This document shows, in pieces, positions 1 to 64,000 of a stretch of DNA of 64,000 bases (the stretch's first letter is position 1; each line of letters opens with the position of its first letter). A program made the position numbers and the translations under genes. The notes beneath the pieces were generated by a model, which had not been told where the DNA came from, did no database searches, and saw only the letters and a list, made by a program, of their open reading frames with translations. The DNA comes from Fibrobacter sp. UWH6 (GTDB lineage: Bacteria > Fibrobacterota > Fibrobacteria > Fibrobacterales > Fibrobacteraceae): positions 124,001 to 188,000 of the forward strand of contig NZ_FRAX01000006.1 in the NCBI RefSeq assembly GCF_900142465.1. The letters are read 5' to 3'.

Positions 1-2
1 GC

Positions 3-1133
3 CAAAAGAAGGCTAAGGGAACTCTTGCCGAAGATGTGATCAACGAAGGTGGAACCTTCAATTTGCCTTTTAGTCTGAAAGATGAAATTCGTTTTGAACT
101 GGATTTCTTCTTGAAAATGCAGGATGAAGATGGGGGCGTTTTTTTCAAGGTGACTCCCGAACGTTGGGATGGCTTTGTGACTCCGACGGTTTCTGATTCC
201 ACGCAGAAGCGTTTGATTCTTGGTAAGTCAACTACATCGACCTTGAATTTTGCTGGGTGTATGGCTGCGGCCAACCGCGTCTATCGTGGTTCCGACCGCG
301 CTTTTTCCAATCGGTGTCTGGGGGCTTCTATTCGGGCCTATCAGTGGGCTTGCAGGAATCCTGAGGCGGATTGGCCTCATAATACAGAAGGCAGTGGCGG
401 CTATGGAGACTCCTGTTATACGGATGAGTTTTTCTGGGTCCGCAGCATGCTTTATCGTGAGTTGCAAGGCGTGAAGAGTTTCCCGAAAAAGTCCATGGAT
501 AGTTTGCGTTCAATCCTCTTGAAGGATATGGATAAGAACAAGATCAAGCTGGGACTGGACTGGCGTGATACCCAGAATTTTGGGTGGATTGCTCTGGCCT
601 TGCAGGACTTTGACGTGGAACTTCGAGATCGAGCCCGTAAGACTCTAGAGGGTGCCGCCGCCGAGATAATTCGCTTACAGCAGGCGGATCCTTACGGATT
701 GTCGATACGGAGTTTTATCTGGGGTAGCAATGGTGAAATTTCTAACCATGCGCTAACCTTGATGGTTGTAAACACCTGGCGGAAAACCGTAGAGGGGCAA
801 TCCTTGATTAAGTGGAGCCAGGAACAGTTGAATTTTGTCTATGGACGTAATCCGTTGAATGTCTGCTTTGTGACGGGATCTGCCTGGAGTTCGCCTAAAC
901 GCCCTCATCATCGTTTGAGCCATTCAGACAAGGTGGTGGACCCTATTCCGGGGTTGCTTGTGGGGGGAATCAATGCGGATCGTCAGGACTTGCATCGTTT
1001 TCCGACATATCCTAATGAATTGCCCGGATACTCTTACTCCGATGAACAGTGTTCCTTTGCCAGTAATGAAACAGCCATCAACTGGAACGCTCCGTTGACG
1101 GCTGTATTGGCTTTACTCGTTGCTTATAACTGA
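3..1133 (+). CDS. Glycoside hydrolase family 9 (endoglucanase-type), 5'-truncated by the window edge
   Basis: C-terminal part of a GH9 catalytic (alpha/alpha)6 barrel, likely an endo-beta-1,4-glucanase acting on cellulose or related glucans. The frame is open from base 3, so the true start lies upstream; an internal GTG at 36 is probably not the start. Diagnostic family segments are a YGRNPLN motif, the PHHR substrate-binding motif near 900-920, a PGLLVGGINADR segment, and a final NETAINWNAPL block in which the Glu codon at 1068-1070 is the expected proton donor. The N-terminal Asp pair that activates water would lie outside the window. The protein ends right after the barrel, with no C-terminal binding module. 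The last 21 bases overlap the convergent DUF218 gene. Family confidence is high; exact substrate is unknown. Confidence 0.9.
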   Translation, partial: QKKAKGTLAEDVINEGGTFNLPFSLKDEIRFELDFFLKMQDEDGGVFFKVTPERWDGFVTPTVSDSTQKRLILGKSTTSTLNFAGCMAAANRVYRGSDRAFSNRCLGASIRAYQWACRNPEADWPHNTEGSGGYGDSCYTDEFFWVRSMLYRELQGVKSFPKKSMDSLRSILLKDMDKNKIKLGLDWRDTQNFGWIALALQDFDVELRDRARKTLEGAAAEIIRLQQADPYGLSIRSFIWGSNGEISNHALTLMVVNTWRKTVEGQSLIKWSQEQLNFVYGRNPLNVCFVTGSAWSSPKRPHHRLSHSDKVVDPIPGLLVGGINADRQDLHRFPTYPNELPGYSYSDEQCSFASNETAINWNAPLTAVLALLVAYN

Positions 1134-1934
1134 GTCTGTTTTTTCTTTAGCAGGCTCGGGAATGGTATCCACGGCCTTGCTTTTTTCTGAAACCTTTGGA
1201 ATCAAGGACTGCAAATCTACAACAGGATTTTTCTGTTCTTCAAATTTCTTGAGGGACTGAATCCTTTTGTAGAAGGCGGAATCATTGGGTGTTAGAATTC
1301 CTGCCGGCCAGAGTTCAAATGTGGCCATAGCCAAGGCTGCCCATTCTCTAATCCAGGTCTTGCGGGATTCGCGATTGGTGTACCAGGAATCGGCGTTGTA
1401 CTGATAATGGTGGATGTCTACGGTCTTGTATACAGGTTTTTCTCCAGAAAGGGTCGAGAATATTTTCTTGACTCGGTGGGAGGCGGCTGCGGAAGTCAGC
1501 AGCAAGACCGTGTCGGCATTGTGTTTCTTTAGCCAGGGGATAATGGTGAAGGCTTCGCCGATGGTGGAGGCATCGTCGTGAGGGGCGAGGAAGACCGCGT
1601 TGCTGTCGAAACTTCCTAATCTCATAAATTCTTCGACGTAGAATTCCGCGTTGCTGCGGTTGCGTAGGCAACGTCTGCCTAAAATCAAGACGGAGTCGGC
1701 CTGGCCATTAGCGACAAGGTCTGCTGCGTAGTCAATACGTTCCAGGTCTGCTGATTGTCCGTCGAGAACGGCAACCCAGGTAACGTGGTTTATTTCGTCA
1801 TCGTCAACCAGCCAATGGCCGCTTTCTGTGATGACCAGATAGAAAAGGATGATGACAATGACTGCTGCCGCTGCGATGAGGCTTGCAATAATGCGGCGTG
1901 CGCGGATCTGCTTTTTGCTGAGAGACTTTGCCAA
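1113..1934 (-). CDS. DUF218 / YdcF-ElyC-SanA family membrane-anchored protein
   Basis: A 273-residue protein with a basic N-terminus, one membrane helix (about residues 14-37) and a DUF218 domain. It shows the family pattern: a VAVLDG strand, an ADSVLILG strand, a conserved acidic/His loop, and a TVLLLTSAAASHRVKK segment. Family members in E. coli (ElyC, SanA) act in envelope biogenesis and vancomycin resistance, but the chemistry is not settled. The start is TTG, chosen because AGGAG lies seven bases upstream and no better start exists. A polar, Lys/Glu-rich tail of about 50 residues follows the domain. It is the last gene of a leftward tsaB-rimI-DUF218 run and overlaps the cellulase gene tail to tail. 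Confidence 0.75.
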   Translation of the reverse strand: MAKSLSKKQIRARRIIASLIAAAAVIVIILFYLVITESGHWLVDDDEINHVTWVAVLDGQSADLERIDYAADLVANGQADSVLILGRRCLRNRSNAEFYVEEFMRLGSFDSNAVFLAPHDDASTIGEAFTIIPWLKKHNADTVLLLTSAAASHRVKKIFSTLSGEKPVYKTVDIHHYQYNADSWYTNRESRKTWIREWAALAMATFELWPAGILTPNDSAFYKRIQSLKKFEEQKNPVVDLQSLIPKVSEKSKAVDTIPEPAKEKTDSVISNE

Positions 1935-1950
1935 TTGAAACTCCTAATAT

Positions 1951-2394
1951 TTAGGAACCTGTCTTGTAGAGTACAGCATCCTCTCCATCGGAATAGTACT
2001 TCTTGCGGGTGCCATAAATTTTGAAACCGTTCTTCTCGTAGAATCGTCTTGCCTTTTCGTTACCGACTCGGACTTCCAGAAAGCAACAGTCTCCTTCCGC
2101 GAAATTTAGCTGGCTGAATCCTGCGTCCAGAAGTTGCTGACCGATTCCCTTTTGCTGTTGATGGCCTTGGGTGGCGATACTTAACAATTCGGAGTCGGGG
2201 CCTAGGATATGGAAAATTGCGTAGCCGAGAATAGCTGGTTGCGGTTCGTTGTCGGATTCGTACACCAGACAGCTGGCGTAATTTGCGCGGATCTCGCTGG
2301 CGAACTGTTTTTCGTTCCATTCCTGAAACTGCAGTTCTTCCTGTATGGAAAGAACTGCTGGAATGTCTGCAATTTCCATTTTGCGGATTGACAT
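1951..2394 (-). CDS. rimI: RimI-type ribosomal protein S18 alanine N-acetyltransferase (GNAT)
   Basis: A 147-residue GNAT acetyltransferase. It has the acetyl-CoA pyrophosphate loop QQQKGIGQQLL (the R/Q-x-x-G-x-G/A motif), followed by LEVRVGNEKARRFYEKNGF and a terminal Tyr-containing segment, which is the RimI signature. RimI acetylates the N-terminal Ala of ribosomal protein S18. It lies 18 bases after tsaB, the usual partner in many genomes, so the two are probably co-transcribed. Length is normal for the family. Confidence 0.88.
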   Translation of the reverse strand: MSIRKMEIADIPAVLSIQEELQFQEWNEKQFASEIRANYASCLVYESDNEPQPAILGYAIFHILGPDSELLSIATQGHQQQKGIGQQLLDAGFSQLNFAEGDCCFLEVRVGNEKARRFYEKNGFKIYGTRKKYYSDGEDAVLYKTGS

Positions 2395-2412
2395 CGATTC
2401 TCGGGTAAAACT

Positions 2413-3060
2413 CTATTTGAGTTTTTCGAAGTAAGATGGCTGGATGTAGTTGGCTTCCTGAATCAGACTGGGCGGAACCTTGGTAAATAGGGACGTCCAC
2501 ATGTTCAGAGGCTTGCCGGTGTCAAGAACGGCGGCTGCCGCGATTTCTGCAAACAGTGCGCTCAAGGTTTCATCGGCGGAGGCCGCTTCATCCACAACGA
2601 CGGTCTTTACGGGATGTGCCTTAAGGCGTTCTACTACTTCGGTGGTCTCGATAAAGCTTTCTTCGGCCTTGCCATCAACTGTCTGACGTAAGTACCAGTA
2701 ACCAGGGCGTGCACGGATTACCACGGCGACTTCGGCTGAATTGTCGTTACCGCCAAAGCATTCCAGAGCCTGCAAGGTACTGACTCCACAAAGTTCACGT
2801 TTGCCGCTAAAGCAAAGTCCCTGACAGAAAGCGACTCCCGTACGGAGACCGCTAAAGGATCCCGGTCCCACAGTGACTAGCACTCGCTTGATGTCGTCTA
2901 GCTTTGCGCCTACGCGGGCAAGCAGATCGTCTAGAATAGCGGATGCGGTTTCGCCACGGGCAGAAGCATCTACAGTCTCCTGGTACAATCCAGACGTGCT
3001 GTCGGATAATCCCATGGAAATCCCCTTACGGGAAGTATCTACAAAAAGATCAAGTTTCAT
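2413..3060 (-). CDS. tsaB: tRNA t6A37 threonylcarbamoyltransferase subunit TsaB
   Basis: A 215-residue ASKHA-fold protein of the TsaB (YeaZ) family. It starts with the LFVDTS strand and carries the VTVGPGSFSGLRTG motif typical of the group. TsaB is the scaffold partner of TsaD in making N6-threonylcarbamoyladenosine on ANN-decoding tRNAs; it has no catalytic metal site of its own. It is the first gene of the leftward tsaB-rimI-DUF218 set. The 175-base gap before it, towards ddl, is filled by heptad repeat elements. tsaD and tsaE are not in this window. Confidence 0.9.
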   Translation of the reverse strand: MKLDLFVDTSRKGISMGLSDSTSGLYQETVDASARGETASAILDDLLARVGAKLDDIKRVLVTVGPGSFSGLRTGVAFCQGLCFSGKRELCGVSTLQALECFGGNDNSAEVAVVIRARPGYWYLRQTVDGKAEESFIETTEVVERLKAHPVKTVVVDEAASADETLSALFAEIAAAAVLDTGKPLNMWTSLFTKVPPSLIQEANYIQPSYFEKLK

Positions 3061-3073
3061 TTGCTCTCATTTA

Positions 3074-3160
3074 CAAAGTATGAATTATGAAGTACGAGAC
3101 TAAATAATCGCGGCCTTGCCGCCTTACTTGATCTAATAATTCATAATTCGTAAGGCTAGT
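3074..3160. repeat. Two-armed degenerate heptad repeat element
   Basis: The left arm (3074-3101) is four 7-base units: CAAAGTA, TGAATTA, TGAAGTA, CGAGACT. The right arm (3133-3160) is CTAATAA, TTCATAA, TTCGTAA, GGCTAGT. The right arm, read as its complement, resembles the left arm, so the element can fold into an imperfect hairpin around a 31-base centre that contains CGGCCTTGCCG. A second element of the same style begins at the next base. It lies between ddl and tsaB, both leftward genes. Confidence 0.7.
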
Positions 3161-3227
3161 GTAAAGCGGAAAGGATAAAGCGTAAAGAAGAATCTATATC
3201 CTTTAACCTTTAACCTTTAACCTTTAT
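3161..3227. repeat. Two-armed degenerate heptad repeat element
   Basis: The left arm has the units GTAAAGC, GGAAAGG, ATAAAGC and GTAAAGA (3161-3188). An 11-base centre follows. The right arm is CCTTTAA three times and then CCTTTAT (3200-3227). The right arm is roughly the complement of the left. It ends nine bases before the ddl stop codon. The left arm is almost the same as that of the element at 5455-5532. Confidence 0.8.
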
Positions 3228-3235
3228 TTATCCTC

Positions 3236-4270
3236 TTACCTCTTAATGTACAGGCTCTTTTCGATAATCATGTCGATGAGCTGGCTGTAGGTAATACCGT
3301 TGCAGGCGGCCTGCTGGGGCAAGAGGCTTGTGGGGGTCATGCCGGGCAGGGTGTTGGTTTCGATAGCGAACAGTTCACCGTCCTTGGTAATGCGGACGTC
3401 GGTACGGCTATAGCCTGCACCACCCAGAGCGTAGTGAGCGTTCTTCACCAGTTCCTGGATGCGTGCGGTCAGTTCCGGAGCAAATTCAGCCGGGGTCACT
3501 TCCTTACATTCGCCGTTGTACTTGGCTTCGTAGTCGAAGTATTCGCGGGTGGTCATGCGCATTTCGGTAGGCGGCAGGGGCTTTTCACCTTCGATGTAGC
3601 CGCAGCTAGCTTCGCCACCGGCAATGAACTTTTCGCAGAGGAGGCGGTTGGAATCCTTGAACAGGTCCTGGGCGATCTTGCCTGCTTCGTCAAGATCCTT
3701 GGCGATGCCGATACCGATGGAGGAGCCGCCCAGCGGGTCCTTGATGACCAGGGGGAAGCCCAGTTCGTCAGCAACACTTACCAGGGTGTCGCCAGTAAAG
3801 TCGTGCTTGAATATCACGCGGTAGGGCGGAGTGGGAATGCCGTTGGCGCGATAGATTTCCTTGGACTTGATCTTATCCATGGCCAGAGCGGAAGCCAAAA
3901 GACCGCAACCGGTGTAGGGGATACCCCAGTTTTCAAGAAGAGCCTGCACATGGCCGTCTTCGCCCCACTTGCCGTGGAGTGCCAGGAAGGCGATGTCGGC
4001 GTCGGGAAGTTCAGAAAGGGCGGGGTTCTTCTTGGTGTTGGCGGCAGTGCCTTCCAGACCGCGGAAGTAATTCACGGAGAAATTGTCCTTCTGGTAGGGG
4101 GACAGCTCGCGGGAAGACCAGTGCCAGGTGCCATCCTTGTCGATAAGAACCGGGTGGATGTTGTATTTGTCGGGATTCATGGCGCGGACCACACCGGTAC
4201 CGCTAACTACAGAAACATCATGTTCGGTGGACGGACCACCCATCAAAACGAGAACGCGCATGCGTGCCAT
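3236..4270 (-). CDS. ddl: D-alanine--D-alanine ligase
   Basis: A 344-residue ATP-grasp ligase that joins two D-Ala for peptidoglycan precursors in the cytoplasm. Visible motifs are the N-terminal LMGGPSTEHDVSVVSG loop, LHGKWGEDGHVQALLE, the ATP-binding KDPLGGSSIGIG glycine-rich loop, and the C-terminal EINTLPGMT-type block (here AIETNTLPGMTPTSLLPQQA) with metal ligands. Length is typical. The ATG at 4270 is preceded by AGAGG. It is transcribed leftward from a region that also holds a heptad element on its upstream side. Confidence 0.93.
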   Translation of the reverse strand: MARMRVLVLMGGPSTEHDVSVVSGTGVVRAMNPDKYNIHPVLIDKDGTWHWSSRELSPYQKDNFSVNYFRGLEGTAANTKKNPALSELPDADIAFLALHGKWGEDGHVQALLENWGIPYTGCGLLASALAMDKIKSKEIYRANGIPTPPYRVIFKHDFTGDTLVSVADELGFPLVIKDPLGGSSIGIGIAKDLDEAGKIAQDLFKDSNRLLCEKFIAGGEASCGYIEGEKPLPPTEMRMTTREYFDYEAKYNGECKEVTPAEFAPELTARIQELVKNAHYALGGAGYSRTDVRITKDGELFAIETNTLPGMTPTSLLPQQAACNGITYSQLIDMIIEKSLYIKR

Positions 4271-4318
4271 ATAAAACCTCTTGAAAATCTTACCTTGACA
4301 ATGTAGTAAATATACAGT

Positions 4319-4388
4319 GGTTAGTGGTTAGTGACCTGCATCCCGAAGCCCAAACCTCTAGGAGCGAAGCTCCGACCTCATACCTCAA
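4319..4388. repeat. Two-armed heptad repeat element with an inner hairpin
   Basis: The left arm has GGTTAGT twice and then GACCTGC (4319-4339). The right arm has ACCTCAT and ACCTCAA (4375-4388). Between them GGAGCGAAGCTCC can form a small hairpin. It sits in the divergent gap between ddl and the epimerase gene, well upstream of both start codons. Confidence 0.55.
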
Positions 4389-4498
4389 GCGAAGCGTTCC
4401 TCAAATGTCCCAATGTGTTTACGGGGGAAAACTTTTTTGCGTCCAGTTTTTTTGTTTCTGGGTTTTGCTATGTATATTTCTAAAAAAAGAGGTAAAAT

Positions 4499-5419
4499 AT
4501 GAAGGTCTTTGTTACCGGTGGAACTGGTTTTATTGGTCACTATGTAGTCCGTGCCTTGCTTGCCAAGGGGCATGAAGTGGTTATCGCCACGCGTCATCCT
4601 AATAAGGTTCCTTCTTTACAGAAAATTCCCCAGGTTAGCTTTGTTGAATGTGCTTTAACCGACTTTGAAAAGATGGCTCAGGGCTTGGTGGGCTGCGATG
4701 CTTGTATCCATGTGGCTCTGGGGTGGGGTGAGACTCCCTCTACCATGCTGATGAACGATACCCGTGCGACCGTTAATTTGTTGGAAAGTGCGGCGGCAGC
4801 GGGGTGCAAGAAGTTTATTTATACCAGCAGTACCGCAGCCATGGGACGTATACGTCCTGTAATGCGGGAAGTAACCTGCAATCTGCCCATGGATCTCTAT
4901 GGGGCTACCAAGGCCGCAGGCGAAGCTTTTGTGCTGGGATTTTCCCATGGTTACGGGGATCAGTTCCCCAAGGTGGAAATGGCTCGCAATATTATCCGCC
5001 CGGGGTATACTTTCGGTAATCCCGCTTACCCTGATGGTTGCTGCCAGCCGGACCGTCGCTTCTTCGATATCGTAAAGGCCGTCAAGGAAAACCGCGACAT
5101 CAATATTATCAAGAATGATGGTACCCAGTTTATTTTTGCTGGTCATCAGGCTGAACTTTATGTGAATCTTCTGGAATCCGACTTGAATGAGGAAATCTTC
5201 CTCGGTATGTCTGAATGCTGGGTGAGCTGGAAGGAAATTGCCCAGATGGCTCTTTCTTTGAAGCCGGATTCCACTTCTAAAATTGTGGAGAAGGATTTGG
5301 GTTGGGGCGATGATCCGATTCTGTTCGATGTCAGCAAGATTAAGGATCGTTTTGGCCTAGCTTTTGATCCCCATGAACAGCTGATGGAACATGTGAAGTG
5401 GACCTTTGACCAGGTCTAG
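4499..5419 (+). CDS. NAD(P)-dependent epimerase/dehydratase (extended SDR)
   Basis: A 306-residue extended short-chain dehydrogenase/reductase. It has the nucleotide-binding GGTGFIG motif at residues 7-13, a D-x-x-D-like acidic stretch, a TSSTAAMG strand and the catalytic YGATKAAGE (YxxxK). The substrate cannot be read from the sequence; relatives act on nucleotide sugars or related alcohols/ketones. AGAGG lies seven bases before the ATG. It is a single rightward gene between leftward ddl and purF, and it ends in its own terminator. Confidence 0.8.
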   Translation: MKVFVTGGTGFIGHYVVRALLAKGHEVVIATRHPNKVPSLQKIPQVSFVECALTDFEKMAQGLVGCDACIHVALGWGETPSTMLMNDTRATVNLLESAAAAGCKKFIYTSSTAAMGRIRPVMREVTCNLPMDLYGATKAAGEAFVLGFSHGYGDQFPKVEMARNIIRPGYTFGNPAYPDGCCQPDRRFFDIVKAVKENRDINIIKNDGTQFIFAGHQAELYVNLLESDLNEEIFLGMSECWVSWKEIAQMALSLKPDSTSKIVEKDLGWGDDPILFDVSKIKDRFGLAFDPHEQLMEHVKWTFDQV

Positions 5420-5420
5420 T

Positions 5421-5451
5421 AAAAAAAGGCCTTCCATTGGAAAGCCTTTTT
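5421..5451 (+). terminator. Rho-independent terminator after the epimerase gene
   Basis: AAAAAGGCCTTCC, then ATT, then GGAAAGCCTTTTT forms a near-perfect stem directly after the stop codon, with A-rich and T-rich flanks. It could work in both directions, and so may also stop purF read-through. Confidence 0.75.
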
Positions 5452-5454
5452 AGC

Positions 5455-5532
5455 GTAAAGCGTTAATTAGCGTAAAGCGGAAAGGTTAAAGCGTAAAGGA
5501 ATATCTTTAATCTTTCTCCTTTCACCTATATC
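5455..5532. repeat. Two-armed degenerate heptad repeat element
   Basis: The left arm is GTAAAGC, GTTAATT, a three-base slip, then GTAAAGC, GGAAAGG, TTAAAGC, GTAAAGG (5455-5499). A five-base centre is followed by CTTTAAT, CTTTCTC, CTTTCAC and CTATATC (5505-5532). The second arm is roughly complementary to the first. It lies in the tail-to-tail gap, four bases from the end of purF. Confidence 0.8.
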
Positions 5533-5536
5533 CTAG

Positions 5537-6922
5537 TTAGCCGCAGCGATTCTTGCTGGCGTCAATACCGATATAGTCGGGATAGTCGTTGTTGAAGCAG
5601 GCGGCGCAGTAATTTTCGCCTTCGCCGGTACATTCCTTCATACCTTCTACGCTGAGGTAACCCAGGCTTTCTACGCCCAGCATCTTTGCGATTTCGTCGG
5701 GAGTCATGGAACTGGCTGCAAGTTCGCCCTGGCTGGGGAAGTCCATGCCGAAGAAACAGGGGTGTGCTACCGGAGGTGATGCAATACGGATGTGGACTTC
5801 GAGAGCGCCTGCATCGCGGAGCATCTTGGAAAGGATCTTCAGAGTGGTTCCGCGGACGATGGAGTCTTCCACCACGCAGACGCGCTTGTTCTTGAGAACG
5901 CCTTCGATGGGGTTGAACTTCAGTTTCACCTTCTGTTCGCGGACGTTCTGGGTGGGGTCGATGAAGGTACGGCCCACATAATGGTTACGGAGCAAGCCAA
6001 TTTCAAAGCGGATGCCGCTGGCCTGTGCGTAGCCCAGGGCTGCGGTAGTGGCACTGTCCGGAACGGAAATGACGATGTCTGCGTCTACGGGACATTCCTT
6101 GGCCAGCTGCTTGCCCATCTTGCGGCGGACCTTGTCGCAGGACTGCTCGAAGATCTTGGAGTCCGGACGGCTGAAGTAGATGTACTCGAAAATACAGTGG
6201 GCCAGACGGTCCTTCTGGGTGAAACGTTCGGAATGGAGGCCGTTATTGGTAATGGTCAGGAATTCGCCGGGCTGGATATCGCGAACGTAGTTGGCTCCCA
6301 GCAAATCGAAAGCGCAGGTTTCGGAGGCCACGCACCAGGATTTTCCCATGCGGGCGATGCTTAGGGGGCGGAAGCCGAAGCCGTCGCGGGCCACGTACAT
6401 GGTGTCCTTGCTGATGAATATCAGACAAAAACAGCCGGTGAATTTGGTAATAGCTTTCTTGATTGCTTGTCCCAAGTCATCGGCTTCTGTGCGTGCGATT
6501 TCATGAAGAAGAATTTCTGAGTCTGAGGTGGTCTGGAAGATGTGACCTTCGTTTTCCATTTCCTGACGCAGTTCGGTGGCGTTGGTGATGTTACCGTTGT
6601 GAACTACTGCCAGCTGGCCCCACTTGCAGCTCACCAAAATGGGCTGGGCGTTTGCCAAGGTGCTTGCGCCAGTGGTGCTGTAACGAACGTGGCCGATGCA
6701 GGTGTTACCCGGGCATTCGTCTACGTTGTGTTCTTGCAGGAGGGTGGAAACCAGACCCATGGACTTACGGACGCGAATCTTGTCGCCGTCGGTCACTGCA
6801 AAGCCTGCGGATTCCTGGCCGCGGTGCTGCAGAGCGTACAGACCCATGGTAACATTGCGGACTACGTTCTCGCCATTGAAAATGCCGATGACGCCGCATT
6901 CTTCATGAATTTCTTCGAGCAT
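5537..6922 (-). CDS. purF: Amidophosphoribosyltransferase
   Basis: First committed step of purine synthesis: PRPP + glutamine to phosphoribosylamine. The start is placed at 6922 (AGAGG just upstream), giving 461 residues that begin MLEEIHEECGVIG. The Cys at residue 9 would be the glutaminase nucleophile exposed by propeptide cleavage. An in-frame extension to 7006 is possible but not supported. The protein has the PRPP-binding loop VVEDSIVRGTT. It also has the cysteines that bind an iron-sulfur cluster in the Bacillus-type enzyme: AHCIFEYIYF, HPCFFG and CAACF. It is monocistronic as far as can be seen; the 240 bases upstream show no riboswitch or purine operator that I recognise. Confidence 0.95.
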   Translation of the reverse strand: MLEEIHEECGVIGIFNGENVVRNVTMGLYALQHRGQESAGFAVTDGDKIRVRKSMGLVSTLLQEHNVDECPGNTCIGHVRYSTTGASTLANAQPILVSCKWGQLAVVHNGNITNATELRQEMENEGHIFQTTSDSEILLHEIARTEADDLGQAIKKAITKFTGCFCLIFISKDTMYVARDGFGFRPLSIARMGKSWCVASETCAFDLLGANYVRDIQPGEFLTITNNGLHSERFTQKDRLAHCIFEYIYFSRPDSKIFEQSCDKVRRKMGKQLAKECPVDADIVISVPDSATTAALGYAQASGIRFEIGLLRNHYVGRTFIDPTQNVREQKVKLKFNPIEGVLKNKRVCVVEDSIVRGTTLKILSKMLRDAGALEVHIRIASPPVAHPCFFGMDFPSQGELAASSMTPDEIAKMLGVESLGYLSVEGMKECTGEGENYCAACFNNDYPDYIGIDASKNRCG

Positions 6923-7165
6923 AACGCCTCTTTGGAAATGAAATTCCCTCTGCCTCAGGGGCCGTAGCTCACCGCATTTGGTGCAAGCAAGGGAATCAAG
7001 CGGCAAAAAAGTTAAACTCTGCCGAAAAGGACGTTAAGGGTCTTTTTTTGTTATTTTTTGACGAATTTTGCCTAAAAAAGCGGTTTTTTTACAGACTGTG
7101 TAAAAACGAACCTTTTTTCAAGTTTGCTTTTACATTTTCTGTCACCCATATTTTGGGCTTTCGGT

Positions 7166-8080
7166 CTATATTGCCGTGCTGATCACCAGGGCGATTAGGC
7201 CAACAAACATGGATATCTTGACTAGCTTCTGGGATTTGCGGTAGTTCTGTTTTTGTGTCTGGATAAGAATTGTCGCAAATGTGGGGGTCAGGGTCGCCAG
7301 GGTTAGAATCAGAAAAATGGTGGAATAATATCCTTGGATCGTGGGAAGGGGGAGGAGCATCCAGGTAAAGATCAGGATGGCTCCGGCCAGGCGTCGTGCT
7401 GTAGGGGCGCCTGCGGCAATGGGGAAGGTGATGATGCCTGCCATCAGGTCGCCAGATTCGTCTTCAAGGTCCTTGTAGATTTCGCGGACGGTGGTCAGCA
7501 GGAATGCAAACATCATGGCGGGGTACAGAAATCCGAATTTCGCACTCAGGCTCATGGGTTCAATGTCGGTTTCTCTGGGGATAATCGGGTAGATGAGAGT
7601 GAGGATTAGCGGGGTCGTGCATAGGAATGCCACGGTCATGTTCTTCAGCAGGGGAATGTGCTTGAGCTTCTTGTTGTAGGCGATAAGCAAAAGGACAAGA
7701 GCCGCAAAGAACAGGGAGGGCGTCGCATAGGCTCCGGATAAAATGCCGTCGGCAAGTCCGCACGCAACGGTAAGAATTGCCATGACGATCCATGCTGTTT
7801 TTGCCGCGCCAACGCTGATTCGGCCACTGGGGAGAGGACGGTTCGGTCGATTCTTCTTGTCGCTTTCAAAATCAAGAACGTCGTTTTGAATATTGCCAAA
7901 TCCGATGGCGCACGCAAAGCCCAAAATTTGGAGACTCAGGGTTGTAAAGCTGATGCCGCGAACGGTAACTCCCTCATCAACTCCGGGAAAAATTCCCAGT
8001 AAAAAATACCCAACTACCAAGGTAACCGAGGCTATGGCAATGTTGACAGGACGAGTCATTTTGATTAAGGTCATGAGCAT
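7166..8080 (-). CDS. UbiA-family prenyltransferase (geranylgeranylglycerol-phosphate geranylgeranyltransferase-like)
   Basis: An integral membrane prenyltransferase with eight or so hydrophobic helices. The first Asp-rich motif reads NDVLDFESDKKNRPNRPLPSG, which fits the branch that includes archaeal-type DGGGP synthase and chlorophyll synthase better than MenA or UbiA proper. A second acidic motif (REIYKDLEDESGD) follows. It would attach an isoprenoid to an aromatic or glycerol-phosphate acceptor. The start is uncertain: I use the ATG at 8080 because LIKMTRPVNIAIAS follows as in relatives; an upstream ATG at 8119 adds 13 residues and falls in a palindrome. No clear ribosome site precedes either. 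Confidence 0.75.
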   Translation of the reverse strand: MLMTLIKMTRPVNIAIASVTLVVGYFLLGIFPGVDEGVTVRGISFTTLSLQILGFACAIGFGNIQNDVLDFESDKKNRPNRPLPSGRISVGAAKTAWIVMAILTVACGLADGILSGAYATPSLFFAALVLLLIAYNKKLKHIPLLKNMTVAFLCTTPLILTLIYPIIPRETDIEPMSLSAKFGFLYPAMMFAFLLTTVREIYKDLEDESGDLMAGIITFPIAAGAPTARRLAGAILIFTWMLLPLPTIQGYYSTIFLILTLATLTPTFATILIQTQKQNYRKSQKLVKISMFVGLIALVISTAI

Positions 8081-8103
8081 ATTTGAAAGATAGAAAGATG
8101 AAA

Positions 8104-8121
8104 AAATGAAAATTTTCATTT
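8104..8121. promoter_or_regulatory. 18-bp perfect palindrome in a divergent promoter region
   Basis: AAATGAAAATTTTCATTT is its own reverse complement. It lies between the leftward UbiA gene and the rightward superoxide reductase gene, about 60-78 bases before the latter's start. Position and symmetry fit an operator for a dimeric repressor, such as a Fur/PerR-type oxidative-stress regulator, but the regulator is not identified. In AT-rich DNA a chance palindrome of this length is uncommon but possible. Confidence 0.45.
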
Positions 8122-8181
8122 ATGGTCTAAAAAATGACTATTTGGTATATTATTATCGCCTTTATCCTAAGGAGGTAGAAT

Positions 8182-8559
8182 ATGGAAATGGCATTTTATC
8201 GTTGCAACGAAAGTGGCAATATTATCATCGACGTGAAAAGGAACGAGGCTCCCTCGGAATGTTTCCTGAACATGGAAAAACTTGTTCCAAATACAGTTGA
8301 TGCGGCCAAGGAAAAGCATGTTCCTGTTGTGGTTCTTACTGAAAACGCAGCAAAGGTTTCCGTAGGTTCCGTTGCACACCCCATGGCCGCTGGACATTAT
8401 ATTCAGTGGATTCTTCTGGAACTGAAGAATGGCTATCAAATTAGATACTTGAATCCGGGAGATGCTCCGGCCTGTGTATTCCCCATACAAAAGGGAGACG
8501 AGGTTATTGCTGTGTATGAATATTGCAACCTCCATGGCCTTTGGAAAACATCCGTCTAG
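8182..8559 (+). CDS. Superoxide reductase (desulfoferrodoxin, class III-like)
   Basis: A 125-residue iron protein that reduces superoxide to hydrogen peroxide without making oxygen, typical of anaerobes. The active-site centre is complete: EKHVPV (Glu and the first His), SVAHPMAAGHYIQW (two His), and EYCNLHGLW (Cys and His). The N-terminal desulforedoxin-like domain keeps its shape (FYRCNESGNII) but has only one of the four cysteines that normally bind the second iron, as in class III enzymes such as that of Treponema. A strong AAGGAGG lies just upstream of the ATG. A palindrome upstream may be its operator. Confidence 0.9.
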   Translation: MEMAFYRCNESGNIIIDVKRNEAPSECFLNMEKLVPNTVDAAKEKHVPVVVLTENAAKVSVGSVAHPMAAGHYIQWILLELKNGYQIRYLNPGDAPACVFPIQKGDEVIAVYEYCNLHGLWKTSV

Positions 8560-8588
8560 TGAGTGAATTGTTAAACTTTAATTTGTTG

Positions 8589-8620
8589 GAGCCGCACCTA
8601 GGAAGTGCGACTCTTTTTTT
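8589..8620 (+). terminator. Rho-independent terminator after the superoxide reductase gene
   Basis: GAGCCGCAC pairs with GTGCGACTC (one mismatch) and is followed by seven or more Ts. It isolates the superoxide reductase gene from the downstream rsgA set. Confidence 0.75.
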
Positions 8621-8652
8621 GCAAGAAATACTTTTATATATTTGTTTCTTGT

Positions 8653-8982
8653 ATGGCATTTTTCACGAAAAGCAAAATAGAAGACCTGAGAAGAGAGGCT
8701 GATCAGCTTTCGATTTGTATCGAACATTTTTTGTATGCTTCGGAAATCGTCCCCGAATGGGATTATAAGACTCGAGGCTTCTACGACAACTGTATCGAAA
8801 AATGTAATGGACGTCTTAAGGCCATCCACTTCATTATGGAATCCATTCGCAGGGGCCGCCCTGTGACGGAAGCGGAATTGGATGAAGCCCGCGAACGGGA
8901 AGATTCCGATGCGGGCCTGGCGGCCAAGAAACGTGTGGAAGAAAAGAAGAACTTGAAGAACGGAGTGGCCGATGAGAAATGA
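8653..8982 (+). CDS. Small charged protein upstream of rsgA, unknown function
   Basis: A 109-residue soluble protein beginning MAFFTKSKIEDLRREADQL. It is predicted to be mostly helical, with a highly charged coiled-coil-like C-terminus (EAREREDSDAGLAAKKRVEEKK). I do not recognise a family. The start at 8653 is used because an in-frame upstream ATG at 8605 lies within the preceding terminator. Its last 11 bases overlap the rsgA start, so translation of the two is probably coupled. This suggests a role linked to ribosome assembly or to rsgA expression, but that is inference only. Confidence 0.6.
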   Translation: MAFFTKSKIEDLRREADQLSICIEHFLYASEIVPEWDYKTRGFYDNCIEKCNGRLKAIHFIMESIRRGRPVTEAELDEAREREDSDAGLAAKKRVEEKKNLKNGVADEK

Positions 8983-10237
8983 CCTGGGTCGAAATGTCGA
9001 CTTTGATCAGGATTTCGATGCTGAAGAAGAACTGCCTCTCCGTTCTGTGCGTCCGACTCGCCGCGACCATCGCAGCCGTCGTATTGACGTGATGAAGGAA
9101 CTGGAAAGCGGTGTGGTGGATGAACGCCCCATTAAGGAACGCTACAGCCGCGAGTTCAAGAAAGCGAAAATCAAGAAGGTGAAAAATCCCATCGAGAATA
9201 TCGGTGAGGAAAATTGCGTAGAGGGCTTGGTTCTTGAAGTCCACCGCCGCACCTGCGAAGTGCGATTAGAGACGAAAAACGAGAAATTTGAGACGAAAGA
9301 CGAAAGTAGCTCAGAATCCCTTTCTCCTTTAAACTCTCCGCTTTCCGCTAATATAGTAACGGCCATGTACCGAGCCACTACATCCAAGACTTTGGGCGAA
9401 TTCCCTGCTGTGGGTGACCGCGTGCTTCTTGGGCAGGTAAATGACGCCGAAGATGAAGGCGATGGTGTCGGTTCCCAGAAGTATTGTGTGGTACGTGTCT
9501 TGCCCCGCAAGAGCGAACTGAAGCGCCCCGGTCCCCGTGATAGCTTTTACAAACAGCAGACCTTGGCTGCCAACATTGATCAGGTGGTCATTGTAGCCAG
9601 CGTAACCCAGCCGGAATTCAACTATGGTTTTATGGACCGCTTCCTGCTGGCAGCAAATTTGAATGACCTGCCTTTTGTGCTGGTTTTGACGAAGATGGAC
9701 CTGCTTCCCAATGGCGAGGCCGACCTTTCTGATGATATCCGCGACTTTATGTCTATTGCCGACAAGGTGATTCCCGTAAGCGTAAGGAGCGGTGAAGGTC
9801 TTGAGGTCCTTCGTGCGGAACTGGATGGAAAGTCTTCTGTTTTCAGTGGTCAGAGCGGGGTAGGTAAGTCCACCTTGATCAACGCCTTGGTTCCTGAAGC
9901 TGAACTTCAGACTGGTGCCGTCCGTGAACGTGATGGCAAGGGCCGCCATACTACAACGTCTTCTAGTCTGTTTGACCTTCCCCTGGAAGATTTCCCAAAG
10001 GGTGGTGTGGTCATCGATACTCCGGGTATCCGTTCCATTGGGCTTATGGATATGGAAGCTGAAACCCTGGCCAAAATTTTCCCGGGTTTCTTCGATGGAG
10101 ACCTGTTTACCTGCAAGTACAGCAACTGTATTCATGTCAAGGAACCGGGCTGCTCCGTGTTGGCTTCCGTTGAAAATGGATCCCTATCCCGCGCTCGTTA
10201 TGCAAGCTATCTCCGTATTTTGAATTCCAAGGATTGA
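8972..10237 (+). CDS. rsgA: Ribosome small-subunit-dependent GTPase RsgA, with repeat-derived insertion
   Basis: Circularly permuted GTPase that checks late 30S subunit maturation. The order is: a basic N-terminal extension (about 80 residues, longer than usual); an OB-fold (GLVLEVHRRTCEVRLE ... FPAVGDRVLL); the permuted G domain with G4 TKMD, G5 VSVRSGEG, P-loop GQSGVGKSTL and G3 DTPG; and a zinc-binding tail with the CKYSNCIHVKEPGC pattern. Residues about 100-128 interrupt the OB-fold between two strands. They are encoded by a heptad repeat element of the kind otherwise found between genes (9269-9354). The frame is kept, so the protein is probably functional. It overlaps the preceding small gene by 11 bases. 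Confidence 0.93.
   Translation: MRNDLGRNVDFDQDFDAEEELPLRSVRPTRRDHRSRRIDVMKELESGVVDERPIKERYSREFKKAKIKKVKNPIENIGEENCVEGLVLEVHRRTCEVRLETKNEKFETKDESSSESLSPLNSPLSANIVTAMYRATTSKTLGEFPAVGDRVLLGQVNDAEDEGDGVGSQKYCVVRVLPRKSELKRPGPRDSFYKQQTLAANIDQVVIVASVTQPEFNYGFMDRFLLAANLNDLPFVLVLTKMDLLPNGEADLSDDIRDFMSIADKVIPVSVRSGEGLEVLRAELDGKSSVFSGQSGVGKSTLINALVPEAELQTGAVRERDGKGRHTTTSSSLFDLPLEDFPKGGVVIDTPGIRSIGLMDMEAETLAKIFPGFFDGDLFTCKYSNCIHVKEPGCSVLASVENGSLSRARYASYLRILNSKD
9269..9354. repeat. Heptad repeat element inside the rsgA coding region
   Basis: The left arm (9269-9303) is GAGACGA, AAAACGA, GAAATTT, GAGACGA, AAGACGA. After a 16-base centre come CTTTCTC, CTTTAAA, CTCTCCG, CTTTCCG and CTAATAT (9320-9354). The second arm matches the style of the right arms at 3200-3227 and 5505-5532. 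The first arm is like the complement of the CTCGT array at 29971-30005. It encodes a Lys/Glu then Ser/Pro-rich loop. Confidence 0.85.
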
Positions 10238-10238
10238 T

Positions 10239-10646
10239 ATGGATTTTGTGGCTAAAATAACATTGGTTGCCGCGGTCATTCTGCTGGGATATAATCTTTA
10301 CCAGCTAATGACTGGTTATGAGGCTGTTTGTGACAAGGTTGAAGAATTTAAACGTCTGGCTAAGGAAAGCGAATCGGATGAGATTGCTGTTAAGCGATCT
10401 AATTTTGTGCTGACTGGCTTGATGTCCCTGACGTTTGTTTCGCTGGTCTTCTTTTCAAACTTTGCCTATTGGGTTATTGGTTTTGTTGCTGCAAAGATGA
10501 TCTGTACCGTCATTCTTTCGCACATGGAAATTGTACAGATTTTTTCGCTTTCGAAAATTGACAGAAAATTTTTTATGTGGACCAAAGTTGACGCGGCTTC
10601 GAATGTGGCTGTGGGTCTTGCTGTGGCTGTGGTGTTAGTATCATGA
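10239..10646 (+). CDS. Small inner-membrane protein, unknown function
   Basis: A 135-residue protein with an N-terminal helix (about residues 5-25), a charged cytoplasmic-looking stretch (VCDKVEEFKRLAKESESDEIAVKRS), two further helices near 57-92 and a last one at the C-terminus. No family is recognised. It starts two bases after rsgA and overlaps the next gene by four bases (ATGA), so it belongs to the same transcript. Confidence 0.6.
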   Translation: MDFVAKITLVAAVILLGYNLYQLMTGYEAVCDKVEEFKRLAKESESDEIAVKRSNFVLTGLMSLTFVSLVFFSNFAYWVIGFVAAKMICTVILSHMEIVQIFSLSKIDRKFFMWTKVDAASNVAVGLAVAVVLVS

Positions 10647-11272
10647 AAAAAATTATTGCCATTGTTCTTTTTTGTATTTCGGTTGGGCTTGCCCAAGTTG
10701 CCGGTGCTACCGGTTATACGGGGGCTTCTGGGGCCGCTGGAACTTCTGGCGCTGCCGCTGGAGGGAATGCCGAAGGTTCTGCGTCTACCACGGGAATTAG
10801 GACTCCGTTTTTCGTGGGTGCAGCCTTAGGTTTTGGTTCCGGAACTGGTGTTGGTTCTGAACGCGGCCTGGGACTTCGCCAGATAGAACCGATGGTTGGT
10901 GTCTGGTATCCGGGATTTGGCTTTGTTCGCGTGGGCTACGGCTTTTTCGATTATGAAGAATCCCTAGACGGTAAGAATGACTATGAAATTGAGCACTCCG
11001 ACTTTGATGTTGTGCTGGGTATTCATCTTTTGGGCGAACTTTACCTGATGGGAACCTATTCTCGTGTAAAGGAATTGAGTGATCTCGGAGACGTTGCCTG
11101 GAATGAATGGGGTGCCGGTTTTGGAACGATACTTAACATTTTTTCGAAGACGATGCTGGTTGCCGAAGTGGAATACCGCTGGGTCCTGGATCACTTCGAT
11201 CCGTTTCTCGAAAAGAACGTGAACGGAAGTCGCTTGCAGTTTAATATTGGGTTTGCCGCTTATGTCTTCTAG
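10643..11272 (+). CDS. Predicted outer-membrane beta-barrel protein with Gly/Ala/Ser-rich N-terminus
   Basis: A 209-residue protein with a cleavable signal peptide (MKKIIAIVLFCISVGLA), a low-complexity stretch rich in Gly, Ala, Ser and Thr (about residues 22-50), then alternating hydrophobic/polar strands (FVRVGYGFFDYEE, YLMGTYSRV, MLVAEVEYRW) ending in an aromatic residue (AYVF), as outer-membrane barrels do. The low-complexity stretch might be surface exposed or periplasmic. No specific family is recognised. It overlaps its neighbours on both sides. Confidence 0.55.
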   Translation: MKKIIAIVLFCISVGLAQVAGATGYTGASGAAGTSGAAAGGNAEGSASTTGIRTPFFVGAALGFGSGTGVGSERGLGLRQIEPMVGVWYPGFGFVRVGYGFFDYEESLDGKNDYEIEHSDFDVVLGIHLLGELYLMGTYSRVKELSDLGDVAWNEWGAGFGTILNIFSKTMLVAEVEYRWVLDHFDPFLEKNVNGSRLQFNIGFAAYVF

Positions 11273-11903
11273 CAATTTTGAAAAAAATGTAGCTGTTCTG
11301 GGCGGTGCGTTTGACCCTGTTCATAACGACCACATCCGAGTTGCGAAAATTTGTCTGGAACGAGGCTTCTGCGATGAGGTATGGTTCATGCCTAGCCCCG
11401 ATCGTTGGGATAAGATTCTGAATGCTAGCGCTGAAGATCGTTTTGCCATGTTGGAACTGGCCTTTGCTGGTGACAATCGTCTGGTTCTTTCCGATCTTGA
11501 AATAGAGCAGGGCGATTATCGCGGGTCTTATGTGTTCCTTATGGGGCTCAAGGAAAAATTCCCGGAAATTAATTTCCGGTTGCTGACTGGAGCTGATACT
11601 TACGAAGGAATTCCTCATTGGCGTGATCCCATGAATTTCTTTGGCACGAACTACAATGGGCACCTGTTGTTGCGTGATATCGAGTTGATTGTGTTTGCCC
11701 GCAATGGGTATCCGCAACCTGATATGAAGAAGCATAAGGCTAATGGTTATGCAGATCTTCTATGGCTTGGGCCTGATGAAGGCTTTGAAGGGATTTATTC
11801 CAGTACTGCCATCCGCAAGGCTCTGTTGTGTAACGAAAAACCCGAAGGCCTGGATCCAAAGGTTTATCAGTATATCAAGGACCACAACCTGTACAGAGAC
11901 TAG
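11262..11903 (+). CDS. nadD: Nicotinate-nucleotide adenylyltransferase family protein
   Basis: Nucleotidyltransferase likely to adenylate nicotinic acid mononucleotide in NAD synthesis. It has the GGAFDPVH start, an AxxRxxMLELA helix (SAEDRFAMLELAF) and the C-terminal YSSTAIRKAL (SSTxIR) motif. The catalytic HxGH motif reads H-N-D-H, with Asp in place of Gly, which is unusual. The start is put at 11262 rather than 11247 because the protein then begins just before the first strand. It overlaps the outer-membrane gene by 11 bases. Another NMN-type adenylyltransferase role cannot be excluded. Confidence 0.75.
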   Translation: MSSSNFEKNVAVLGGAFDPVHNDHIRVAKICLERGFCDEVWFMPSPDRWDKILNASAEDRFAMLELAFAGDNRLVLSDLEIEQGDYRGSYVFLMGLKEKFPEINFRLLTGADTYEGIPHWRDPMNFFGTNYNGHLLLRDIELIVFARNGYPQPDMKKHKANGYADLLWLGPDEGFEGIYSSTAIRKALLCNEKPEGLDPKVYQYIKDHNLYRD

Positions 11904-11914
11904 TTGGGAGCGAA

Positions 11915-11935
11915 CAATTAACAATGAACGGTGAA
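11915..11935. repeat. Short heptad run (three units)
   Basis: Units CAATTAA, CAATGAA and CGGTGAA follow each other in exact 7-base phase shortly after the nadD stop. It is one part of a repeat-filled gap that runs to 12086. Confidence 0.45.
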
Positions 11936-11944
11936 GCGTGTGCG

Positions 11945-11987
11945 TGTCATTCCGAGCGGAACAACGTGGAGTCGAGGGATCTTGCAG
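11945..11987. repeat. GTCATTC...GAGCG dispersed repeat, intergenic copy
   Basis: Reads GTCATTCCGAGCGGAAC, then a GTGGAGTCGAGGGATCTTGCAG-type tail. It is a diverged copy of the repeat that also lies in frame in ribD (28348-28404 and 28850-28890) and at the end of exbB (63624-63702). Confidence 0.7.
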
Positions 11988-11988
11988 T

Positions 11989-12087
11989 TTAATTATGAAT
12001 TATCAATTACGAGATACAAATTAATAAGCAAGACGCCTCCGACGCGACAATACTAACTCATATCTACTACCAACTTCCTACTATCTA
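11989..12087. repeat. Two-armed degenerate heptad repeat element
   Basis: The left arm (11989-12023) is TTAATTA, TGAATTA, TCAATTA, CGAGATA, CAAATTA. The right arm (12053-12087) is CTAACTC, ATATCTA, CTACCAA, CTTCCTA, CTATCTA. The last unit runs into the A of the start codon of the pseudouridine synthase gene, so the element forms that gene's whole leader, with no recognisable ribosome-binding site. Confidence 0.75.
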
Positions 12088-13079
12088 TGCCCGTTCCTTC
12101 TGATATGTATTTTGAAAGCGTGGTTCAGCCGGAACATAACGGCTGGCTCTTGCTGGATTCCTTGTGCGCCCGTTTTACCTATCATAGCAGGACTGATTGG
12201 TCTGAAAAACTTTCCCGCGGTCTGGTAACGATTAATGGGGTTGTGGCTGACGAAAACTCTGTGGCTCATAAGAACGACAAGGTGGTGTACCATGTGGAAA
12301 ATTACACCGAACCTGAAGTTCCTACGAACTATGACGTGGTTTTCGAAGATGACGAATTCATGGTAATCGCCAAGCCTGCCGGCGTTCCGGTTCATCATAC
12401 AGGGCGTATTTTCTATAATACTTTTACCTCCATTGTTCGTCGAGGAACGGATTGCGAAACGGCGACTCCCATGCATCGACTTGATCGGGATACGGGAGGC
12501 TTGATGCTGTTTGCCAAGTATGCAGAAACCGCTGCCCGTTTTCAGAAAAATCTGGACCGAATCTTGCTGAAGAAGTTCTATATGGCGGTGGTCCGTGGGA
12601 ATTTTCCTGAGGAAGCCGTTGACTGTCAGATGCCTTTACGCGAAGATCCCAATGACCACCTGCGCTTGCGCATGCACCATTTTGACGACGGAAAACCGTG
12701 TCATACGGTTTTCCGCAAGGTCGGGGCAGGGGTAGCCTCTGCCGGGAATTATTCCGTGGTTGAAGCGGAACTGATCACCGGACGAAAACATCAGATTCGC
12801 GCACACCTGTCGGAATTAGGATATCCGATTCTTGGGGACCGCCTATATAGTTTTGATGGCCGTTTTTATGAAAAAATGTCTGATGCCGTGGCAGAAGCCC
12901 GTGCCCGAGGTGAGCTGAGCAAGGAAGAGGCCTTGTCCGATGAAGATTATGCGATTCTCGGGGCTAGAACCCAAATGCTGTACGCCTATAAAGCTGAAAT
13001 ACAGTTGCCCTACTGGAAAGAACCGCGAACTTTTGAGTGCCGGAATTTCCCAGACGAAATGAAAGCCCTGGTTCCATAA
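12087..13079 (+). CDS. RluA-family RNA pseudouridine synthase with S4 domain
   Basis: A 330-residue enzyme that isomerises uridine in rRNA or tRNA. An S4-like RNA-binding region (residues about 30-70, GLVTINGVVADENSVAHKNDKV) precedes the catalytic domain. The domain has the motif-I KPAGVPVH, the catalytic MHRLDRDTGG (the Asp after LDR acts as nucleophile) and the GRKHQIRAHLSELGYPILGD block. The target position cannot be told. The start may be 12087 or the Met codon at 12105; neither has a clear ribosome site because the leader is a heptad repeat. Confidence 0.85.
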   Translation: MPVPSDMYFESVVQPEHNGWLLLDSLCARFTYHSRTDWSEKLSRGLVTINGVVADENSVAHKNDKVVYHVENYTEPEVPTNYDVVFEDDEFMVIAKPAGVPVHHTGRIFYNTFTSIVRRGTDCETATPMHRLDRDTGGLMLFAKYAETAARFQKNLDRILLKKFYMAVVRGNFPEEAVDCQMPLREDPNDHLRLRMHHFDDGKPCHTVFRKVGAGVASAGNYSVVEAELITGRKHQIRAHLSELGYPILGDRLYSFDGRFYEKMSDAVAEARARGELSKEEALSDEDYAILGARTQMLYAYKAEIQLPYWKEPRTFECRNFPDEMKALVP

Positions 13080-13108
13080 AGATTTTTCACTTTTTTCGAG
13101 AGAAACCC

Positions 13109-13136
13109 TTGACAATAGTGCAGAATAATCTATCTT
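13109..13136 (+). promoter_or_regulatory. Sigma-70-type promoter of tRNA-Asn copy 1
   Basis: A perfect -35 TTGACA (13109-13114), a 16-base spacer and a -10 TATCTT (13131-13136), about 35 bases before the tRNA. The same architecture occurs before the second tRNA copy, which supports it. Confidence 0.75.
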
Positions 13137-13170
13137 TGGCACCATCAATGAGGAAACTCGCTGACCTGAT

Positions 13171-13243
13171 TGCTTCATAGCTCAGTTGGTAGAGCCCGCG
13201 ACTGTTAATCGCGTTGTCCTTGGTTCGAGTCCAAGTGAAGCAG
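13171..13243 (+). tRNA. tRNA-Asn (GTT), copy 1
   Basis: A 73-base cloverleaf. The acceptor arm is TGCTTCA/TGAAGCA, the D arm GCTC/GAGC, the anticodon stem CGCGA/TCGCG with loop CTGTTAA (anticodon GTT), and the T arm CTTGG/CCAAG with loop TTCGAGT. The discriminator is G and CCA is not encoded. It has its own promoter and terminator, and is the same in sequence as the inverted copy at 21514-21586. As an ANN-decoding tRNA it is a substrate for the TsaB pathway. Confidence 0.97.
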
Positions 13244-13246
13244 CTT

Positions 13247-13285
13247 AAGAGACCCGTTCGAAAGAGCGGGTCTTTTAGTTTTTCT
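13247..13285 (+). terminator. Terminator of tRNA-Asn copy 1
   Basis: AGACCCG and CGGGTCT form a stem around TTCGAAAGAG, followed by TTTTAGTTTTT. It is closely similar to the terminator of the other tRNA-Asn copy. Confidence 0.85.
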
Positions 13286-13327
13286 AAGGGGGATTTAGTT
13301 ATATTTAGAGAAAAACTAAGGAGCTTT

Positions 13328-13726
13328 ATGTTTAAGAAGTTTGCGCTTGTTCTTTTGGCTTTTGTTGCCTTTACTTTTGCCGATCCTATTTCTGTGGAAG
13401 GTCGTTTGACTGAAATTCCTGGTAAGATGCCGTCTAATGACCTGTACAGCTATGTGTATGTGTTCAAATATAAAGTTCTGGCTGTTACAGCCGGCAAATT
13501 GGATGCCAAGGAAATTCTGGTAGGTGTCTATAATCCCCTGATCGCCCGCGGTAAGGTTACCGACAAGATGGCTGACAAGGCCAAGGGTAATGTTGGCGAG
13601 TTCAAGGCCAAGGCCAAGCACAAGCTGAAGTTGATTCCTCTCGAGGGCAACTGGGATGGTGCCGTAGAAGATGAATACTTCGACGACGAAGCTCCCCGCT
13701 ATCTCGCTGTAGAAGTTAACGAATAG
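13328..13726 (+). CDS. Small secreted protein upstream of an MBOAT gene, unknown function
   Basis: A 132-residue protein with a signal peptide (MFKKFALVLLAFVAFTFA, cleavage before DP) and a predicted mixed alpha/beta periplasmic domain, basic in the middle (KMADKAKGNVGEFKAKAKHKLK) and acidic at the end. No family is recognised. AAGGAG sits before the ATG. The adjacent MBOAT gene starts 32 bases downstream, so the protein may serve in the same envelope acylation process; that is context only. Confidence 0.6.
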   Translation: MFKKFALVLLAFVAFTFADPISVEGRLTEIPGKMPSNDLYSYVYVFKYKVLAVTAGKLDAKEILVGVYNPLIARGKVTDKMADKAKGNVGEFKAKAKHKLKLIPLEGNWDGAVEDEYFDDEAPRYLAVEVNE

Positions 13727-13734
13727 TCCTTCGC

Positions 13735-13755
13735 CTCTCATACCTCATACCCTTT
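13735..13755. repeat. Short heptad run (three units)
   Basis: CTCTCAT, ACCTCAT and ACCCTTT fill most of the gap between the secreted protein gene and the MBOAT gene. The unit ACCTCAT also occurs in the right arm of the element at 4319-4388. Confidence 0.5.
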
Positions 13756-13758
13756 TTC

Positions 13759-15177
13759 ATGGTCTTTTCTTCCCAGATATTCTTGTTCTATTTCCTGCCG
13801 ACGTTCCTGGTCGGCTATTTTGTGTTGTTCAAGTTGGGTGCGAGACATTCCTACCTGAACTTTTTCATAACTGTCTTCAGTTACATCTTTTATGGTTGGC
13901 TGGAACCTTGGCTAGTGTTCTTGATGCTTGGTTCCACGCTGGTGGTGTACTATTCCGGAAAATTGATTTCTGCGGAAGGGGCTTCCCGTTTCCAGCGGAA
14001 TTTTGGGCTTGGCCTTGCCATGGTGGTAAATATGGGGGCGCTGGCCTTCTTTAAATACTACATGTTCGGCATGGGAGCCATTAATACCGTTATAGAAAAG
14101 TTCGGGGGCGAACCTTTCCATGTGATGACAGTCCTGCTTCCGGTGGGTATTTCTTTCTATACATTCCAGTCCATGAGCTACGCCATTGATATCTGGCGCG
14201 GTACTGCACCTCCTGTCAAGAACCTGGCGACCTTTGCCTGCTATGTGGCTCTGTTCCCCCAGCTGGTGGCTGGTCCTATTGTCCGCTATAATACGGTGGC
14301 CGAGGAACTGGATTCACGTACTCATACCTTGGAAAACTTTGTTCGTGGTATAATGTTCTTCTGCTTCGGTTTTGGCGAGAAAATTTTCCTGGCCAATAAC
14401 GTAGGCATTATTGCAGACAGAGTATTTGCCGCCGATGCTCCGGGCGTGCTGAATAGCTGGTGGGGCGCTCTGGCCTACATGTTCCAGATTTACTTTGACT
14501 TTTCTGCCTATTCCAACATGGCCATCGGTCTTGGCTTGATGCTGGGTTTCCACTTTCCTAGGAACTTTAATGGCCCGTACAGAGCCAAGAGCATTACGGA
14601 ATTCTGGAAATACTGGCATATTTCCCTAACCAGCTGGTTCCGTGACTACCTGTATATTGCCCTGGGTGGTAACCGCGTAAGCAAGGGCCGCTTGTATCTG
14701 AACCTGTTCCTGGTGATGTTCGCTAGTGGCGTGTGGCATGGCGCAAACTGGACTTTTGTCTGTTGGGGACTCTATCATGCGTTCTTCATGATTATTGAAC
14801 GCGCCCATAATAAGGAAGCCTTGTATTCTCGCGCTCCGAAGCTTGTTCAGGTGATCCTGACTCAGGTGATTGTGTTGTTTGGCTGGGTACTGTTCCGTGC
14901 AGACAATATTGGCGAGGCTTTTAGGATGTGGAAATCCTTGCTTGGTCTTAATGCTGTCAGCGGAGCCGACCCGATTCTTGCTGCGGAGATATTTACACCG
15001 AGCTGCGTATTCTTTATGGGTGTGGCGGGGCTTTTGTCTTTCTGGCGTTTCCGCTCATATGATTGGTGCAGTGAGATTTCTACAAAACGAGTGATTCTCG
15101 CTCTTGTAGTTTTTGTTGTGGCGGTGCTGGCCTTGTTTACGCAAAGCTATAACCCTTTCTTGTACTTCCAGTTCTAG
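13759..15177 (+). CDS. MBOAT family O-acyltransferase (AlgI/DltB-like)
   Basis: A 472-residue polytopic membrane protein that probably transfers an acyl group from the cytoplasm to an extracytoplasmic polymer. It has the AlgI-type blocks LLPVGISFYTFQSMSYAID, FPQLVAGPIVRY, EFWKYWHISLTSWFRDYLYI and ASGVWHGANWTFVCWGLYHAFF; the His in WHG is the presumed catalytic residue. AlgI-like genes usually sit next to an SGNH/AlgJ-type partner; none is seen here. The acceptor is unknown. The leader is a heptad run with no clear ribosome site. Confidence 0.9.
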   Translation: MVFSSQIFLFYFLPTFLVGYFVLFKLGARHSYLNFFITVFSYIFYGWLEPWLVFLMLGSTLVVYYSGKLISAEGASRFQRNFGLGLAMVVNMGALAFFKYYMFGMGAINTVIEKFGGEPFHVMTVLLPVGISFYTFQSMSYAIDIWRGTAPPVKNLATFACYVALFPQLVAGPIVRYNTVAEELDSRTHTLENFVRGIMFFCFGFGEKIFLANNVGIIADRVFAADAPGVLNSWWGALAYMFQIYFDFSAYSNMAIGLGLMLGFHFPRNFNGPYRAKSITEFWKYWHISLTSWFRDYLYIALGGNRVSKGRLYLNLFLVMFASGVWHGANWTFVCWGLYHAFFMIIERAHNKEALYSRAPKLVQVILTQVIVLFGWVLFRADNIGEAFRMWKSLLGLNAVSGADPILAAEIFTPSCVFFMGVAGLLSFWRFRSYDWCSEISTKRVILALVVFVVAVLALFTQSYNPFLYFQF

Positions 15178-15235
15178 TTCTAGCGAATAGGCGAAATTTA
15201 CTTTTTTGTTATCTTTCTTCATAAGGAGAAAGATT

Positions 15236-18200
15236 GTGAAGTTTCGTAGCGTATTGACATCTAGGAAAGGATCGCTTTTCGAGGAATTGCGACGTTTGTC
15301 TCGCATGAGCCTCATTGAATATGTCTTGACCTTGATTGCCATGATTTCAGTTTTGCTGGTCGTGGTTGTCTACATATTCAATTCCTTCTATAAGGTGGTG
15401 AAAGACCAGACTTTGAACGATGGGCTGACCAATGTGGGTATTGTGGCTGAACGTTTGGACAATACCATCGAAAGGGCAATTGATGCCGTCAATGTTAGCA
15501 GTTATTCCCTGGAATCCCTGGTTGAACCGTCTTATGGGAACCTGGAAAAATTCCTGGTGACCCAGAACAAGATTTATTGCGAAAGCGTAAGTAACAGCTT
15601 TAGTTCCATCTATGTGCGCTACGACAGCATTTTTGTCAGCGGTGATGGATGGATTCCGCCGGAAGGTTTTGACTTTAACTCCCGTCAGTGGTATAGCGAG
15701 GCTCGCAAGCATCCTGGCGAGGTGGCTATCATTACCCCCTATGTGGACGAAGATACCAGGAAGCAGGTGATTTCCATAAGCCGGACTTTTGCAGATGGTC
15801 ATGGTGTGGTTTCTGTCGATATTCACATGGATGTTTTCTCCAAACTTCTTGAAAACGTTAATCAGGCCGGCTTGAAGAATAGCTTCATCGTTTCTAAGGA
15901 TGGCTTTGTAATGGTCAGTGCCGATTCTTCTATTACAGGGAAGAATTTCCTGGAGATGGATTTCTGGCAGACCGAGAATGCAAATCTGGTTAAACTGTTG
16001 TTGCAGAATGATCGTGTCGAATCCCAGAAGGATACAGTCCTTACCAATAGGGTGCTGAAGACTCGTCTTCATGGGTCGAACAACGTCGTGTTCTATCGCG
16101 TTGTATACGATTCCTTCTTTGTTGTCATGGTGGCCGATGAAAATGAACTTTATGATTCCGTGCAGCGAATCCTGATGCTTAGCATTATCCTTTCGTTGTT
16201 CGTGATTCTTGTGATTGGTGCGTTTGTGACGACCAGCTTTATCAATGGTGCTGTCGCTAGTCGAGCCGCACGTGACCAGCTGAAGATGAAGAAGGAACTC
16301 CAGAAGAACTTTGATATTATTAGCACCTTGGCTGGTACTTTTGATTCTGTTTGCTATGTGGACGTCTCTACCAAGTTGGTGTTCCCTTATTCTATGGGGG
16401 ATACCTTCGCCGAAAAATTAGGGTCTGCCGGTTTTGTTGACTTGTCCTATGATCAGGCTTTGGTGCTCTTGCTTAGGTCTATTGTCCATCCGGATGATAT
16501 GGAACTTGTTAGTAGGGAGTCTAGTTTCCAGAATGCGATTGAAAACCTGAGAGGAAAGAAATCCTTTGGTTTCCAGTGTCGAGCTCTTGAACATGGTGTA
16601 TACCGTTTCCACAAGATTTCCTTTATCAAGTCTGACGCATCCGAAGAGGTGTCCTCCTTTGTCGTGGCCATTGCCGACGTAGATGATGAAATCCGTCGTC
16701 TTCAGAGTTACCAGCTTGAGCTTGAAAATGCAAAGACCCGTGCAGAAGAAGCCAATGTGGCCAAGAGTAGTTTCCTGGCAAACATGAGCCATGAAATCCG
16801 TACGCCGATCAATGCAATCATGGGCATGAACGAGATGATTCTTCGTGAATCCAGTGAATCTCAAATTCATTCCTATTCTGAAGACATTAAGGGCGCAAGC
16901 CAGATGTTGCTTTCCATCATTAACGACATTCTTGACTTCTCCAAGATTGAAGCGGGTAAGATGGAAATTGTGGAGGTCCGTTACGATCTGGGATCTGTCT
17001 TAAATGATGTGTCTACTATGATCGGGGTAAAGGCCGAACAGAAGGGCCTTGAACTGAATGTCTATGTAGACGAAACGATTCCCAGTTTGCTGTTTGGCGA
17101 TTCCGTTCGTATACAGCAGGTGATGCTGAATATCCTTAACAATGCCGTGAAGTACACTGAAGCGGGACATGTGGATTTCCGGATCAATATGGAAAATCGT
17201 AGGGTTGATCCTGAGTATGGAAACATGGCTGACCTTGTTATCCAGGTGGAAGATACGGGTATTGGTATCCGCGAACAGGATCAGTCCCGCCTGTTCAAGA
17301 GTTTCCAGCGTCTGGACTTGGTGCAAAATAGAACGATTGAGGGTTCTGGACTGGGCTTGGCCATTACGTCAAAACTGGTGGAATTCATGCATGGTTCTAT
17401 CAGTGTGAATAGTGTATACGGCAAGGGTTCTACGTTTACCGTTGTAATCCCCCAGATGATTATCGGTAGCTCTCCCATTGGAAATTTGCAGAAACGTTAT
17501 CTGGATTCCAAGAATCAGGATTCTGTTTCTCAGGATTGTATGACTGCGCCTGATGCCAAGGTACTTGTTGTGGATGATAACAACATGAACCTGCGTGTGG
17601 CTCAGCACTTGATGAAGCATACGCAAATTCAGGTGTCTACATGCAACAGCGGTATGGAATGCCTGGAACTTATGAAAAAGGAACATTTCGATGTCATCTT
17701 CCTGGATCATATGATGCCTGGTATGGATGGTATGGAAACCTTGAAACTTTCGAAGAAGTTGTTCGGAAATAAGTGCGCAGGTGTTCCCATTATTGCATTG
17801 ACGGCTAATGCTATCGTTGGTGCCAAGGAAATGTACCTGGAGGCGGGTTTTGATGGCTATATAGGCAAGCCAATCAGAATCGAGGACCTGGAAAAGGCTC
17901 TCTTGAAATTCCTGCCTAAGGATTTGATTCGCTATTCGAAAAAATCATCTCCCGTAATAGAAAATGTTTCGGAAGTTGTTTCGGAACCGGAAGAACAGCT
18001 GATTGATGAAAGTGTCGGTATGAATTACTGTTCCGGCAACCGCGAATTTTATATGGAAGCGCTGGAAATGTATGAAGAAGCGTTTGCAGAAAATGAATTG
18101 CGTTTGAAGCGGAATTTTGAAAATAAGGATTGGCAGGATTATAGCATTGTCGCACACTCCATCAAGAGTAATTCCATGATGATCGGAGCCCTGAAATTTT

Positions 18201-18331
18201 CTGAGTTGGCCAAGAGTCAGGAATTTGCAGGAAGAGACTGTCAGGAAGCGCAGATTCTTTCGCAGTTTGAAACATTCCTTGCTGATTACAGGAAAGTATG
18301 CGAAGCCTGTAGAAAGATTAGGCAGGCTTAG
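15236..18331 (+). CDS. Hybrid sensor histidine kinase (Cache-like sensor, HisKA, HATPase, receiver, HPt)
   Basis: A tripartite BarA-type phosphorelay kinase of 1031 residues. The start is GTG at 15236, with AAGGAG seven bases upstream. After a first membrane helix comes a periplasmic sensor of about 270 residues with Cache-like features ([29 protein letters not shown]), then a second helix and a PAS-like linker. The phospho-acceptor His is residue 519 in [12 protein letters not shown]. ATPase motifs are VEDTGIGI and GSGLGLAIT. The receiver Asp is residue 824 in FLDHMMPG. The HPt His is residue 974 in AHSIKSNS. The next gene, nhaC, starts at the base after the stop codon. This suggests that the kinase senses a condition, such as ion or pH stress, linked to the antiporter. 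Confidence 0.92.
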
Positions 18332-20029
18332 ATGAACTGGATCCGACGTCATAAATTTGTGGGAGCCATAAGCTTCTTTATCGTGCTTCATATTTGGCTG
18401 TTGCTGGTCTATGAAGAAGGAATGGTGGGGTCTGTCTGGTGCCTGTTGCCTGCTATAACCGCCATTTCCATGTGTGTTGTGACAAAGGAAGTTTTCTCGT
18501 CGCTGCTTTACGGGTGTTTTTCCGGGGCTATTCTGATGATGTCTACCAATGACCTTGCAGATATTCCTGGTAAGGCGCTCCTCTGTATGGTGGGCGGCGA
18601 TGGAAGCAACGTGGGGCTTCTTGACATATTGGGCAATTCCAGTAACCTTGGAATTATTTTGTTCCTGGTTTCGGTGGGAATTGTTGTGGACCTAGTTAAC
18701 AGAAGTGGAGGGCGTTTGGCCTTTACCCTTTGGCTTTCTTCCCATGTGAAGAATCGTCGCGGGGCCCTACTGTTTACCCTATTGCTTGGTGTTGTCTGCT
18801 TTATTGATGACTACTTCAACTGCCTTACCGTCGGGACTGTGGTCCGCCCGGTTACAGATTCCCATAAGATTAGCCGTGCGAAGTTGGCGTACCTTGTGGA
18901 TTCTACTGCAGCCCCTGTTTGCATGATCGCTCCGCTATCTTCCTGGGTTGCTGCCGTTTCGGGTTATGTCGAAACCGATAAGATTAACGGCATTGACCTG
19001 TTCTTTATGCAGATTCCCTACAACTTTTACTGTCTGCTGACAATCCTGATGATTGTTTTCATTTCGCTGCTGAATATTGACTTTGGCCCGATGCTTCGTC
19101 ACGAAGCCAATGCGCAGCTTAATGACGATGTCTATTCTACTCATGACCGCCCCTTTGAAGATGAAGAAAAGAAGGAATCTCTAGAACATGTAGGTTCCAT
19201 GTGGGACTTTATCATACCTGTGGTGGCTTTGTGCGTGTGTAGCCTTGTGGGCATTCTCGCGACTGGCGGTCTTTTTGACGGGGTTGGCTTCCTGGATGCC
19301 TTTGCCAACAGCGATGCTTCCAAGGGACTTGCCGTAGGTGGTTTTGTAACGAACATTTTTGCCCATTTCTATTTTAGATTACGTCAGAGCGTTTCCTTTG
19401 CGGATTCCATGAAGTCTATTCCCGACGGCATTAAACAGATGGTGGTGCCCATTGCCATTTTGACTTTGGCCTGGCTCTTTGGAAATATCGCTAGACAGGG
19501 GCTTGGAATCGGAATTTTCTTTACGACTTTCATTGGCGATTTTGGTGCCTATGTGAAGTTCCTTCCGGCGTTTATCTTTCTGCTGGCTTGCTTCATGGCG
19601 TTTGCGACGGGGACAAGCTGGGGAACGATTGCGATCTTGGCTCCGATTGTTGTTTCGATCCTTAACTACGCGCAAACTCCGTCAACCTGTGTGATTGGCC
19701 TGTCGGCGGTCTGTGCGGGAGCAGTCTGTGGAGACCATAGTTCTCCTATTTCTGATACGTCCATTATGGCTTCTACGGGCGCTCATTGTTCCCTGATGGA
19801 CCACATTGTTACGCAGCTCCCCTATGTGGTTCTTGTAGTATGCATTTCCTTTATCGGCTTCTTGATGACAGGCTTTGTTCAGAATCAAGTTATCTGCCTG
19901 TTCATGACGGCGATTCTCTTGATGGCATCCCTCTTGGTGATCAAGGCGATTGTCATGGTTCGGCATGTGGGACTATTCGAAGAAATGGCCGATGCCAATG
20001 GTGATTTTAGCGATATAGATGAATACTAG
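18332..20029 (+). CDS. nhaC: NhaC-family Na+/H+ antiporter
   Basis: A 565-residue inner-membrane protein with about 12 helices and a charged cytoplasmic loop (about residues 250-290). It shows NhaC-superfamily features: FIDDYFNCLTVGTVVRPVTD, DSTAAPVCMIAPLSSW, ATGTSWGTIAILAPI and a CAGAVCGDHSSPISDTSIM block, where polar and acidic residues line the ion path. It may exchange Na+ for H+; amino-acid or malate/lactate exchange by relatives cannot be ruled out. It begins immediately after the kinase stop codon, so translation is likely coupled. Confidence 0.85.
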   Translation: MNWIRRHKFVGAISFFIVLHIWLLLVYEEGMVGSVWCLLPAITAISMCVVTKEVFSSLLYGCFSGAILMMSTNDLADIPGKALLCMVGGDGSNVGLLDILGNSSNLGIILFLVSVGIVVDLVNRSGGRLAFTLWLSSHVKNRRGALLFTLLLGVVCFIDDYFNCLTVGTVVRPVTDSHKISRAKLAYLVDSTAAPVCMIAPLSSWVAAVSGYVETDKINGIDLFFMQIPYNFYCLLTILMIVFISLLNIDFGPMLRHEANAQLNDDVYSTHDRPFEDEEKKESLEHVGSMWDFIIPVVALCVCSLVGILATGGLFDGVGFLDAFANSDASKGLAVGGFVTNIFAHFYFRLRQSVSFADSMKSIPDGIKQMVVPIAILTLAWLFGNIARQGLGIGIFFTTFIGDFGAYVKFLPAFIFLLACFMAFATGTSWGTIAILAPIVVSILNYAQTPSTCVIGLSAVCAGAVCGDHSSPISDTSIMASTGAHCSLMDHIVTQLPYVVLVVCISFIGFLMTGFVQNQVICLFMTAILLMASLLVIKAIVMVRHVGLFEEMADANGDFSDIDEY

Positions 20030-20064
20030 GTCGCGGGCCTAGAACGCTAACTTTATAGAGAACA

Positions 20065-20102
20065 TAAAAAAGAGGGCCGTTGAAAAACGGCCCTCTCTTT
20101 TC
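20065..20102. terminator. Bidirectional terminator between nhaC and metK
   Basis: AGAGGGCCGTT, a GAAA loop and AACGGCCCTCT form a perfect 11-bp stem. A-rich sequence precedes it and CTTTT follows, so it can end both the rightward nhaC and the leftward metK transcripts. Confidence 0.9.
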
Positions 20103-20116
20103 GTCTTAAACGGAAG

Positions 20117-21313
20117 TTACTTGAGCTTAGCGGCTGCGGTCTTTAATGCAGCTGCCTTGTCGGTCTTTTCCCAAGTGAAACGTGCGCCTTCACGACCGAA
20201 GTGGCCGAGGGCTGCAGTGGACTGGTAGCCGGGCTTCTTCAGGTCCAGCATCTTTACGATGCCAGCGGGAGAAAGATCGAAGTTCTTAGCGACGATAGCT
20301 TCGATGTCGCGGTCGCTGATCTTGCCGGTGCCGAAGGTGTTCACCAGCACAGAAACCGGCTTGGAGTAGCCGATGGCGTATGCCAGCTGGACTTCGCAAC
20401 GGTGGGCGAGGCCTGCAGCCACAATGTTCTTTGCAACGTAGCGGGCTGCGTATGCGGCAGAACGGTCCACCTTGGAAGGATCCTTACCGGAGAATGCGCC
20501 ACCACCATGACGACCCATGCCGCCGTAGGTGTCCACGATGATCTTACGACCGGTGAGGCCGCAGTCGCCGTGAGGTCCGCCAACCACGAACTTGCCGGTG
20601 GGGTTGATCAGGTAACGGGTGTTCTTGTCGAGAAGCTTGGCAGGAACAACCTTCTTGATGAGCTTTTCGATGATTTCCTTTTCGATAGTCTTGTGCTTCA
20701 GTTCCTTGCCGTTCACGAATTCATCGTGCTGGGTAGAAATGACCACTGTGTCTACGCGGACCGGCTTGTCGTTTTCGTCGTATTCCACGGTGACCTGGGA
20801 CTTGGCATCCGGACGGAGCCACTTGATCTTGCCCTTTTCGCGGAGGTTCTGAATTTCTTCCATGAGCTTGTGAGCCAGGCTAATGGGCAGAGGCATCAGT
20901 TCCTTGGTTTCGTTCACGGCATAACCGAACATCATGCCCTGGTCGCCTGCGCCCTGCTTGTCGTCTTCCTTACCGTCGGCAGCCTTGGCGTCCACACCCT
21001 GAGCGATATCGGGGGATTGCTTGTCCATGGCGACGAGAACGGAGCAACCCTTGTAGTCAAAGGCCAGTTCCGGATTCACGTAGCCGATGCCCTTGATGGT
21101 CTTGCGGGCAATCTGCTGGTAGTCGATCACTGCCTTGGTGGTGATTTCACCGGAGATAACCACGAGGCCGGTGTTCACGAGAGTTTCGCAAGCGACGCGG
21201 CTGTTGGGGTCCTGTGCAAGGCAGGCATCCAGGATGGCGTCGGAAATCTGGTCGCAGACCTTATCCGGGTGCCCCTTGGATACGGATTCAGAAGTAAAGA
21301 GATAATGTGCCAT
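20117..21313 (-). CDS. metK: S-adenosylmethionine synthase
   Basis: Makes SAM from methionine and ATP. The start at 21313 has AAGGAG upstream and gives 398 residues starting [21 protein letters not shown]; the 33-codon in-frame extension lacks support. Signatures are [24 protein letters not shown] and [23 protein letters not shown] (P-loop-like). Length is typical. No SAM riboswitch is recognisable in the 150 bases upstream. Confidence 0.97.
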
Positions 21314-21467
21314 TATTGGCTCCTTATGTAACAGCACCGAAAAGAATGTCGCGTTTTTGACAATCCCAAGCGCTGAAAAACAACTATTTGTGTCGACCCA
21401 CGAATTTAGCAAAATGCGTAAACATGGACCATGAAGCGAATCGTTAAATCTGTAAAAAACGTCTAGT

Positions 21468-21512
21468 TTTTTGAAAAACTAAAAGACCCGTTCTTTCGAA
21501 CGGGTCTTCTAA
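21468..21512 (-). terminator. Terminator of tRNA-Asn copy 2
   Basis: On the minus strand AGACCCGTTC, loop GAAA, GAACGGGTCT is followed by TTTAGTTTTT. It is a perfect-stem version of the copy 1 terminator. Confidence 0.85.
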
Positions 21513-21513
21513 G

Positions 21514-21586
21514 CTGCTTCACTTGGACTCGAACCAAGGACAACGCGATTAACAGTCGCGGGCTCTACCAACTGAGCTATGAAGCA
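21514..21586 (-). tRNA. tRNA-Asn (GTT), copy 2 (inverted)
   Basis: Same 73-base sequence as the copy at 13171-13243, on the opposite strand, with anticodon GTT. The similarity extends into the leader (AATGAGGAAACTCGCTGA) and the terminator, so a whole transcription unit was duplicated in inverted orientation. Confidence 0.97.
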
Positions 21587-21620
21587 ATCAGATCAGCGAG
21601 TTTCCTCATTGACGAAGCCA

Positions 21621-21648
21621 AATATAGATAGTTTCCTTAAGTTGTCAA
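21621..21648 (-). promoter_or_regulatory. Sigma-70-type promoter of tRNA-Asn copy 2
   Basis: On the minus strand TTGACA (21648-21643), 16 bases, then TATATT (21626-21621). The spacer length is the same as in copy 1, but the spacer sequence is different. Confidence 0.75.
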
Positions 21649-21939
21649 GGGGTTATGACTAATTTTTGTTGAAATGTGTATGGAAATCTGGTCCAAAAGG
21701 GGGCTTAACCTAATTTTCAGAGAGGTTGAGTCGTTGCGAAATAGATTCAACCTGTTTTTGTTGAAAATGGGACGCCCCTAAAATAGACTCAATCTATTTG
21801 TTTATGCAAATTTTAAAGATATAAAAACTATTATTCTTTAGAATAATCATATTTCTAAAGTTTTCTTGGATATTTATATATTAGTGCTAGATTATGTATC
21901 ATAATTGTAGTGTTTGAACAGTTATGGGAGTAATGAATT
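21649..21939. other. AT-rich gap upstream of the Nif3 gene, with an inverted repeat
   Basis: A gene-free gap. It contains two similar stretches AATAGATTCAACCTGTTTT and AATAGACTCAATCTATTTG (about 21740-21800), and an inverted repeat ATTATTCT-TT-AGAATAAT at 21830-21847, about 95 bases before the Nif3 start. The inverted repeat could be an operator. No small gene or RNA is recognised. Confidence 0.4.
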
Positions 21940-22701
21940 ATGGATATTAATTTTTTCTCTGCCTGGTTGAATGATTTGCTTGACCCGAAGTCCTTCAAGG
22001 ATTATTGCGTTAATGGTCTTTGTGTCGAAGCGAATACTCGGGTGACTCGAGTGGTTACTGGGGTGAGTTTCCGGGACTGTCTGATTGATGCCGCAATTGA
22101 AGACGGCGCTGATTGCATTATCGTACATCATCCCAATGGATTTTGGAAAAATGAAGACCGTGTGCCAGTAGGCCGTTTTGGCGCTCGCATGCGCAAGCTT
22201 TTTAATAATGGCATAAATCTCTATGGTTACCACTTGCCTTTGGATGGCCATATGGAAGTGGGAAATAATGTTCAAATTGCCAAGGCGATGGGGCTTAGCA
22301 ACGTTTCGGGATTCTTGCAGGAAGGTGAAAAGACCATTGGCGTAGTTGGCGAGTGGGAAACTGCTGCGACTCAGACGGAATTTATGGAAAGCGTAGCCAA
22401 TGCGTTCCCTTATGGATTGCAGAATGCCTTGATGTATGGTTCTGATACCATTAAAAGGGTGGCTATTTGCAGCGGCTCGGGCTCAAGCGCCATTGAAGAG
22501 GCTATGAAGTTGGACTGCGATGTCCTGGTAACAGGGGAAATTAAGGAACATGTTCCGATTGACTGTGAGGAATTGGGATTTAATTTGGTCAATTGTGGTC
22601 ATCATCGAACAGAGGTCTTTGGCGTTCGTGCCTTGGCCGAAAAAATCCAGGAAGAATTGAATATTCCTGCAAAATTTGTTGATTTTGACAATCCGGTTTA
22701 A
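21940..22701 (+). CDS. Nif3-like dinuclear metal centre protein (YbgI/YqfO family)
   Basis: A 253-residue Nif3 family protein that forms a toroidal hexamer with a two-metal site. Metal ligands are visible as IVHHPNGFW (two His), NLYGYHLPLDGH (His and Asp) and, near the C-terminus, NCGHHRTEVFGV (His and Glu). It is often annotated as a GTP cyclohydrolase I type 2 homologue, but the physiological role is not settled. GGGAGTAATGAATT precedes the ATG. It is followed by a long hairpin. Confidence 0.88.
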   Translation: MDINFFSAWLNDLLDPKSFKDYCVNGLCVEANTRVTRVVTGVSFRDCLIDAAIEDGADCIIVHHPNGFWKNEDRVPVGRFGARMRKLFNNGINLYGYHLPLDGHMEVGNNVQIAKAMGLSNVSGFLQEGEKTIGVVGEWETAATQTEFMESVANAFPYGLQNALMYGSDTIKRVAICSGSGSSAIEEAMKLDCDVLVTGEIKEHVPIDCEELGFNLVNCGHHRTEVFGVRALAEKIQEELNIPAKFVDFDNPV

Positions 22702-22743
22702 CACTTGATTATCATTTTTTGAAAAAATACTTTGTAAATTACA

Positions 22744-22768
22744 CATTTCGCCCATTGGGGGCGAAATG
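22744..22768 (+). terminator. Hairpin after the Nif3 gene, possible terminator
   Basis: CATTTCGCCC and GGGCGAAATG form a 10-bp stem with a 5-base loop, 43 bases after the stop codon. The T-rich stretch that follows is interrupted (AATTGTCTTGTTTTT), so termination is likely but not certain. Confidence 0.55.
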
Positions 22769-22967
22769 AATTGTCTTGTTTTTCCCTATTGCGATTTTAT
22801 ATATGTAACTTGTTGATTCTCATGGAGTTAACGGTTTTACAAATCTTTTTTATGTAGAGAAATCTGACAAAAAATCCAGCTTTTTGTGTAAAAATTGTTC
22901 CCTCCATGTCTCATGTTGTGTGAATTTTTACGTTCGCTTGGTCATATTTTTTACTATCTTACCCGCC

Positions 22968-23888
22968 GTGAATTTTGTTAAGACCACCATACACTTCCAG
23001 AAGTCATCGAAATCGATGACCCTGCATGTGCCTGCCGTCCTGTTCAAGGCATGGCCGGTGCTGCGTGTTTTTGTGGTTATTGGCGCCATCCTTTTTGCTG
23101 TGCAGATGGTGACTACCACCATTTACGAAGGTGTGTTGAACCACCAGCTGGATGAACGTCACCGCCTGGATAGCGAAATGTCCCAGATCCAGGGGACTCT
23201 GGATTATCTGGCTGGCACCACGTCTGACTTCCTCCGTGACGAAAATCGCCTTTATGCTCGATTCAGCCTGCCCACTCAGGATGAATCTTCCCGTGAAATG
23301 GGTACCGGTGGCGCCATTGGCGAGGATTCCCTGTTGCTGCGCACCACGTCTCCTGTTGTAGAACGAATGGCTCTGCTGGGCGAAACGGCCAAGCGTTTGC
23401 AGTCCAAGCTCCACAATAACGACGCTTCTTTCCACAACTTGGGCAAATATATGGACCAGAAACTTTCCATGTGGCGTTTCGTTCCGTCTATTTCTCCTAC
23501 CCAGGGGCGTTTCGCTTCTTCTTTTGGTCCCCGTATTCACCCTGTCACGGGTGAAGTGGGCAAGATGCATCAGGGTGTCGATATTTCTAATGAACGCTGG
23601 ACTCCGATTTTCGCCCCCGCCGACGGTGTGGTGGACGTTGCTCAGCTTAGTTCTTCTTTTGGTTACTTCGTGGCTATTGACCACGGGAATGGAATCAAGA
23701 CTCGTCTGGGCCATATGCAGATGTATATTGTTCATCCGGGTCAGTTCGTTCATCGTTACCAAGTTATTGGATACATGGGAAATACAGGTCGATCTGTCGG
23801 ACCCCATCTTCACTACGAAGTGTGGGTGAACAATTCTCCTGTAAATCCGCTTGCCTATATGTTGCCCAACGATCATTCTGTAGATTGA
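22968..23888 (+). CDS. M23-family (LytM) peptidoglycan endopeptidase, membrane anchored
   Basis: A 306-residue bitopic protein: a short cytoplasmic part (NFVKTTIHFQKSSK, a pattern shared by many membrane M23 peptidases), a membrane helix (about residues 27-48), a coiled region, then the peptidase domain. Zinc ligands are in HPVTGEVGKMHQGVDIS (H-x-x-x-D) and GPHLHYEVW (HxH). It would cut peptide crosslinks or act as a regulator of cell division or shape. The start is GTG at 22968, since an upstream in-frame ATG at 22884 adds an unlikely hydrophobic extension. Ribosome site is weak. Confidence 0.85.
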   Translation: MNFVKTTIHFQKSSKSMTLHVPAVLFKAWPVLRVFVVIGAILFAVQMVTTTIYEGVLNHQLDERHRLDSEMSQIQGTLDYLAGTTSDFLRDENRLYARFSLPTQDESSREMGTGGAIGEDSLLLRTTSPVVERMALLGETAKRLQSKLHNNDASFHNLGKYMDQKLSMWRFVPSISPTQGRFASSFGPRIHPVTGEVGKMHQGVDISNERWTPIFAPADGVVDVAQLSSSFGYFVAIDHGNGIKTRLGHMQMYIVHPGQFVHRYQVIGYMGNTGRSVGPHLHYEVWVNNSPVNPLAYMLPNDHSVD

Positions 23889-23952
23889 TTTCTACCGATC
23901 GTAGGCAAACCGCCCGAGAAAATGGCGCCGGCTCGAACTGGCTAAAGGCGGC

Positions 23953-23968
23953 TCACCCCAAGGGGTGA
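23953..23968 (+). promoter_or_regulatory. Small hairpin covering the ribosome-binding site of the lamin-tail gene
   Basis: TCACCCC and GGGGTGA flank AA, and the right arm (AAGGGGTGA) is the only Shine-Dalgarno-like sequence before the TTG start at 23973. In the mRNA the site could pair with its own left arm and limit initiation. Confidence 0.4.
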
Positions 23969-23972
23969 TTTC

Positions 23973-25412
23973 TTGAAAAATCTAGGATTCGGGGCTGCAG
24001 TTCTTGCAGTTCTCTGCTTTTTATGTTTTGGCTTGGGTTCCGCTCTTGCCTGCCCTCGTTTTGTGGAATTCTTTTCTGATCCCAAGGATGTTCCTGATCA
24101 GGAAGGAGAATTCGTCGAGATTCGTCTGGATGATTGTGGGGCGGAAAGCCTATGGGTGCAGATGGATGAAAAACCGGCTTTATCTTTTGCCTTGCCCAGA
24201 GGTAATTCCTGGGAGTCCGGTTCGACCTTCAAACGATTCGTCCTGGTTCATGATAGCCTGTATTGCCCTAAGGGGAATGGGGTGGCGTGTGGCTTATTGG
24301 GAAAGTTAAGTCTTCCGAATTCCAGGAGGTCTACGTGGCGTCTTTGGGCGGGTTCGTGTGTGGATTCCGTTGAAATTCCAGAGCCTAAGGCGGGAATGGC
24401 GTTACAGCGGGTGAAAGATTCTGACCGTTGGATTTTTGCGGAACCGACCATAGGGTGCGCTAACCCGCAATATGAAGTCGGAGTGGCTGACTGCGGCCTC
24501 GCTCCTGTTTTGCGGGACCATGACAAGTATACGGTTTTCTTGACGGGGTGTGATTCTGCCTGGCTACGGTTGGAGCGCATCCCCCTGGATGGAAGTGCAA
24601 GTGTGATTGACTCCTTGTGGGTGGTTGGGAATTTTAGCTGGGAATCTTCCCGGGATTTTTGGATTCGCGGGAATCTACCGCCCGATGAAGCTCCCTATAA
24701 CGATTCGCTAGACACCTTGCTATTTGCGCCAGGTGGGGGGCCGCTGGTGGTTTCGGAGGTGCATCATTGCCCCCGGGAGCCTGAACCGGAATGGGTGGAA
24801 GTGTACAATCGTAGTGCGGTAGCCGTCCCTCTCGAAAAATTTCGCTTTTGTGGCCGAGGTGGAAGCTGGGGTGCCGGGTTTATAGACCCTTATGAGACCA
24901 TCGTGCTGACCAAGGATACCGCACAACTCAGGGAATATCTTGGCTATAGGGATGTGGGGCTGGTTCAGGTTGCGCTTGGTTATCTGAATAATTCGTCGGG
25001 ATGCATTTCCATTTGCAGCGGGGAGGCTGTGGTGGATAGCGTTTGCTGGGATCGGCATATGGTGTCATGTCCGTCAGGCTTTAATCCCTTGACTATGGAA
25101 TCGGAGAATACCCCAGGTTTTGTGCGGTCTAATGGGACGAACGAAAAAATCCAGTCTCCTTTTACATACAAGCTTTCTTCTAGGGTGGTTCGCCTAGGAG
25201 GTAATTCGTTAAGAGTTTATGTTGAAAGCGAATTTCAGGTATCTCTCCGTCTGCTGGATTCTGCTGGGCGGGAGCGTTGGAAGGCCGATGTGCCCCCTGG
25301 ATTTAATGCCTGGCGTAAAGTGTCTCTTGATGGAATGGGCTTGGGGGTTGCTTACGTGTCTATCTCGACGGGCAAGTTTGAAAATGTTGTGGGAATTCTG
25401 ATTCGTCCGTAG
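23973..25412 (+). CDS. Secreted protein with lamin-tail-like domains
   Basis: A 479-residue exported protein with TTG as the likely start and a signal peptide ending ALA before CPRFVEF. Two regions resemble lamin-tail (LTD) folds: about residues 27-150 (VEFFSDPKD ... EGEFVEIRLDDCG) and about 260-385 (VVSEVHHCPREPEPEWVEVYNRSAVAVPLEKFRF). Many paired cysteines suggest disulphides. The C-terminal 80 residues look like a beta-rich module (LRVYVESEFQVSLRLLDSAGRERW), similar to the tail domains used for secretion in this phylum. The substrate is unknown. It starts an operon with the next gene, nine bases downstream. Confidence 0.6.
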   Translation: MKNLGFGAAVLAVLCFLCFGLGSALACPRFVEFFSDPKDVPDQEGEFVEIRLDDCGAESLWVQMDEKPALSFALPRGNSWESGSTFKRFVLVHDSLYCPKGNGVACGLLGKLSLPNSRRSTWRLWAGSCVDSVEIPEPKAGMALQRVKDSDRWIFAEPTIGCANPQYEVGVADCGLAPVLRDHDKYTVFLTGCDSAWLRLERIPLDGSASVIDSLWVVGNFSWESSRDFWIRGNLPPDEAPYNDSLDTLLFAPGGGPLVVSEVHHCPREPEPEWVEVYNRSAVAVPLEKFRFCGRGGSWGAGFIDPYETIVLTKDTAQLREYLGYRDVGLVQVALGYLNNSSGCISICSGEAVVDSVCWDRHMVSCPSGFNPLTMESENTPGFVRSNGTNEKIQSPFTYKLSSRVVRLGGNSLRVYVESEFQVSLRLLDSAGRERWKADVPPGFNAWRKVSLDGMGLGVAYVSISTGKFENVVGILIRP

Positions 25413-25420
25413 GGCTTCGT

Positions 25421-26134
25421 ATGAATAAAATTGCGTTTTTGCTTCTGCTGGTTGGGTTCGCCTTTGGTAATGATATTTCCTGGCTTCTTTCTGATTATTC
25501 CTCGTCGCCGGCTCGTTTTGCGAATCCTGGATTCAGTATGGATTTTTACCGTTTGCCGGAAACGGATCAGTTGGCATCTTCTGTTTCTGGGGAATGGGGC
25601 GACTCCAGGTATCGAGGGGCTTTTATTGGTTCTTATGAATCAATGGATTCGTTATACAGAAAAATTTATACAGAATGGGGCATGTCTGTGAATGGCGATT
25701 GGCTTGCTGTTGGGGGCGCCTATGGACTTTCAATGGAGTGGACTCCCGGTGATGAATTGTGGACGTCCCATCGTTATAAGGCGGGCGCATCTATTGTGTA
25801 TGGACGATTAATTTTGTGGACGTACCTGTGGAATTTTTTTCATGAACCATTAAAAAATATGCAGTACCTTTCTGGCGTTACCATAAAACCTGGCGATAGC
25901 CTAGATGCTTTTTTTCAATGGGATGGCCGTTCTGCTTATATGGGTTCTTCTCTAAATTTTAGGTTTGTCTCTTTGTCTACTTTTTACCGGTTTCCCGGTT
26001 TTTGTGTGGGGCTAGGCGTGAATTTTCATTTTGATTTGTGGAATGTTGGTGGTTCTATTGGAAAATCTGATCATTCTCTGGACTGGTTTGGTCTAAGTGT
26101 TAAAAAGAAAATTGGAAAAAAGACTATCTTGTAG
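25421..26134 (+). CDS. Predicted outer-membrane beta-barrel protein, unknown function
   Basis: A 237-residue protein with signal peptide MNKIAFLLLLVGFAFG and then many aromatic-rich amphipathic strands (YRGAFIGSYES, WLAVGGAYGLSMEW, RFVSLSTFYRFPG, GLGVNFHFDLW). No family is recognised. The coding sequence is richer in T than its neighbours. It sits between the lamin-tail protein and the PAS protein, all rightward and closely spaced. Confidence 0.5.
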   Translation: MNKIAFLLLLVGFAFGNDISWLLSDYSSSPARFANPGFSMDFYRLPETDQLASSVSGEWGDSRYRGAFIGSYESMDSLYRKIYTEWGMSVNGDWLAVGGAYGLSMEWTPGDELWTSHRYKAGASIVYGRLILWTYLWNFFHEPLKNMQYLSGVTIKPGDSLDAFFQWDGRSAYMGSSLNFRFVSLSTFYRFPGFCVGLGVNFHFDLWNVGGSIGKSDHSLDWFGLSVKKKIGKKTIL

Positions 26135-26155
26135 ATTGTAATTTGGACTGAATTT

Positions 26156-27394
26156 ATGTTTATCTCGCTGAATATCATTGCGGCTTCACTTTTTGCCTTT
26201 TTCCTGGTTGGGGTGGCGTTGGTCATTTCGATCTTGCTGATTAGGGATTCCCGCGAAAAGCAGAAGGCCTATTCCAATTTTTCGGAATACCTGGGTGAAT
26301 TTCAGGTGGTGCTTTCTATGGATGGCAACCTGATTGATGCCACGCCGCGATTCATTGCGGATCCTCTTTTTGAACGTATTTGCCAGGAACAGAACTTCAA
26401 GAAGATTCTTTCGGCTCAGGAATATGCACGTCTGAAGGATTATACCAAGGGGTTGGCCTCCTATCCGGATATTCCCTTTATCTTTAGTTACGATAGTGAA
26501 TTAGGCTTGCGCTGGTACGAGTTGCGTGCTTTTATCCAGAAGAAGACGGGCGAAGATAACACCGTTCTTCTGATCAAGAATGTGACCTTGGATGTGGAGT
26601 CCAGAAACCAGCGCGATGAACTGAAGCAGAATATCGATATGCTTCTGCAGAATACGGGGGACTTCCTGTGGTCTCTTGATGTGGATTCCCGTCGCTTCAC
26701 CTTGCTTACGCCTCTTATCGATGAAGAAGGTCGTGTGGTTCCCCGCTCCGTGGGTGTTCAGAACCTTAAAAACATGATGCCGGCGAAAGACTGCGAAATT
26801 TTTGAAAAGATGCTGAATTCCCGAATTGTGGATTTTAGGGCGTCGGGTCATGATAGCGAGGATCGTCGAGGTATTTGCCTTCGTTTGCTGAGGTCTGACG
26901 GGGCTACGGACTGGTACTCCTTTAATGGCCGTTTGACCATGGAAGAAGGTTCCAATATGGTGTTTAAGGGGGCTGCCCGCCGCATGGAACTGCTGCAGGA
27001 TAATCCTGTGCTGGAGGATGGCGTCGATAGTAGCGATTTGCTGGCTTCTGCCTTGAGACTCCCGGATATTCGTGTGGTCTGGGTTGACAGAGATTATAAG
27101 ATTGCCGGGTGCAATCAGGCTTTTTCCCTGGCCTTTGGAAGGGAATCTCCCAAACAGGTCGAAGGGGTTCGTTTGCTGGAAGTGGTGCGCCCGAAGTACT
27201 TCTCGCTTTTCCATAGATATTTGTCTGAGGTTTTTGAACGAGGACGCGCTGTTGCCTGGAAAGGTGTTTTTGGGGCTTCAGATTCTTTGCTTTGGATGAA
27301 TGCCGTTCCGATTAAAAATCTAGACGGTGAAACGCACAAGATTTTGATGGTGTATATGCTGCTTGGCGTAAATGATTTTATTGAAAAAAAATAG
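26156..27394 (+). CDS. Membrane-anchored PAS-domain protein without an output domain
   Basis: A 412-residue protein with one N-terminal membrane helix (residues about 5-28), then two or three PAS-like units: about 45-145 (FQVVLSMDGNLIDATPRF), 155-275 (MLLQNTGDFLWSLDVDSRRFTLLTP) and 290-405 (IRVVWVDRDYKIAGCNQAFSLAFG). No kinase, cyclase or methyl-accepting domain follows, so it may signal through a partner or be a sensory adaptor. It lies 13 bases before a rhodanese lipoprotein gene. Confidence 0.65.
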   Translation: MFISLNIIAASLFAFFLVGVALVISILLIRDSREKQKAYSNFSEYLGEFQVVLSMDGNLIDATPRFIADPLFERICQEQNFKKILSAQEYARLKDYTKGLASYPDIPFIFSYDSELGLRWYELRAFIQKKTGEDNTVLLIKNVTLDVESRNQRDELKQNIDMLLQNTGDFLWSLDVDSRRFTLLTPLIDEEGRVVPRSVGVQNLKNMMPAKDCEIFEKMLNSRIVDFRASGHDSEDRRGICLRLLRSDGATDWYSFNGRLTMEEGSNMVFKGAARRMELLQDNPVLEDGVDSSDLLASALRLPDIRVVWVDRDYKIAGCNQAFSLAFGRESPKQVEGVRLLEVVRPKYFSLFHRYLSEVFERGRAVAWKGVFGASDSLLWMNAVPIKNLDGETHKILMVYMLLGVNDFIEKK

Positions 27395-27407
27395 TAGGAG
27401 TAATAAA

Positions 27408-27851
27408 ATGAATAAGTTGATGATGTTTGCTTTTGCCGGAATGTTCCTGATGGCAGGCTGTAATGAACAGAAGGCTGCTGAAAAGGCTCCTGAAGCTGCT
27501 CCCGTGGCTCAGCCGGCTCCGGCTCCTGCCCAGCCTGCAGCTCCCAGAAACATTGTTGATGAAGTGAAGAACATTGACTGGAATAAGGCCATGGAAATGA
27601 ACGCCTCGGGTGCAATGTACCTGGACGTTCGTAATCCGGACGAACTGAATGATGGTTATGCTCCCCATGCCGTGAATATTCCTCTCAGTGAATTGAAGTA
27701 CCGTCTGGCTGAAGTGCCCAAGGATAAGGACGTCCTGGTTTACTGCCGCTCTGGTCGCCGCAGTGAAGCTGCTACCTTGATTTTGATGCGCAATGGTTAT
27801 GACCGCGCTTACAATGTTCTTGGCGGTTTCTTGGCTTATCCCAAGAAGTAG
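27408..27851 (+). CDS. Rhodanese-domain lipoprotein
   Basis: A 147-residue lipoprotein: signal MNKLMMFAFAGMFLMAGC with the lipobox Cys, a Pro/Ala-rich linker of about 35 residues, then a rhodanese domain (YLDVRNPDELNDGYAPHAVNIP) with the active-site loop CRSGRRS, whose Cys could carry a persulphide. It would act on sulphur compounds, thiols or cyanide at the periplasmic face. AGGAG precedes the ATG at 27408. Confidence 0.85.
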   Translation: MNKLMMFAFAGMFLMAGCNEQKAAEKAPEAAPVAQPAPAPAQPAAPRNIVDEVKNIDWNKAMEMNASGAMYLDVRNPDELNDGYAPHAVNIPLSELKYRLAEVPKDKDVLVYCRSGRRSEAATLILMRNGYDRAYNVLGGFLAYPKK

Positions 27852-27894
27852 TGGTTAGTTCAATAGTACGTTTGACTAAAAAACGAAGCTGTAA

Positions 27895-29256
27895 ATGAAC
27901 TTTCTTAGGTTGGCTCTTGATGAGTCCGTCTTTTCTGTTGGCGTGAGCCGCCCCAATCCGGCGGTGGGTGCCGTTGTGGTTAAAGATGGAATTATCGTGG
28001 GGAAGGGGCGTACGCAGCGCCCCGGAAGTGCCCATGCCGAAGTCATGGCGTTGCGTGACGCGGGCGAACTGGCTCGTGGTGCGTCTATCTACGTGACTTT
28101 GGAGCCCTGCTGCCATTACGGCCGCACGCCTCCCTGCACCAAGGCCGTCATTGACGCTGGAATTGCGAAAGTCTTTTACGCTCACGGGGACCCCAATCCT
28201 GTTGTCCGCGGGAACAGCCGTAAGATTTTGGAAGAAGCCGGAATCGAAGTTTTCGAAGGCGTGGACGCCTGCATCGCCGCTGAAGTGGATGATGGCTGGG
28301 ACGATTGTGGATGCGGCGAATGCAACTGCCTGAGTGAACCTTCGCATGTCATGCTGAGCGAGTCCTCGGGTGTCATGCTGAGCGAAGCGAAGAATCTTGC
28401 AGGAAAGTCTCGCGAGGCGGAAGGTCGTACCGTCTTCCACGACGTAGAACGTTACTTCGAAGCTTACGATTTCTACGTTCGCAACAAGCGTACTTTTGTA
28501 GAAGTAAAATGCGCCGTCTCCCAGGAAAATTTCATGGGCGTTGTTGGTTTGAATGGCGAACATTTGCCTGTCCGCATTACTGGTGATGGGGCCAACTGCT
28601 GGAATCATGAACTCCGCGCCATCAGCGATGCTGTTCTTGTTGGGGCAGGAACCGTTCTTGCTGATAATCCTAGCCTGAATGTCCGTAACGCTGCCGGAAA
28701 CGATCCCGTAAAAATTGTGTGGGCGGGACATCATAAATTTTCCGCAGAAGAAGTTTCGAAGCTGAAAGTCTTCTCTCTGAATCAGGAAAAAAAGATTCTC
28801 GTTTTCTCCTGCGTCCCACAGCCTGCTTTTTCTGAACGCTCCCTCCCGTGTCATTCTGAGCGAAGTGCGGAGCGCGAAGTCGAAGAATCTAACGAAGTGC
28901 CTTGCGTCATTCTTTTGACTGGATCCACTTTCGCTGAAAATTGGACTTCCATGATCGACGATCTTTCTGCCCGTGGTATGCATCGTCTGATGGTGGAACC
29001 GGGCGCAGGTCTCGCCAATCAATTGTTTGCCGACGCCGTTTCTACTGGCGAAACCATTGTCGCTCCCAAACCTCTTTGGAACCGCCTGAATATCTGGCGC
29101 TCCACCGACTGCCGCATCGACGATGCCATCGCAGATCTCGCTGCCTCTGGCAACATCAAGGAAGGCCTGGAATTTCCGGAACTTCCCAAGAACATCGTGG
29201 CCAAGGAATCCTTCATGGCCGGCTCTGATGTGCTTACCGTCTATTATCCTGCATAA
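27895..29256 (+). CDS. ribD: Bifunctional riboflavin deaminase/reductase RibD with two repeat-derived insertions
   Basis: Catalyses deamination and then reduction of the pyrimidine intermediate in riboflavin synthesis. The deaminase domain shows HAEVMAL and LEPCCHYGRTPPCT zinc motifs; the reductase domain has FVEVKCAVS, DAVLVGAGTVLADNPSLNVR and a C-terminal VEPG (usually VEGG). At 453 residues it is clearly longer than the usual 360-380. Two loops account for this: about residues 150-170 and 318-333, encoded by copies of the GTCATTCTGAGCG dispersed repeat. Both keep the frame; one lies between the domains and one within the reductase domain. It is separated from ribE by 760 bases that contain a broken gene. 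Confidence 0.9.
   Translation: MNFLRLALDESVFSVGVSRPNPAVGAVVVKDGIIVGKGRTQRPGSAHAEVMALRDAGELARGASIYVTLEPCCHYGRTPPCTKAVIDAGIAKVFYAHGDPNPVVRGNSRKILEEAGIEVFEGVDACIAAEVDDGWDDCGCGECNCLSEPSHVMLSESSGVMLSEAKNLAGKSREAEGRTVFHDVERYFEAYDFYVRNKRTFVEVKCAVSQENFMGVVGLNGEHLPVRITGDGANCWNHELRAISDAVLVGAGTVLADNPSLNVRNAAGNDPVKIVWAGHHKFSAEEVSKLKVFSLNQEKKILVFSCVPQPAFSERSLPCHSERSAEREVEESNEVPCVILLTGSTFAENWTSMIDDLSARGMHRLMVEPGAGLANQLFADAVSTGETIVAPKPLWNRLNIWRSTDCRIDDAIADLAASGNIKEGLEFPELPKNIVAKESFMAGSDVLTVYYPA
28348..28404. repeat. GTCAT...GAGCGA dispersed repeat inside ribD, double copy
   Basis: GTCATGCTGAGCGA occurs at 28348-28361 and again at 28372-28385 (24 bases apart), followed by AGCGAAGAATCTTGCAGG. It encodes repeated VMLSE peptides between the deaminase and reductase domains. 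Confidence 0.8.
28850..28890. repeat. GTCATTCTGAGCG dispersed repeat inside ribD, second site
   Basis: GTCATTCTGAGCGAAGTGCG, then an AAGTCGAAGAATCT tail, encodes HSERSAEREVEES in the reductase domain. It is the closest in-gene match to the copy at 63675-63699. Confidence 0.85.
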
Positions 29257-29282
29257 ACGCAATAATCGGGTTTAGTAGTCCT

Positions 29283-29809
29283 TTAAGCAACGCACTGAAA
29301 ATGCGTGGTATTACTAGATCCCCAGCCAGATTGGGCTTTAAGGATGTGTCCTGCAACTTTATTGCCTCCAAGCTTGTTCACCAGATCGTTCCATTCTGTC
29401 TGATTCGGCAAATGCCATCCTTCAGGGCGCACTCCCTGCGTTCTTTCTGGAGGATCACAGATTACTCCGTATTCGCATTGGTCTATATTGATGGCGGTGT
29501 CCCATCTGTAGAGGTATCCATGGGTTTCACAGTTGGTTGAATCCATGTCATAGCAGTAGCTGTATCTACCTTCAACCGGATAATCAAGATTTTGCGCAGT
29601 CCAGACTTGGTTGGATATTCGGATGGTCTTGTATACCTTGTTATTTCTCTCGTCCAAGATTACTCCGTATTCTCCCTCAGTCAGGAGTTTCTGGTTTCCG
29701 TATTGTTTGTTACAGGATTACTTGACTCGTCGTCTCCACAGGCGACTAGTATAGACGCTGTGGTAAAGCCAATGATGGCTGCCTTTATAGGGTGTTCAAA
29801 AATAATCAT
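29283..29809 (-). pseudogene. Broken FISUMP-domain lipoprotein
   Basis: On the minus strand a gene starts at ATG 29809 after a perfect GGAGGAATC ribosome site. It encodes a lipoprotein signal (AAIIGFTTASILVACGDDES), but that frame stops near 29685. The rest continues in another frame, from about 29700 to 29283, as DERNNKVYKTIRISNQVWTAQNLDYP, then YLYRWDTAI and PEGWHLPNQTEWNDLV. These are core blocks of the Fibrobacter succinogenes major paralogous (FISUMP) domain. The C-terminal third is also missing: GWGSSNTTHFQCVA replaces the usual long loop before the final RCV strand. So there is a frameshift near 29690-29720 and a 3' deletion. Confidence 0.75.
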
Positions 29810-29850
29810 GATTCCTCCGTCCCAATGAGATAATTCCTGTGGGTAAATGT

Positions 29851-29864
29851 AGTATACCCCCCCC
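29851..29864 (-). promoter_or_regulatory. G8 homopolymer next to a TATACT -10 element
   Basis: On the minus strand eight Gs (plus-strand C run 29857-29864) directly precede TATACT (29856-29851), 41 bases before the start of the broken FISUMP lipoprotein. A homopolymer in a promoter spacer can vary in length and switch transcription. No good -35 is seen upstream. Confidence 0.4.
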
Positions 29865-29970
29865 TAGCCATTACCTGTAGGAAATTACCGTTGTATAACA
29901 TGAATGTTAGTTAAATCTAACTTACAGTACTGGTCCGACCTCAAAATCAGCGTTATTCGCCTGTTTTCAC

Positions 29971-30005
29971 TCTCGTCTCTCGTCTCTCGTTTCTCGTCTT
30001 TTTCT
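29971..30005. repeat. Heptad repeat, TCTCGTC units
   Basis: Units TCTCGTC, TCTCGTC, TCTCGTT, TCTCGTC and TTTTTCT, in exact 7-base phase, just before ribE. Only one arm is seen. It fills the ribE leader, so ribE has no obvious ribosome-binding site. Confidence 0.75.
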
Positions 30006-30018
30006 AAATTTGGCCCGT

Positions 30019-30618
30019 ATGTTTACTGGTATTATTCAAAGTACGGGAACCATCCTTTCTCTGGAAACGAGAGGGGATGCGCTGACCATGCGCTTATCCG
30101 CACCCGGTTTCTTTAAGGGTTGCAATTTGGGCGATAGTGTCGCTAACGATGGCGTGTGCCTTTCCATTGAAAGCTGCACCGACGACGAGGCTACCTTCTG
30201 CCTGATGCACCAGACGGTGGAAAACACCTCTTTCAAGCAAGCTGAACCGGGAAAACTTGTGAATCTTGAAAAGGCCTGCAGGGCAGATTCCTTTATGGGC
30301 GGTCATTTTGTGATGGGCCATGTGGATACTTCCGTGAAGGTCTTGGCCGTTGCCAATCGCGAAACGGGCGTGGAAGTGGATTTGGAACTCCCTAAGGACT
30401 TGCGCCGCTATGTAATTCGTCGCGGTTCCGTGTCCTTGAACGGCATTAGCCTTACGGTGGCCGAAAAGTTCGAGGATTCCATCCGCGTATGCATTATTCC
30501 CGAAACGCTGGCCCGCACCAATTTGCGTAACTGGGTTCCCGGTACTATTGTGAATGTAGAAGTAGATATGCTTGGCAAATATATCGAAAATTATTTGAAG
30601 GAGCGTGACCTTGCTTAA
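30019..30618 (+). CDS. ribE: Riboflavin synthase alpha chain
   Basis: Dismutates two lumazines into riboflavin and the pyrimidine precursor. It has two homologous lumazine-binding halves. The N-terminus MFTGIIQ is diagnostic and sets the start at 30019 (a TTG three codons upstream is less likely). A second-half motif is [13 protein letters not shown]. Length 199 residues is normal. It overlaps ribBA by 14 bases. Confidence 0.95.
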
Positions 30619-31816
30619 TACGATCGAAGAAGCCCTTGAAGACTTCAGGGCCGGTAAATTCCTCATTGTCGTCGATGACGAAGATCGTGAAAATGAAGGC
30701 GACTTTGTAATCGCCGCCGAAAAGATTACACCGGAAAAGGTGAATTTCATGCTCCACGAAGGCCGTGGCGTTCTTTGCTGCCCGCTGCCTATCAAGCGTT
30801 GCCACGAATTGAATCTGACTCGTCAGACCGCAGAAAACACATCCATTCTGGGTACCCCGTTCACTATCATGGTGGATAAGATCGAAGGTTGCTCCACTGG
30901 CGTTTCTGCCCATGACCGTGCCGCCACCATTCTGGCTCTTTCCGATCCTGCTTCCAAGCCCAGCGATTTCGGCCGCCCTGGCCACATTTCTCCGCTGTAC
31001 GCCCAGGAAGAAGGCGTGCTCCGCCGCGCAGGCCACACGGAAGCTGCCGTGGACCTGGCAAAGCTGGCTGGACTTCGCCCGGCTGCCGCTCTCATCGAAA
31101 TCATGAACGAAGACGGCACCATGGCCCGTATGCCTCAGTTGCAGGAAGTGGCCAAGAAGTTCGACATCAAGATTATCTCTATCCACGACTTGATCGCCTA
31201 CCGCCTGAAGAACGAAAAGCTGGTGCAGCGTGTGGCTGCTCCCAACGTCCCTACCAAGTACGGCGAATTCAAGGCCTACGCCTACCGCAGCTCCACCGAC
31301 GGTGTGGAACATGTGGCCTGGGTTGCTGGCAATCCGGATTTCAACAAGCCGGTTTATGTTCGCGTCCATAGCGAATGCCTGACGGGCGATATTTTCGGCA
31401 GCATGCGCTGCGACTGCGGTGAGCAGTTGGAAGCCTCCATGAAGTTCATTGGTGAACATGGGGGAGTGCTCCTTTACCTCCGCGGCCAGGAAGGTCGTGG
31501 TATTGGCCTCTGCAACAAGCTCCGCGCTTATGAATTGCAGGAAAAGGGCCTGGACACCGTAGAAGCCAACATCAAGCTGGGCTTCAAGTCTGATTTACGC
31601 CAGTATGGTACCGGCGCACAGATCTTGGCTGACCTGGGTGTGAAGCAGATGCGTTTGCTCACCAATAACCCCAGCAAGATCAATGGTATTTCCGCTTACG
31701 GTCTTGAAATCGTGGAACGTGTTCCTATCGAAATCAAGCCCAATAACATTAACCGTTTCTATCTGCGAACCAAGAAAGAAAAGATGGGCCACGACCTGAA
31801 GTTGGACGAGGCTTAA
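30605..31816 (+). CDS. ribBA: Bifunctional DHBP synthase / GTP cyclohydrolase II
   Basis: Supplies both riboflavin precursors: 3,4-dihydroxybutanone phosphate from ribulose 5-phosphate (RibB half, [28 protein letters not shown]) and the pyrimidine from GTP (RibA half, zinc ligands in [21 protein letters not shown], then [12 protein letters not shown]). GTG start at 30605 with AAGGAG upstream, within the end of ribE. It is 403 residues long, as usual for the fusion. Confidence 0.96.
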
Positions 31817-31825
31817 GGGAGTATT

Positions 31826-32287
31826 ATGAACGAACTGAAGAATTCTCTGAATGGAACTGGCCTGAAGGTGGCGATCGCCGTGGCCCGCTTTAATGAAATC
31901 GTGACGGATAAACTGCTGGATGGTGCACTCCGCCAGCTGCAGATCCTTGGCGTAGATGAAAAGGATATTACCGTGGCTCATGTTCCGGGCGCTTTTGAAC
32001 TGCCGGGTATTTGCCGACGCATGGCGGATTCCAACAAGTTTGATGCCGTTATGGCACTAGGTGCAGTTATCCGTGGCGAAACTGGCCACTACGACGTGGT
32101 TGTGAACAATTCTACCAGCGGTATTGCCGGTATTGCCGCCGAAGGCAAGGTTCCCATGATTCTGGGGATCCTCACTACCGATACCGTAGACCAGGCTATG
32201 AACCGCGCAGGCCTTAAGGCTGGCAACCTGGGTTGCAGCTGGGCTTCTACCGCCGTCGAAATGGCAAACCTCTACAAGCAGATTTAA
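31826..32287 (+). CDS. ribH: 6,7-Dimethyl-8-ribityllumazine synthase
   Basis: Condenses the two riboflavin precursors; forms an icosahedral or pentameric shell. Motifs: VAVARFNEIVTDKLLDGAL, VPGAFELP, ALGAVIRGETGHYDVV with the catalytic His, and a final ASTAVEMANLY helix. Ten bases after ribBA, so the same operon. 153 residues is typical. Confidence 0.96.
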   Translation: MNELKNSLNGTGLKVAIAVARFNEIVTDKLLDGALRQLQILGVDEKDITVAHVPGAFELPGICRRMADSNKFDAVMALGAVIRGETGHYDVVVNNSTSGIAGIAAEGKVPMILGILTTDTVDQAMNRAGLKAGNLGCSWASTAVEMANLYKQI

Positions 32288-32334
32288 TAAAAAAAGAAAC
32301 GTAAACTGAGACTTATAAAAAACGAGAAAGTTTT

Positions 32335-32772
32335 ATGGCACAAGTAAGTTTTAGACCCGCCCGCGTATTTGCAATGCAGTTGCTGTACGCCATGGAAATC
32401 ACCGGACAGACTGTGGCTCAGGCCCTTCCTGGAGTTCTTGAAGCTCAGGAAATTCACGACAACCAGAAGAAGTATGGCATGAGACTGGTGGACCTGATCC
32501 AGGAACACCGCGCTGACCTTGACGAAAGCATCAAGGCTGCCGCCGCTCATTGGGAACTGGACCGTATGGCCAGCCTGGATCGTATTCTTCTGCGAATCGC
32601 CATGGTGGAACTGACTTACATTCCCGAAGTCCCCATGAAGGTGGCTATTTCCGAAGCGGTTCAGATTGCTGCCAAGTTCAGCACTGATTCTTCCTCGTCT
32701 TTTGTTAATGGTTTGCTGACCGGCTTCTTGCAGAGCCGCGGCATCGTGATTCCGGGTACTAAGGAGAAGTAA
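32335..32772 (+). CDS. nusB: Transcription antitermination factor NusB
   Basis: A 145-residue all-helical RNA-binding protein acting with NusE (S10) on boxA in rRNA operons. Motifs: ARVFAMQLLYAMEI, HWELDRMASLDRILLRIAMVEL, VPMKVAISEAVQIAAKFS and SSSFVNGLL. The ribH-nusB order is a common arrangement. The next gene begins at GTG immediately after. Confidence 0.92.
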   Translation: MAQVSFRPARVFAMQLLYAMEITGQTVAQALPGVLEAQEIHDNQKKYGMRLVDLIQEHRADLDESIKAAAAHWELDRMASLDRILLRIAMVELTYIPEVPMKVAISEAVQIAAKFSTDSSSSFVNGLLTGFLQSRGIVIPGTKEK

Positions 32773-32773
32773 C

Positions 32774-35700
32774 GTGTTCAATAAAGAAAAGTGGATGAAG
32801 CATATTTTTGCAGGTATCACCTGCTTGGTTGCCTTGGTTGTCTATGCCATGACCATGGCTCCCACCGTTTCCTTCTGGGACTGCGGTGAATTCGTGGCCT
32901 GTGCTAACACCCTCGGTATTCCCCATCCTCCTGGAACCCCCTTCTTCGTTTTCTTTGCCCGTGCAGTAATTGTTCTTCTGCCTTTTGTTGAAGAAATCGC
33001 AAAGCGCGTGAACTACATTTCTGTGGTTAGCTCCGCTGCGACTGTTTATGTTACCGCCCTTTTCGCCTGGGAACTTCTGGCAACCGTCCTTAAGACCGAC
33101 GCCCTTGCTCAAAAGATCTCCGAAAAGGTTCGTTATATTGTTCTCGGTACCGCAGCCCTGGTGGCTGGTTTCTTGCTGACCTTCTCTGATACCTTCTGGT
33201 TCAACGCCGTGGAAGCTGAAGTTTACGGCATTGCCATGCTCATCTTGATGCTGGTGTCTTACCTGGGTCTGGTCTGGTACAACAAGCGCGAAGATGAAGA
33301 TTATGCAAACCGCATTCTGATTTTCATTTGCTACATCGCATTCCTCGGTGTTGGCGCTCACTTGTACACAATGCTTACCGTTCCTGCCGTGTTTGCCTTG
33401 CTGCTGGTGGCAGAACCTAAGAAGATTGTGGAACGCATTCCTGTGTGGATCACCGGTACTCTCCTGTGCTCCGTGATTTACATGGTGTCCGCCTTTATTG
33501 AAATTTCCCTGGGTTGCCTTGTGGTCTTGGCTATCCTCAGTGTTGCAAAGCCTTTCCGCCCGCGCATGAACAAGGCTGTACGCCTTTCTCTTGCCTTTGC
33601 TTTCTTTGCCCTGATTGGTTACAGCACTCATCTTTATATTCCTATCCGATCTGAACTGAACCCCACCATCGACGAAAATAACCCGGAAATCAACATCCGC
33701 GATGATCAGGGCAACCTGCAGTTGGGTAACCTGTTCAAGGCTGAAAACTGGGATGCCTTTAACGCCTTTATCGAACGTAAGCAATATGGCTCCGAAAGCA
33801 TGATTAGCCGTGCCTTCTACCGCCGTGCCCGTACCGCCCATCAGTTCCTCAGCTTCCCTCATATGGGTTACGGTGGATACCAGATGGCCCAGTACCTGCC
33901 TTACAAGGTGGGCGAGGTGAACTATGCCAATGGCGTTTACACCTTTGATTCTGCAGACAATCAGCCTGTGGAACGCTTTGGTTTCAAGTTCCCCACTCAG
34001 ATGAGCTTCATGGGCGATGCTGTCTTGCCGCAGCTCTTGATCTTCCTCATCTTTAACGGTCTTATCGTTATGGTTTGCGTCTTTATCTGGAGACGTAACA
34101 AGAAACTTGGCGTATTTACTTCTATTCTTTATGCCCTTTGCTCTCTCGGTTTGCTGTTCTACATCAACTTCGCCGATGGCACCCGTATGGAACAGCGTGA
34201 CCATGACTACTGGGTCAGCGTCATGACTCGTAATGTTCAGGATCTGAATTCTCGTGGTGTAGGCATTAACGCCCTGCCGGATCCCAACGAACTGATCGAC
34301 ATGCGTCAGAATATCGAACATACCAAGATCCGCATCGAAATGCTGAAGGGTCGCGAAAATACCCAGGGTCGTATTGCTGAATTGCAGAAGCAGCTGGAAA
34401 CATACACCAACTCCTCTGTATGGCAGAACTGGACCAAGATCGAACAGGGCTTTGCCCAGGTGGGTAGCCGCGCACCGTTCCCCGAATCCGTTCATCTCGA
34501 AGTTCGCGAACGTGACTACTTCTATACTCCGGCCTTCATTTTCATGAGCCTCATCTTCGGTATCGGCGCTGGTATCCTGGTGTTCCTTTGCGCTACCGGA
34601 ACTATGCCTACCTTGGCCGCTCCGCTGGCAGCCGCCCTGGTGCTTGTTTCCTTTGTAATTCCCTGTGCTTCCAACTACAAGGAACATGACCGTTCTGGCC
34701 TGTGGGTTCCCTGGGATTACGCATTCAACCTGCTGAACAGCTGCCGCCCCAACGCCATCCTCTTTACCAATGGCGATAACGACACCTTCCCGCTGTGGTT
34801 TGCACAGGAAGTGGCCGGAGTCCGTAAGGACGTGCGCGTGGTGAACCTGTCTCTGGGTAACACCGACTGGTACATCAAGCAGATGCTTGAAAACGAACCG
34901 ATTCTTAAGCTGAGCTACACCAAGGAAACCATTGATAGCGATATGGTTCTTGATAATAGTTCCGCAAACAATCCCAACCACCAGACTTCTACTTGGGTCA
35001 AGAAGGCTCAGCGCCTGATGCCTCAGCTGAAGAGCCGCATCGACGCTATGGAAGGTCAGCAGCTGTCTGCCGCAGATTCTGTTAAGCTGCTGCAGTTCAA
35101 GGTCCACTATCAGGTTTGGGATGCCTTTACTGAATGGGCTGCCCGTACTCGTAGTTCCATGATGCTGACCCAGCATAAGCTGGTTGTCGATCTTGCTCTC
35201 CAGAATATGGATCGCCCCATTGAAATTTCTACCACCGTTGGAACCTCCAACTTCATGGGTCTCGAAAAGTACATGGTCCAGGAAGGCATGGTCTACAACC
35301 TGGTGAAGGGTGACCTGAATCCCAAGCGTAATGCATTTGACGCAGCCTATACCGCAAACCTTATTGATAACGTCTATAAGTACCGCGGACTTGGTGATGG
35401 TACCGCCTATATCAATGACGAAACCATCCGTCTTCTGTCCAGCTACATTTCTCTGTACCTGCAGATTTCCTTCGATGCTCGCGACAAGATCGAAAAGCTC
35501 CGCAACAGCCATCCCTTTACAGCCGACAAGAAGGCTCAGGTGGATAGCCTTGCTACAGCCTCCGCCAAGTATTTGGAAATGGGCATTAAGCAGTTCCCCG
35601 ATGAATGGCGTAACTACTGGGCTGCCGCATTCGTCTACCAGGCTGCAGGTATGAAGCAGCAGGCTATCGAAGTGGCTAACCGCGGTCTCGAAGCCGTTCC

Positions 35701-35860
35701 GTCCTTCGAAGAAGGTGGCCGCGCCCGCTTGATGATGGCTATCCGTCAGGCAGAAACCCTTTCCGACGAACCTCTGAAGGTTGAAGAACCGGCTCCTGCC
35801 GCTGATTCTGCAGCCCCTGCCGATAGCGCAGCCTCTGCGGTTATCGCTGCTGCAAACTAA
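32774..35860 (+). CDS. DUF2723 / PMT-like membrane glycosyltransferase with C-terminal helical repeats
   Basis: A 1028-residue membrane protein with about 12 helices. It matches the DUF2723 family, which is related to protein O-mannosyltransferases. The first loop reads [24 protein letters not shown], where the Asp-Cys-Gly-Glu core is the conserved acidic pair expected to act in catalysis, and HPPGTP is the family hallmark. A soluble C-terminal part (about residues 650-1028) has TPR-like helices and an Ala/Pro tail. Two further membrane segments sit near 590-640. It starts with GTG one base after the nusB stop (AAGGAG upstream). With the adjacent DPM-like enzyme it may glycosylate exported proteins using lipid-linked sugar; the acceptor is unknown. 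Confidence 0.85.
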   Translation: [1028 protein letters not shown]

Positions 35861-35888
35861 CTGTTGAAACTTGAAACTCGAAACTAGC
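35861..35888. repeat. Short heptad run (four units)
   Basis: CTGTTGA, AACTTGA, AACTCGA and AACTAGC are in exact 7-base phase. They fill almost the whole gap between the DUF2723 gene and the next glycosyltransferase gene. Confidence 0.7.
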
Positions 35889-35896
35889 GATTTTAT

Positions 35897-36820
35897 ATGG
35901 ATTTAAGTCTTGTTATCCCGGTGAAGGAAGAAAGCGAAAATCTTCCGGATCTTCTTAAGGAAATCGTTGCCGCTATTGAACCCACTGGCTTTACCTACGA
36001 AGTCATTATCATTGATGATGGTAGCCGTGACAGCACTTGGGAAGTGGTGGAGTCCCTGTCGAAGGAATATTCCTTCCTGAAGGCTTTCCGCTTCCAGTTC
36101 AATTGCGGTAAGGCTGCTGGCTTGGCTTTCGGATTCTCCAAGGCTACCGGCAAGTATGTGGCGACCCTTGATGGCGATCTTCAGGACGATCCTCTTGAAA
36201 TTCCCAAGATGATTAAGATCCTCGATGAGGGATATGATCTGGTTTCGGGTTGGAAGATCCGTCGCCTGGATCCCTGGCACAAGACTTGGCCTTCCAAGTT
36301 GTTCAACTTGACTGTGTCTGCAGTTTGCGGACAGCGCCTCCACGATTTTAACTGCGGCATCAAGGCTTACCGCAGTTCCGTGGTCCGCTTCATTCACCTG
36401 TATGGCGATTTCCATCGCTTTATTCCGGTGATGGCCAAGTGGCAGGGTTTCCGCATTACCGAAATGCCTGTGGCTCATCGAGCACGCGTTCATGGCGTTT
36501 CCAAGTATGGCGTTTCCCGTCTGGTTTCTGGATTCCTGGATTTGCTTTCTCTCATGTTCCTGCGCAGCTTTGCCGCAAAGCCCTTGCATTTCTTTGGCTT
36601 GCTTGGCTTGATCTTTATGCTGGCCGGTTTTGGCATTTGTGGCTACTTCGGCTATGAATGGATTAAGTTGGGCGCCCTGCATGTTCGCCCCCTCTTGCTG
36701 GCTGGCGGTTTCTCCCTGGTCATGGGCGTGCAGTTCTTTAGTCTTGGGCTTCTTGGTGAAATGATGAATGGAAACAAGAAACAGACTTATCCTGTGGCGG
36801 AATCCATTAACGACAAGTAA
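35897..36820 (+). CDS. Family 2 glycosyltransferase with two C-terminal membrane helices (GtrB/ArnC-like)
   Basis: A 307-residue GT2 enzyme. It has the nucleotide-sugar fold with IIDDGSRDSTW, the metal-binding motif TLDGDLQDDPLEIP, and KAYRSSVV..YGDFHRFIPVMAKWQGF. Two C-terminal helices (about 235-260 and 270-295) anchor it, as in enzymes that load sugars onto undecaprenyl phosphate. The sugar is not known. The leader is a heptad repeat run rather than a ribosome site. Confidence 0.85.
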   Translation: MDLSLVIPVKEESENLPDLLKEIVAAIEPTGFTYEVIIIDDGSRDSTWEVVESLSKEYSFLKAFRFQFNCGKAAGLAFGFSKATGKYVATLDGDLQDDPLEIPKMIKILDEGYDLVSGWKIRRLDPWHKTWPSKLFNLTVSAVCGQRLHDFNCGIKAYRSSVVRFIHLYGDFHRFIPVMAKWQGFRITEMPVAHRARVHGVSKYGVSRLVSGFLDLLSLMFLRSFAAKPLHFFGLLGLIFMLAGFGICGYFGYEWIKLGALHVRPLLLAGGFSLVMGVQFFSLGLLGEMMNGNKKQTYPVAESINDK

Positions 36821-36875
36821 TGTTTGTTATTTTAACTGTTGATTTTTGATTAGAAACGTTTTGGAGTACAAAAGC

Positions 36876-37592
36876 ATGTCTTATCCTAAGAGTTTGGTAA
36901 TTGTTCCCACCTACAACGAGAAGGAAAATATCCTGCTGATCATGTCTGCTATCTTGAAGCAGAACGAATGCCTGGAAATCCTGGTGGTGGACGATGGATC
37001 TCCCGATGGTACCGGAGACATGGTTGAAGCGGAAGCTGCAAAGAATCCCCGCATCCATCTTCTTCGCCGTCCCGGCAAGATGGGCCTGGGTTCTGCTTAT
37101 GTGACTGGCTTCAAGTGGGCTCTTGAACGTGACTTCGAACGCGTCTTTGAAATGGATGCCGACTTTAGCCACAATCCTGCCGACTTGAACCGCTTCCTGG
37201 AAGCTGCAGAAAATGGTGCTGACCTTGTGCTGGGTAGCCGTTATCTGGATCGTAAGATTAGCGTGGTCAACTGGGATCTGAAGCGTTTGATTCTTAGCTA
37301 TGGCGCTAATGTCTACACCCGTATTGCAACTGGTCTTCCCATTAGCGATGCTACCGGTGGATTCAAGTGCTACTGTCGTAGCGCCCTGCAGGCTCTGAAC
37401 CTGGACAAGATGAAGAGCGATGGCTACTGCTTCCAGATTGAAACTACCTTCAAGATTTGGAAGAAGGGACTTACCGTCAAGGAAATTCCCATCGTGTTTA
37501 CCGACCGTACCCGCGGCACTTCCAAGATGAGCGGTGGCATTATTTCTGAAGCATTCTTCCTGGTCCTTAAGCTGCGTCTGGGTTTGGCATAA
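36876..37592 (+). CDS. Polyprenol-phosphate mannose synthase-like GT2 (DPM1 type)
   Basis: A soluble-type DPM1 homologue of 238 residues. It has the start LVIVPTYNEKENI, VVDDGSPDGTGDMV, the MDADFSHNPADL motif (DAD metal site), GSRYL, DATGGFKCYCRSAL and the end KMSGGIISEAFF. It would transfer mannose (or another hexose) from a nucleotide donor to polyprenyl phosphate. It lacks the C-terminal helices found in bacterial GtrA-fused forms. The ATG at 36876 follows GGAG at a somewhat long 10-base spacing. This is the likely donor supplier for the DUF2723 enzyme upstream. Confidence 0.85.
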   Translation: MSYPKSLVIVPTYNEKENILLIMSAILKQNECLEILVVDDGSPDGTGDMVEAEAAKNPRIHLLRRPGKMGLGSAYVTGFKWALERDFERVFEMDADFSHNPADLNRFLEAAENGADLVLGSRYLDRKISVVNWDLKRLILSYGANVYTRIATGLPISDATGGFKCYCRSALQALNLDKMKSDGYCFQIETTFKIWKKGLTVKEIPIVFTDRTRGTSKMSGGIISEAFFLVLKLRLGLA

Positions 37593-37610
37593 TCTAAACA
37601 AGGGTGTTCC

Positions 37611-39197
37611 ATGGCTGTAGATTATTCCTGCTCCGTTATTATTGTCGCCTACAATTCCTGTGACTTTATTCCTGCCTGTCTAAAGTCCGTCCGTGACGCA
37701 AGTGAAGGCTTGGATACCCAGGTCATTGTGTTGGACAATGGTTCGCCTGAACCCATATCTGCAGAAATCAAGGCGTTCTTCCCTGAAGTCCTGTGGATAG
37801 ATTCCAAGGAAAATCTGGGCTTTGGTAAGGGATGTAATCTTGCTGTAAAGTCGGCTACCAACCCCTATCTGTTCTTTATCAATCCGGATACTCTCGTTTC
37901 CAAGGATTCCTTCCGCAAGATGCTGGAATTCGTGCAGGAACATCCGGAAACGGGTCTTGCCGGCAGCCGTATCCTGAATGAGGATGGTTCCCTGCAATTG
38001 GCTTGCCGCCGTTCGTTCCCCACGGCGTTCTCTGCCATTTCAAAGACGGTGGGGCTGGCCGCCTTGTTTCCCAAGAGCAAGCTGTTTGCTTCCTACAACA
38101 TGACCTACGCCGACCCCGAAGAGGTTACGGAAGTGGATGCCATCAGCGGATCCTTCTTCTGCATGCGTCGTGACTTGTACGAACAGCTGAAGGGCTTTGA
38201 TGAAGACTTCTTCATGTATGGTGAGGACCTGGACCTTTGCTTCCGTGCAAAAGTGGCTGGTTTCAAGAACTATTACACTCCGGCAACCAATATCCTTCAT
38301 TTCAAGGGACAGAGCTGCAAGACTCGCCGTTGGAAATCCTATGTGGATTTCTACAAGGCCATGATTATTTTCGTGAAGAAGCATAAGGACTTGTACTTTG
38401 TGCCGACACTGTTTGTGACTTTGGGTATCCTGTTTGCTGCCTTTGTGGGAATGTTCTCCCGCCTGATTCCAAAGTTCTGGAAAATCTTCCTGGATTTGGG
38501 TGTGGTGGCTCTGTGGGGACTTGTGGCCAACGTCCATTTTGAAAACGGCTGGTTGATTGCGGGTGTTGTAGCCTTGATCAATATCGTCTTCCTTACCTTT
38601 AGGGGGGAGTACGCTAACGGTAGTTTGAAGGGGGAGAGATTTATCCGCTTTCTGCTACCTCTAAATATACTGGCTGTGGCAGGAGTCTGTTTGCCTTATT
38701 TGTTGCCTCTGGACGACATGCCTAGCGCTAAGAGTCACTTTATTCACGCTCTGCTTGAATTGGAAGTGTCCTGCTTATTTATCCCCCTGGCCCTCAAGGC
38801 CTGGCGTCGTGTGGCTTTCTGGATAAACTATTTCTACCGCATTTTTGCCAAGAAACGTCATCGTTCCATTTTGCTGGGCGGCTCCCAGGATTCTCTGGAC
38901 AACTGGTTTGACCGTTACAACGTGATTCCCGGTATCGAAATTCTGGGTTGCGTATCCAATGACCCTAAGGCGGTTTCCGAAAGCAATCGTCAGCACCTGT
39001 TGGGCCCCCTTTCCAGTATGGAGTCTGTTTGCAATCGAACTGGCTGCCGCGAACTTCTGGTGGTGTCCAATTTCTCTGGATATTGTGAGCCCTACGACGT
39101 AAATTGGCTTGAAAAGTTGGGTTTACGTGTGTTTTTGCTCATAGGAAACGGAAAAGATGGCGATTATGCCCTTGTAAACCTTAAATACCTCCATTAG
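37611..39197 (+). CDS. GT2 rhamnosyltransferase-like enzyme fused to a membrane domain and a Rossmann-like C-terminal domain
   Basis: A 528-residue protein. The N-terminal 230 residues are a GT2 domain like bacterial rhamnosyltransferases (VIIVAYNSCDFI, LDNGSPE, GFGKGCNLAV, FINPDTLV, FDEDFFMYGEDLDLC). About residues 260-400 hold five or six membrane helices. The last 115 residues read as a nucleotide-binding-like fold (SILLGGSQDSLDNWFDRYNVIPGIEILGCVSNDPK, RELLVVSNF), similar to the sensor-like domain of polyprenyl glycosylphosphotransferases, but with no phosphotransferase after it. The fusion is unusual and the role of the tail is unknown. Confidence 0.75.
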   Translation: MAVDYSCSVIIVAYNSCDFIPACLKSVRDASEGLDTQVIVLDNGSPEPISAEIKAFFPEVLWIDSKENLGFGKGCNLAVKSATNPYLFFINPDTLVSKDSFRKMLEFVQEHPETGLAGSRILNEDGSLQLACRRSFPTAFSAISKTVGLAALFPKSKLFASYNMTYADPEEVTEVDAISGSFFCMRRDLYEQLKGFDEDFFMYGEDLDLCFRAKVAGFKNYYTPATNILHFKGQSCKTRRWKSYVDFYKAMIIFVKKHKDLYFVPTLFVTLGILFAAFVGMFSRLIPKFWKIFLDLGVVALWGLVANVHFENGWLIAGVVALINIVFLTFRGEYANGSLKGERFIRFLLPLNILAVAGVCLPYLLPLDDMPSAKSHFIHALLELEVSCLFIPLALKAWRRVAFWINYFYRIFAKKRHRSILLGGSQDSLDNWFDRYNVIPGIEILGCVSNDPKAVSESNRQHLLGPLSSMESVCNRTGCRELLVVSNFSGYCEPYDVNWLEKLGLRVFLLIGNGKDGDYALVNLKYLH

Positions 39198-39258
39198 GTC
39201 TACAACGTTTTCGCGAAATGATATTATTTTTGTGTAAGTAATTGGTAATAAAGGTCTT

Positions 39259-39504
39259 ATGTTAGATTCTAAGCTTTTGGATATTATTTGCTGCCCCGAA
39301 ACTCGTGCAGCCCTCAAGTTGGCAGATAGCGAACGTCTTTCTGCCTTGAATAGTGCTATTTCTGCCGGAACCCTCAAGAATGTGGGGGGTGAAACAATTA
39401 CTGAATCCTTGACCGAGGCTTTGATTACTGCTGACGGTTCTAGGGTTTACCCTGTCCGTGAAGGAATTCCTGTCCTTTTGTCTGACGAAGCAATTTTGCT
39501 CTAA
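39259..39504 (+). CDS. Trm112-family small zinc-ribbon-like protein
   Basis: An 81-residue protein of the Trm112/YcaR type. It starts LDSKLLDIICCPETRAALKL and ends YPVREGIPVLLSDEAI, which are the family hallmarks. It has the two N-terminal Cys but the C-terminal Cys pair is absent. In other organisms such proteins activate methyltransferases. It stands 60 bases after the glycosyltransferase and shortly before the scaffold-like gene. Confidence 0.75.
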   Translation: MLDSKLLDIICCPETRAALKLADSERLSALNSAISAGTLKNVGGETITESLTEALITADGSRVYPVREGIPVLLSDEAILL

Positions 39505-39518
39505 TTGTAGAGGTGTTT

Positions 39519-42413
39519 ATGGCGGTGACGTTGGAATCTCTAAAAAAGTCTGTAGGCAAGAAAAACAGTAAGTCCAAGATTTTTGCCTGGCTTGCCGATA
39601 TGGAACTTGCTGCAGGTGATTTGGACACTGCTCTTCAGAGAGTCAACGGTGGTTTGACCCTTTATCCTGGTGATATTGCGGCTAGACTTGTTCGTTCCAA
39701 GATTCTCTTTCAGAAAGAAGAATTTGAAGATTGCGTACAGGAATGCACCAACATTCTTGTGATGGATCCGTTTAACCTGGCTGCCCAAAAGATTATGGGC
39801 GACGCTTATGATCGCCTGGGAAATGTCGCCGAACGTAACCGCTGCTACCGTCGCTACCATGACATGGATCCCCTGAACAAGTTCTGGAAGGATGAATACG
39901 ATGTCATTCCTGAGGCTGCAGTCGTGGCCGAAGCCGCTGCTGTTGCTGGCGCCGCTACCGAAGAAGTTTCTGGTGGCTTTGACGTTCCGTCTGATGGTGA
40001 CGATTCTCTGAACTTCAATCTTTCTGATGCCCTGTCATCCGGAAATGATGATGAATCCTCCGATGGTGGTCTTTTCGAAAAATCCAATTCTAATACTGGA
40101 CTCTTTAGCGGTCCTGATGATTCTGCTGACGATGAATCTCTTGGGGGAGGCTTGTTTGAAAAGTCTAACTCCGGTGGCCGCTCCTTTGAAAAGGCCTTTG
40201 GTGAAGCTTTCGGCGAAACCTCTGACGATGATGTTGCTTCTGAAAGCATGGGTTCGTCGGGTTTGTTCAGCTCCGGTATGCAGGAGGATGACGCTCCTGC
40301 AGAACAGTCTTCCTCTTTTGGTTTTGGCTTTGCTTCAGAGAGCAGTTCGTCTAACGATGATGATCCGTTTGCTGCTCTTGCCGCCATGCTTCCGAACAGC
40401 GATTCCGGTGATGATGCCGCAATCGATGAACTGACTGCTTCGCTTGATTCTGTTATGGATTCCATTAGGGCTGACGATGATATCGATAAGCCCATTGAAG
40501 AATTCCCTGCAGATGACAATGTTTCCGGCAACGATGTTAATGCCGCCCTGTCGGATATGTTCGGCCTAGATGATGATCTTGAAGCCGAAGAAATGCCTGC
40601 TCCCAAGGCTGCTGATTTCTCTGCATCTGTTGTGGATGAAGCTGCCGAAGCAAATGCATCCAAGATTTTTGAAAGCCAGTCTACAGCTTCTGCTGACAAG
40701 CCCCTGAGTGTAGATGACGCCTTCGATTCTATTTTCGGTGAAGATGAACTTCCTGAAGAATTCGGTTCCGCACCTGCAGCCTCTGCTGCAGCTCCTGCCG
40801 CTCCGGCACCCGTAGAACCGGCTGCCGAAGAATCTTCCTTGTTTGAAAAGTCATCTTCTTTTGCCGATGATTCCTTCTCTTCTTTGACTTCCTTCGAAGA
40901 ACCCGCTGCACCTGCAGCTCTGGAAGAACCTGCCGCTCCGGCTGCACCTGCCGCAGACAAGCCCTTGAGCGTGGACGATGCCTTTGATTCTATTTTCGGC
41001 GAAGATGAACTTCCTGATGAATTTGGTTCTGCACCTGCCGCTCCGGCTGCACCTGTTGAAGCCGCAGCACCTGTAGAAACAATTGCTCCTGCTGCCGAAC
41101 TTGCTGACGAGCCGGCTGGTTTCTCGATGTTTGAAAAGTCCGCCGATGCAGACTTTAGCACTACATCTCTGGATTCCATGTCAGACGAACCTCTGTCTGA
41201 ATCTATTTCCGCTTTGTCTGATATTCCTGCCGTACCGGAGGCTCCGGTCGCAGCCGCTCCCGCTGCCGATAAGCCTGTGAGCGTGGATGACGCCTTTGGA
41301 TCTATTTTCGGTGAAGATGAACTTCCCGAAGAAAATCTCTTTGAAAAGTCCAGCGAATCATCTGAACTGTCTCTTGGCGGTGATGACAATCTCTCCTTCG
41401 ACGCTCCGGTTGACATGCTTGCCGAAGGTCAGGCTGAACAAGCTGCAGAAGAAACATTTGAAGTTCCTGCCCTAGAAACTACCGAAGAACCGAAGTTTGT
41501 ATCGGAAGTGGATGTTCCTTCCGATCCGCAGATCGCTTCTCCCATGTCGTTCATGGATGACGATTCTGAAGTTGGTTCTGCTTTCAATTCCATCTTTGGC
41601 GCGGATGATGATCTGCCCGAGGAAAAGGCTGAAAATACACTTGTTGAACAAGTTAATTTGGCTGAATCGGAATTGACTATGCCCGAAGCCCCTGTTTCCG
41701 AAAAACAGGAATCTACTGATATTGCTCAGGAAATGGGCGGTGCATTTGCATCCATGTTTGGTGATGACGATGATTTGGATTTGCCTGGCATGAATTCAGA
41801 AACCGAATCGTCTGACTTGAATTTTGAATCCGCACAGCAGCTCACGACTGCCGCTGTAGAAGAATCTCTGCAGAATCCTGCATCGGGTAATTTGGAAACG
41901 GATTTGAATAAGTCCTTCGACAGTCTTTTTGGTGGCGATGATGATTTTGTCGCCCCTGAGGTTGGTTCCGCGGCTCCTTCTGAAGTTGCTCCTGAGGCAG
42001 ACGTTTCTTTCGTCGAAAAGCCCGTTGCCGGAAATCCGGACCTGGCTTCTCTGGAAAGTGAAGTTTCCGGTGCCTTTAAGGGTCTGTTCGACATGGAAGA
42101 TGATGCGCTGACCGAAACACCCAAGACTACTGGCAGCGGCATGGATTTCTTGATGTCAGGTGACTCTGACGATGAAATCACTGCTGGCCTTGTAAAGAAT
42201 CCGGATGCTCCTATCGAAAGGGGCGCACTGAATCTTGATGATAGCATGGGAACTAGAACCTTGGCAGAAATCTATTTTGACCAGGGACTTTATGCCGACG
42301 CTCTCAAGATGTACCAGGAACTGGTTCAGCGTGAACCTGGTGATCGGGAACTTGCGGCCCGTAAGGATGAAATTGAAAAGATTTTCCGTGACAAGTTTGG
42401 AGGTAACACCTAA
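39519..42413 (+). CDS. Large acidic repeat protein with TPR-like ends and recurring FGxDD and FEKS motifs
   Basis: A 964-residue, very acidic protein rich in Ala, Ser, Asp, Glu and Pro. The N-terminal 120 residues form TPR-like helices (KSKIFAWLADMELAAGDLDTALQRV). The C-terminal 60 residues form another TPR-like pair (GTRTLAEIYFDQGLYADALKMYQ). The long middle is predicted to be disordered and carries two recurring motifs. One is a core like AFxSIFGEDELPEE at about residues 340, 398, 485, 588, 685, 740, 796 and 850; the last four are about 55 residues apart. The other is LFEKS at about 183, 212, 441, 537 and 607. It looks like a scaffold with several binding sites for partner proteins. It overlaps pilT by one base, so a role in the same surface-motility or secretion apparatus is likely. 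No signal peptide is visible. Confidence 0.65.
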   Translation: MAVTLESLKKSVGKKNSKSKIFAWLADMELAAGDLDTALQRVNGGLTLYPGDIAARLVRSKILFQKEEFEDCVQECTNILVMDPFNLAAQKIMGDAYDRLGNVAERNRCYRRYHDMDPLNKFWKDEYDVIPEAAVVAEAAAVAGAATEEVSGGFDVPSDGDDSLNFNLSDALSSGNDDESSDGGLFEKSNSNTGLFSGPDDSADDESLGGGLFEKSNSGGRSFEKAFGEAFGETSDDDVASESMGSSGLFSSGMQEDDAPAEQSSSFGFGFASESSSSNDDDPFAALAAMLPNSDSGDDAAIDELTASLDSVMDSIRADDDIDKPIEEFPADDNVSGNDVNAALSDMFGLDDDLEAEEMPAPKAADFSASVVDEAAEANASKIFESQSTASADKPLSVDDAFDSIFGEDELPEEFGSAPAASAAAPAAPAPVEPAAEESSLFEKSSSFADDSFSSLTSFEEPAAPAALEEPAAPAAPAADKPLSVDDAFDSIFGEDELPDEFGSAPAAPAAPVEAAAPVETIAPAAELADEPAGFSMFEKSADADFSTTSLDSMSDEPLSESISALSDIPAVPEAPVAAAPAADKPVSVDDAFGSIFGEDELPEENLFEKSSESSELSLGGDDNLSFDAPVDMLAEGQAEQAAEETFEVPALETTEEPKFVSEVDVPSDPQIASPMSFMDDDSEVGSAFNSIFGADDDLPEEKAENTLVEQVNLAESELTMPEAPVSEKQESTDIAQEMGGAFASMFGDDDDLDLPGMNSETESSDLNFESAQQLTTAAVEESLQNPASGNLETDLNKSFDSLFGGDDDFVAPEVGSAAPSEVAPEADVSFVEKPVAGNPDLASLESEVSGAFKGLFDMEDDALTETPKTTGSGMDFLMSGDSDDEITAGLVKNPDAPIERGALNLDDSMGTRTLAEIYFDQGLYADALKMYQELVQREPGDRELAARKDEIEKIFRDKFGGNT

Positions 42414-43522
42414 TGGCAGAACAGGCTCAGCTTCGTATTGAACAGCTCTTGCGCGAAATGGTGAATCGCAAGGCTTCTGATATGCACATTCGCGTGGGTG
42501 TACCTCCGGTCTACCGTATTAACGGTGCCCTGACTAAACCTTTCGACATCCGCGTCGATGGCGGTATGATGGATTCCTTCCTGGATGATATCATGAATCG
42601 TGACCAAAAACTGCGTTTTGAACAGAATAAGGAATGCGACTTTGCTGTGGGCGCCCGCGATATGGGTCGTTTCCGTGTGAACGTGTTCCGTCAGCGCGGT
42701 TCCATCGCTATCGTTATCCGTCATATTAAGGCAAAGATTCCTCCCTTCGAAGAACTGCACTTGCCTGAAATCATCAAGAAGTTGGCTTTGACCAAGCGCG
42801 GCCTTATTCTGGTGACGGGTACGACGGGTTCTGGTAAGTCTACCACCTTGGCTTCTATGCTGGATTACATTAACCAGAGCGAAGCGGTGAACATCATTAC
42901 CGTTGAAGATCCTATCGAATACCTCTATAAGGATAACGTCGCCATTATTTCTCAGCGTGAAATTGGCGTAGATACCCTTTCTTATGCGAATGCCCTTCGT
43001 GCCGCTCTTCGTCAGGACCCTGACGTTTTGCTGGTGGGCGAAATTCGTGACCTGGAAACCATGCAGATTGCCATGACCGCTGCTGATACCGGTCATATGG
43101 TGTTTGCTACGATTCATACCACCAACGCAACTGAAACTATTCACCGTGTGCTTTCTATGTACCCGCCGCACCAGCATGATGAAATCCGTCTGCTTCTGGG
43201 TGAAGTTCTGGCGGGCATTATTTCTCTGCGCTTGCTGCCCACCAAGGATGGCAAGGGTCGTGTTCCCGCAGCAGAAATTCTGGTGAACACCGGTGCCGTT
43301 CGTGAGTACATCCAGGACAAGGATAAGAACGATCTTATTGAAGAAGCTATCGCTGATGGTCATATGCAGTACCAGAGCCAGACCTTTGACCAGGCCTTGC
43401 TGGAACTGTATCAGACCGAACAGATTACCCTTGAAACTGCAATGAATGCCGCTACCAACCGTGATGACTTCGATCTTAAGATCCGCGGTATTTCCGGCAC
43501 TTCTGATCGCGGCTGGATGTAA
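42413..43522 (+). CDS. pilT: PilT-family twitching-motility retraction ATPase
   Basis: A 369-residue hexameric ATPase that powers pilus retraction. It has the N-terminal PAS-like region (ASDMHIRVGVPPVYRINGAL), the Walker A TGTTGSGKSTT, the Asp box TVEDPIEY, the Walker B ALRQDPDVLLVGEIRD and the His box HMVFATIHTTNA. It carries the AIRNLIRE-like helix in altered form (AVREYIQDKDKNDLIEEAI). The gene overlaps the scaffold gene by one base (TAATG). A strong terminator follows. Confidence 0.93.
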   Translation: MAEQAQLRIEQLLREMVNRKASDMHIRVGVPPVYRINGALTKPFDIRVDGGMMDSFLDDIMNRDQKLRFEQNKECDFAVGARDMGRFRVNVFRQRGSIAIVIRHIKAKIPPFEELHLPEIIKKLALTKRGLILVTGTTGSGKSTTLASMLDYINQSEAVNIITVEDPIEYLYKDNVAIISQREIGVDTLSYANALRAALRQDPDVLLVGEIRDLETMQIAMTAADTGHMVFATIHTTNATETIHRVLSMYPPHQHDEIRLLLGEVLAGIISLRLLPTKDGKGRVPAAEILVNTGAVREYIQDKDKNDLIEEAIADGHMQYQSQTFDQALLELYQTEQITLETAMNAATNRDDFDLKIRGISGTSDRGWM

Positions 43523-43563
43523 TCGTTCTAGACCTTGCGAATATTTCCGCAAATTTTGCAAAG

Positions 43564-43592
43564 AACACCGGTTAAAAGCCGGTGTTTTTTTT
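43564..43592 (+). terminator. Rho-independent terminator of pilT
   Basis: AACACCGG and CCGGTGTT pair around TTAAAAG and are followed by seven Ts. Confidence 0.9.
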
Positions 43593-43655
43593 GTTTTCCT
43601 CAGGGGTAAACTGCGCGGAATTTGATTGCTGGGGGAGGTGTGCGCTGCTTTTGGA

Positions 43656-43687
43656 AAAGGACCCTCCGACGAATCGGAAGGTCCTTT
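43656..43687 (-). terminator. Hairpin at the end of the carbohydrate-binding lipoprotein gene
   Basis: AAAGGACC-TCCGA and TCGGA-GGTCCTTT form a 13-14-bp stem with one mismatch and a CGAA loop. It lies 22 bases after the stop codon of the leftward gene. The T-run expected on that strand is poor, so it may be a weak terminator. Confidence 0.55.
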
Positions 43688-43708
43688 GGGGGTTAGGAGG
43701 GTAATTTC

Positions 43709-45868
43709 TTAGTTGTAGTAAACGGTGCTTCCGTTGGGGAAGGTGACGTTCTTGCTATAACTGTTGATGTTGCTTATGGTAGAAACCTGGCTGGTGCCTT
43801 GGATGTAGCTGCCGGAAGTAGTGGGCTTGAAAGCGATGCTGGAGTTACCGTAGTAGCCGTTGGTGTTGAAGCTTACGTTGTAGCTGGTGCCCGCCTCGGA
43901 CTTACTTTTGCTGAAGCCGAGAAGTGTCTTTGTGGTGAGTGTTGCTGTGCCGTCAGAGTCGAAGGAACCGCCCATGCCGCCGCTAATCTGGCATTCTACC
44001 ACCACGACGCCGCCGGAAATGGTCAGTTCGCCGTTGGAGTCGATGCCGTCGGTATCACCGGAACCTGTCTTTACGTAGTGTACGCCACCGGTTACAGTAA
44101 GATGTCCGCTGGAACTGCCCATGCCGCCCATGCCTCCGCCGAATCCACCGGGACGATTGCCCCAGTTGTTGCCTCCAGTCTGCGTGCTGTTGCCGGAACC
44201 GTCATTGCCACCAGCTGCATTCCAGCCGTCATCGGAACCGTAAACGTCAGTAACGCCACCGCTGATGGTGATGTACCAGGCCTCAAGACCTTCGTAGGAG
44301 TCCTTCACGTAGACGGTACCGTTTGTGATGCGTAGGGAGGAGTCTGCATGGACTCCGTCATTGCCCTTTGCGGTAATCGTTGTAAATCCGCCGTTGAAGT
44401 CAATATTCAGATTGCTGTGGACGCCGTCGTCGCCGGAAGTCACCGTGTTTTCGCCGCCGTTGATGTAGACGCGGTTCTCGGAAACGATGCCTTTGCCCGT
44501 GGAATTCACCTTGATGGAAGGAACCGAGACGCTATCGGAAATCATCACATAGTTGAAGGCCTGAATGCCGTCATCACCGGCCTTGGTAATGTTGATGGAG
44601 CCGCCCTTGATGCTTACGATGCCCTTGCCTTCAATAATAGTGGTATCGCTTCCGTTTACGGTGCATTCATCGCTCTTGATGCCATCGCCGGAAGTGGCTA
44701 TGATGGTGATGTTGCCTTTTTCAACATCTACGAGGCCCTTGCCCTTGATGCCGTTGTTCTTGGCGGTGACATTGATGGTGGTTTCGCCGCGGAAGCGGAG
44801 ATCGTTGGAACTCTGGATGCCGTTATTGTAGTTGCCGGTGACGTTCAAGGTGCCGGTTCCCTTGAAGGTCATGTCGTCCTTGGAGTAGATGGCTGCGTTT
44901 GTGGTGTCTGTTTTAGTAACGCCGTTGCTGTTGACGTAGGTATGGGTCTTGGTGCGGGTGTTTCCGTCGCTTAGGGTGTTGACGGTTTCACTTTTTGCAA
45001 CTACGAAAGTCTTGCTTGCCTGTTGCACGTAAATGGGAGCGTCTGCGGTGTTTTCGAGTGTGAGACCGCGAAGGTTCAGGTAGACTCCGGAATCTGCCTT
45101 GGGGGAGTTGACGCGGATCTGGGCGTCGGCTCCCTTGTAGCTACCGCTAAATTCATATTCGCCGGCGCAGGTGATTTCTACTTCGCCTCCGTTTACAGTA
45201 ACGCAGCCGTTGTCATTTGTGAGGGTTGCGCCAGATGTAGCGTAGGTAATGGTGGGGGAGTTCCCGTTGGAGGCGGATTCGTAGCTGCCGCTAGAAACGG
45301 CTATGCCTGTAGAAGAGGAGCTGGCGGCCCCAACCGGATTTTCTGCGACGCTTGTGCTGGAAGCGGGAGTGTCCGTACCCTCAATGGGGTTCGTGTCGGT
45401 AGATGGGGTGCCGGCCGTGGGTTGGGTCAAGATAATCTTGTTGCAGTTGGCGTCGTACATGTAGGTGCTGCCATCTGCGCTAGAAATGACAGTGTTGATG
45501 GCGACGGTTCCGTCAACGGGATCGACGCATACTTTGGTCGCCGGAATATCGGGACTGGGATTTTCAATGGACGGATCGCCAGAAGGAGTGGTTTGTGTTG
45601 CATCTCCGATGGTGGCGTTGGTGGTGTTTCCTGCGGCGTCTACAAAATATTGCAGCTGGTTGTTTGCATCGAAGCAATAGGTCGTGTTGCTGGTTTCATC
45701 AAACAGAGAAATCAAATCACCGCACAGGCTCTGTGTGCCGGCTTCGATTCCGCCCTGACCCAGTACTTCTGCAGTGTTTGCATCGACGGAACTGTCTGAA
45801 CAGCCGCCCATTAGACCGAAAGAGAGGCTTGCGAAAGCCGAAATACCCAAAAACTTCCTTGATGTCAT
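43709..45868 (-). CDS. Carbohydrate-binding beta-helix lipoprotein (Cthe_2159 / DUF4353 type)
   Basis: A 719-residue lipoprotein. The start at 45868 gives a signal peptide MTSRKFLGISAFASLSFGLMGGC with a lipobox. A Ser/Thr-rich linker and variable repeats follow (about residues 20-220). Then comes a right-handed beta-helix with many recurring turns of the type NGIKGKGLVDVEKGNITI, GDGIKSDECTV, DDGIQAFNYV and DDGVHSNLNI. This is the style of the Cthe_2159 family, which binds acidic polysaccharides or cellulose. A Gly-rich insert (PGGFGGGMGGMGSSSG, about residue 580) interrupts the helix. It probably displays on the outer membrane. Confidence 0.8.
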   Translation of the reverse strand: MTSRKFLGISAFASLSFGLMGGCSDSSVDANTAEVLGQGGIEAGTQSLCGDLISLFDETSNTTYCFDANNQLQYFVDAAGNTTNATIGDATQTTPSGDPSIENPSPDIPATKVCVDPVDGTVAINTVISSADGSTYMYDANCNKIILTQPTAGTPSTDTNPIEGTDTPASSTSVAENPVGAASSSSTGIAVSSGSYESASNGNSPTITYATSGATLTNDNGCVTVNGGEVEITCAGEYEFSGSYKGADAQIRVNSPKADSGVYLNLRGLTLENTADAPIYVQQASKTFVVAKSETVNTLSDGNTRTKTHTYVNSNGVTKTDTTNAAIYSKDDMTFKGTGTLNVTGNYNNGIQSSNDLRFRGETTINVTAKNNGIKGKGLVDVEKGNITIIATSGDGIKSDECTVNGSDTTIIEGKGIVSIKGGSINITKAGDDGIQAFNYVMISDSVSVPSIKVNSTGKGIVSENRVYINGGENTVTSGDDGVHSNLNIDFNGGFTTITAKGNDGVHADSSLRITNGTVYVKDSYEGLEAWYITISGGVTDVYGSDDGWNAAGGNDGSGNSTQTGGNNWGNRPGGFGGGMGGMGSSSGHLTVTGGVHYVKTGSGDTDGIDSNGELTISGGVVVVECQISGGMGGSFDSDGTATLTTKTLLGFSKSKSEAGTSYNVSFNTNGYYGNSSIAFKPTTSGSYIQGTSQVSTISNINSYSKNVTFPNGSTVYYN

Positions 45869-46098
45869 AATAGCCCTTTGAATTGAGTTTTCCTTACACT
45901 GCCTTGAAAGATATGTTTTGATTGAATTGTCTAGATGAAATAAAATGATGAATTTTATGGTAAGCCTACTATTAAATGGGATGAATTGTTCCAGGTGGAA
46001 CAAAAATGACCGAAATCGTGTTAACGTACTGGTCCCCTAGAAAAGCAGGACGAAAAAAACTAAATTTATGGTCCACGATTCTTGAAAAATCAACATCT

Positions 46099-47640
46099 AT
46101 GAAACATTATTTCTTGAAACCCATTTGTCTTTGGGCCATTTGTTGTAGCCTAGTTGTTTCAGCTTTTGCTGCATCTCCTGTCGTAGCTCCTGAAAACGTT
46201 CGCAATTTGCGGTTGCTTGAAAATTCACCCATGCTGTTTGAATTGCATCAGGTGACAACAGGGGAGGGACGTCAGTTCTTCTCTTACCCGCGTCGCGATA
46301 CCACCTTCCGCAAGAATTTCCTGAAGACCGAAGGCAATGCTCTTCTGGGTTATGATAACGTCCACGGCGGATCCATTTTAGGAAAGGGACGTAGTGCTGA
46401 TAGTGCCCAACCGAGAATTGCCTTGGCCGTTTCACTGGTGGGTGGCCTGGATTATCGCGGTGGTGAGGCCTTGGGTGATACCGTTTGGCCCAGCATTGAT
46501 GGTGGAATCTATCTGCGGGGGTTTGCGGATTCTGTTGATTTTGTTCTTGATGCCCGCATTTATGATGAAGGCCATTCTGCATCCAATCCGAAATCTTTTG
46601 ACGGCGAATTCCTGGAAGTTCAGAAAGAGGAGAACAACTCCGGTATCGAATATACAAGCTATGCCCGCTACAGAACACACTTCGCCTTTAATCATGACTG
46701 GTTCAGGTTGGATTTAGGTCGAGATGTCTTGCACTGGGGCCCCGGCTATTACAATAACTTGTCCTTAAATCAGTTTGCGCTCCCGTACAACATGTTGACC
46801 ATGGATTTGACCTTTGGTCCGTTGCGCGTTGTATCTTTCTATGCCGATCTTCGTATCTACTCCAGTATGAGTATGAAGAATAAGGATGAAAGCCGCAACC
46901 TGTTTGGACATCGTTACGAACTTGCTGTAGGGAACGGCACTTTCGGCATCAGTGAACTGCAGATGCTGTACGATAATATGAAGCCTTGGCTCTTTGTTCC
47001 TACGGCTCCGCTGTTCATGGAAAAGGGCAACTACTCCGAAGACAGCAATAATGGTTCCTTGTCCTTTGATTTCAACTATCGTCTCTTTAGGTCAGTCCGT
47101 CTGTATACGGAATTCTTCCTGGATGATATGGAAAGCCCGGTAAGCCTGGTCAAGAACGACAATATCGAGGCCAAGTGGGCTTGGATGGCAGGCCTTCAGG
47201 GGGCTCATGACTTTGTTATAAAGGGACATCTTCTGGAAGCTGGTACCATTGCGGAATACGCCCGCATCGAACCTTACGTCTATTCTCATTTCCACAAGAA
47301 CACGGCCCAGTTGGCTCATCTTGGTCGCCCCATTGGCAATCAGAACGGCCCTAACAGTCAGACTATTGACTGGACTGTTTATGGTCGATTGGACCACCGC
47401 ATTTTCGCTTCCCTCCGTAATACCTGGTATTGGAAGGGAACGGACTATGGTAGTGCTTTGAATGATACCACGCCTCGTGTGGACCATATGAAAATTCACA
47501 AGGATTTCCTGAATGGTGCCAAGATGGAATATTCCCTGACGCCGTCTGTAAGCTACGAAGGCGAACGCCTGTTCTATCTGGCCGAAATAACTTTGTTCAA
47601 CGATGAAAAAGTCTACCTCCGCGGTGGATTTAAGTGGTAA
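46099..47640 (+). CDS. Wzi-like capsule assembly outer-membrane protein
   Basis: A 513-residue protein with signal peptide (MKHYFLKPICLWAICCSLVVSAFA) and a large beta-barrel pattern. The segment RLDLGRDVLHWGPGYYNNLSLNQ is the Wzi family hallmark. Wzi proteins hold capsular polysaccharide on the cell surface. An in-frame extension to 46006 exists but the signal peptide starts at 46099. It is divergent from the carbohydrate-binding lipoprotein, and both face a shared 230-base promoter region. Confidence 0.75.
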   Translation: MKHYFLKPICLWAICCSLVVSAFAASPVVAPENVRNLRLLENSPMLFELHQVTTGEGRQFFSYPRRDTTFRKNFLKTEGNALLGYDNVHGGSILGKGRSADSAQPRIALAVSLVGGLDYRGGEALGDTVWPSIDGGIYLRGFADSVDFVLDARIYDEGHSASNPKSFDGEFLEVQKEENNSGIEYTSYARYRTHFAFNHDWFRLDLGRDVLHWGPGYYNNLSLNQFALPYNMLTMDLTFGPLRVVSFYADLRIYSSMSMKNKDESRNLFGHRYELAVGNGTFGISELQMLYDNMKPWLFVPTAPLFMEKGNYSEDSNNGSLSFDFNYRLFRSVRLYTEFFLDDMESPVSLVKNDNIEAKWAWMAGLQGAHDFVIKGHLLEAGTIAEYARIEPYVYSHFHKNTAQLAHLGRPIGNQNGPNSQTIDWTVYGRLDHRIFASLRNTWYWKGTDYGSALNDTTPRVDHMKIHKDFLNGAKMEYSLTPSVSYEGERLFYLAEITLFNDEKVYLRGGFKW

Positions 47641-47646
47641 GCTCCT

Positions 47647-48957
47647 ATGATCAAGCCTGAACTCCTTGCCCCTGCCGGGGACCTGACCCGAATGAAGTAT
47701 GCCTTTGCCTATGGTGCCGACGCCGTATACGCTGGGCAGCCCGCTTTCTCTCTGCGTGCTCGTGAAAATGGTTTTAAGAATCTGGATGATCTGGCAGAAG
47801 GTATTGAATACGCTCATAAGCTGGGCAAGAAATTCTACCTGACCAGTAACGTTATTGCCCGCAATACCAAGGTGGAGGCTTTCCAGAACGCTCTTCTGGC
47901 CGCAATCGACAAGGGCCCCGATGCGCTTATCGTTGCCGATGCCGGTATTATCGGTTGGCTTCGCCAGGTGCGCCCCAACGTAGAAGTTCATGTGTCTGTA
48001 CAGGCCAACACCACGAACTACATTACGGCAAAATTTTGGCATGATTTGGGTTGTACCCGCGTGATTCTGAGCCGCGAACTTCGCCTGCCCGAAGTCCTTG
48101 AAATCAAGGAAAAGAATCCGGGGCTTGAACTGGAAGTGTTCGTGCATGGTGCTGTATGCATGTCCATGTCTGGCCGTTGCATGCTGTCTAACTGGGTGAC
48201 TCATCGTGACGCTAATCAGGGTGCCTGTGACAACTCCTGCCGCATGCCTTACCGCCTATATGCCAATGAAGGTCCTCAGGTGGAAGATTACCGCGAACAT
48301 GAAGGCAATTTCACCTTGCAGCGTACAGACCGCCCGGAACTGGATCCCATCGCTCTGGATGAGGATACCTGGGGTACCTATTTCATGAGCAGCCGTGATC
48401 TTTGCGCCATGGATGTGATTCCCGAATTGATGAAGAACAATCTGGAATCTTTCAAGATTGAGGGCCGAACCAAGTCTGTCTATTATCTGAGTCAGGTGGT
48501 TCGCGCCTACCGTCTTGCCATTGACGCCTGCTATGCCCAGGCCCAGGCCGGTCAGGAAATGAGTATTCCCGATGTGGCTCGCGAGGCGATTTCCTTCCTG
48601 GACGGTCGTGGTTTTATGACGGGTTTCATGAAGGGACCGCTGCCCCAGAACTATGAATCGACCCATCTGGACGCCGATGCCGGTTGTGTGGCTGCCCAGG
48701 TTCTTGATTATGACCCTGATACCCGTTCCTGCCGCGTCAATGTGAAGAATCCGTTTACGATGGATGATTCCCTGTTGTTGATGACCCCCTCTGAAATGGC
48801 CCCCTGTGAAGTGGTTTCCATGAATGATTTTAGGGGAGGCGCTGCCGACCGTCTGAATCCGGGAACTGAGGGAAGAATCTTCTTACCGGAAGGTGTAAAA
48901 ATTTCTTCTGAAAATGCTAAATTCTGCTTTTTTGTGAAGAAATTCCCCAATAAATAG
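47647..48957 (+). CDS. U32-family peptidase-like protein (TrhP/RlhA/YegQ group)
   Basis: A 436-residue TIM-barrel protein. It opens with the motif ELLAPAGDLTRMKYAFAYGADAVYAG. The cluster-binding segment reads VFVHGAVCMSMSGRCMLS...ACDNSCRMPY with four cysteines, as in bacterial TrhP and RlhA, which hydroxylate tRNA or rRNA bases. Genuine peptidase activity is doubtful. It is six bases after the Wzi-like gene. Confidence 0.85.
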   Translation: MIKPELLAPAGDLTRMKYAFAYGADAVYAGQPAFSLRARENGFKNLDDLAEGIEYAHKLGKKFYLTSNVIARNTKVEAFQNALLAAIDKGPDALIVADAGIIGWLRQVRPNVEVHVSVQANTTNYITAKFWHDLGCTRVILSRELRLPEVLEIKEKNPGLELEVFVHGAVCMSMSGRCMLSNWVTHRDANQGACDNSCRMPYRLYANEGPQVEDYREHEGNFTLQRTDRPELDPIALDEDTWGTYFMSSRDLCAMDVIPELMKNNLESFKIEGRTKSVYYLSQVVRAYRLAIDACYAQAQAGQEMSIPDVAREAISFLDGRGFMTGFMKGPLPQNYESTHLDADAGCVAAQVLDYDPDTRSCRVNVKNPFTMDDSLLLMTPSEMAPCEVVSMNDFRGGAADRLNPGTEGRIFLPEGVKISSENAKFCFFVKKFPNK

Positions 48958-48979
48958 GAATATTTGATAAATTTAAAGC

Positions 48980-49420
48980 ATGGCCGTAGACGAAGCTACC
49001 AAAAAACAGGACGAGCTAGAGCTTTATCAAATTGATGATAAGGCTATTGTTCCGTTTTTTGCCAGCCACCTGGATGAACTGAAAAAATTCATCCAGGAAC
49101 ATAAGGATCAGCATCTTTCCCTGCTGGAACTACTAAAGCAGTTCATCAGGACATATAAGCTTCCCTTTAATATGCAGCGTTATATGGCCGTGCAGACCAC
49201 CTATATCAGGCAGACTCTGCAAGAGAAAATGCTTGACCGTCAGGTTGCCGTAAGCCATTGGATTCAGGAACATGCCGGCAAGCACCGCAATCGTATGATT
49301 CAGCTCCAGTGCCTGTATCTGGATCGCATTAAGGACCGCCTTCTGCCTGAAATCGAGGCCATGCTGGAACACCGGATCGAGACTCTTCAGTCTAAAATGG
49401 ACCACCACGAAGAACAATAG
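48980..49420 (+). CDS. Helical protein of unknown function downstream of the U32 gene
   Basis: A 146-residue soluble, mostly helical protein with a long amphipathic second half (YMAVQTTYIRQTLQEKMLDRQ, DRLLPEIEAMLEHRIETLQSKM) that could form a coiled coil. No family is recognised. It ends before a terminator hairpin at 49521. Confidence 0.5.
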   Translation: MAVDEATKKQDELELYQIDDKAIVPFFASHLDELKKFIQEHKDQHLSLLELLKQFIRTYKLPFNMQRYMAVQTTYIRQTLQEKMLDRQVAVSHWIQEHAGKHRNRMIQLQCLYLDRIKDRLLPEIEAMLEHRIETLQSKMDHHEEQ

Positions 49421-49520
49421 TTCTAACTCGTTGAATTTCAAGGAATTCCGTAAAAAATGGCGAAATCTGCTTAAAAAGGGCAGGTTATTTTTTTATATGC
49501 TTTAAGATTAGATGTTTTTT

Positions 49521-49547
49521 GCTCCCTTGGAAAGGGCGTTTTTTTTG
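49521..49547 (+). terminator. Terminator after the helical protein gene
   Basis: CCCTT-GGA-AAGGG within GCTCC...GGGCG, followed by eight Ts. Confidence 0.65.
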
Positions 49548-49794
49548 TCAAGAGATAGTTCAAAATTTTTCTGTTGATAAGTTGTGTTTTTTAGTGTGGT
49601 GCAGTTTTGATTGATGCGTGATTAATTGAGTGCGTAAATTGGATAGAACGGTGGATTTTGAGGTAAAAATTTTTTTTTGCCTTTTTTGATTGAAAAAACG
49701 CGTTTTATAAGAAAAATTTATGGTAAGGGCTCAATCCTGGAGCCCTTTACTTAACTTTAGACCACGTTTGTAGTTTTTCTTACTTTGGTTTTGC
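49548..49794. other. AT-rich leader of the dnaA-like gene with one DnaA-box-like site
   Basis: No gene is seen. TGTTGATAA at 49572-49580 is TTATCAACA on the minus strand, one mismatch from the DnaA box TTATCCACA. A very AT-rich stretch with runs of T and A lies at 49665-49720. Only one box is clear, so this reads as an autoregulatory or partial origin-like region rather than a proven oriC. Confidence 0.4.
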
Positions 49795-51261
49795 GTGTCG
49801 AATACTGTTTCTATTTTTGATGTTGTTGAGTCGCCCTGGAAGTCTGTGCTGGACTTGGTGCGTCAAGAATGCAACGACTATTTTGGGCTTACTATTCTCG
49901 ATGCAGTCGGGTTTGATGGGGTGCGCGATGGCTATGCACTTCTGACCGTTCCTGACGAACTGCGCGAAAACTGGATCAATACCCATTACGGCGACATTCT
50001 TCGTAAGGCTTTCAGGTCTGTATTCGGCACAGAATTTGTTGATTACCGTATTCGTCAGGTGGCACCCACGGCTCCCGTTCCCGAAATGAGTTTTTCGGCC
50101 CCGGTGCCTCCGCGTCCTGTTATTGCCCGCCCCAAAAAGGTTGTAAAACGTAGACCTAAGCTAAATCTTTATGCGGCCTATACCTTTGAGAATTTTATTG
50201 AAGGTGAAAGTAATTCGACCGCCTATAAGGCTTGCAAATCTGTTTCCGAGAATCCTGGCGACCCTGCCTTGAATCCGCTGTTTGTATATGGCGATTCTGG
50301 CCTTGGTAAAACACATCTTTTGCAGTCCATTGCCGCAAGTATTCAGAAGAATCGTCCCGAGGCAAGGATTGTTTACTGCCACGCCTATGATTTCTTGCGT
50401 GATGCGACAGCAACGGCCAATGCTCTGAAAAAGAAAACGGGAAACGTGCGTGAGCTGGCCGAAGCCTTTCAGGATAAGTACGAAAATTGCGATATCCTCC
50501 TGCTGGATGATGTCCAGCTACTTGAAAGGGGTATTCGGTCCCAGGAACGCCTTGCGATCCTGATTCGTCATCTTCGTGCAGTGGGTAAGCAGGTTGTCCT
50601 TTCCTGCGATTGCCATCCGTCAAAGTTTACCATCGCAGATACCAAGGAAGATGCAAAGAAATGCGTTTCCTCGGGAATCCGCTGTATATCCACTAAGCTT
50701 TTGGCTCCCATTGAATCTTGTGTCGCCGTAGGAATTGATGAACCTGATCTGCAGACAAGAATGCGACTTATCCAGAAGATGGGTGTTTCTGTTCCCTTTG
50801 CAGATCGAGACAGGGAAGAAATCTATAGATTCCTCTCTATTCCGCGTCGTCAGAATGTTCGTGTACTTGAAGGTATGCTTCATTGGCTTGGCGCCATGAA
50901 CCGTTTCTGTCAGGAAAATCTGGATTTGAATGCGGTACGTCGCTTGACTGCACCTAACGATTCCTCTGCTCGTGAGGCGTTGACCTTGAAGAGCATTGCC
51001 GAAACGGTGGCTTTTGAATTTGAAACGGACTTGATTTCCTTGGGGAGCAAGCGCCAGGATGCAGGCATTGCCTTGCCCCGTAAGGTGGCCATGTTCCTTT
51101 GCCGTGAAATGACGACGGAATCTCTCCAGAATATTGGGGCAACTTTCAACCGTGACTACGCCACAGTTATCGCCGCCATCCAGTCTTTGAAAAAGCAGAT
51201 GGGTATCGATGAAAACCTTGCCCGCAAGGTTCAAGATATCCGGTATTTGCTGGAAGCCTAG
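49795..51261 (+). CDS. dnaA: DnaA-type replication initiator, divergent
   Basis: A 488-residue DnaA homologue with GTG start. Domain I (about residues 10-90) ends in LTVPDELRENWINTHYGDILRKAF. The AAA+ domain has Walker A GDSGLGKTHL (residue about 166), Walker B ILLLDDVQLLE (about 233) and EPDLQTRMRLIQKMG. Domain IV reads LPRKVAMFLCREMTTESLQNIGATFN, then NRDYATVIAAI, where classical DnaA has GRDHTTV. The box VII segment that normally reads RLxSRF reads ISTKLL, so the usual arginine finger is not obvious. It is flanked by envelope-type genes and not by dnaN. It could be the sole, drifted DnaA or a second DnaA-like regulator. Confidence 0.75.
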   Translation: MSNTVSIFDVVESPWKSVLDLVRQECNDYFGLTILDAVGFDGVRDGYALLTVPDELRENWINTHYGDILRKAFRSVFGTEFVDYRIRQVAPTAPVPEMSFSAPVPPRPVIARPKKVVKRRPKLNLYAAYTFENFIEGESNSTAYKACKSVSENPGDPALNPLFVYGDSGLGKTHLLQSIAASIQKNRPEARIVYCHAYDFLRDATATANALKKKTGNVRELAEAFQDKYENCDILLLDDVQLLERGIRSQERLAILIRHLRAVGKQVVLSCDCHPSKFTIADTKEDAKKCVSSGIRCISTKLLAPIESCVAVGIDEPDLQTRMRLIQKMGVSVPFADRDREEIYRFLSIPRRQNVRVLEGMLHWLGAMNRFCQENLDLNAVRRLTAPNDSSAREALTLKSIAETVAFEFETDLISLGSKRQDAGIALPRKVAMFLCREMTTESLQNIGATFNRDYATVIAAIQSLKKQMGIDENLARKVQDIRYLLEA

Positions 51262-51263
51262 CA

Positions 51264-52142
51264 ATGCTTGCTTTGGTGACGGGGGGTGCTGGCGTCGTAG
51301 GGAAGGCGCTATGTCGGGAACTCATGGCACAGAATGTGTGTGTGCGTGTCTTGACTCTTCCGGGCGATACTTTGGCTAGTTCGTTGCCGAAGGAAGTTGA
51401 AGTTTTTTATGGGGATGTTACTAAACCCGAAACCATGAGAGCAGCCTTTGATGGGGTAGACGTGGTTTACCACCTGGCGGCAATACTTCTTTCTACAAAA
51501 GCGGGTGCCTTTGACTTTGTGAATTTTCAGGGGACCAAGAACGTTGTTGACGCGGCTCTTGAAGCAAAGGTTAAACGTTTTCTGTATGTTTCCAGTATAT
51601 CCGTTACTTATCCTATACTGACTGCTTATGGACAAAGTAAATTAAAAGGGGAGTCCTATGTAAAGGCCGCAGGGGAACACGGCTTGCGTTGGACCATTGT
51701 GCGTCCTACCCTTGTAATCGGAGATGGTGGCGGAATTGAATACAATATGTTTGCCGCCTATGTAAAACGTTTCCCTGTTTATTTTTTACCGGGGGGCGGA
51801 AAGTCCTTGAAGCGTCCGGTCCGGAGCGTTGACCTTGTAAAGGGTATCGTGGCGGCTGGTCTTTCGGAATATACTCGTGGCAAGACTTACGCTTTGGCTG
51901 GCTCCACTCCCATATCCATGGCTCAAATGGCTAAAAAAATATTGGCTGCCGCTGGCAAGCGACATTTGATGATTCCCATTCCCTGGTGGATTGCCCGAAA
52001 GGTGGCTGTACTGAAAAGCTGGATTGGGGGCCGTCCCGTAACGGCAGAACAGGCTCTGGCTGGCTTTCTTTATGATGCTGTTCCCGAAATTGACTCCGCA
52101 CGCCGCGATTTGGGGTATAATCCGGGAAACCCCTTTGCATAA
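51264..52142 (+). CDS. NAD-dependent epimerase/dehydratase (extended SDR)
   Basis: A 292-residue SDR starting two bases after the dnaA-like gene. It has the TGGAGVVG nucleotide motif, a YGDVTKPETM segment, VYHLAAI, VSSISV, YGQSKLKGE (YxxxK) and VRPTLVIGDG. A C-terminal region fits extended SDRs such as sugar or steroid-like dehydrogenases. The substrate is unknown. Co-transcription with the dnaA-like gene is likely. Confidence 0.75.
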   Translation: MLALVTGGAGVVGKALCRELMAQNVCVRVLTLPGDTLASSLPKEVEVFYGDVTKPETMRAAFDGVDVVYHLAAILLSTKAGAFDFVNFQGTKNVVDAALEAKVKRFLYVSSISVTYPILTAYGQSKLKGESYVKAAGEHGLRWTIVRPTLVIGDGGGIEYNMFAAYVKRFPVYFLPGGGKSLKRPVRSVDLVKGIVAAGLSEYTRGKTYALAGSTPISMAQMAKKILAAAGKRHLMIPIPWWIARKVAVLKSWIGGRPVTAEQALAGFLYDAVPEIDSARRDLGYNPGNPFA

Positions 52143-52193
52143 TGTAAATTTTTAGTTTATATTCTTTGTTGAAAAGAAAATTGAGGTTTTTCA

Positions 52194-53348
52194 ATGAAGA
52201 AATTATCCGTCTTTGCTGCTGCAGCAGCCATGTCTCTTGCCTTTACTGCCTGTGGCGGTGATAGCAGCTCTTCCAATGTTGAACGTGAAGAAGATTCCTC
52301 CAGCAGCGTCGAAGAATCTTCCTCCTCTGTAGCAGAAGAATCCTCCTCTTCCGCAAAGGAAGAAAAGGGTGACCTGCCTAAGGGCGCACGTGTTGCCACT
52401 CTGGAAGACCTGGAAAAGAATTATTCTCTTCCCCTGTTTGGTACAGATCTTTACTTGGCTACAGGCTCCAAGCTGGGTGTGTTCTCCTTGTGGATTCCCG
52501 ATACCGCATGGGTGGCTTTCCGCTCTGATTTCAAGGACGGTGTCCTGGAATTTTCTGAAGAAGGCAAGAACGGCAGCTTCCTGGGTGCTGATTTCGCCGT
52601 TGCCGATTCCCTGCAGAAATTGTTCAAGAAGGGTGCTACTATTAAGTTCATCGTGAACAGCGAAGACCAGCTTCAGTATTCCCTGAACGGTAGCAAGTAT
52701 GCCGACCTGAAAACGGCTAAGGTTAAAATTTCTGAAAACGTGATTTCCGATGGTAGCAAGTTGAATGGCTTGACCTTGGAATGCAAACAGGAAAAGTCAA
52801 CTGTTAAGTATTCCTTCTACGAAGGCCGCTACGTTGCTGAATCCGGTGATGAATGGGAAGCTGGTTACTATGATATCCAGCGCAGCAAGTTGTTGATGCT
52901 TCCGACCTTTATCGAAAAGGATTCCTATTTGCCGCTGGTGACCATGACTGTGGGTACCGACTATACTATGGATGACGCCACTGGTGGTCAGCAGACTTGT
53001 AAGTCTTCCAGCAACAAGTATGAAGCTATTAATCACGAGAAGATTGCTGGCGAATGGGTTGCCGACAAGGACGGTTATGACTGGACCTTGACGTTGAAGG
53101 ATTCCGGCAAGTACAGTGTCGACTCCAAGAAGGGCAACACCACCGTCCTTAACAATTCCGGTGTCTGGGATGTTTATGGCAATGTGCTTCTGATCAAGAA
53201 TACCGCTTGTAGCGAACCTGAAAAATGCCTGACAGGCATTAAGGGTGTCGTTAGCGGTTTCGATGCCAAGAAGGGCTTCAACTTGGATCACTCCAATACT
53301 GAAGAACCGTCCATGCCGACTGTATGGACCATGCCTCAGTATGAGTAA
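52194..53348 (+). CDS. Lipoprotein with Ser-rich linker, unknown function
   Basis: A 384-residue exported lipoprotein. It has a signal MKKLSVFAAAAAMSLAFTAC, then a Ser/Glu-rich linker (SSSSVEESSSSVAEESSSS) in a style frequent in Fibrobacter surface proteins. A beta-rich domain of about 310 residues follows, with repeated W/Y strands (FSLWIPDTAWVAFRSDF, GEWVADKDGYDWTLTL). No known family. It ends one base before the convergent mltD-like gene. Confidence 0.6.
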   Translation: MKKLSVFAAAAAMSLAFTACGGDSSSSNVEREEDSSSSVEESSSSVAEESSSSAKEEKGDLPKGARVATLEDLEKNYSLPLFGTDLYLATGSKLGVFSLWIPDTAWVAFRSDFKDGVLEFSEEGKNGSFLGADFAVADSLQKLFKKGATIKFIVNSEDQLQYSLNGSKYADLKTAKVKISENVISDGSKLNGLTLECKQEKSTVKYSFYEGRYVAESGDEWEAGYYDIQRSKLLMLPTFIEKDSYLPLVTMTVGTDYTMDDATGGQQTCKSSSNKYEAINHEKIAGEWVADKDGYDWTLTLKDSGKYSVDSKKGNTTVLNNSGVWDVYGNVLLIKNTACSEPEKCLTGIKGVVSGFDAKKGFNLDHSNTEEPSMPTVWTMPQYE

Positions 53349-53349
53349 T

Positions 53350-55662
53350 CTAGCGCTTGATTTTTAAGCGGTCGCCTGCACGTACCTTGGTGTCGTTGAG
53401 GTTATTCCATTTGACGATATCTTCGATGGTAACCTTGTACTGGCGGGCGATGTCCCAAAGGCTTTCGCCTTTCTGAACTTCATGAATGCGGTCATCTTCT
53501 TCGGATGGCTGCATTTCTTTTTGGGGTGCCGCAGGAACCTTAAGCTTTTGTCCCACGTCGATAACCGTGTTGGCGCCCATGTCGTTGAGTTCCTGGATTC
53601 TTTGTACCGTGGTCGAGAACTTTCTGGAAATGGCGGTAAGGTTATCCCCAGGTCTGACTGTATAGACTGTCAGCTTTTCTGCGGAATTAGACTTTCGTTC
53701 GCTCTTGTATTCGGCGCTCTTGGCCTGCTTTGCCGGTTTGGAAGGCGTGTGCTTGAATTCGGGAATCACGATGGAATCGCCGACGGCAAGACGCTTCTTG
53801 AATCCGTTGTTGGCCTGCAGAAGCAAAAGCACGGGAACTTCGTAGGACTTGGCGATGGCGGCATAGGTGTCTCCCGACTTTGCCACGTACTTTTCACCCT
53901 TGGCCAGCTTCGGACGTTCAACAGGAGTGGTGGCAACTGCGGCGGTCGGTTTCAATTCGGGCTTCGAAACGAAAACAGTGTCGCCTGCATTTACGAAAGA
54001 GGCGGCGTCCATGGAATTCCAGGCGCGGAGGTTTTCCTGGGAGGTTCCGAACTTGCGGGCGATCGAGGCCAGATTGTCGCCGGGCTGGACCACGTAAGTG
54101 CGGACTTTTTCAGGCTTCTTTCTGGCAGAAGAGGCCGACTTGGGCTTCGGCGTAATCCTGATGGGAATGAGCAAGGACTGTCCCGCCCTGATGCGGGTGT
54201 TCTTCATGTCGTTGGCTTGCTGCAGTTCTGAAACCTTGATGCCGTACATCCTGGCGATAGAACCCAGATTCTCGCCTCGCTTAACCTTGTGGTGGTGCCA
54301 GCTGGAGAAGTTGTTTTTCTCCATCTTGTCATAGCCGTCAACGAAGGCCGCTCTTGTACCGACAGGCAGACGCAACAGGTAGGAGTCCTTGTTGGGGGGC
54401 GTGCACCATTTTACCAGTTCCATGTTAAGGCTGCGGAGGGTGTCTTCCTTGACCTTCAGAAGGTTTGCAACTTCTTCGAGAGGGAATGAATCGAAAACGG
54501 TTACCGTATCAAAGTCCGGCTGACGTTGCGGTTCCACAATCATATCGTACTGCTCGGGGAAGTGACCGACCACCATGGCTGCAAGAATACGGGGAACATA
54601 GCGCATGGTTTCCTTGGGAAGGTCCAACTCCCAGTAAGTGACGGCAAGGCTGGAATCTCTAGTGGAGTCTGCCTTCATTTCCTTGACCAGTCTGCGGACA
54701 CGGCCTTCACCGCAGTTGTAGGCGGCCATGGCCAACAGCCAGTCGCCGAATTCATCGTGCAGTCGCTTAAGATATTTGAGGGCCGCCTTTGTCGCCTTTT
54801 CCGGGTTGCGGCGCATATCTACCCAGTAGTCTACTTCAAGACCATAGCGCTTGCCGGTTTCGGGAATGAACTGCCACATGCCAGATGCCTTGGCGCGGCT
54901 GTAGGCTTTAACCTTGAATCCAGATTCCACCAGGGAAAGGTAGATCAAGTCCCGCGGCATTTGGGCTGCATCCAGCTGGGCGTAGATCAGGGAATCGTAG
55001 GCGGTCTTTCTGTTCAGGGAGCCGGACATGAAGGACCGGGCCTGGTTGGTCATGTAGTAGATTTCCTGCATGACGCGGTCGTTGAATTCCACCGGCAGGG
55101 AGAACTGTTTTAGGTCAACGGTATCCAAAAAACTTTCAATGACTTGCAGAGCGGCGCTGTCGGCCTGGTTTTCGTCAAGATCGTCAATGCCTTCAATTGA
55201 AACTTCGTTCCTTACGAAATTTTCGGCGCTTTCTCCCATTTCGGCAACGTTGGGGTACACTTCATCAAGTGCCGAGACGATGCGCTGTGGCATGGTGGCT
55301 CTATAGAGGGAGTCTTCCTGGAACGAAATATTCTTGTAGGTGGAATCGTACTTTTCAGAAACGAGCTGCCTAAGGGATTCGTCCAGGTAATGTCTTGCCA
55401 AAAGCCACTCCTGATTTTCCATAGCCTGCAATGCGTACTGGTAGTACGTCCATGATGGCCTCGAGGCGATAGCGTCGGAAACTTTTTCCTTGAGAGCCTG
55501 TTCCGTATAGGAATCATTCGTGGTATCTGCCGTCGTTTGCGGAGTCGGTTCCACTATAGGAGTTACCGGTGCGGGCTTAGAGGCGCAGCCTGTGAGGGTA
55601 AGGACTGCTAATGCAGAAAGTGTGCTTGCTAAAGAAATCTTATGGCGAAAAAATTTTTTCAT
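53350..55662 (-). CDS. mltD: MltD-like membrane-bound lytic transglycosylase with five LysM domains
   Basis: A 770-residue lipoprotein (LAVLTLTGCASKP) that cleaves peptidoglycan glycan strands. The catalytic SLT domain is at about residues 225-370: LIYLSLVESGFKVKAYSRAKASGMWQFIPETGKRYGL (Glu in the VESGF motif is catalytic) and AMAAYNCGEGRV. Five LysM repeats follow, each with a G-D/E-N/S-L pattern (VKRGENLGSIARMYG, VQPGDNLASIARKFG, AKSGDTYAAIAK, VRPGDNLTAISRKF, VQKGESLWDIARQY). E. coli MltD has two LysM, so five is many. A short coiled region precedes the SLT domain. It lies five bases after a small membrane protein gene. Confidence 0.92.
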   Translation of the reverse strand: MKKFFRHKISLASTLSALAVLTLTGCASKPAPVTPIVEPTPQTTADTTNDSYTEQALKEKVSDAIASRPSWTYYQYALQAMENQEWLLARHYLDESLRQLVSEKYDSTYKNISFQEDSLYRATMPQRIVSALDEVYPNVAEMGESAENFVRNEVSIEGIDDLDENQADSAALQVIESFLDTVDLKQFSLPVEFNDRVMQEIYYMTNQARSFMSGSLNRKTAYDSLIYAQLDAAQMPRDLIYLSLVESGFKVKAYSRAKASGMWQFIPETGKRYGLEVDYWVDMRRNPEKATKAALKYLKRLHDEFGDWLLAMAAYNCGEGRVRRLVKEMKADSTRDSSLAVTYWELDLPKETMRYVPRILAAMVVGHFPEQYDMIVEPQRQPDFDTVTVFDSFPLEEVANLLKVKEDTLRSLNMELVKWCTPPNKDSYLLRLPVGTRAAFVDGYDKMEKNNFSSWHHHKVKRGENLGSIARMYGIKVSELQQANDMKNTRIRAGQSLLIPIRITPKPKSASSARKKPEKVRTYVVQPGDNLASIARKFGTSQENLRAWNSMDAASFVNAGDTVFVSKPELKPTAAVATTPVERPKLAKGEKYVAKSGDTYAAIAKSYEVPVLLLLQANNGFKKRLAVGDSIVIPEFKHTPSKPAKQAKSAEYKSERKSNSAEKLTVYTVRPGDNLTAISRKFSTTVQRIQELNDMGANTVIDVGQKLKVPAAPQKEMQPSEEDDRIHEVQKGESLWDIARQYKVTIEDIVKWNNLNDTKVRAGDRLKIKR

Positions 55663-55667
55663 CTTGC

Positions 55668-55853
55668 TTAACGAAGTACACGGTCAACTCCGAACCAGAT
55701 GACGCCTGCCATGACAAAGGCGGCTATGATTTGGAGGATGATGATAATTTTATTTACAAAATAGGCTTTTTGTGATTTGCGGTGCCAGGAAGGGTAGACA
55801 TTCCGATCTTCACTTTCAATCTGTTCTTCGTTTTGTTTTTGAGTATCGTTCAT
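55668..55853 (-). CDS. Small single-pass membrane protein upstream of mltD
   Basis: A 61-residue protein with a polar N-terminus (MNDTQKQNEEQIESEDRN) and one C-terminal membrane helix (about residues 36-58), ending FGVDRVLR. It reads as a small membrane or tail-anchored protein. An upstream start at 55874 would add seven residues. Neither start has a good ribosome site, so the call is uncertain. Position next to mltD suggests an envelope role. Confidence 0.4.
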   Translation of the reverse strand: MNDTQKQNEEQIESEDRNVYPSWHRKSQKAYFVNKIIIILQIIAAFVMAGVIWFGVDRVLR

Positions 55854-55928
55854 TTCGGGGAGAAATATACTCATTTAAAAAGGAGGCCTCGTGAGCGTTT
55901 CCAAAAATTTTTAACTTCTAGGGGTCTT

Positions 55929-58055
55929 ATGAGAAAACTCCTGCTCCTCATTGCAGTTTGCGTGTCCTGTGCACTGGCTCAGATTGGCTTGGCCCAGTCT
56001 GAAAGCGGTCTGCACGCCCCTTCTGCCATGACACTTGGCCAGGGATACCTTTTTGTCTCAGGCAGTTTTGAAATGGTCAGTAATGGTGAAACTGCCAGCA
56101 TGGAAGGGTACTATACCGCAGACGGTAAACAGGTTGACCTTGGCAGGAATACTCCGTCAAACGACGAGAATTTGTTTGTTTCGTTTGGTGTCCTGGATAA
56201 TCTGGATTTGTCCTTTTCTGTACCGTTCCACTACGACGGGGACATTCCCGGTGATGATTTTAATGGACTTGGACTGGGTGACATTCAGGTTGCTGGCAAA
56301 ATTTCGTTCCCTTTATCTGACTGGATTTATCTTGGCCTAGGGAGTGAAATCATCGCGCCTACCGGTATTGAAAATAAAGGCTTTAGACCGAGACATCGGT
56401 GGTATATAGAACGTGACGGTTCGTCTTATGCGTATACGGCGGGCAACTGGGTTGTGGGGGCGAATGCCTACTTGACGATTGTCGGTGGAGAGTTTGTTAC
56501 CTTTAACAGCTATGCCGCTCTTTTAAAAGAAGTGGGTGCTGACGAAACGTTTGTCCTGTGGGGCGGCGGTTTCAATATTTTCCCAGAAAAAATGCTAACC
56601 TTGATTTTGGAAATGTCCGGCGAGAGCCCCATACGTTCTTCCCATGTGCATCGCAGTGTGCTGAACAGTCCGTTCCGCTTTACTCCTGCCCTCAAGTTGC
56701 ATTTGCCTCATGACGCCTTCCTGACAGTATTCGCCGACGTAGGCCTCAATTACTTCCGTTCCGACGATCTTGATAATGGATTGCCAGTTCATCTTGAAAA
56801 TTCTTCTTCGGATATAGACTTTACCATATCGGGTAGCCCTACGGTTTCAATGGGCATAACCTTGAGCAAGACTTTTGATTTTAGCTGGCATGATGACGAT
56901 GGTGACGGGGTCATAGACCGTAAGGACCTGTGCCCTAATACAGGCCGTAATCAGGTTGTGAACGCTCGTGGTTGCCCTGTGGATGAAGACCGCGATGGTG
57001 TGCTGAACATCGTGGATATGTGCCCTGGAACGCCTCTCGGTGTAATCGTCGGTCGAGATGGTTGCCCTCTGGACTTTGACCATGACGGAGTGCCGGACTA
57101 CTTGGATAAATGCCTTGGCACGAAAAAGGGATTTGCTGTGGATTCCACAGGATGTATGCTGGATACCGATGGCGATGGAATCGATGATAACAACGATAAA
57201 TGCCCTAATACCATTCCCGGTGATCCTGTAGACAGTACAGGTTGTCCTTTGGATCAGGACCATGACGGCATTCCCAATGACGTTGATAAATGCCCTGACA
57301 CACCCTCCGATGTTTCGATTGACTTGATGGGTTGCCCCTTGGATTTTGATCAGGATGGCGTGCCCGATGGATATGACCGCTGCCCTAATTCCCTGTCGGG
57401 TGAAATTGTAGACCAGTTCGGCTGCCCCAATGATGCTGATAAGGATGGTGTTCCCGATACGAGAGATTTATGCCCCGATACTCAGGAAGGTGTGGCTGTC
57501 AATAGCGATGGCTGCCGCGTGGATTCCGATGACGATGGCGTCTTTGACGAAGAAGACAAGTGCCCGAGAACTCCGGCTGGTGCACCAGTAGATTCGCTGG
57601 GTTGTGCCATCGATTCAGACCATGACGGCATCCCCGACTGGATGGACTATTGCCCGGGAACTCTTGCCAAGGTGGTGGTGGATATTGAAGGCTGTCCCAT
57701 GAATGCCCGCTTGAACTTCAATTCCATGGCTCAGAGGATCAAGTTCAAACATGGGGACACGACGTTGGTCCACTCTAGCTACACAGCCCTGAGCGACGTG
57801 ATTGCCGCAATGCGCAAGCATCCCATGATGCTAGAAATCCAGTGCAGTGCCAGCGATGTTAGCCCTGACCGTGCCCAGGAACTGTCCGAAGCTCGAGCCC
57901 GTTCCATATTCAATTTCCTTGAGATGAAGGGTATCAGTGAAGACCGTCTAACCTATAAGGGGTACGGAAGCAAGCTTCCGCCGACCCAGACGCAGAAGAA
58001 TGGAAGTTCCGCCCTGATTCGGCTTGTTCCGGTCTTGATGAAGACTGAACCCTAA
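55929..58055 (+). CDS. OmpA-like outer-membrane protein with nine thrombospondin type 3 repeats
   Basis: A 708-residue protein in three parts. After a signal peptide (MRKLLLLIAVCVSCALA) comes a beta-barrel-like domain (residues about 20-320). Next are nine tandem 30-residue thrombospondin type 3 repeats (56890-57700), each a DxDxDGVxD calcium site plus two Cys in a regular CPxT ... GCP pattern. The last part is an OmpA-type domain (SDVSPDRAQELSEARARSIFNFLEMKGI, then YKGYGSKLPP). The OmpA end is aberrant: NGSSALIRLV replaces the usual GRxxNRRVE, so the peptidoglycan-binding arginine may be lost. The repeats would form a calcium-stiffened spacer across the periplasm. An AGGGG lies before the ATG at 55929. 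Confidence 0.85.
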   Translation: MRKLLLLIAVCVSCALAQIGLAQSESGLHAPSAMTLGQGYLFVSGSFEMVSNGETASMEGYYTADGKQVDLGRNTPSNDENLFVSFGVLDNLDLSFSVPFHYDGDIPGDDFNGLGLGDIQVAGKISFPLSDWIYLGLGSEIIAPTGIENKGFRPRHRWYIERDGSSYAYTAGNWVVGANAYLTIVGGEFVTFNSYAALLKEVGADETFVLWGGGFNIFPEKMLTLILEMSGESPIRSSHVHRSVLNSPFRFTPALKLHLPHDAFLTVFADVGLNYFRSDDLDNGLPVHLENSSSDIDFTISGSPTVSMGITLSKTFDFSWHDDDGDGVIDRKDLCPNTGRNQVVNARGCPVDEDRDGVLNIVDMCPGTPLGVIVGRDGCPLDFDHDGVPDYLDKCLGTKKGFAVDSTGCMLDTDGDGIDDNNDKCPNTIPGDPVDSTGCPLDQDHDGIPNDVDKCPDTPSDVSIDLMGCPLDFDQDGVPDGYDRCPNSLSGEIVDQFGCPNDADKDGVPDTRDLCPDTQEGVAVNSDGCRVDSDDDGVFDEEDKCPRTPAGAPVDSLGCAIDSDHDGIPDWMDYCPGTLAKVVVDIEGCPMNARLNFNSMAQRIKFKHGDTTLVHSSYTALSDVIAAMRKHPMMLEIQCSASDVSPDRAQELSEARARSIFNFLEMKGISEDRLTYKGYGSKLPPTQTQKNGSSALIRLVPVLMKTEP

Positions 58056-58133
58056 AAATTTTCTATATTAGGCCAAACGTACTAGAACAAGACGGGCTTG
58101 CGAGAATGCAGCTCGATTAAATAAAGGATTTTT

Positions 58134-58733
58134 ATGAAGATTGCTGACAAGACCGTTGTCCTGATGCACTACACTCTTACTTCTGACGAAGGTCAGGTGA
58201 TAGACTCTTCCGCTGGCCGCGACCCGCTGCAGTACATCCAGGGTGCCCATATGATCGTTGTTGGTCTCGAAAAGGCCATGGTCGGTCATGAAGTTGGCGA
58301 CAAGTTCGACGTCAAGGTGATCCCCTCCGAAGGTTACGGCGAATACGACGAACGTATGACTCAGGAAGTTCCCGTTAGCGTTTTCCAGGGTGTCGACAAG
58401 GTTGAAGCCGGTATGCAGTTCTATGCCCAGACTCCGGCAGGTCCCATGCCCATTCGCGTCAAGTCCGTCAATGGCGACAAGGCTGTTATCGATGCTAACC
58501 ACGAACTGGCCGGCAAGAACCTGAACTTCGCTATCGAAGTGGTCGAAGTCCGCGAAGCTACCGAAGAAGAACTGAAGCCTTTTGAACCGCATCAGTGCCA
58601 TTGCGGTAAGGGTGAAAACTGCTGCCATGGCGAAGATCCTGACTGCGAATGCCACGGCGAAGGCCACAAGGAAAACTGTGATGGCAAGGGCGGTTGCGGC
58701 TGCAAGCATCACGATGAACATCATAACGGCTAA
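58134..58733 (+). CDS. slyD: SlyD-like FKBP peptidyl-prolyl isomerase with Cys/His-rich tail
   Basis: A 199-residue cytoplasmic folding factor. The FKBP core with inserted flap is present (VVLMHYTLTSDEGQVIDSS, PLQYIQGAHMIVVGLEKAM, GEYDERMTQEVPVSVF, NHELAGKNLNFAIEVVEV). The last 50 residues are a metal-binding tail of His, Cys, Gly and Glu (HQCHCGKGENCCHGEDPDC, CGCKHHDEHHNG), as in SlyD, which binds nickel and other metals. AAAGGA precedes the ATG. Confidence 0.93.
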   Translation: MKIADKTVVLMHYTLTSDEGQVIDSSAGRDPLQYIQGAHMIVVGLEKAMVGHEVGDKFDVKVIPSEGYGEYDERMTQEVPVSVFQGVDKVEAGMQFYAQTPAGPMPIRVKSVNGDKAVIDANHELAGKNLNFAIEVVEVREATEEELKPFEPHQCHCGKGENCCHGEDPDCECHGEGHKENCDGKGGCGCKHHDEHHNG

Positions 58734-58753
58734 TTTTTAAAGTTAGCGTTTAG

Positions 58754-58787
58754 AAAAAGGCGTCTGGTTTGAACCAGGCGCCTTTTC
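58754..58787 (+). terminator. Terminator of slyD
   Basis: AAAGGCGTCTGGTT and AACCAGGCGCCTTT form a long stem with one G-T pair, followed by TTTTC. It also faces the convergent outer-membrane gene and may act both ways. Confidence 0.85.
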
Positions 58788-58807
58788 TGTCTGACTACCC
58801 CAAAAAA

Positions 58808-59584
58808 TTAGAATAGGGTAATGCCAAAACTGAGGAACGGCTGGAAGTTTGAATTCAATTCCAGCTTGAATTCGTCACCGCTCTTGTCTTTGGAAGTCTT
58901 TCTTTCGAAGTTAGTGTGGAATGTTTCGTAGCTGTTCTTGAGACCGGTAGAGATGTAGGCCCCATGCCATGCGATTCGGAGGCCGGCGCCATAGGCGTAG
59001 CCGTAGAGTACCGGAGACAGGAACTGGGTATTGTCAGAGAAGAAGGTCTTACCGAATATACCTGCTCCAAATAGATAGGGCTTGAACATGAACTGGTAAT
59101 TGTAGCTTGCGATAAGAGGGTAGGCCAGGTCAAATCCCAACTGGAAGAGGGCTGTGTGGATCTGATGTCGGCCGTCGATGTCGGACTTGCTGATGGGGGA
59201 GTCGCCGAAATAGTCTTCGTAAAGTGCCTCGAAATCCTTCATAACCTTGTCCCTGTTTGCAGGGTGGTGGCTGACGCCAAGGAACTGGTATCCTGCCATG
59301 ACGTAGATGTCGAACCATCCGGTAATGGGGAGGGTTCCCGAAGCTCCGTATATGTATGAATTGTCTACTGAAATATTGTATTTCTGGTTGTGGACTTTGT
59401 AGGTGTAATCCACGTTGCCCATGCTGACGTTGCTGAATTCAATGTAAGGGCCGAATGATCCTCGGTCTTCATATTCATGGATATCGCTCCTTTCAGCGGC
59501 CGCCATGGAATTATCAATGACGATTCGGTCGGCAAAGGCAAGGGTAAGGGAACAAAGGCTCAACGTTATAATCTTTCTAAACAT
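58808..59584 (-). CDS. Predicted outer-membrane beta-barrel protein, unknown function
   Basis: A 258-residue protein with signal peptide MFRKIITLSLCSLTLAFA and strands typical of a barrel (GSFGPYIEFSNVSMG, FDIYVMAGYQFLG, YQFMFKPYLFGAGIFG, FLSFGITLF with a terminal Phe). No family is recognised. It is transcribed leftward from the AT-rich region before the ankyrin lipoprotein. Confidence 0.55.
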   Translation of the reverse strand: MFRKIITLSLCSLTLAFADRIVIDNSMAAAERSDIHEYEDRGSFGPYIEFSNVSMGNVDYTYKVHNQKYNISVDNSYIYGASGTLPITGWFDIYVMAGYQFLGVSHHPANRDKVMKDFEALYEDYFGDSPISKSDIDGRHQIHTALFQLGFDLAYPLIASYNYQFMFKPYLFGAGIFGKTFFSDNTQFLSPVLYGYAYGAGLRIAWHGAYISTGLKNSYETFHTNFERKTSKDKSGDEFKLELNSNFQPFLSFGITLF

Positions 59585-59698
59585 GAAACAAAAATTAATT
59601 TTTTTCGTGTAAATTGAAATTTTTCGTGAATTATTTGTGAAAAAAGTGTATTTTTTCGGTCATAAAAAGCAAAAACCTCTATTTGGAGCTGTAATATT

Positions 59699-60442
59699 AT
59701 GAACAAGAAGATTTTGGGTGCCCTTTGCGCTGCCAGTTTGATGTTTTCTTTGACGGCTTGTGACGATAAGATGGATCCTAACGATCCGGCTTCCGTCCGT
59801 AAGTATCTGACTAAGCAGCAGATTGCCTTTACCCCGAACCAGTTTGTCTCCTTCGCTGTTAATGGCGATACCGCTAAGATGACCTTGTTCCTCCAGGCAT
59901 CTTTCGAAATCGACCAGCCCGCCGACAACGGCAACAACGCTGTTGCTATCGCTGCCAACAAGGGTAACATGGTTGTTCTGGACTACCTCTTTGCCCATGG
60001 TGCAAAGGCTGACGTCCGCAACGGTAACGGCGAAGCTGTTATCGACAACGCTGTCATGATGGGCAACAAGGAAGTTGTTTCCCGCCTCCTCACTCAGCTG
60101 AAGGCCGAAGGCGCTGATCCCCAGACTCTGGGTACCGCAGTTCTCCTGGCCGCTAAGGCTGGTAAGGTCGACATGCTGGAAATCCTCGCCAACGCCGGTG
60201 CTTCCCTGGAAACCCGTAGCGCCGATGGTTATATGCCCATCCACTGGACTGTCAAGAACGGTCAGTATGACGCTATGATGTTCCTCATTGGTAAGGGTGT
60301 TGACGTGAACGCCAAGTGCGGTCAGGGCTACTCTGTTCTGGACTGGGCAACCAACGAAGGTTACACCCGTCTGATCAAGGCTCTGAAGAAGGCTGGCGCC
60401 AAGAATACTCCGCAGTACTTCAAGGATTCCAAGGGCAAGTAA
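59699..60442 (+). CDS. Ankyrin-repeat lipoprotein
   Basis: A 247-residue lipoprotein (MNKKILGALCAASLMFSLTAC) with about six ankyrin repeats. Clear units are GNNAVAIAANKGNMVVLDYLFAHGAKADVRN, then LGTAVLLAAKAGKVDMLEILANAGASLETR, and DGYMPIHWTVKNGQYDAMMFLIGKGVDVNAK. Codons are highly biased (frequent GGT, AAC, GCC), which suggests strong expression. The role is likely protein binding in the periplasm or at the outer membrane. A terminator follows. Confidence 0.85.
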   Translation: MNKKILGALCAASLMFSLTACDDKMDPNDPASVRKYLTKQQIAFTPNQFVSFAVNGDTAKMTLFLQASFEIDQPADNGNNAVAIAANKGNMVVLDYLFAHGAKADVRNGNGEAVIDNAVMMGNKEVVSRLLTQLKAEGADPQTLGTAVLLAAKAGKVDMLEILANAGASLETRSADGYMPIHWTVKNGQYDAMMFLIGKGVDVNAKCGQGYSVLDWATNEGYTRLIKALKKAGAKNTPQYFKDSKGK

Positions 60443-60482
60443 GATTTGAGGGGAGAATTCCCCTGGAATAGTCAAAAATTCG

Positions 60483-60514
60483 AAAAAATCCGCAGTTTTT
60501 CTGCGGATTTTTTT
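60483..60514 (+). terminator. Terminator of the ankyrin lipoprotein gene
   Basis: AAAATCCGCAG, loop TTTTT, CTGCGGATTTT, followed by Ts. Confidence 0.9.
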
Positions 60515-60640
60515 GCGTTTAGGGGAGTAGACCGCCTGATTTTCTGCCTATCGGGGTGAAGTTTGTTCTTAATTGCTTATAATTCCGTTTTTTTTGAGAA
60601 TTTCTGCATTTTACGCAATGGTTCTTTGTATTTTTAGGTT

Positions 60641-61435
60641 ATGAAGTTCTCTTTACTGACCAAGTTGTGTCTATGCTTGTGCTTGACTGGCGTTTTTGCC
60701 GGTGCCCAAGAAACGGTTGAAAGCGTCCGTCGTCAGATTAAGGCGGTGGAAGCCGAAACTGCCCGCGAAAAATCCATGCACGATGCCGAAAAGAAGCGCC
60801 ACGCCGAATTTGTGGAAGTTGGTCGCAAGAAAGTTCAGGCTCTTGCTACCCAGAATAAGACCCTGAAGGCCGAAATCGATTCCCTCAAGGCCGAAATCAA
60901 GAATTTGGCTGAAGCACGCCAGAAGACCGCCGGTACCATCAAGTACTTTGAAAACCGCAAGGCCAAATACAATGAATCCCTGGCTAAGGTTATCGATTCA
61001 CTGGTTCCCGTGTTTGAGTCCGATTTCCCGTACCGCAACGAGGAAACGGTCACCAGCATTAAGGAAATCGCCAATCAGCTTCATAAGAGCCTGATCGAGG
61101 CTGACGATGGCCTCAACCGCACCTTGGAAGTTTTCTATGACCGAATCCGCCTTGGGTACACCACCGAAGTGTGGAACGGATTCCTGCAGGTGGATGCACG
61201 CAACGTTGCCGGCAAGTTCATGCGTTATGGTGCCGTGGCCGCCATCTTTGTGAGCAACGACGGTAACGACGTTCTTTGGTTGACCCGCACCGATAAGGGT
61301 GCCTATAAGTGGAAGAATGTTTCTGACGACCTGGCCATGCGTACCGTCCTGAAGGACGTGATGAAGGTGGCCGAGGGCAAGACTGCTCCCCGTCTGGTTA
61401 CAATCCCTGTATTTATTCCCGCGGAGGCTAAGTAA
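60641..61435 (+). CDS. DUF3450 periplasmic coiled-coil protein
   Basis: A 264-residue protein with a signal peptide (LCLCLCLTGVFAGA), a long coiled coil (about residues 22-110) and a conserved C-terminal domain (WNGFLQVDARNVAGKFMRYGAVAAIFVSNDG). This family almost always opens TonB2-type operons with a TtpC-like protein. It probably helps couple the proton-driven ExbB/ExbD motor to outer-membrane transport. It overlaps the next gene by one base. Confidence 0.85.
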   Translation: MKFSLLTKLCLCLCLTGVFAGAQETVESVRRQIKAVEAETAREKSMHDAEKKRHAEFVEVGRKKVQALATQNKTLKAEIDSLKAEIKNLAEARQKTAGTIKYFENRKAKYNESLAKVIDSLVPVFESDFPYRNEETVTSIKEIANQLHKSLIEADDGLNRTLEVFYDRIRLGYTTEVWNGFLQVDARNVAGKFMRYGAVAAIFVSNDGNDVLWLTRTDKGAYKWKNVSDDLAMRTVLKDVMKVAEGKTAPRLVTIPVFIPAEAK

Positions 61436-62940
61436 TGAAGTTCTTTAACCTTCGTAAGTTGATTGCCCCTGTGGCTGTTGCCGCTGTTCTCTGTGCCGCT
61501 CCCGCAATGGCTCAGAAGGGCGGAGAATCCATTGATGCTGTAAAGCTGCGTGCTGAACTGAACAGCGCCAAGGCTGACTTGGAAGAAGCCCGCAAGAAAC
61601 GCGACATGGCCGTGGCCGCCCGTTGGAAGGACCGCGAAACCGCCAATCAGGAACGTGAACTTTTTAACGAGAAGTATCAGGAAAACAAGGAAAAGGTTGA
61701 CGCTCTCATGAGCGAACGCGCCCGTCTTTTCGAAGATGTCCGCGTTGCCCGTGAAGACTTGGCTCAGGTAAAGCTCCAGGCTGAAAAGGCCCGCGCCGAA
61801 TACCTTTCTCTGGCTGCTGGTCCCGAACGTCTTGAGACGTTGGCTAAGTTCCAGGAACAGGGAATTCCCTTCAAGATTGCTGAACGCGTAGAAGTCCAGA
61901 ACAAGGTGAAGAAGGAAATGGGTCTGTATCGCGATGATCCTCTCCGTATTGCCAAGTCTATCTTGAATGTGGCCAAGAACGAGATGGCCTTTACCCGCGA
62001 AGTGCAGGTGGAACAGGCCGAACTGGTGTTCGGTACCGCTGTGGCCCAGGGTTACCGCATGCGTCTGGGTGGTTTGTTTGCCATGCAGAAGTCTACTGCG
62101 GTCATGGATTCCGCCGGCAATAGCGCCTCTGCCTTGATGCTCCCTGTGGCTGGCGAAAAGAAACGCTCCTTCAGCTGGCAAGAAAATCTGACTCCCGAAA
62201 CAAAGACTCAAGTTACAACTGCTTTTGGCAGTTACAAGGATTCCGCCCATGTTATGGTGCCGGTGGACGTGCTCCTGAGTACAGAACTGAGCAGTGAACT
62301 GGCTAACCACCAGGAAACCACCTGGAAGGATGAACTGAAGACTTTCTTCAAGAACGGTGGCATTTTGATGTACCCCATCGTGGCCATCTTCGGTCTGGGT
62401 CTGTTGATTGTGGCCTGGCGCCTGCTGTGGCTCTTGATCTTTGGCTTTGGCGGTCTTGGCGTTCGCCGAACCTTGAAAGCTTTGGATAAGGGAGACATCG
62501 AAGGGGCCCGCAAACATGTAAAGAAGGCCCATGGGGAAGTCGGAAAGGTACTGAAAACCGTTCTTAACAAGGAATATGGTGGCCGCGCTGCTGCAGAAAA
62601 GGCCTTGGAAGGCGTATTCTCCGCAGACGTTCCCAAGATTGAATCTGGACTTACCTGGGTTTCCGTGTTTGCGGCGACGGCTCCGCTCCTTGGTTTGTTG
62701 GGTACCGTGATGGGTATGATCGAATTGTTTGATGTCATTACCATGCATGGCACTTCCGACCCCAAGCTTTTGGCTGGCGGTATTTCCATTGCCCTTGTGA
62801 CGACGGAAGCTGGCCTTATTGTGGCTATTCCGCTGCAGCTTCTGCATACCTTCCTGGCTAACCGTGCCGACGCTCTTCGTGGTCGTATGGAAAAGGCTGG
62901 CTTGGCTGTATTGAATGCCCTTTGGATTAAAGAAAAGTAA
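61435..62940 (+). CDS. TtpC-like MotA/TolQ/ExbB proton channel with periplasmic coiled-coil extension
   Basis: A 501-residue protein: signal-like N-terminus (LIAPVAVAAVLCAAPAMA), a long coiled coil (about 35-130), a periplasmic domain to about 290, then the MotA/TolQ/ExbB domain with membrane helices (ILMYPIVAIFGLGLLIVAWRLLWLL, VFAATAPLLGLLGTVMGMI, ALVTTEAGLIVAIPLQLLHTFLA). The layout fits TtpC of the Vibrio TonB2 system. It works with DUF3450, ExbB and ExbD in the same operon. Confidence 0.9.
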   Translation: MKFFNLRKLIAPVAVAAVLCAAPAMAQKGGESIDAVKLRAELNSAKADLEEARKKRDMAVAARWKDRETANQERELFNEKYQENKEKVDALMSERARLFEDVRVAREDLAQVKLQAEKARAEYLSLAAGPERLETLAKFQEQGIPFKIAERVEVQNKVKKEMGLYRDDPLRIAKSILNVAKNEMAFTREVQVEQAELVFGTAVAQGYRMRLGGLFAMQKSTAVMDSAGNSASALMLPVAGEKKRSFSWQENLTPETKTQVTTAFGSYKDSAHVMVPVDVLLSTELSSELANHQETTWKDELKTFFKNGGILMYPIVAIFGLGLLIVAWRLLWLLIFGFGGLGVRRTLKALDKGDIEGARKHVKKAHGEVGKVLKTVLNKEYGGRAAAEKALEGVFSADVPKIESGLTWVSVFAATAPLLGLLGTVMGMIELFDVITMHGTSDPKLLAGGISIALVTTEAGLIVAIPLQLLHTFLANRADALRGRMEKAGLAVLNALWIKEK

Positions 62941-62952
62941 TTCGCGGTTGTT

Positions 62953-63711
62953 ATGGATCCCATAGTGATTGCTGGCGTAGATCAGAATTCCGTCTTGGAA
63001 GCGGCTTTCGGCATCCTCTTTAGAGGGGGCTGGGTCCTGGCACCGATTTTTGTGCTGGGATGGTTTGGCTGGTTTCTGATGCTGGAACGCTATGGCTACT
63101 ATTTTATGCTCCGCGGAAAGTCCCAGTCTTCTTTCTGGCGGTTGCTGAAGAAGAAGGGGGAGGACGCCGCCTTTGCGAAACTCCGCAAGCGCCCCTACGG
63201 TTACTTTTTGGCCTTGGCCGAAGACGTACGCAACCATCATCATGAAGGTCCTGTGGCGGTACGTAATGCTATGGAAGCTACTCGCCATCGCATTTCGCTG
63301 AACTTGGCGAAGTCTTTGAAGACCATTTCTACCTGCGCCGCTATAGCGCCTATGCTTGGCCTGTTGGGTACAGTTAGCGGCATGGTCCATACTTTTGAAA
63401 CCATCCAGCTTTTTGGTTTTGGAAATCCGGTGCTTCTGGCTGACGGCATTTCCGAAGCCCTGCTTACGACCCAGGCCGGGCTCCTGGTGGCTTTCCCCCT
63501 GATGCTTGCCTACAACTACTTGGCAAGCCGAGTAGAAAAAGTGGAAGATGAAGCCTGGAGCGAAGCCCTGAAATTTGAAGCTTATGTGTTTGATTCCGAA
63601 CGTGGTCTTGATGCTTCTTTAGTGTGTCATCCTGACTCCTCTTCAGAGAGCCAGCCTGTGTCCCCTTCAGAGAGTCATTCTGAGCGTAGCGAAGAATCCA
63701 GTGAGGTATAA
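62953..63711 (+). CDS. exbB: ExbB/TolQ-type proton channel with repeat-derived C-terminal tail
   Basis: A 252-residue ExbB-like inner-membrane protein with three helices (GGWVLAPIFVLGWFGWFLML, AIAPMLGLLGTVSGMVHTF, LLTTQAGLLVAFPLMLAYNYLA). The domain ends near residue 220. The last 28 residues (SLVCHPDSSSESQPVSPSES, then HSERSEESSEV) are encoded by the GTCATTCTGAGCG dispersed repeat and look like a neutral extension. It starts 12 bases after the TtpC-like gene; ExbD follows two bases later. Confidence 0.9.
   Translation: MDPIVIAGVDQNSVLEAAFGILFRGGWVLAPIFVLGWFGWFLMLERYGYYFMLRGKSQSSFWRLLKKKGEDAAFAKLRKRPYGYFLALAEDVRNHHHEGPVAVRNAMEATRHRISLNLAKSLKTISTCAAIAPMLGLLGTVSGMVHTFETIQLFGFGNPVLLADGISEALLTTQAGLLVAFPLMLAYNYLASRVEKVEDEAWSEALKFEAYVFDSERGLDASLVCHPDSSSESQPVSPSESHSERSEESSEV
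63624..63702. repeat. GTCATTCTGAGCG dispersed repeat at the end of exbB
   Basis: CTTCAGAGAG occurs twice (63641-63650 and 63665-63674), 24 bases apart, followed by TCATTCTGAGCG and TAGCGAAGAATCC (63675-63699). The exbB stop codon is just downstream. Confidence 0.8.
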
Positions 63712-63713
63712 AA

Positions 63714-64000
63714 ATGAGTTTTATTCGTAAACGTAATCGCGACGCTGGCGGCATCGATGTCTCTCCCATGCTGGACATGGTGTTCATCTTGTTGATCTTC
63801 TTTATTGTGACTTCCACTTTTACCCGCGAAACCGGTGTGGACGTTACCAAGCCCAAGGCCAGTTCCGCCAAGGATCTTGCCAAGGAAAGTATTCTTGTGG
63901 GCGTTACCCGCCAGGGAACCATTCACATTAACGAAACCCAGGTGAATCTTTCTACCCTGCAGACCGTGCTCCGTCAGATGATGGCCGAGGCTCCGGATCG
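63714..64000 (+). CDS. exbD: ExbD/TolR-type protein, truncated by the window edge
   Basis: The first 95 codons of an ExbD/TolR protein. It starts MSFIRKRNRDAGGIDVSPMLD; the Asp in SPMLDMVFILLIFFI is the conserved proton-carrying residue of the single membrane helix. The periplasmic part (ESILVGVTRQGTIHINETQV) follows. A second ExbD and a TonB would be expected downstream of the edge. Confidence 0.92.
   Translation, partial: MSFIRKRNRDAGGIDVSPMLDMVFILLIFFIVTSTFTRETGVDVTKPKASSAKDLAKESILVGVTRQGTIHINETQVNLSTLQTVLRQMMAEAPD

Follow-up and report, generated by a model that had tools for sequence, protein, structure and literature searches.

Probable in-frame capture of intergenic seven-base repeat elements in RsgA and other conserved proteins of Fibrobacter

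Non-coding repeats are known to turn into protein chiefly in Rickettsia and in a few families of small repeats. Rickettsia palindromic elements (RPE) are short dispersed palindromes of 105-146 bp (PMC2229807) that lie between genes and in frame within conserved proteins; 19 such reading frames were reported, and the gmk product is active with its insert (Ogata 2000, reviewed in PMC2229807). Correia, ERIC and YPAL elements are likewise small non-coding palindromes that are read through in frame, and the 155-bp form of Correia, which has stops in all frames, stays between genes (PMC2229807). Heptanucleotide repeats (STRR), found in cyanobacteria and, as GGGAATC, in Xanthomonas, are enriched between genes and near start codons (PMC4692102). 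Finally, the tandem repeats of Borgs occur between and inside genes, giving disordered protein segments, and all unit lengths of those within open reading frames (ORFs) are divisible by three (PMC9879509). Our literature search found no paper on such repeats in Fibrobacter.

Here we describe dispersed repeats of Fibrobacter, starting from a 64-kb stretch of DNA (hereafter the window) in whose rsgA gene the initial annotation had placed an in-frame element of 7-base units. By analogy, RPE appear to be the closest known kind, although we do not file the repeats as RPE, given their heptad build, the multiple families in one loop and the absence of RPE homology data. As with RPE, the element was found both between genes and in frame in conserved ORFs: among 72 GAGACGA sites read, 50 were intergenic and 22 lay in ORFs that continued in frame on both sides (the sites were the first listed rather than a random draw, and the ORF calls were mechanical). 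Unlike RPE, the arms consist of 7-base units of varying sequence, several families occupy one loop, and inserts are common to diverged species; the heptad build, the multiple families in one loop and the identical inserts between diverged species are new. Tandem 7-base units dispersed mainly between genes recall STRR, but the STRR arrays use few unit sequences, whereas one Fibrobacter genome has many, in arrays that are two-armed and apparently captured in conserved proteins; with no constant unit sequence per family, the repeats were not filed as STRR. They resemble Borg repeats in being intergenic and genic and in giving disordered protein, and differ in their unit of 7. Unlike Correia, ERIC and YPAL, they are heptad-built, and neither a TA terminus nor a target-site duplication was found, the latter being sought by eye at complete copies and at filled and short rsgA sites, where the flanks have diverged.

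The host gene of the window insert was identified as rsgA (Table 1). The fold of its product matched 7boi_W (2.1e-25) and 5no2_Z (9.3e-22), the best Foldseek hits were all RsgA/YjeQ, the best fold matches of the model were RsgA on the 30S subunit, and the sequence matches in the PDB were also RsgA. Residues 99-128 (LETKNEKFETKDESSSESLSPLNSPLSANI), flanked by the conserved motifs HRRTCEVR and VTAMYRATT, were absent or replaced in 74 orthologues. An AlphaFold model based on 36 sequences (mean pLDDT 68.9; 20 close sequences gave too weak a model, at 54.7) placed strands at 94-99 and 128-132 on either side of the insert and assigned residues 103-124 a pLDDT below 50, and the insert is accordingly predicted, in this model, to be disordered between two strands. 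Judged against E. coli RsgA, its site is what we take to be the β2-β3 turn of the OB-fold.

Table 1. Positions of rsgA, its insert and the intergenic heptad arrays within the window
Feature	Position	Strand	Basis
rsgA (ribosome small subunit biogenesis GTPase), which carries the insert	8972..10237	+	Pfam RsgA_GTPase 8.9e-53; fold matches
Insert of 30 codons (residues 99-128), predicted disordered loop, presumed β2-β3 turn of OB-fold	9266..9355	+	74 orthologues; AlphaFold
Left arm, purine-rich, GAGACGA-type heptads	9269..9310	+	lag-7 0.66 over 9268-9306
Right arm, pyrimidine-rich, ending ...CTCTCCGCTTTCCGCTAATAT, member of dispersed family	9317..9354	+	31/38 bases in common with intergenic copy L351
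Two-arm heptad element, TAAAGCG / CCTTTAA units, intergenic	3158..3240	no strand	lag-7
AGTGGTT heptad array, intergenic	4294..4403	no strand	lag-7
Two-arm heptad element, TTAGCGTAAAGCG..., intergenic	5452..5532	no strand	folds better than shuffles, z -3.0
AATTATG heptad array, intergenic	11989..12009	no strand	lag-7
CTCGTCT (GAGACGA on the other strand) heptad array, intergenic	29970..29999	no strand	
TTGAAAC heptad array, intergenic	35864..35885	no strand	

Read in register over positions 9269-9352, the insert resolves from left to right into GAGACGA, AAAACGA, GAAATTT, GAGACGA, AAGACGA, AAGTAGC, TCAGAAT, CCCTTTC, TCCTTTA, AACTCTC, CGCTTTC and CGCTAAT. Its self-match at lag 7 was 0.49 over 9269-9354, with all other lags from 3 to 15 at 0.16-0.39, and this value was never reached in 20,000 shuffles of bases or in 20,000 of codons. 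The initial annotation was thus correct in recognizing a 7-base-period element in frame in RsgA; of the ten heptads that it counted, the heptads hold and the exact number does not, as about 12 degenerate units fit. The two-arm layout it described is also present in the window copy, with a purine-rich arm followed by a pyrimidine-rich one: the GAGACGA-like left arm is strongly periodic (p about 3e-4), and the CTTTCCGC-like right arm is weakly so when taken alone (lag-7 0.42, p about 0.03). Six places in the 64 kb attained the lag-7 score of the insert over 86 bp, namely the intergenic arrays at 3117, 4294, 5441 and 11989, rsgA, and a marginal coding site at 54843; we dismissed the last as chance, since it is ordinary coding sequence right at the threshold. 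With respect to the terminal inverted repeats and stable stem-loop of RPE, nine complete Fibrobacter copies, several of them in rsgA loops, had the ends TTAGACGA...TCGTCTAA, and element copies from relatives folded better than their shuffles (z -4.1 to -5.0). In contrast, the window copy folded no better than its own shuffles (z 0.01), and a hairpin was rejected as its defining trait.

The right arm proved to belong to a family dispersed through the same genome, in agreement with the initial description of the insert as an intergenic-type repeat. A pattern for this family, whose members end in ...CTTTCCGCTTTACGCTAA, gave 31 matches in the genome versus 1 in the reversed control. Thirty matches were read, of which 27 were heptad elements, and rsgA was the only one of these 27 located inside a gene; the closest intergenic relative is the one listed in Table 1. 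Three of four matches called coding were rejected as one-mismatch chance matches without heptads. Furthermore, 464 kb of this genome contained 20 intergenic and 4 coding segments periodic at lag 7, with 0-1 intergenic segments at any other lag except 14. The arrays used many unit sequences (CCTTTAA, CACTAAC, CTCATAC, AATTATG, GAGACGA and others), which also varied within one array. Period 7 was common to all the intergenic arrays (3161-3226, 5452-5498 and L078-L097) despite the differences in unit from array to array. ORFs overlying heptad arrays at L079, L080, L081, L088 and L089 were edge, mis-started or opposite-strand frames and were not counted as captures. An Rfam search with four element loci returned no match. 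The element had been proposed to be mobile or copied: dispersed kin in the genome support copying, and mobility is only inferred, given that no target-site duplication was found.

RsgA was retrieved from 76 of 80 genomes of the genus, most of them metagenome-assembled genomes (MAGs), and 75 genes were read. The turn comprised 5-8 residues in 24 of the 75 and 11-54 unrelated residues in the remaining 51, with 63 distinct loop DNAs and the frame kept in every gene. Among the 47 loops that were 40 bp or longer, 30 were 7-periodic at p<0.01; the unit types in the loops were GAGACGA, CCTACTT-type, GAACTCC (TPNSELRTPN) and GGAACCT. Other genera had a short turn (LPNGDSV, LSDNRVV or LEKET), except for G110, which alone among the outgroup genomes read had a GAGACGA insert in this turn and which was also the one genome searched beyond the genus to contain exact GAGACGA pairs. 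A conserved loop in distant relatives would have refuted capture; because the loop is not conserved, with a range of 5 to 54 residues of unrelated sequence in the genus and a short turn in other genera, that refutation fails.

REP-like palindromes filled other loops of the genus, such as ATCCTTCGACT...AGTCGAAGGGCTCAGGATGACA in L066, and the loop of L018 and L019 (genomes G005 and G008) contained a member of a dispersed family of ~89 bp, other copies of which showed 98-99% identity, with a copy in TilS of the same genome at 96%. This REP-like element, with the core GATCATGCTCACATAAGTGCTAAAGCACTAAGTGATCAAAGAGCTC, was multicopy in the genomes of part of the genus; its in-frame hosts were RsgA, TilS and one more ORF, L238 (loci L018/L229, L230, L232, L234-L239, L241 and L242). 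In rsgA loops L009, L010, L011, L016, L021, L033 and L056, the bases AACG and CTACAG enclosed a nested GC hairpin (GGAGCTTCGCTCC, CCTGCTGCCGCAGG, CCCGCTGACGCGGG); it differs in sequence from copy to copy and stays palindromic, though coding.

Exact (GAGACGA)2 occurred in 59 of the 80 genomes, with a maximum of 123 in one, and the reversed pattern was found nowhere in these genomes. By the classification rule used for the copy-number comparison, 17 species carried GAGACGA in the rsgA loop, and GAGACGA was more frequent elsewhere in their genomes (median 17 versus 4.5 in species without such a loop, p 0.004, uncorrected for relatedness). The clade richest in GAGACGA, with up to 123 per genome, had the short turn LENDPS/YTV (L048, L049, L051, L052, L053, L074 and L075). 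Loop classes were scattered over the rsgA tree, which is a quick tree in which a crude label rule placed L006 and L020 in the GAGACGA class.

Because 7 equals 1 modulo 3, a tandem heptad gives one 7-residue repeat in every frame, and a single stop-free unit is therefore open in all frames. GAGACGA is stop-free on both strands (ETRDERR and SSLVSRL), and both readings occur in proteins. The initial annotation had drawn attention to a frame kept despite the non-triplet unit; it is indeed kept, but this is less remarkable than supposed, since a 7-base unit is frame-neutral. In a sample of 35 arrays from the window's genome that lay outside or at the edge of genes, 19 had units with stops on each strand and 2 had units free of stops on both, and the two genuine coding arrays, in rsgA and RluB, were composed of units without stops. 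On these small numbers, stop content by location fits a filter by reading frame.

Moreover, RsgA is not a lone case, as inserts of this kind occur in no fewer than 15 further protein families. Hosts identified by Pfam included Dus, ZnuA, an ABC ATPase, LigA, LysE, DegT, a glycosyltransferase, RsmG, RsmB, TilS, TopA, a DEAD/DEAH helicase, MnmE, an RlmKL-like methyltransferase and UvrB, and the window's own genome also has an insert in an RluB-like pseudouridine synthase. Random positions in the same loci as the GAGACGA sites were called coding in 68% of cases (depletion from genes, p 1.5e-10); genes are therefore avoided by these elements, though far from closed to them. Like that of RsgA, the loops of MnmE (L320-L348) and RluB (L289-L318) were hypervariable across the genus. 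The same kinds of element filled them in frame (DERTGGALQTRDE, CHPERNEVESKDL and SVILSGAKDPVPT).

We consider it highly probable that the rsgA segment represents the in-frame capture of an intergenic heptad element, because the insert is 7-periodic and its right arm belongs to a set of about 27 dispersed copies of which the others are intergenic, and because the turn is short in other genera except the one bearing GAGACGA and in-frame inserts occur in other proteins. In the proposed course of events, one of the dispersed two-arm elements of 7-base units in the genus would have been inserted, or copied, into the β2-β3 turn of the OB-fold, where it would survive as a disordered loop. Given that this turn, normally of 5-8 residues, is short and presumably exposed, many stop-free inserts with a length divisible by three could survive there; the 7-base unit may also help capture, in that an array would be readable whatever its landing frame and GAGACGA has no stops. 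Counted against capture are the lack of a significant hairpin in the window copy, the short turn of the clade richest in GAGACGA, and the fact that neither a target-site duplication nor any within-species polymorphism was seen. On balance, the evidence supports the overall reading of the initial annotation, an intergenic-type repeat copied into a tolerant turn, with the translation of the loop, the neutrality of its protein and the insertion event itself being inferred and no mechanism demonstrated.

Many inserts were more alike between species than the genes around them. Four pairs had identical insert tracts, of 62 (L001/L005), 85 (L003/L008), 90 (L030/L054) and 87 bases (L009/L016), with only 53-63% identity at rsgA third codon positions and longest identical runs elsewhere of 29-50 (53% and 29, respectively, for L001/L005). 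The insert DNA therefore spread between species after the genes had parted, almost without flanks, which points to loops having been exchanged between species as well as freshly inserted; the route may have been short-tract recombination or insertion at the level of the element. These tracts could suggest that rsgA received an element on one or a few occasions and that short-tract recombination then carried it from species to species, an account that we regard as possible and no more than tentative, since some of the identical tracts stop exactly at the insert edge and transfer alone accounts neither for the several unrelated families of element found at this site nor for the inserts that many other genes carry. 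It serves best as a complement to capture.

L001 and L005 differ in length by exactly three heptads (21 bp), from which we attribute some loop length change to local slippage. That the turn grew entirely in place, by replication slippage of 7-base units and without a captured element, would agree with this difference and with the free variation of loop lengths; it is nonetheless improbable, given that 38 bp of the right arm, its end included, match a dispersed intergenic family, that several loops contain complete two-ended elements, and that some contain REP-like palindromes rather than heptads. We hold it to be very unlikely that the loop was lengthened and selected to contact the 30S subunit or another partner: RsgA does act on the 30S subunit, as solved complexes attest, and a filled loop is kept in 51 of 75 species, but its residues and length are unshared, 24 species do without it, and the same sequences are present in unrelated enzymes. 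Chimeric or misassembled loops, conceivable since many records are metagenome bins, can hardly be entertained when all 75 loops keep the frame, loops also occur in several near-complete few-contig genomes, and the identical loop of the L029 group recurs under different study labels (RUG831, SRR12081294, SRR11784291 and SRR11784286).

Under in-frame capture, the explanation we favor, spacer DNA repeatedly became protein in RsgA and many other housekeeping proteins of Fibrobacter, with translation inferred. A single genus thereby offers 75 aligned natural cases at one loop, short and filled, supplemented by MnmE, RluB and more than a dozen further hosts. In these, loop tolerance, the frame filter (the modulo-3 property together with stop-free units) and how small repeats spread can be measured directly. 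The near-identical inserts in diverged species raise the question of how 60-90 bp moves almost flank-free. More speculatively, an active process in Fibrobacter may build 7-base arrays of variable unit and exchange or insert them between species at fixed sites, coding loops included, with the 7-base step easing capture and yielding a steady source of new protein segments. Intergenic GAGACGA arrays were also observed to end, in many cases, just upstream of a start codon (L190, L203, L216, L228 and others), where the array ends adjoin a -10-like CTATATTT or TAAATTTAGA and a promoter effect is possible.

Follow-up and report, generated by a model that had tools for sequence, protein, structure and literature searches.

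A TPR protein encoded with pilT

The stretch of DNA analysed here, a window of 64,000 nucleotides from Fibrobacter sp. UWH6, encodes at 39519-42413 on the forward strand a protein of 964 amino acids (ATG start, pI 4.05), referred to below as the scaffold, in which an N-terminal TPR domain is followed by an acidic disordered linker of about 720 residues and a C-terminal TPR. The gene runs directly into pilT: within the sequence TAATG (42411-42415) its stop codon and the ATG of pilT have one base in common, and GGAGG is found 5' of the pilT ATG. The original prediction of an acidic 964-residue protein with eight cores, five copies of LFEKS and a disordered middle, whose stop overlaps the start of pilT, is borne out by the open reading frame, the pI and the AlphaFold2 (AF2) model. 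The features of the locus, all on the forward strand, are as follows.

39519..42413, +, scaffold gene, TPR - motif-bearing acidic disordered region - TPR (Pfam, AF2, orthologues)
39531..39896, +, N-terminal TPR domain, residues 5-126 (Pfam TPR_19, AF2, fold match)
40071..40085, +, LFEKS motif 1, residues 185-189
40152..40166, +, LFEKS motif 2, residues 212-216
40524..40592, +, core 1, ancestral form SGNDVNAALSDMFGLDDDLEAEE, residues 336-358 (AF2 helix 337-347)
40710..40760, +, core 2 VDDAFDSIFGEDELPEE, residues 398-414 (AF2 helix 398-406)
40839..40853, +, LFEKS motif 3, residues 441-445
40971..41021, +, core 3 VDDAFDSIFGEDELPDE, residues 485-501 (AF2 helix 485-493)
41127..41141, +, MFEKS motif 4, residues 537-541
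41283..41333, +, core 4 VDDAFGSIFGEDELPEE, residues 589-605 (no helix in the AF2 model)
41337..41351, +, LFEKS motif 5, residues 607-611
41571..41624, +, core 5 VGSAFNSIFGADDDLPEE, residues 685-702 (AF2 helix 685-692)
41733..41786, +, core 6 MGGAFASMFGDDDDLDLP, residues 739-756 (AF2 helix 734-747)
41904..41960, +, core 7 LNKSFDSLFGGDDDFVAPE, residues 796-814 (AF2 helix 792-803)
42063..42116, +, core 8 VSGAFKGLFDMEDDALTE, residues 849-866 (AF2 helix 842-858)
42138..42176, +, highly conserved stretch GMDFLMSGDSDDE, residues 874-886 (LMSGDSDD invariant in 11 of 11 aligned orthologues)
42240..42398, +, C-terminal TPR hairpin and capping helix, residues 908-960 (Pfam TPR_14, AF2 pLDDT about 80)
42413..43522, +, pilT of the scaffold-linked clade (PilT-B), start overlapping the scaffold stop (TIGR01420 448.7 bits, tree)

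The two ends, previously described as TPR-like caps, are both TPRs, three N-terminal and one C-terminal (Pfam, AF2), although the second cap is slight and consists of one TPR hairpin and one further helix. Pfam TPR_19 (residues 30-86) and TPR_14 (residues 913-947) both exceed their cut-offs, and the fold of residues 8-121 matches TPR structures with Z scores of 15-17 in a structure comparison. AF2 models residues 18-126 and 915-960 at a pLDDT of about 70-94, with most of the N-terminal domain at 80-94, and places 725 of the 964 residues below 50. Residues 147-865 contain 24% D+E and 2.8% K+R. Neither a signal nor a transmembrane segment was detected with Pfam or a Kyte-Doolittle scan, in which the highest 19-residue average is 1.46, in an Ala/Glu-rich stretch. 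Pfam and NCBIfam returned generic TPR models only and no named family, and a search of PHROGs gave no match. No further copy of the scaffold was found in its own genome, where the scaffold is the sole convincing match to a profile of the core motif (next best E 0.1).

The core peptides of the scaffold, of which SVDDAFDSIFGEDELPEE is one, follow an aromatic/aliphatic F-x-x-I-F-G pattern succeeded by D/E. The core F lies at residues 344 (where it is L), 402, 489, 593, 689, 743, 800 and 853, and the five [LM]FEKS motifs begin at residues 185, 212, 441, 537 (MFEKS) and 607. The pattern [AS]Fxx[LMI][FL][GAD] occurs seven times, whereas composition-preserving shuffles of the disordered region yield 0.086 matches on average and never more than 2. 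Seven of the eight cores coincide with linker helices in the AF2 model, and those helices make up 17% of the linker. Cores 2-4 are recent, near-identical duplicates, as are copies in L120 and L121.

Distribution of the scaffold and of the linked PilT

The product of the linked pilT gene scores 448.7 bits with TIGR01420, for which the curated cut-off is 319.1, and its closest solved relatives are PilT (335 bits), with the PilU structure 9n32 at 298 bits. In a quick tree, the scaffold-linked PilTs form one clade with PilTs of Zixibacteria and Gemmatimonadota, separate from the standard PilT of Fibrobacterota. On this phylogenetic placement the scaffold-linked pilT is assigned to a second PilT clade, PilT-B, distinct from standard PilT.

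Searching beyond UWH6, we found the motif conserved in orthologues. Across 41 of these, the cores score 0.69 in identity to the window protein, as against 0.25 for the remaining linker, in agreement with the original prediction of short, regularly spaced motifs in a disordered acidic linker; the corresponding value is 0.67 in the N-terminal TPR domain, and LFEKS is poorly conserved by position (0.31). The form found across Fibrobacterota is [ST]GxD[VI]xx[R/A][L/F]xx[L/M]FG, with a variable copy number, and single proteins of other families and classes carry as many as 11 copies of GxD[VI]xxx[L]xx[LMI]F (shuffle mean at most 0.014). Within Fibrobacter, the scaffold orthologue adjoins pilT in 40 of the 40 cases fetched, with spacings from a 47-base overlap to a 5-base gap. 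Elsewhere in the phylum, a same-strand pilT lies downstream at 34 of 40 loci, either directly or with one pepQ- or accB-like gene between; pilT is not nearby at the other six, of which G144 and G150 carry a PilT-B-like gene elsewhere. The scaffold family spans Fibrobacterota and is no curiosity of one genome, and the proposed partnership with pilT, constant within Fibrobacter, recurrent across the phylum and confined to one PilT clade, is real and very old.

In Gemmatimonadota a relative is found at the corresponding place in the operon, the orthology call being made on architecture, operon position and the PilT tree together. Resemblance between N-terminal TPRs was not taken by itself to establish orthology, because the same profile gave an E value of 1e-32 with an unrelated protein containing many TPRs. 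A candidate from Zixibacteria was likewise rejected: it is a TPR-roadblock protein beside mglA/mglB, and therefore a different gene. The Zixibacteria pilT contig stops too soon to show whether a scaffold gene adjoins pilT. Conserved neighbours, namely a pepQ-like peptidase, accA/B/C, an ADP-heptose-synthase-like nucleotidyltransferase and a FecR-like protein, were set aside as partners and read as housekeeping, a classification made by eye from sequence.

These neighbourhoods bear on the view that the scaffold is simply a fast-evolving acidic TPR protein, whose linkage to pilT reflects operon history and whose repeats are low-complexity duplications. The housekeeping genes that part it from pilT in some families (pepQ/accB), the housekeeping character of the wider neighbourhood (accC, aroQ) and the recent duplicates among the copies (cores 2-4; L120, L121) would all fit. 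We nevertheless regard this explanation as very unlikely, given that the cores are conserved and the linkers are not, that the motif class persists across families and classes without any linker similarity, and that the linker is gone where pili have been lost.

Motif loss and the polarity GTPase MglA

MglA was found in 138 of 168 Fibrobacterota; that of G000 (C11:79925-80491) shares 61% identity with a Zixibacteria MglA. The disordered tail of the protein carries LF[EQ]K[SGA] in five of the six Fibrobacteraceae MglAs examined. The exception is G104, where the motif is absent from both the MglA tail and the scaffold. There were no matches to this pattern in 199,737 residues of other open reading frames.

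Several lineages have lost the core motif. In g15, which has neither PilT nor MglA, the scaffold is cut to 229-239 amino acids, with TPR joined to TPR and no linker. In G167 (without PilT or MglA) and G166 (without PilT-B or MglA) the linker is kept and the motif is absent. In genus g4, PilT-B is kept, MglA is absent from 12 of 12 genomes, and different repeats replace the motif. The motif is thus missing in lineages without PilT-B and/or MglA, with two exceptions: G153 has both proteins and a barely detectable motif, and in G150 (93% complete) five motifs were counted and no MglA was found. Genus-level Fisher tests of co-occurrence give p 0.0016 for MglA and p 0.0038 for PilT-B, values that ignore shared ancestry and derive from three or four independent losses in draft genomes, with motif patterns picked post hoc.

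One explanation is that the cores bind the PilT-B hexamer directly, several subunits or hexamers per chain, so that the motor is clustered or tuned and MglA has no direct part. The overlap of the two genes in Fibrobacter, the linkage of one PilT clade across the phylum and the absence of the motif from all lineages without PilT-B are consistent with this, and a six-fold partner would suit a multivalent chain. However, g4, the genus without MglA, has replaced the motif even though PilT-B still adjoins the gene, and we consider direct binding of this kind unlikely. Since the motif tracks MglA as well as it does PilT-B, and since LF[EQ]K is common to the MglA tail, the motif could equally well be bound by MglA, or by a shared third partner, as by PilT.

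It is also conceivable, though in our judgement quite unlikely, that copies of the scaffold bind one another, cores to TPR ends, generating a network or condensate to which clients are recruited by other surfaces. Short peptides are known ligands of TPR domains, peptide-bound TPRs are among the best fold matches, and the linker combines length, acidity and multivalency. However, AF2 docks no core confidently on either TPR (pTM 0.27), which is weak evidence because the alignment held only three sequences, and the lineages that lost the motif retain both TPR ends, which is unexpected if these ends serve to hold it.

Comparison with known systems

Within the libraries searched, the original remark that no described family of this design is known stands up. 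HubP/FimV is nevertheless an evident analogue in architecture, and SgmX an equally clear precedent in function. The polar scaffolds PopZ and PodJ of Caulobacter also gather clients by means of an acidic disordered linker with structured ends. The present protein differs from them in lacking a Pfam match to either, in carrying many copies of one motif and in its linkage to a pilus motor. PilF, PilW and Tgl are likewise TPR proteins of type IV pilus systems, and the scaffold matches Tgl weakly in NCBIfam, but they are outer-membrane lipoproteins composed of TPRs only, whereas the scaffold lacks a signal peptide and includes a long acidic linker.

HubP/FimV proteins resemble the scaffold in having a long, acidic, mostly unstructured cytoplasmic region with repeats and a C-terminal TPR; HubP contains several imperfect acidic repeats, which differ in number among species, and FimV is required for type IV pilus function (PMC12918733). 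In contrast, they have a LysM-like domain in the periplasm and a single transmembrane segment, both absent from the scaffold (Pfam, hydropathy), which has instead an N-terminal TPR domain and a gene encoded with pilT. Its C-terminal TPR is present, and no FimV C-terminal model of NCBIfam matched at E values up to 1.

SgmX of Myxococcus xanthus is a cytoplasmic TPR protein that links the polarity GTPase MglA with the machinery of type IV pili (excerpts of PMC7519303 and PMC11580455). According to the former excerpt, binding of SgmX by MglA-GTP stimulates pili, and MglA is also bound by a TPR protein of Bdellovibrio, Bd2492 (PMC7519303). As portrayed in these excerpts, SgmX has 14 TPRs, as against three plus one in the scaffold, is not reported to have a repeated-motif linker of the sort that the scaffold bears, and places the extension motor PilB, whereas the scaffold gene is linked to a retraction motor. 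On the best reading, the scaffold is a member of neither group but would function as SgmX does, or as does the cytoplasmic portion of HubP/FimV.

Proposed role and significance

On balance we lean, by a little, towards a role for the protein as a soluble, multivalent scaffold at the cell pole, through which a polarity module of the MglA type is coupled to PilT-B, a dedicated retraction ATPase. It would be a cytoplasmic part of the type IV pilus system, in which a flexible acidic chain between TPR ends displays many short, putatively helical cores and, in Fibrobacteraceae, additionally the LF[EQ]K motif. Its most likely function would be to concentrate and position the second retraction ATPase, with which it is translationally coupled in Fibrobacter, under the control of the MglA/MglB polarity module, in a manner reminiscent of SgmX in Myxococcus and of HubP/FimV at the gammaproteobacterial pole. 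We infer that the motifs bind PilT-B, MglA/MglB or a shared pilus protein; the polar location and the direction of control are likewise presumed.

To our knowledge, the control of the site and timing of pilus retraction is understood in no more than a few proteobacteria. Type IV pili have been reported to aid attachment of Fibrobacter succinogenes to cellulose (PMC4704652). Fibrobacterota now gain a specific candidate pilus hub, and a PilT paralogue is marked as separate, with its own putative partner. As several lineages have lost the motif, PilT-B and MglA together, the phylum offers a clean natural experiment. We know of few cases in bacteria in which repeats of a linear motif, with a fixed core and drifting spacing and copy number, have been traced across a phylum. 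A bolder reading, which we hold as tentative and somewhat doubtful, is of a family in two phyla, Fibrobacterota and Gemmatimonadota, and possibly in Zixibacteria, in which multivalent linear motifs, one of them also present in the disordered tail of a Ras-like polarity GTPase, would enable that GTPase to collect a dedicated retraction ATPase at the pilus. If true, bacteria would possess a hub in the eukaryotic style, built from linear motifs, a small GTPase and a motor.

The scaffold protein

Four genes of the window concern us here:
39519-42413, forward strand: scaffold gene, encoding 964 residues with a pI of 4.05
42413-43522, forward strand: pilT
43709-46003, reverse strand: glycine-rich, beta-repeat-like protein of 764 residues, convergent with pilT and without a match in NCBIfam
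49795-51261, forward strand: DnaA-like protein of 488 residues, scoring 291 bits against TIGR00362, below the cut-off of 343.9, which by its sequence may be a divergent or second DnaA

The scaffold is a soluble chain with structured ends. AF2 modelled a TPR domain with confidence at residues 18-126 and a TPR hairpin plus capping helix at 915-960, while 725 residues, nearly all of them between the TPR ends, have a pLDDT below 50. TPR structures, including peptide-bound ones, match the N-terminal part with Z scores of 15-17 over about 100-120 residues, although such matches tell fold and not function. Nowhere is the protein hydrophobic enough to form a membrane segment, and the linker (residues 147-865) contains 24% D+E and 2.8% K+R. 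The eight AFxSIFG-type cores and five [LM]FEKS motifs of the original prediction are present as it described them, and the cores exceed chance expectation. Cores 2-4 are near copies, but divergence is clear in cores 1 and 5-8, so a single recent duplication does not account for all the repeats. AF2 helices make up only 17% of the linker, yet seven of the eight cores fall on them. The linker can be pictured as a string of short amphipathic helices with acidic tails behind them. Beyond generic TPR matches, no model in Pfam, NCBIfam or PHROGs recognised the protein, and we found no description of it in the literature (open-licence papers).

Conservation in Fibrobacterota

A family search detected the scaffold in 106 of 111 Fibrobacter genomes, and in all 56 that are at least 90% complete. 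Both terminal modules lie within one ORF (663-1103 aa) in each of 40 Fibrobacter loci that we read, always followed by a same-strand pilT starting between a 47-base overlap and 5 bases past the stop; the genes overlap in 36 loci, often as TAATG. Linker length varies, with 3 to 10 strictly matching cores, and the cores are under constraint: mean identity to the window protein reaches 0.69 for the cores and 0.67 for the N-terminal TPR, then falls to 0.56 for the C-terminal module and to 0.25 for the rest of the linker. At the LFEKS positions the mean is just 0.31, as these motifs shift place among orthologues.

Of 168 Fibrobacterota genomes, 163 have a match to the C-terminal module. In distant genomes this match alone could represent a generic TPR, which is why we also read 40 loci from beyond Fibrobacter. 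At 37 of these a single ORF holds the N-terminal module as well, the other three being cut by contig ends; ORFs that are full-length with a linker span 468-1659 aa. A same-strand pilT lies downstream at 34 of the 40, and in several families one gene intervenes, apparently pepQ-like (a peptidase) or accB-like (a carrier protein). Outside Fibrobacteraceae the motif reads [ST]GxD[VI]xx[RQ][LIM]xx[LMI]F(G), in up to 11 copies (shuffle means at most 0.014). Many Fibrobacteraceae scaffolds, the window protein among them (SGNDVNAALSDMFG, residues 336-349), retain one copy of this older form beside the AFxSIFG form, which connects the two.

The linked PilT clade and its relatives

The scaffold is linked to one PilT clade (PilT-B). 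In a quick tree the linked Fibrobacterota PilTs group with those of Zixibacteria and Gemmatimonadota, apart from standard PilTs, which also occur in Fibrobacterota, often in the same genomes. The clade has a common C-terminal tail, NPDDFxLxVRGxxGTSDRxW; an altered version is also found in recA-adjacent PilTs of deltaproteobacterial loci.

Searching with a PilT of this clade returned 80 named loci, nearly all in other phyla. At two Gemmatimonadota loci, with the apparent gene order X-aroQ-pepP-accB-pilT-accC, a TPR-linker-TPR protein is encoded about 2 kb upstream of pilT, and 13 of 20 further loci in this phylum have a same-strand pilT 1.6-2.7 kb downstream. Past the C-terminal TPR of these proteins lie motifs resembling SLDSVFGEE, FSFDEFF and DLDQFQAWLKGLK, of the same type as the scaffold cores (a short aromatic helix plus acids) at lower copy number. 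SLDSVFGEE- and FSFDEFF-like motifs are absent from the three Gemmatimonadota genomes without a full-scoring PilT (G203, G221 and G264). Architecture, operon place and the sister PilTs make it likely that the Gemmatimonadota protein is a scaffold orthologue.

Joint losses of the motif, PilT-B and MglA

Genus g15 (2.2-2.7 Mb genomes) lacks PilT and the polarity GTPase MglA, and its scaffold is reduced to two TPR ends without a linker (229-239 aa). Acidic linkers without the motif are found in genome G167, which has neither PilT nor MglA, and in G166, which lacks MglA and whose only PilT is of the standard type. In genus g4 PilT-B adjoins the scaffold gene, MglA is absent from 12 of 12 genomes, and the scaffold carries a different repeat, LDxLIxEQLxxKVEDxPDLTxDM. 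At genus level the motif is associated with MglA (Fisher p 0.0016) and with PilT-B (p 0.0038), values that ignore common descent and reflect some three or four parallel events. Exceptions are G153, with MglA and PilT-B but barely any motif, and G150, with the motif but no MglA found.

At four loci of genera g4 and g2 (L140, L141, L142 and L153), in genomes where MglA was not found, a near-perfect repeat, LDxLIxEQLxxKVEDxPDLTxDMxSLL, largely supplants the scaffold motif; L142 retains one FDSIFG copy besides. The L133 and L151 scaffolds, from lineages without PilT-B, have in common the repeated motif [IV]SASAxGMDG[FY]Y.V.GxD.

A motif in common with MglA

Fibrobacteraceae MglA has an extra disordered tail of about 150 residues, and mglA is adjoined by a gene that is roadblock-like by sequence, a fragment of which had no Pfam match. 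GLFQK[SG] is present in five of six tails read; the exception, G104, also lacks that motif in its scaffold. Other ORFs, nearly all of them at these same loci and totalling 199,737 residues, contain no [LMIF]F[EQ]K[SGA]. A rare motif common to the MglA tail and the scaffold linker would be expected if both dock on one partner, and is suggestive of this.

The Fibrobacteraceae tails (L355, G000:C11:76000-85000, and L356-L359) also contain SPF and, at the C-terminus, a DDxIELRPYxPKK stretch. The tail in other Fibrobacterota classes is much longer and Pro/Gln-rich, usually ending in an amphipathic KGFxxKxFN-like segment. At a Zixibacteria locus (L273, G170:C379) a TPR-roadblock fusion protein, a possible MglA co-regulator, adjoins mglA and further roadblock-like genes.

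Proposed working

MglA-GTP sets the site of type IV pilus formation via a TPR effector in Myxococcus and Bdellovibrio (PMC7519303, PMC11580455). The scaffold differs from one such effector, SgmX, in lacking its defining 14 TPRs. HubP/FimV serve as polar hubs by means of a region that is acidic and disordered and a TPR at the end (PMC12918733). The scaffold has such a region and TPR ends, and lacks the defining LysM and membrane segment. Its architecture, the constraint on its cores, the linkage to one PilT clade and the joint losses are observed here, whereas the partners of the cores and of LFEKS, a polar location and the direction of any effect on retraction (raised or restrained) are inferred. 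The scaffold would unite the logic of the MglA-TPR effector with that of the HubP/FimV hub in one soluble chain tied to a retraction motor, and most likely this chain gathers PilT-B at the base of pili under the polarity module.
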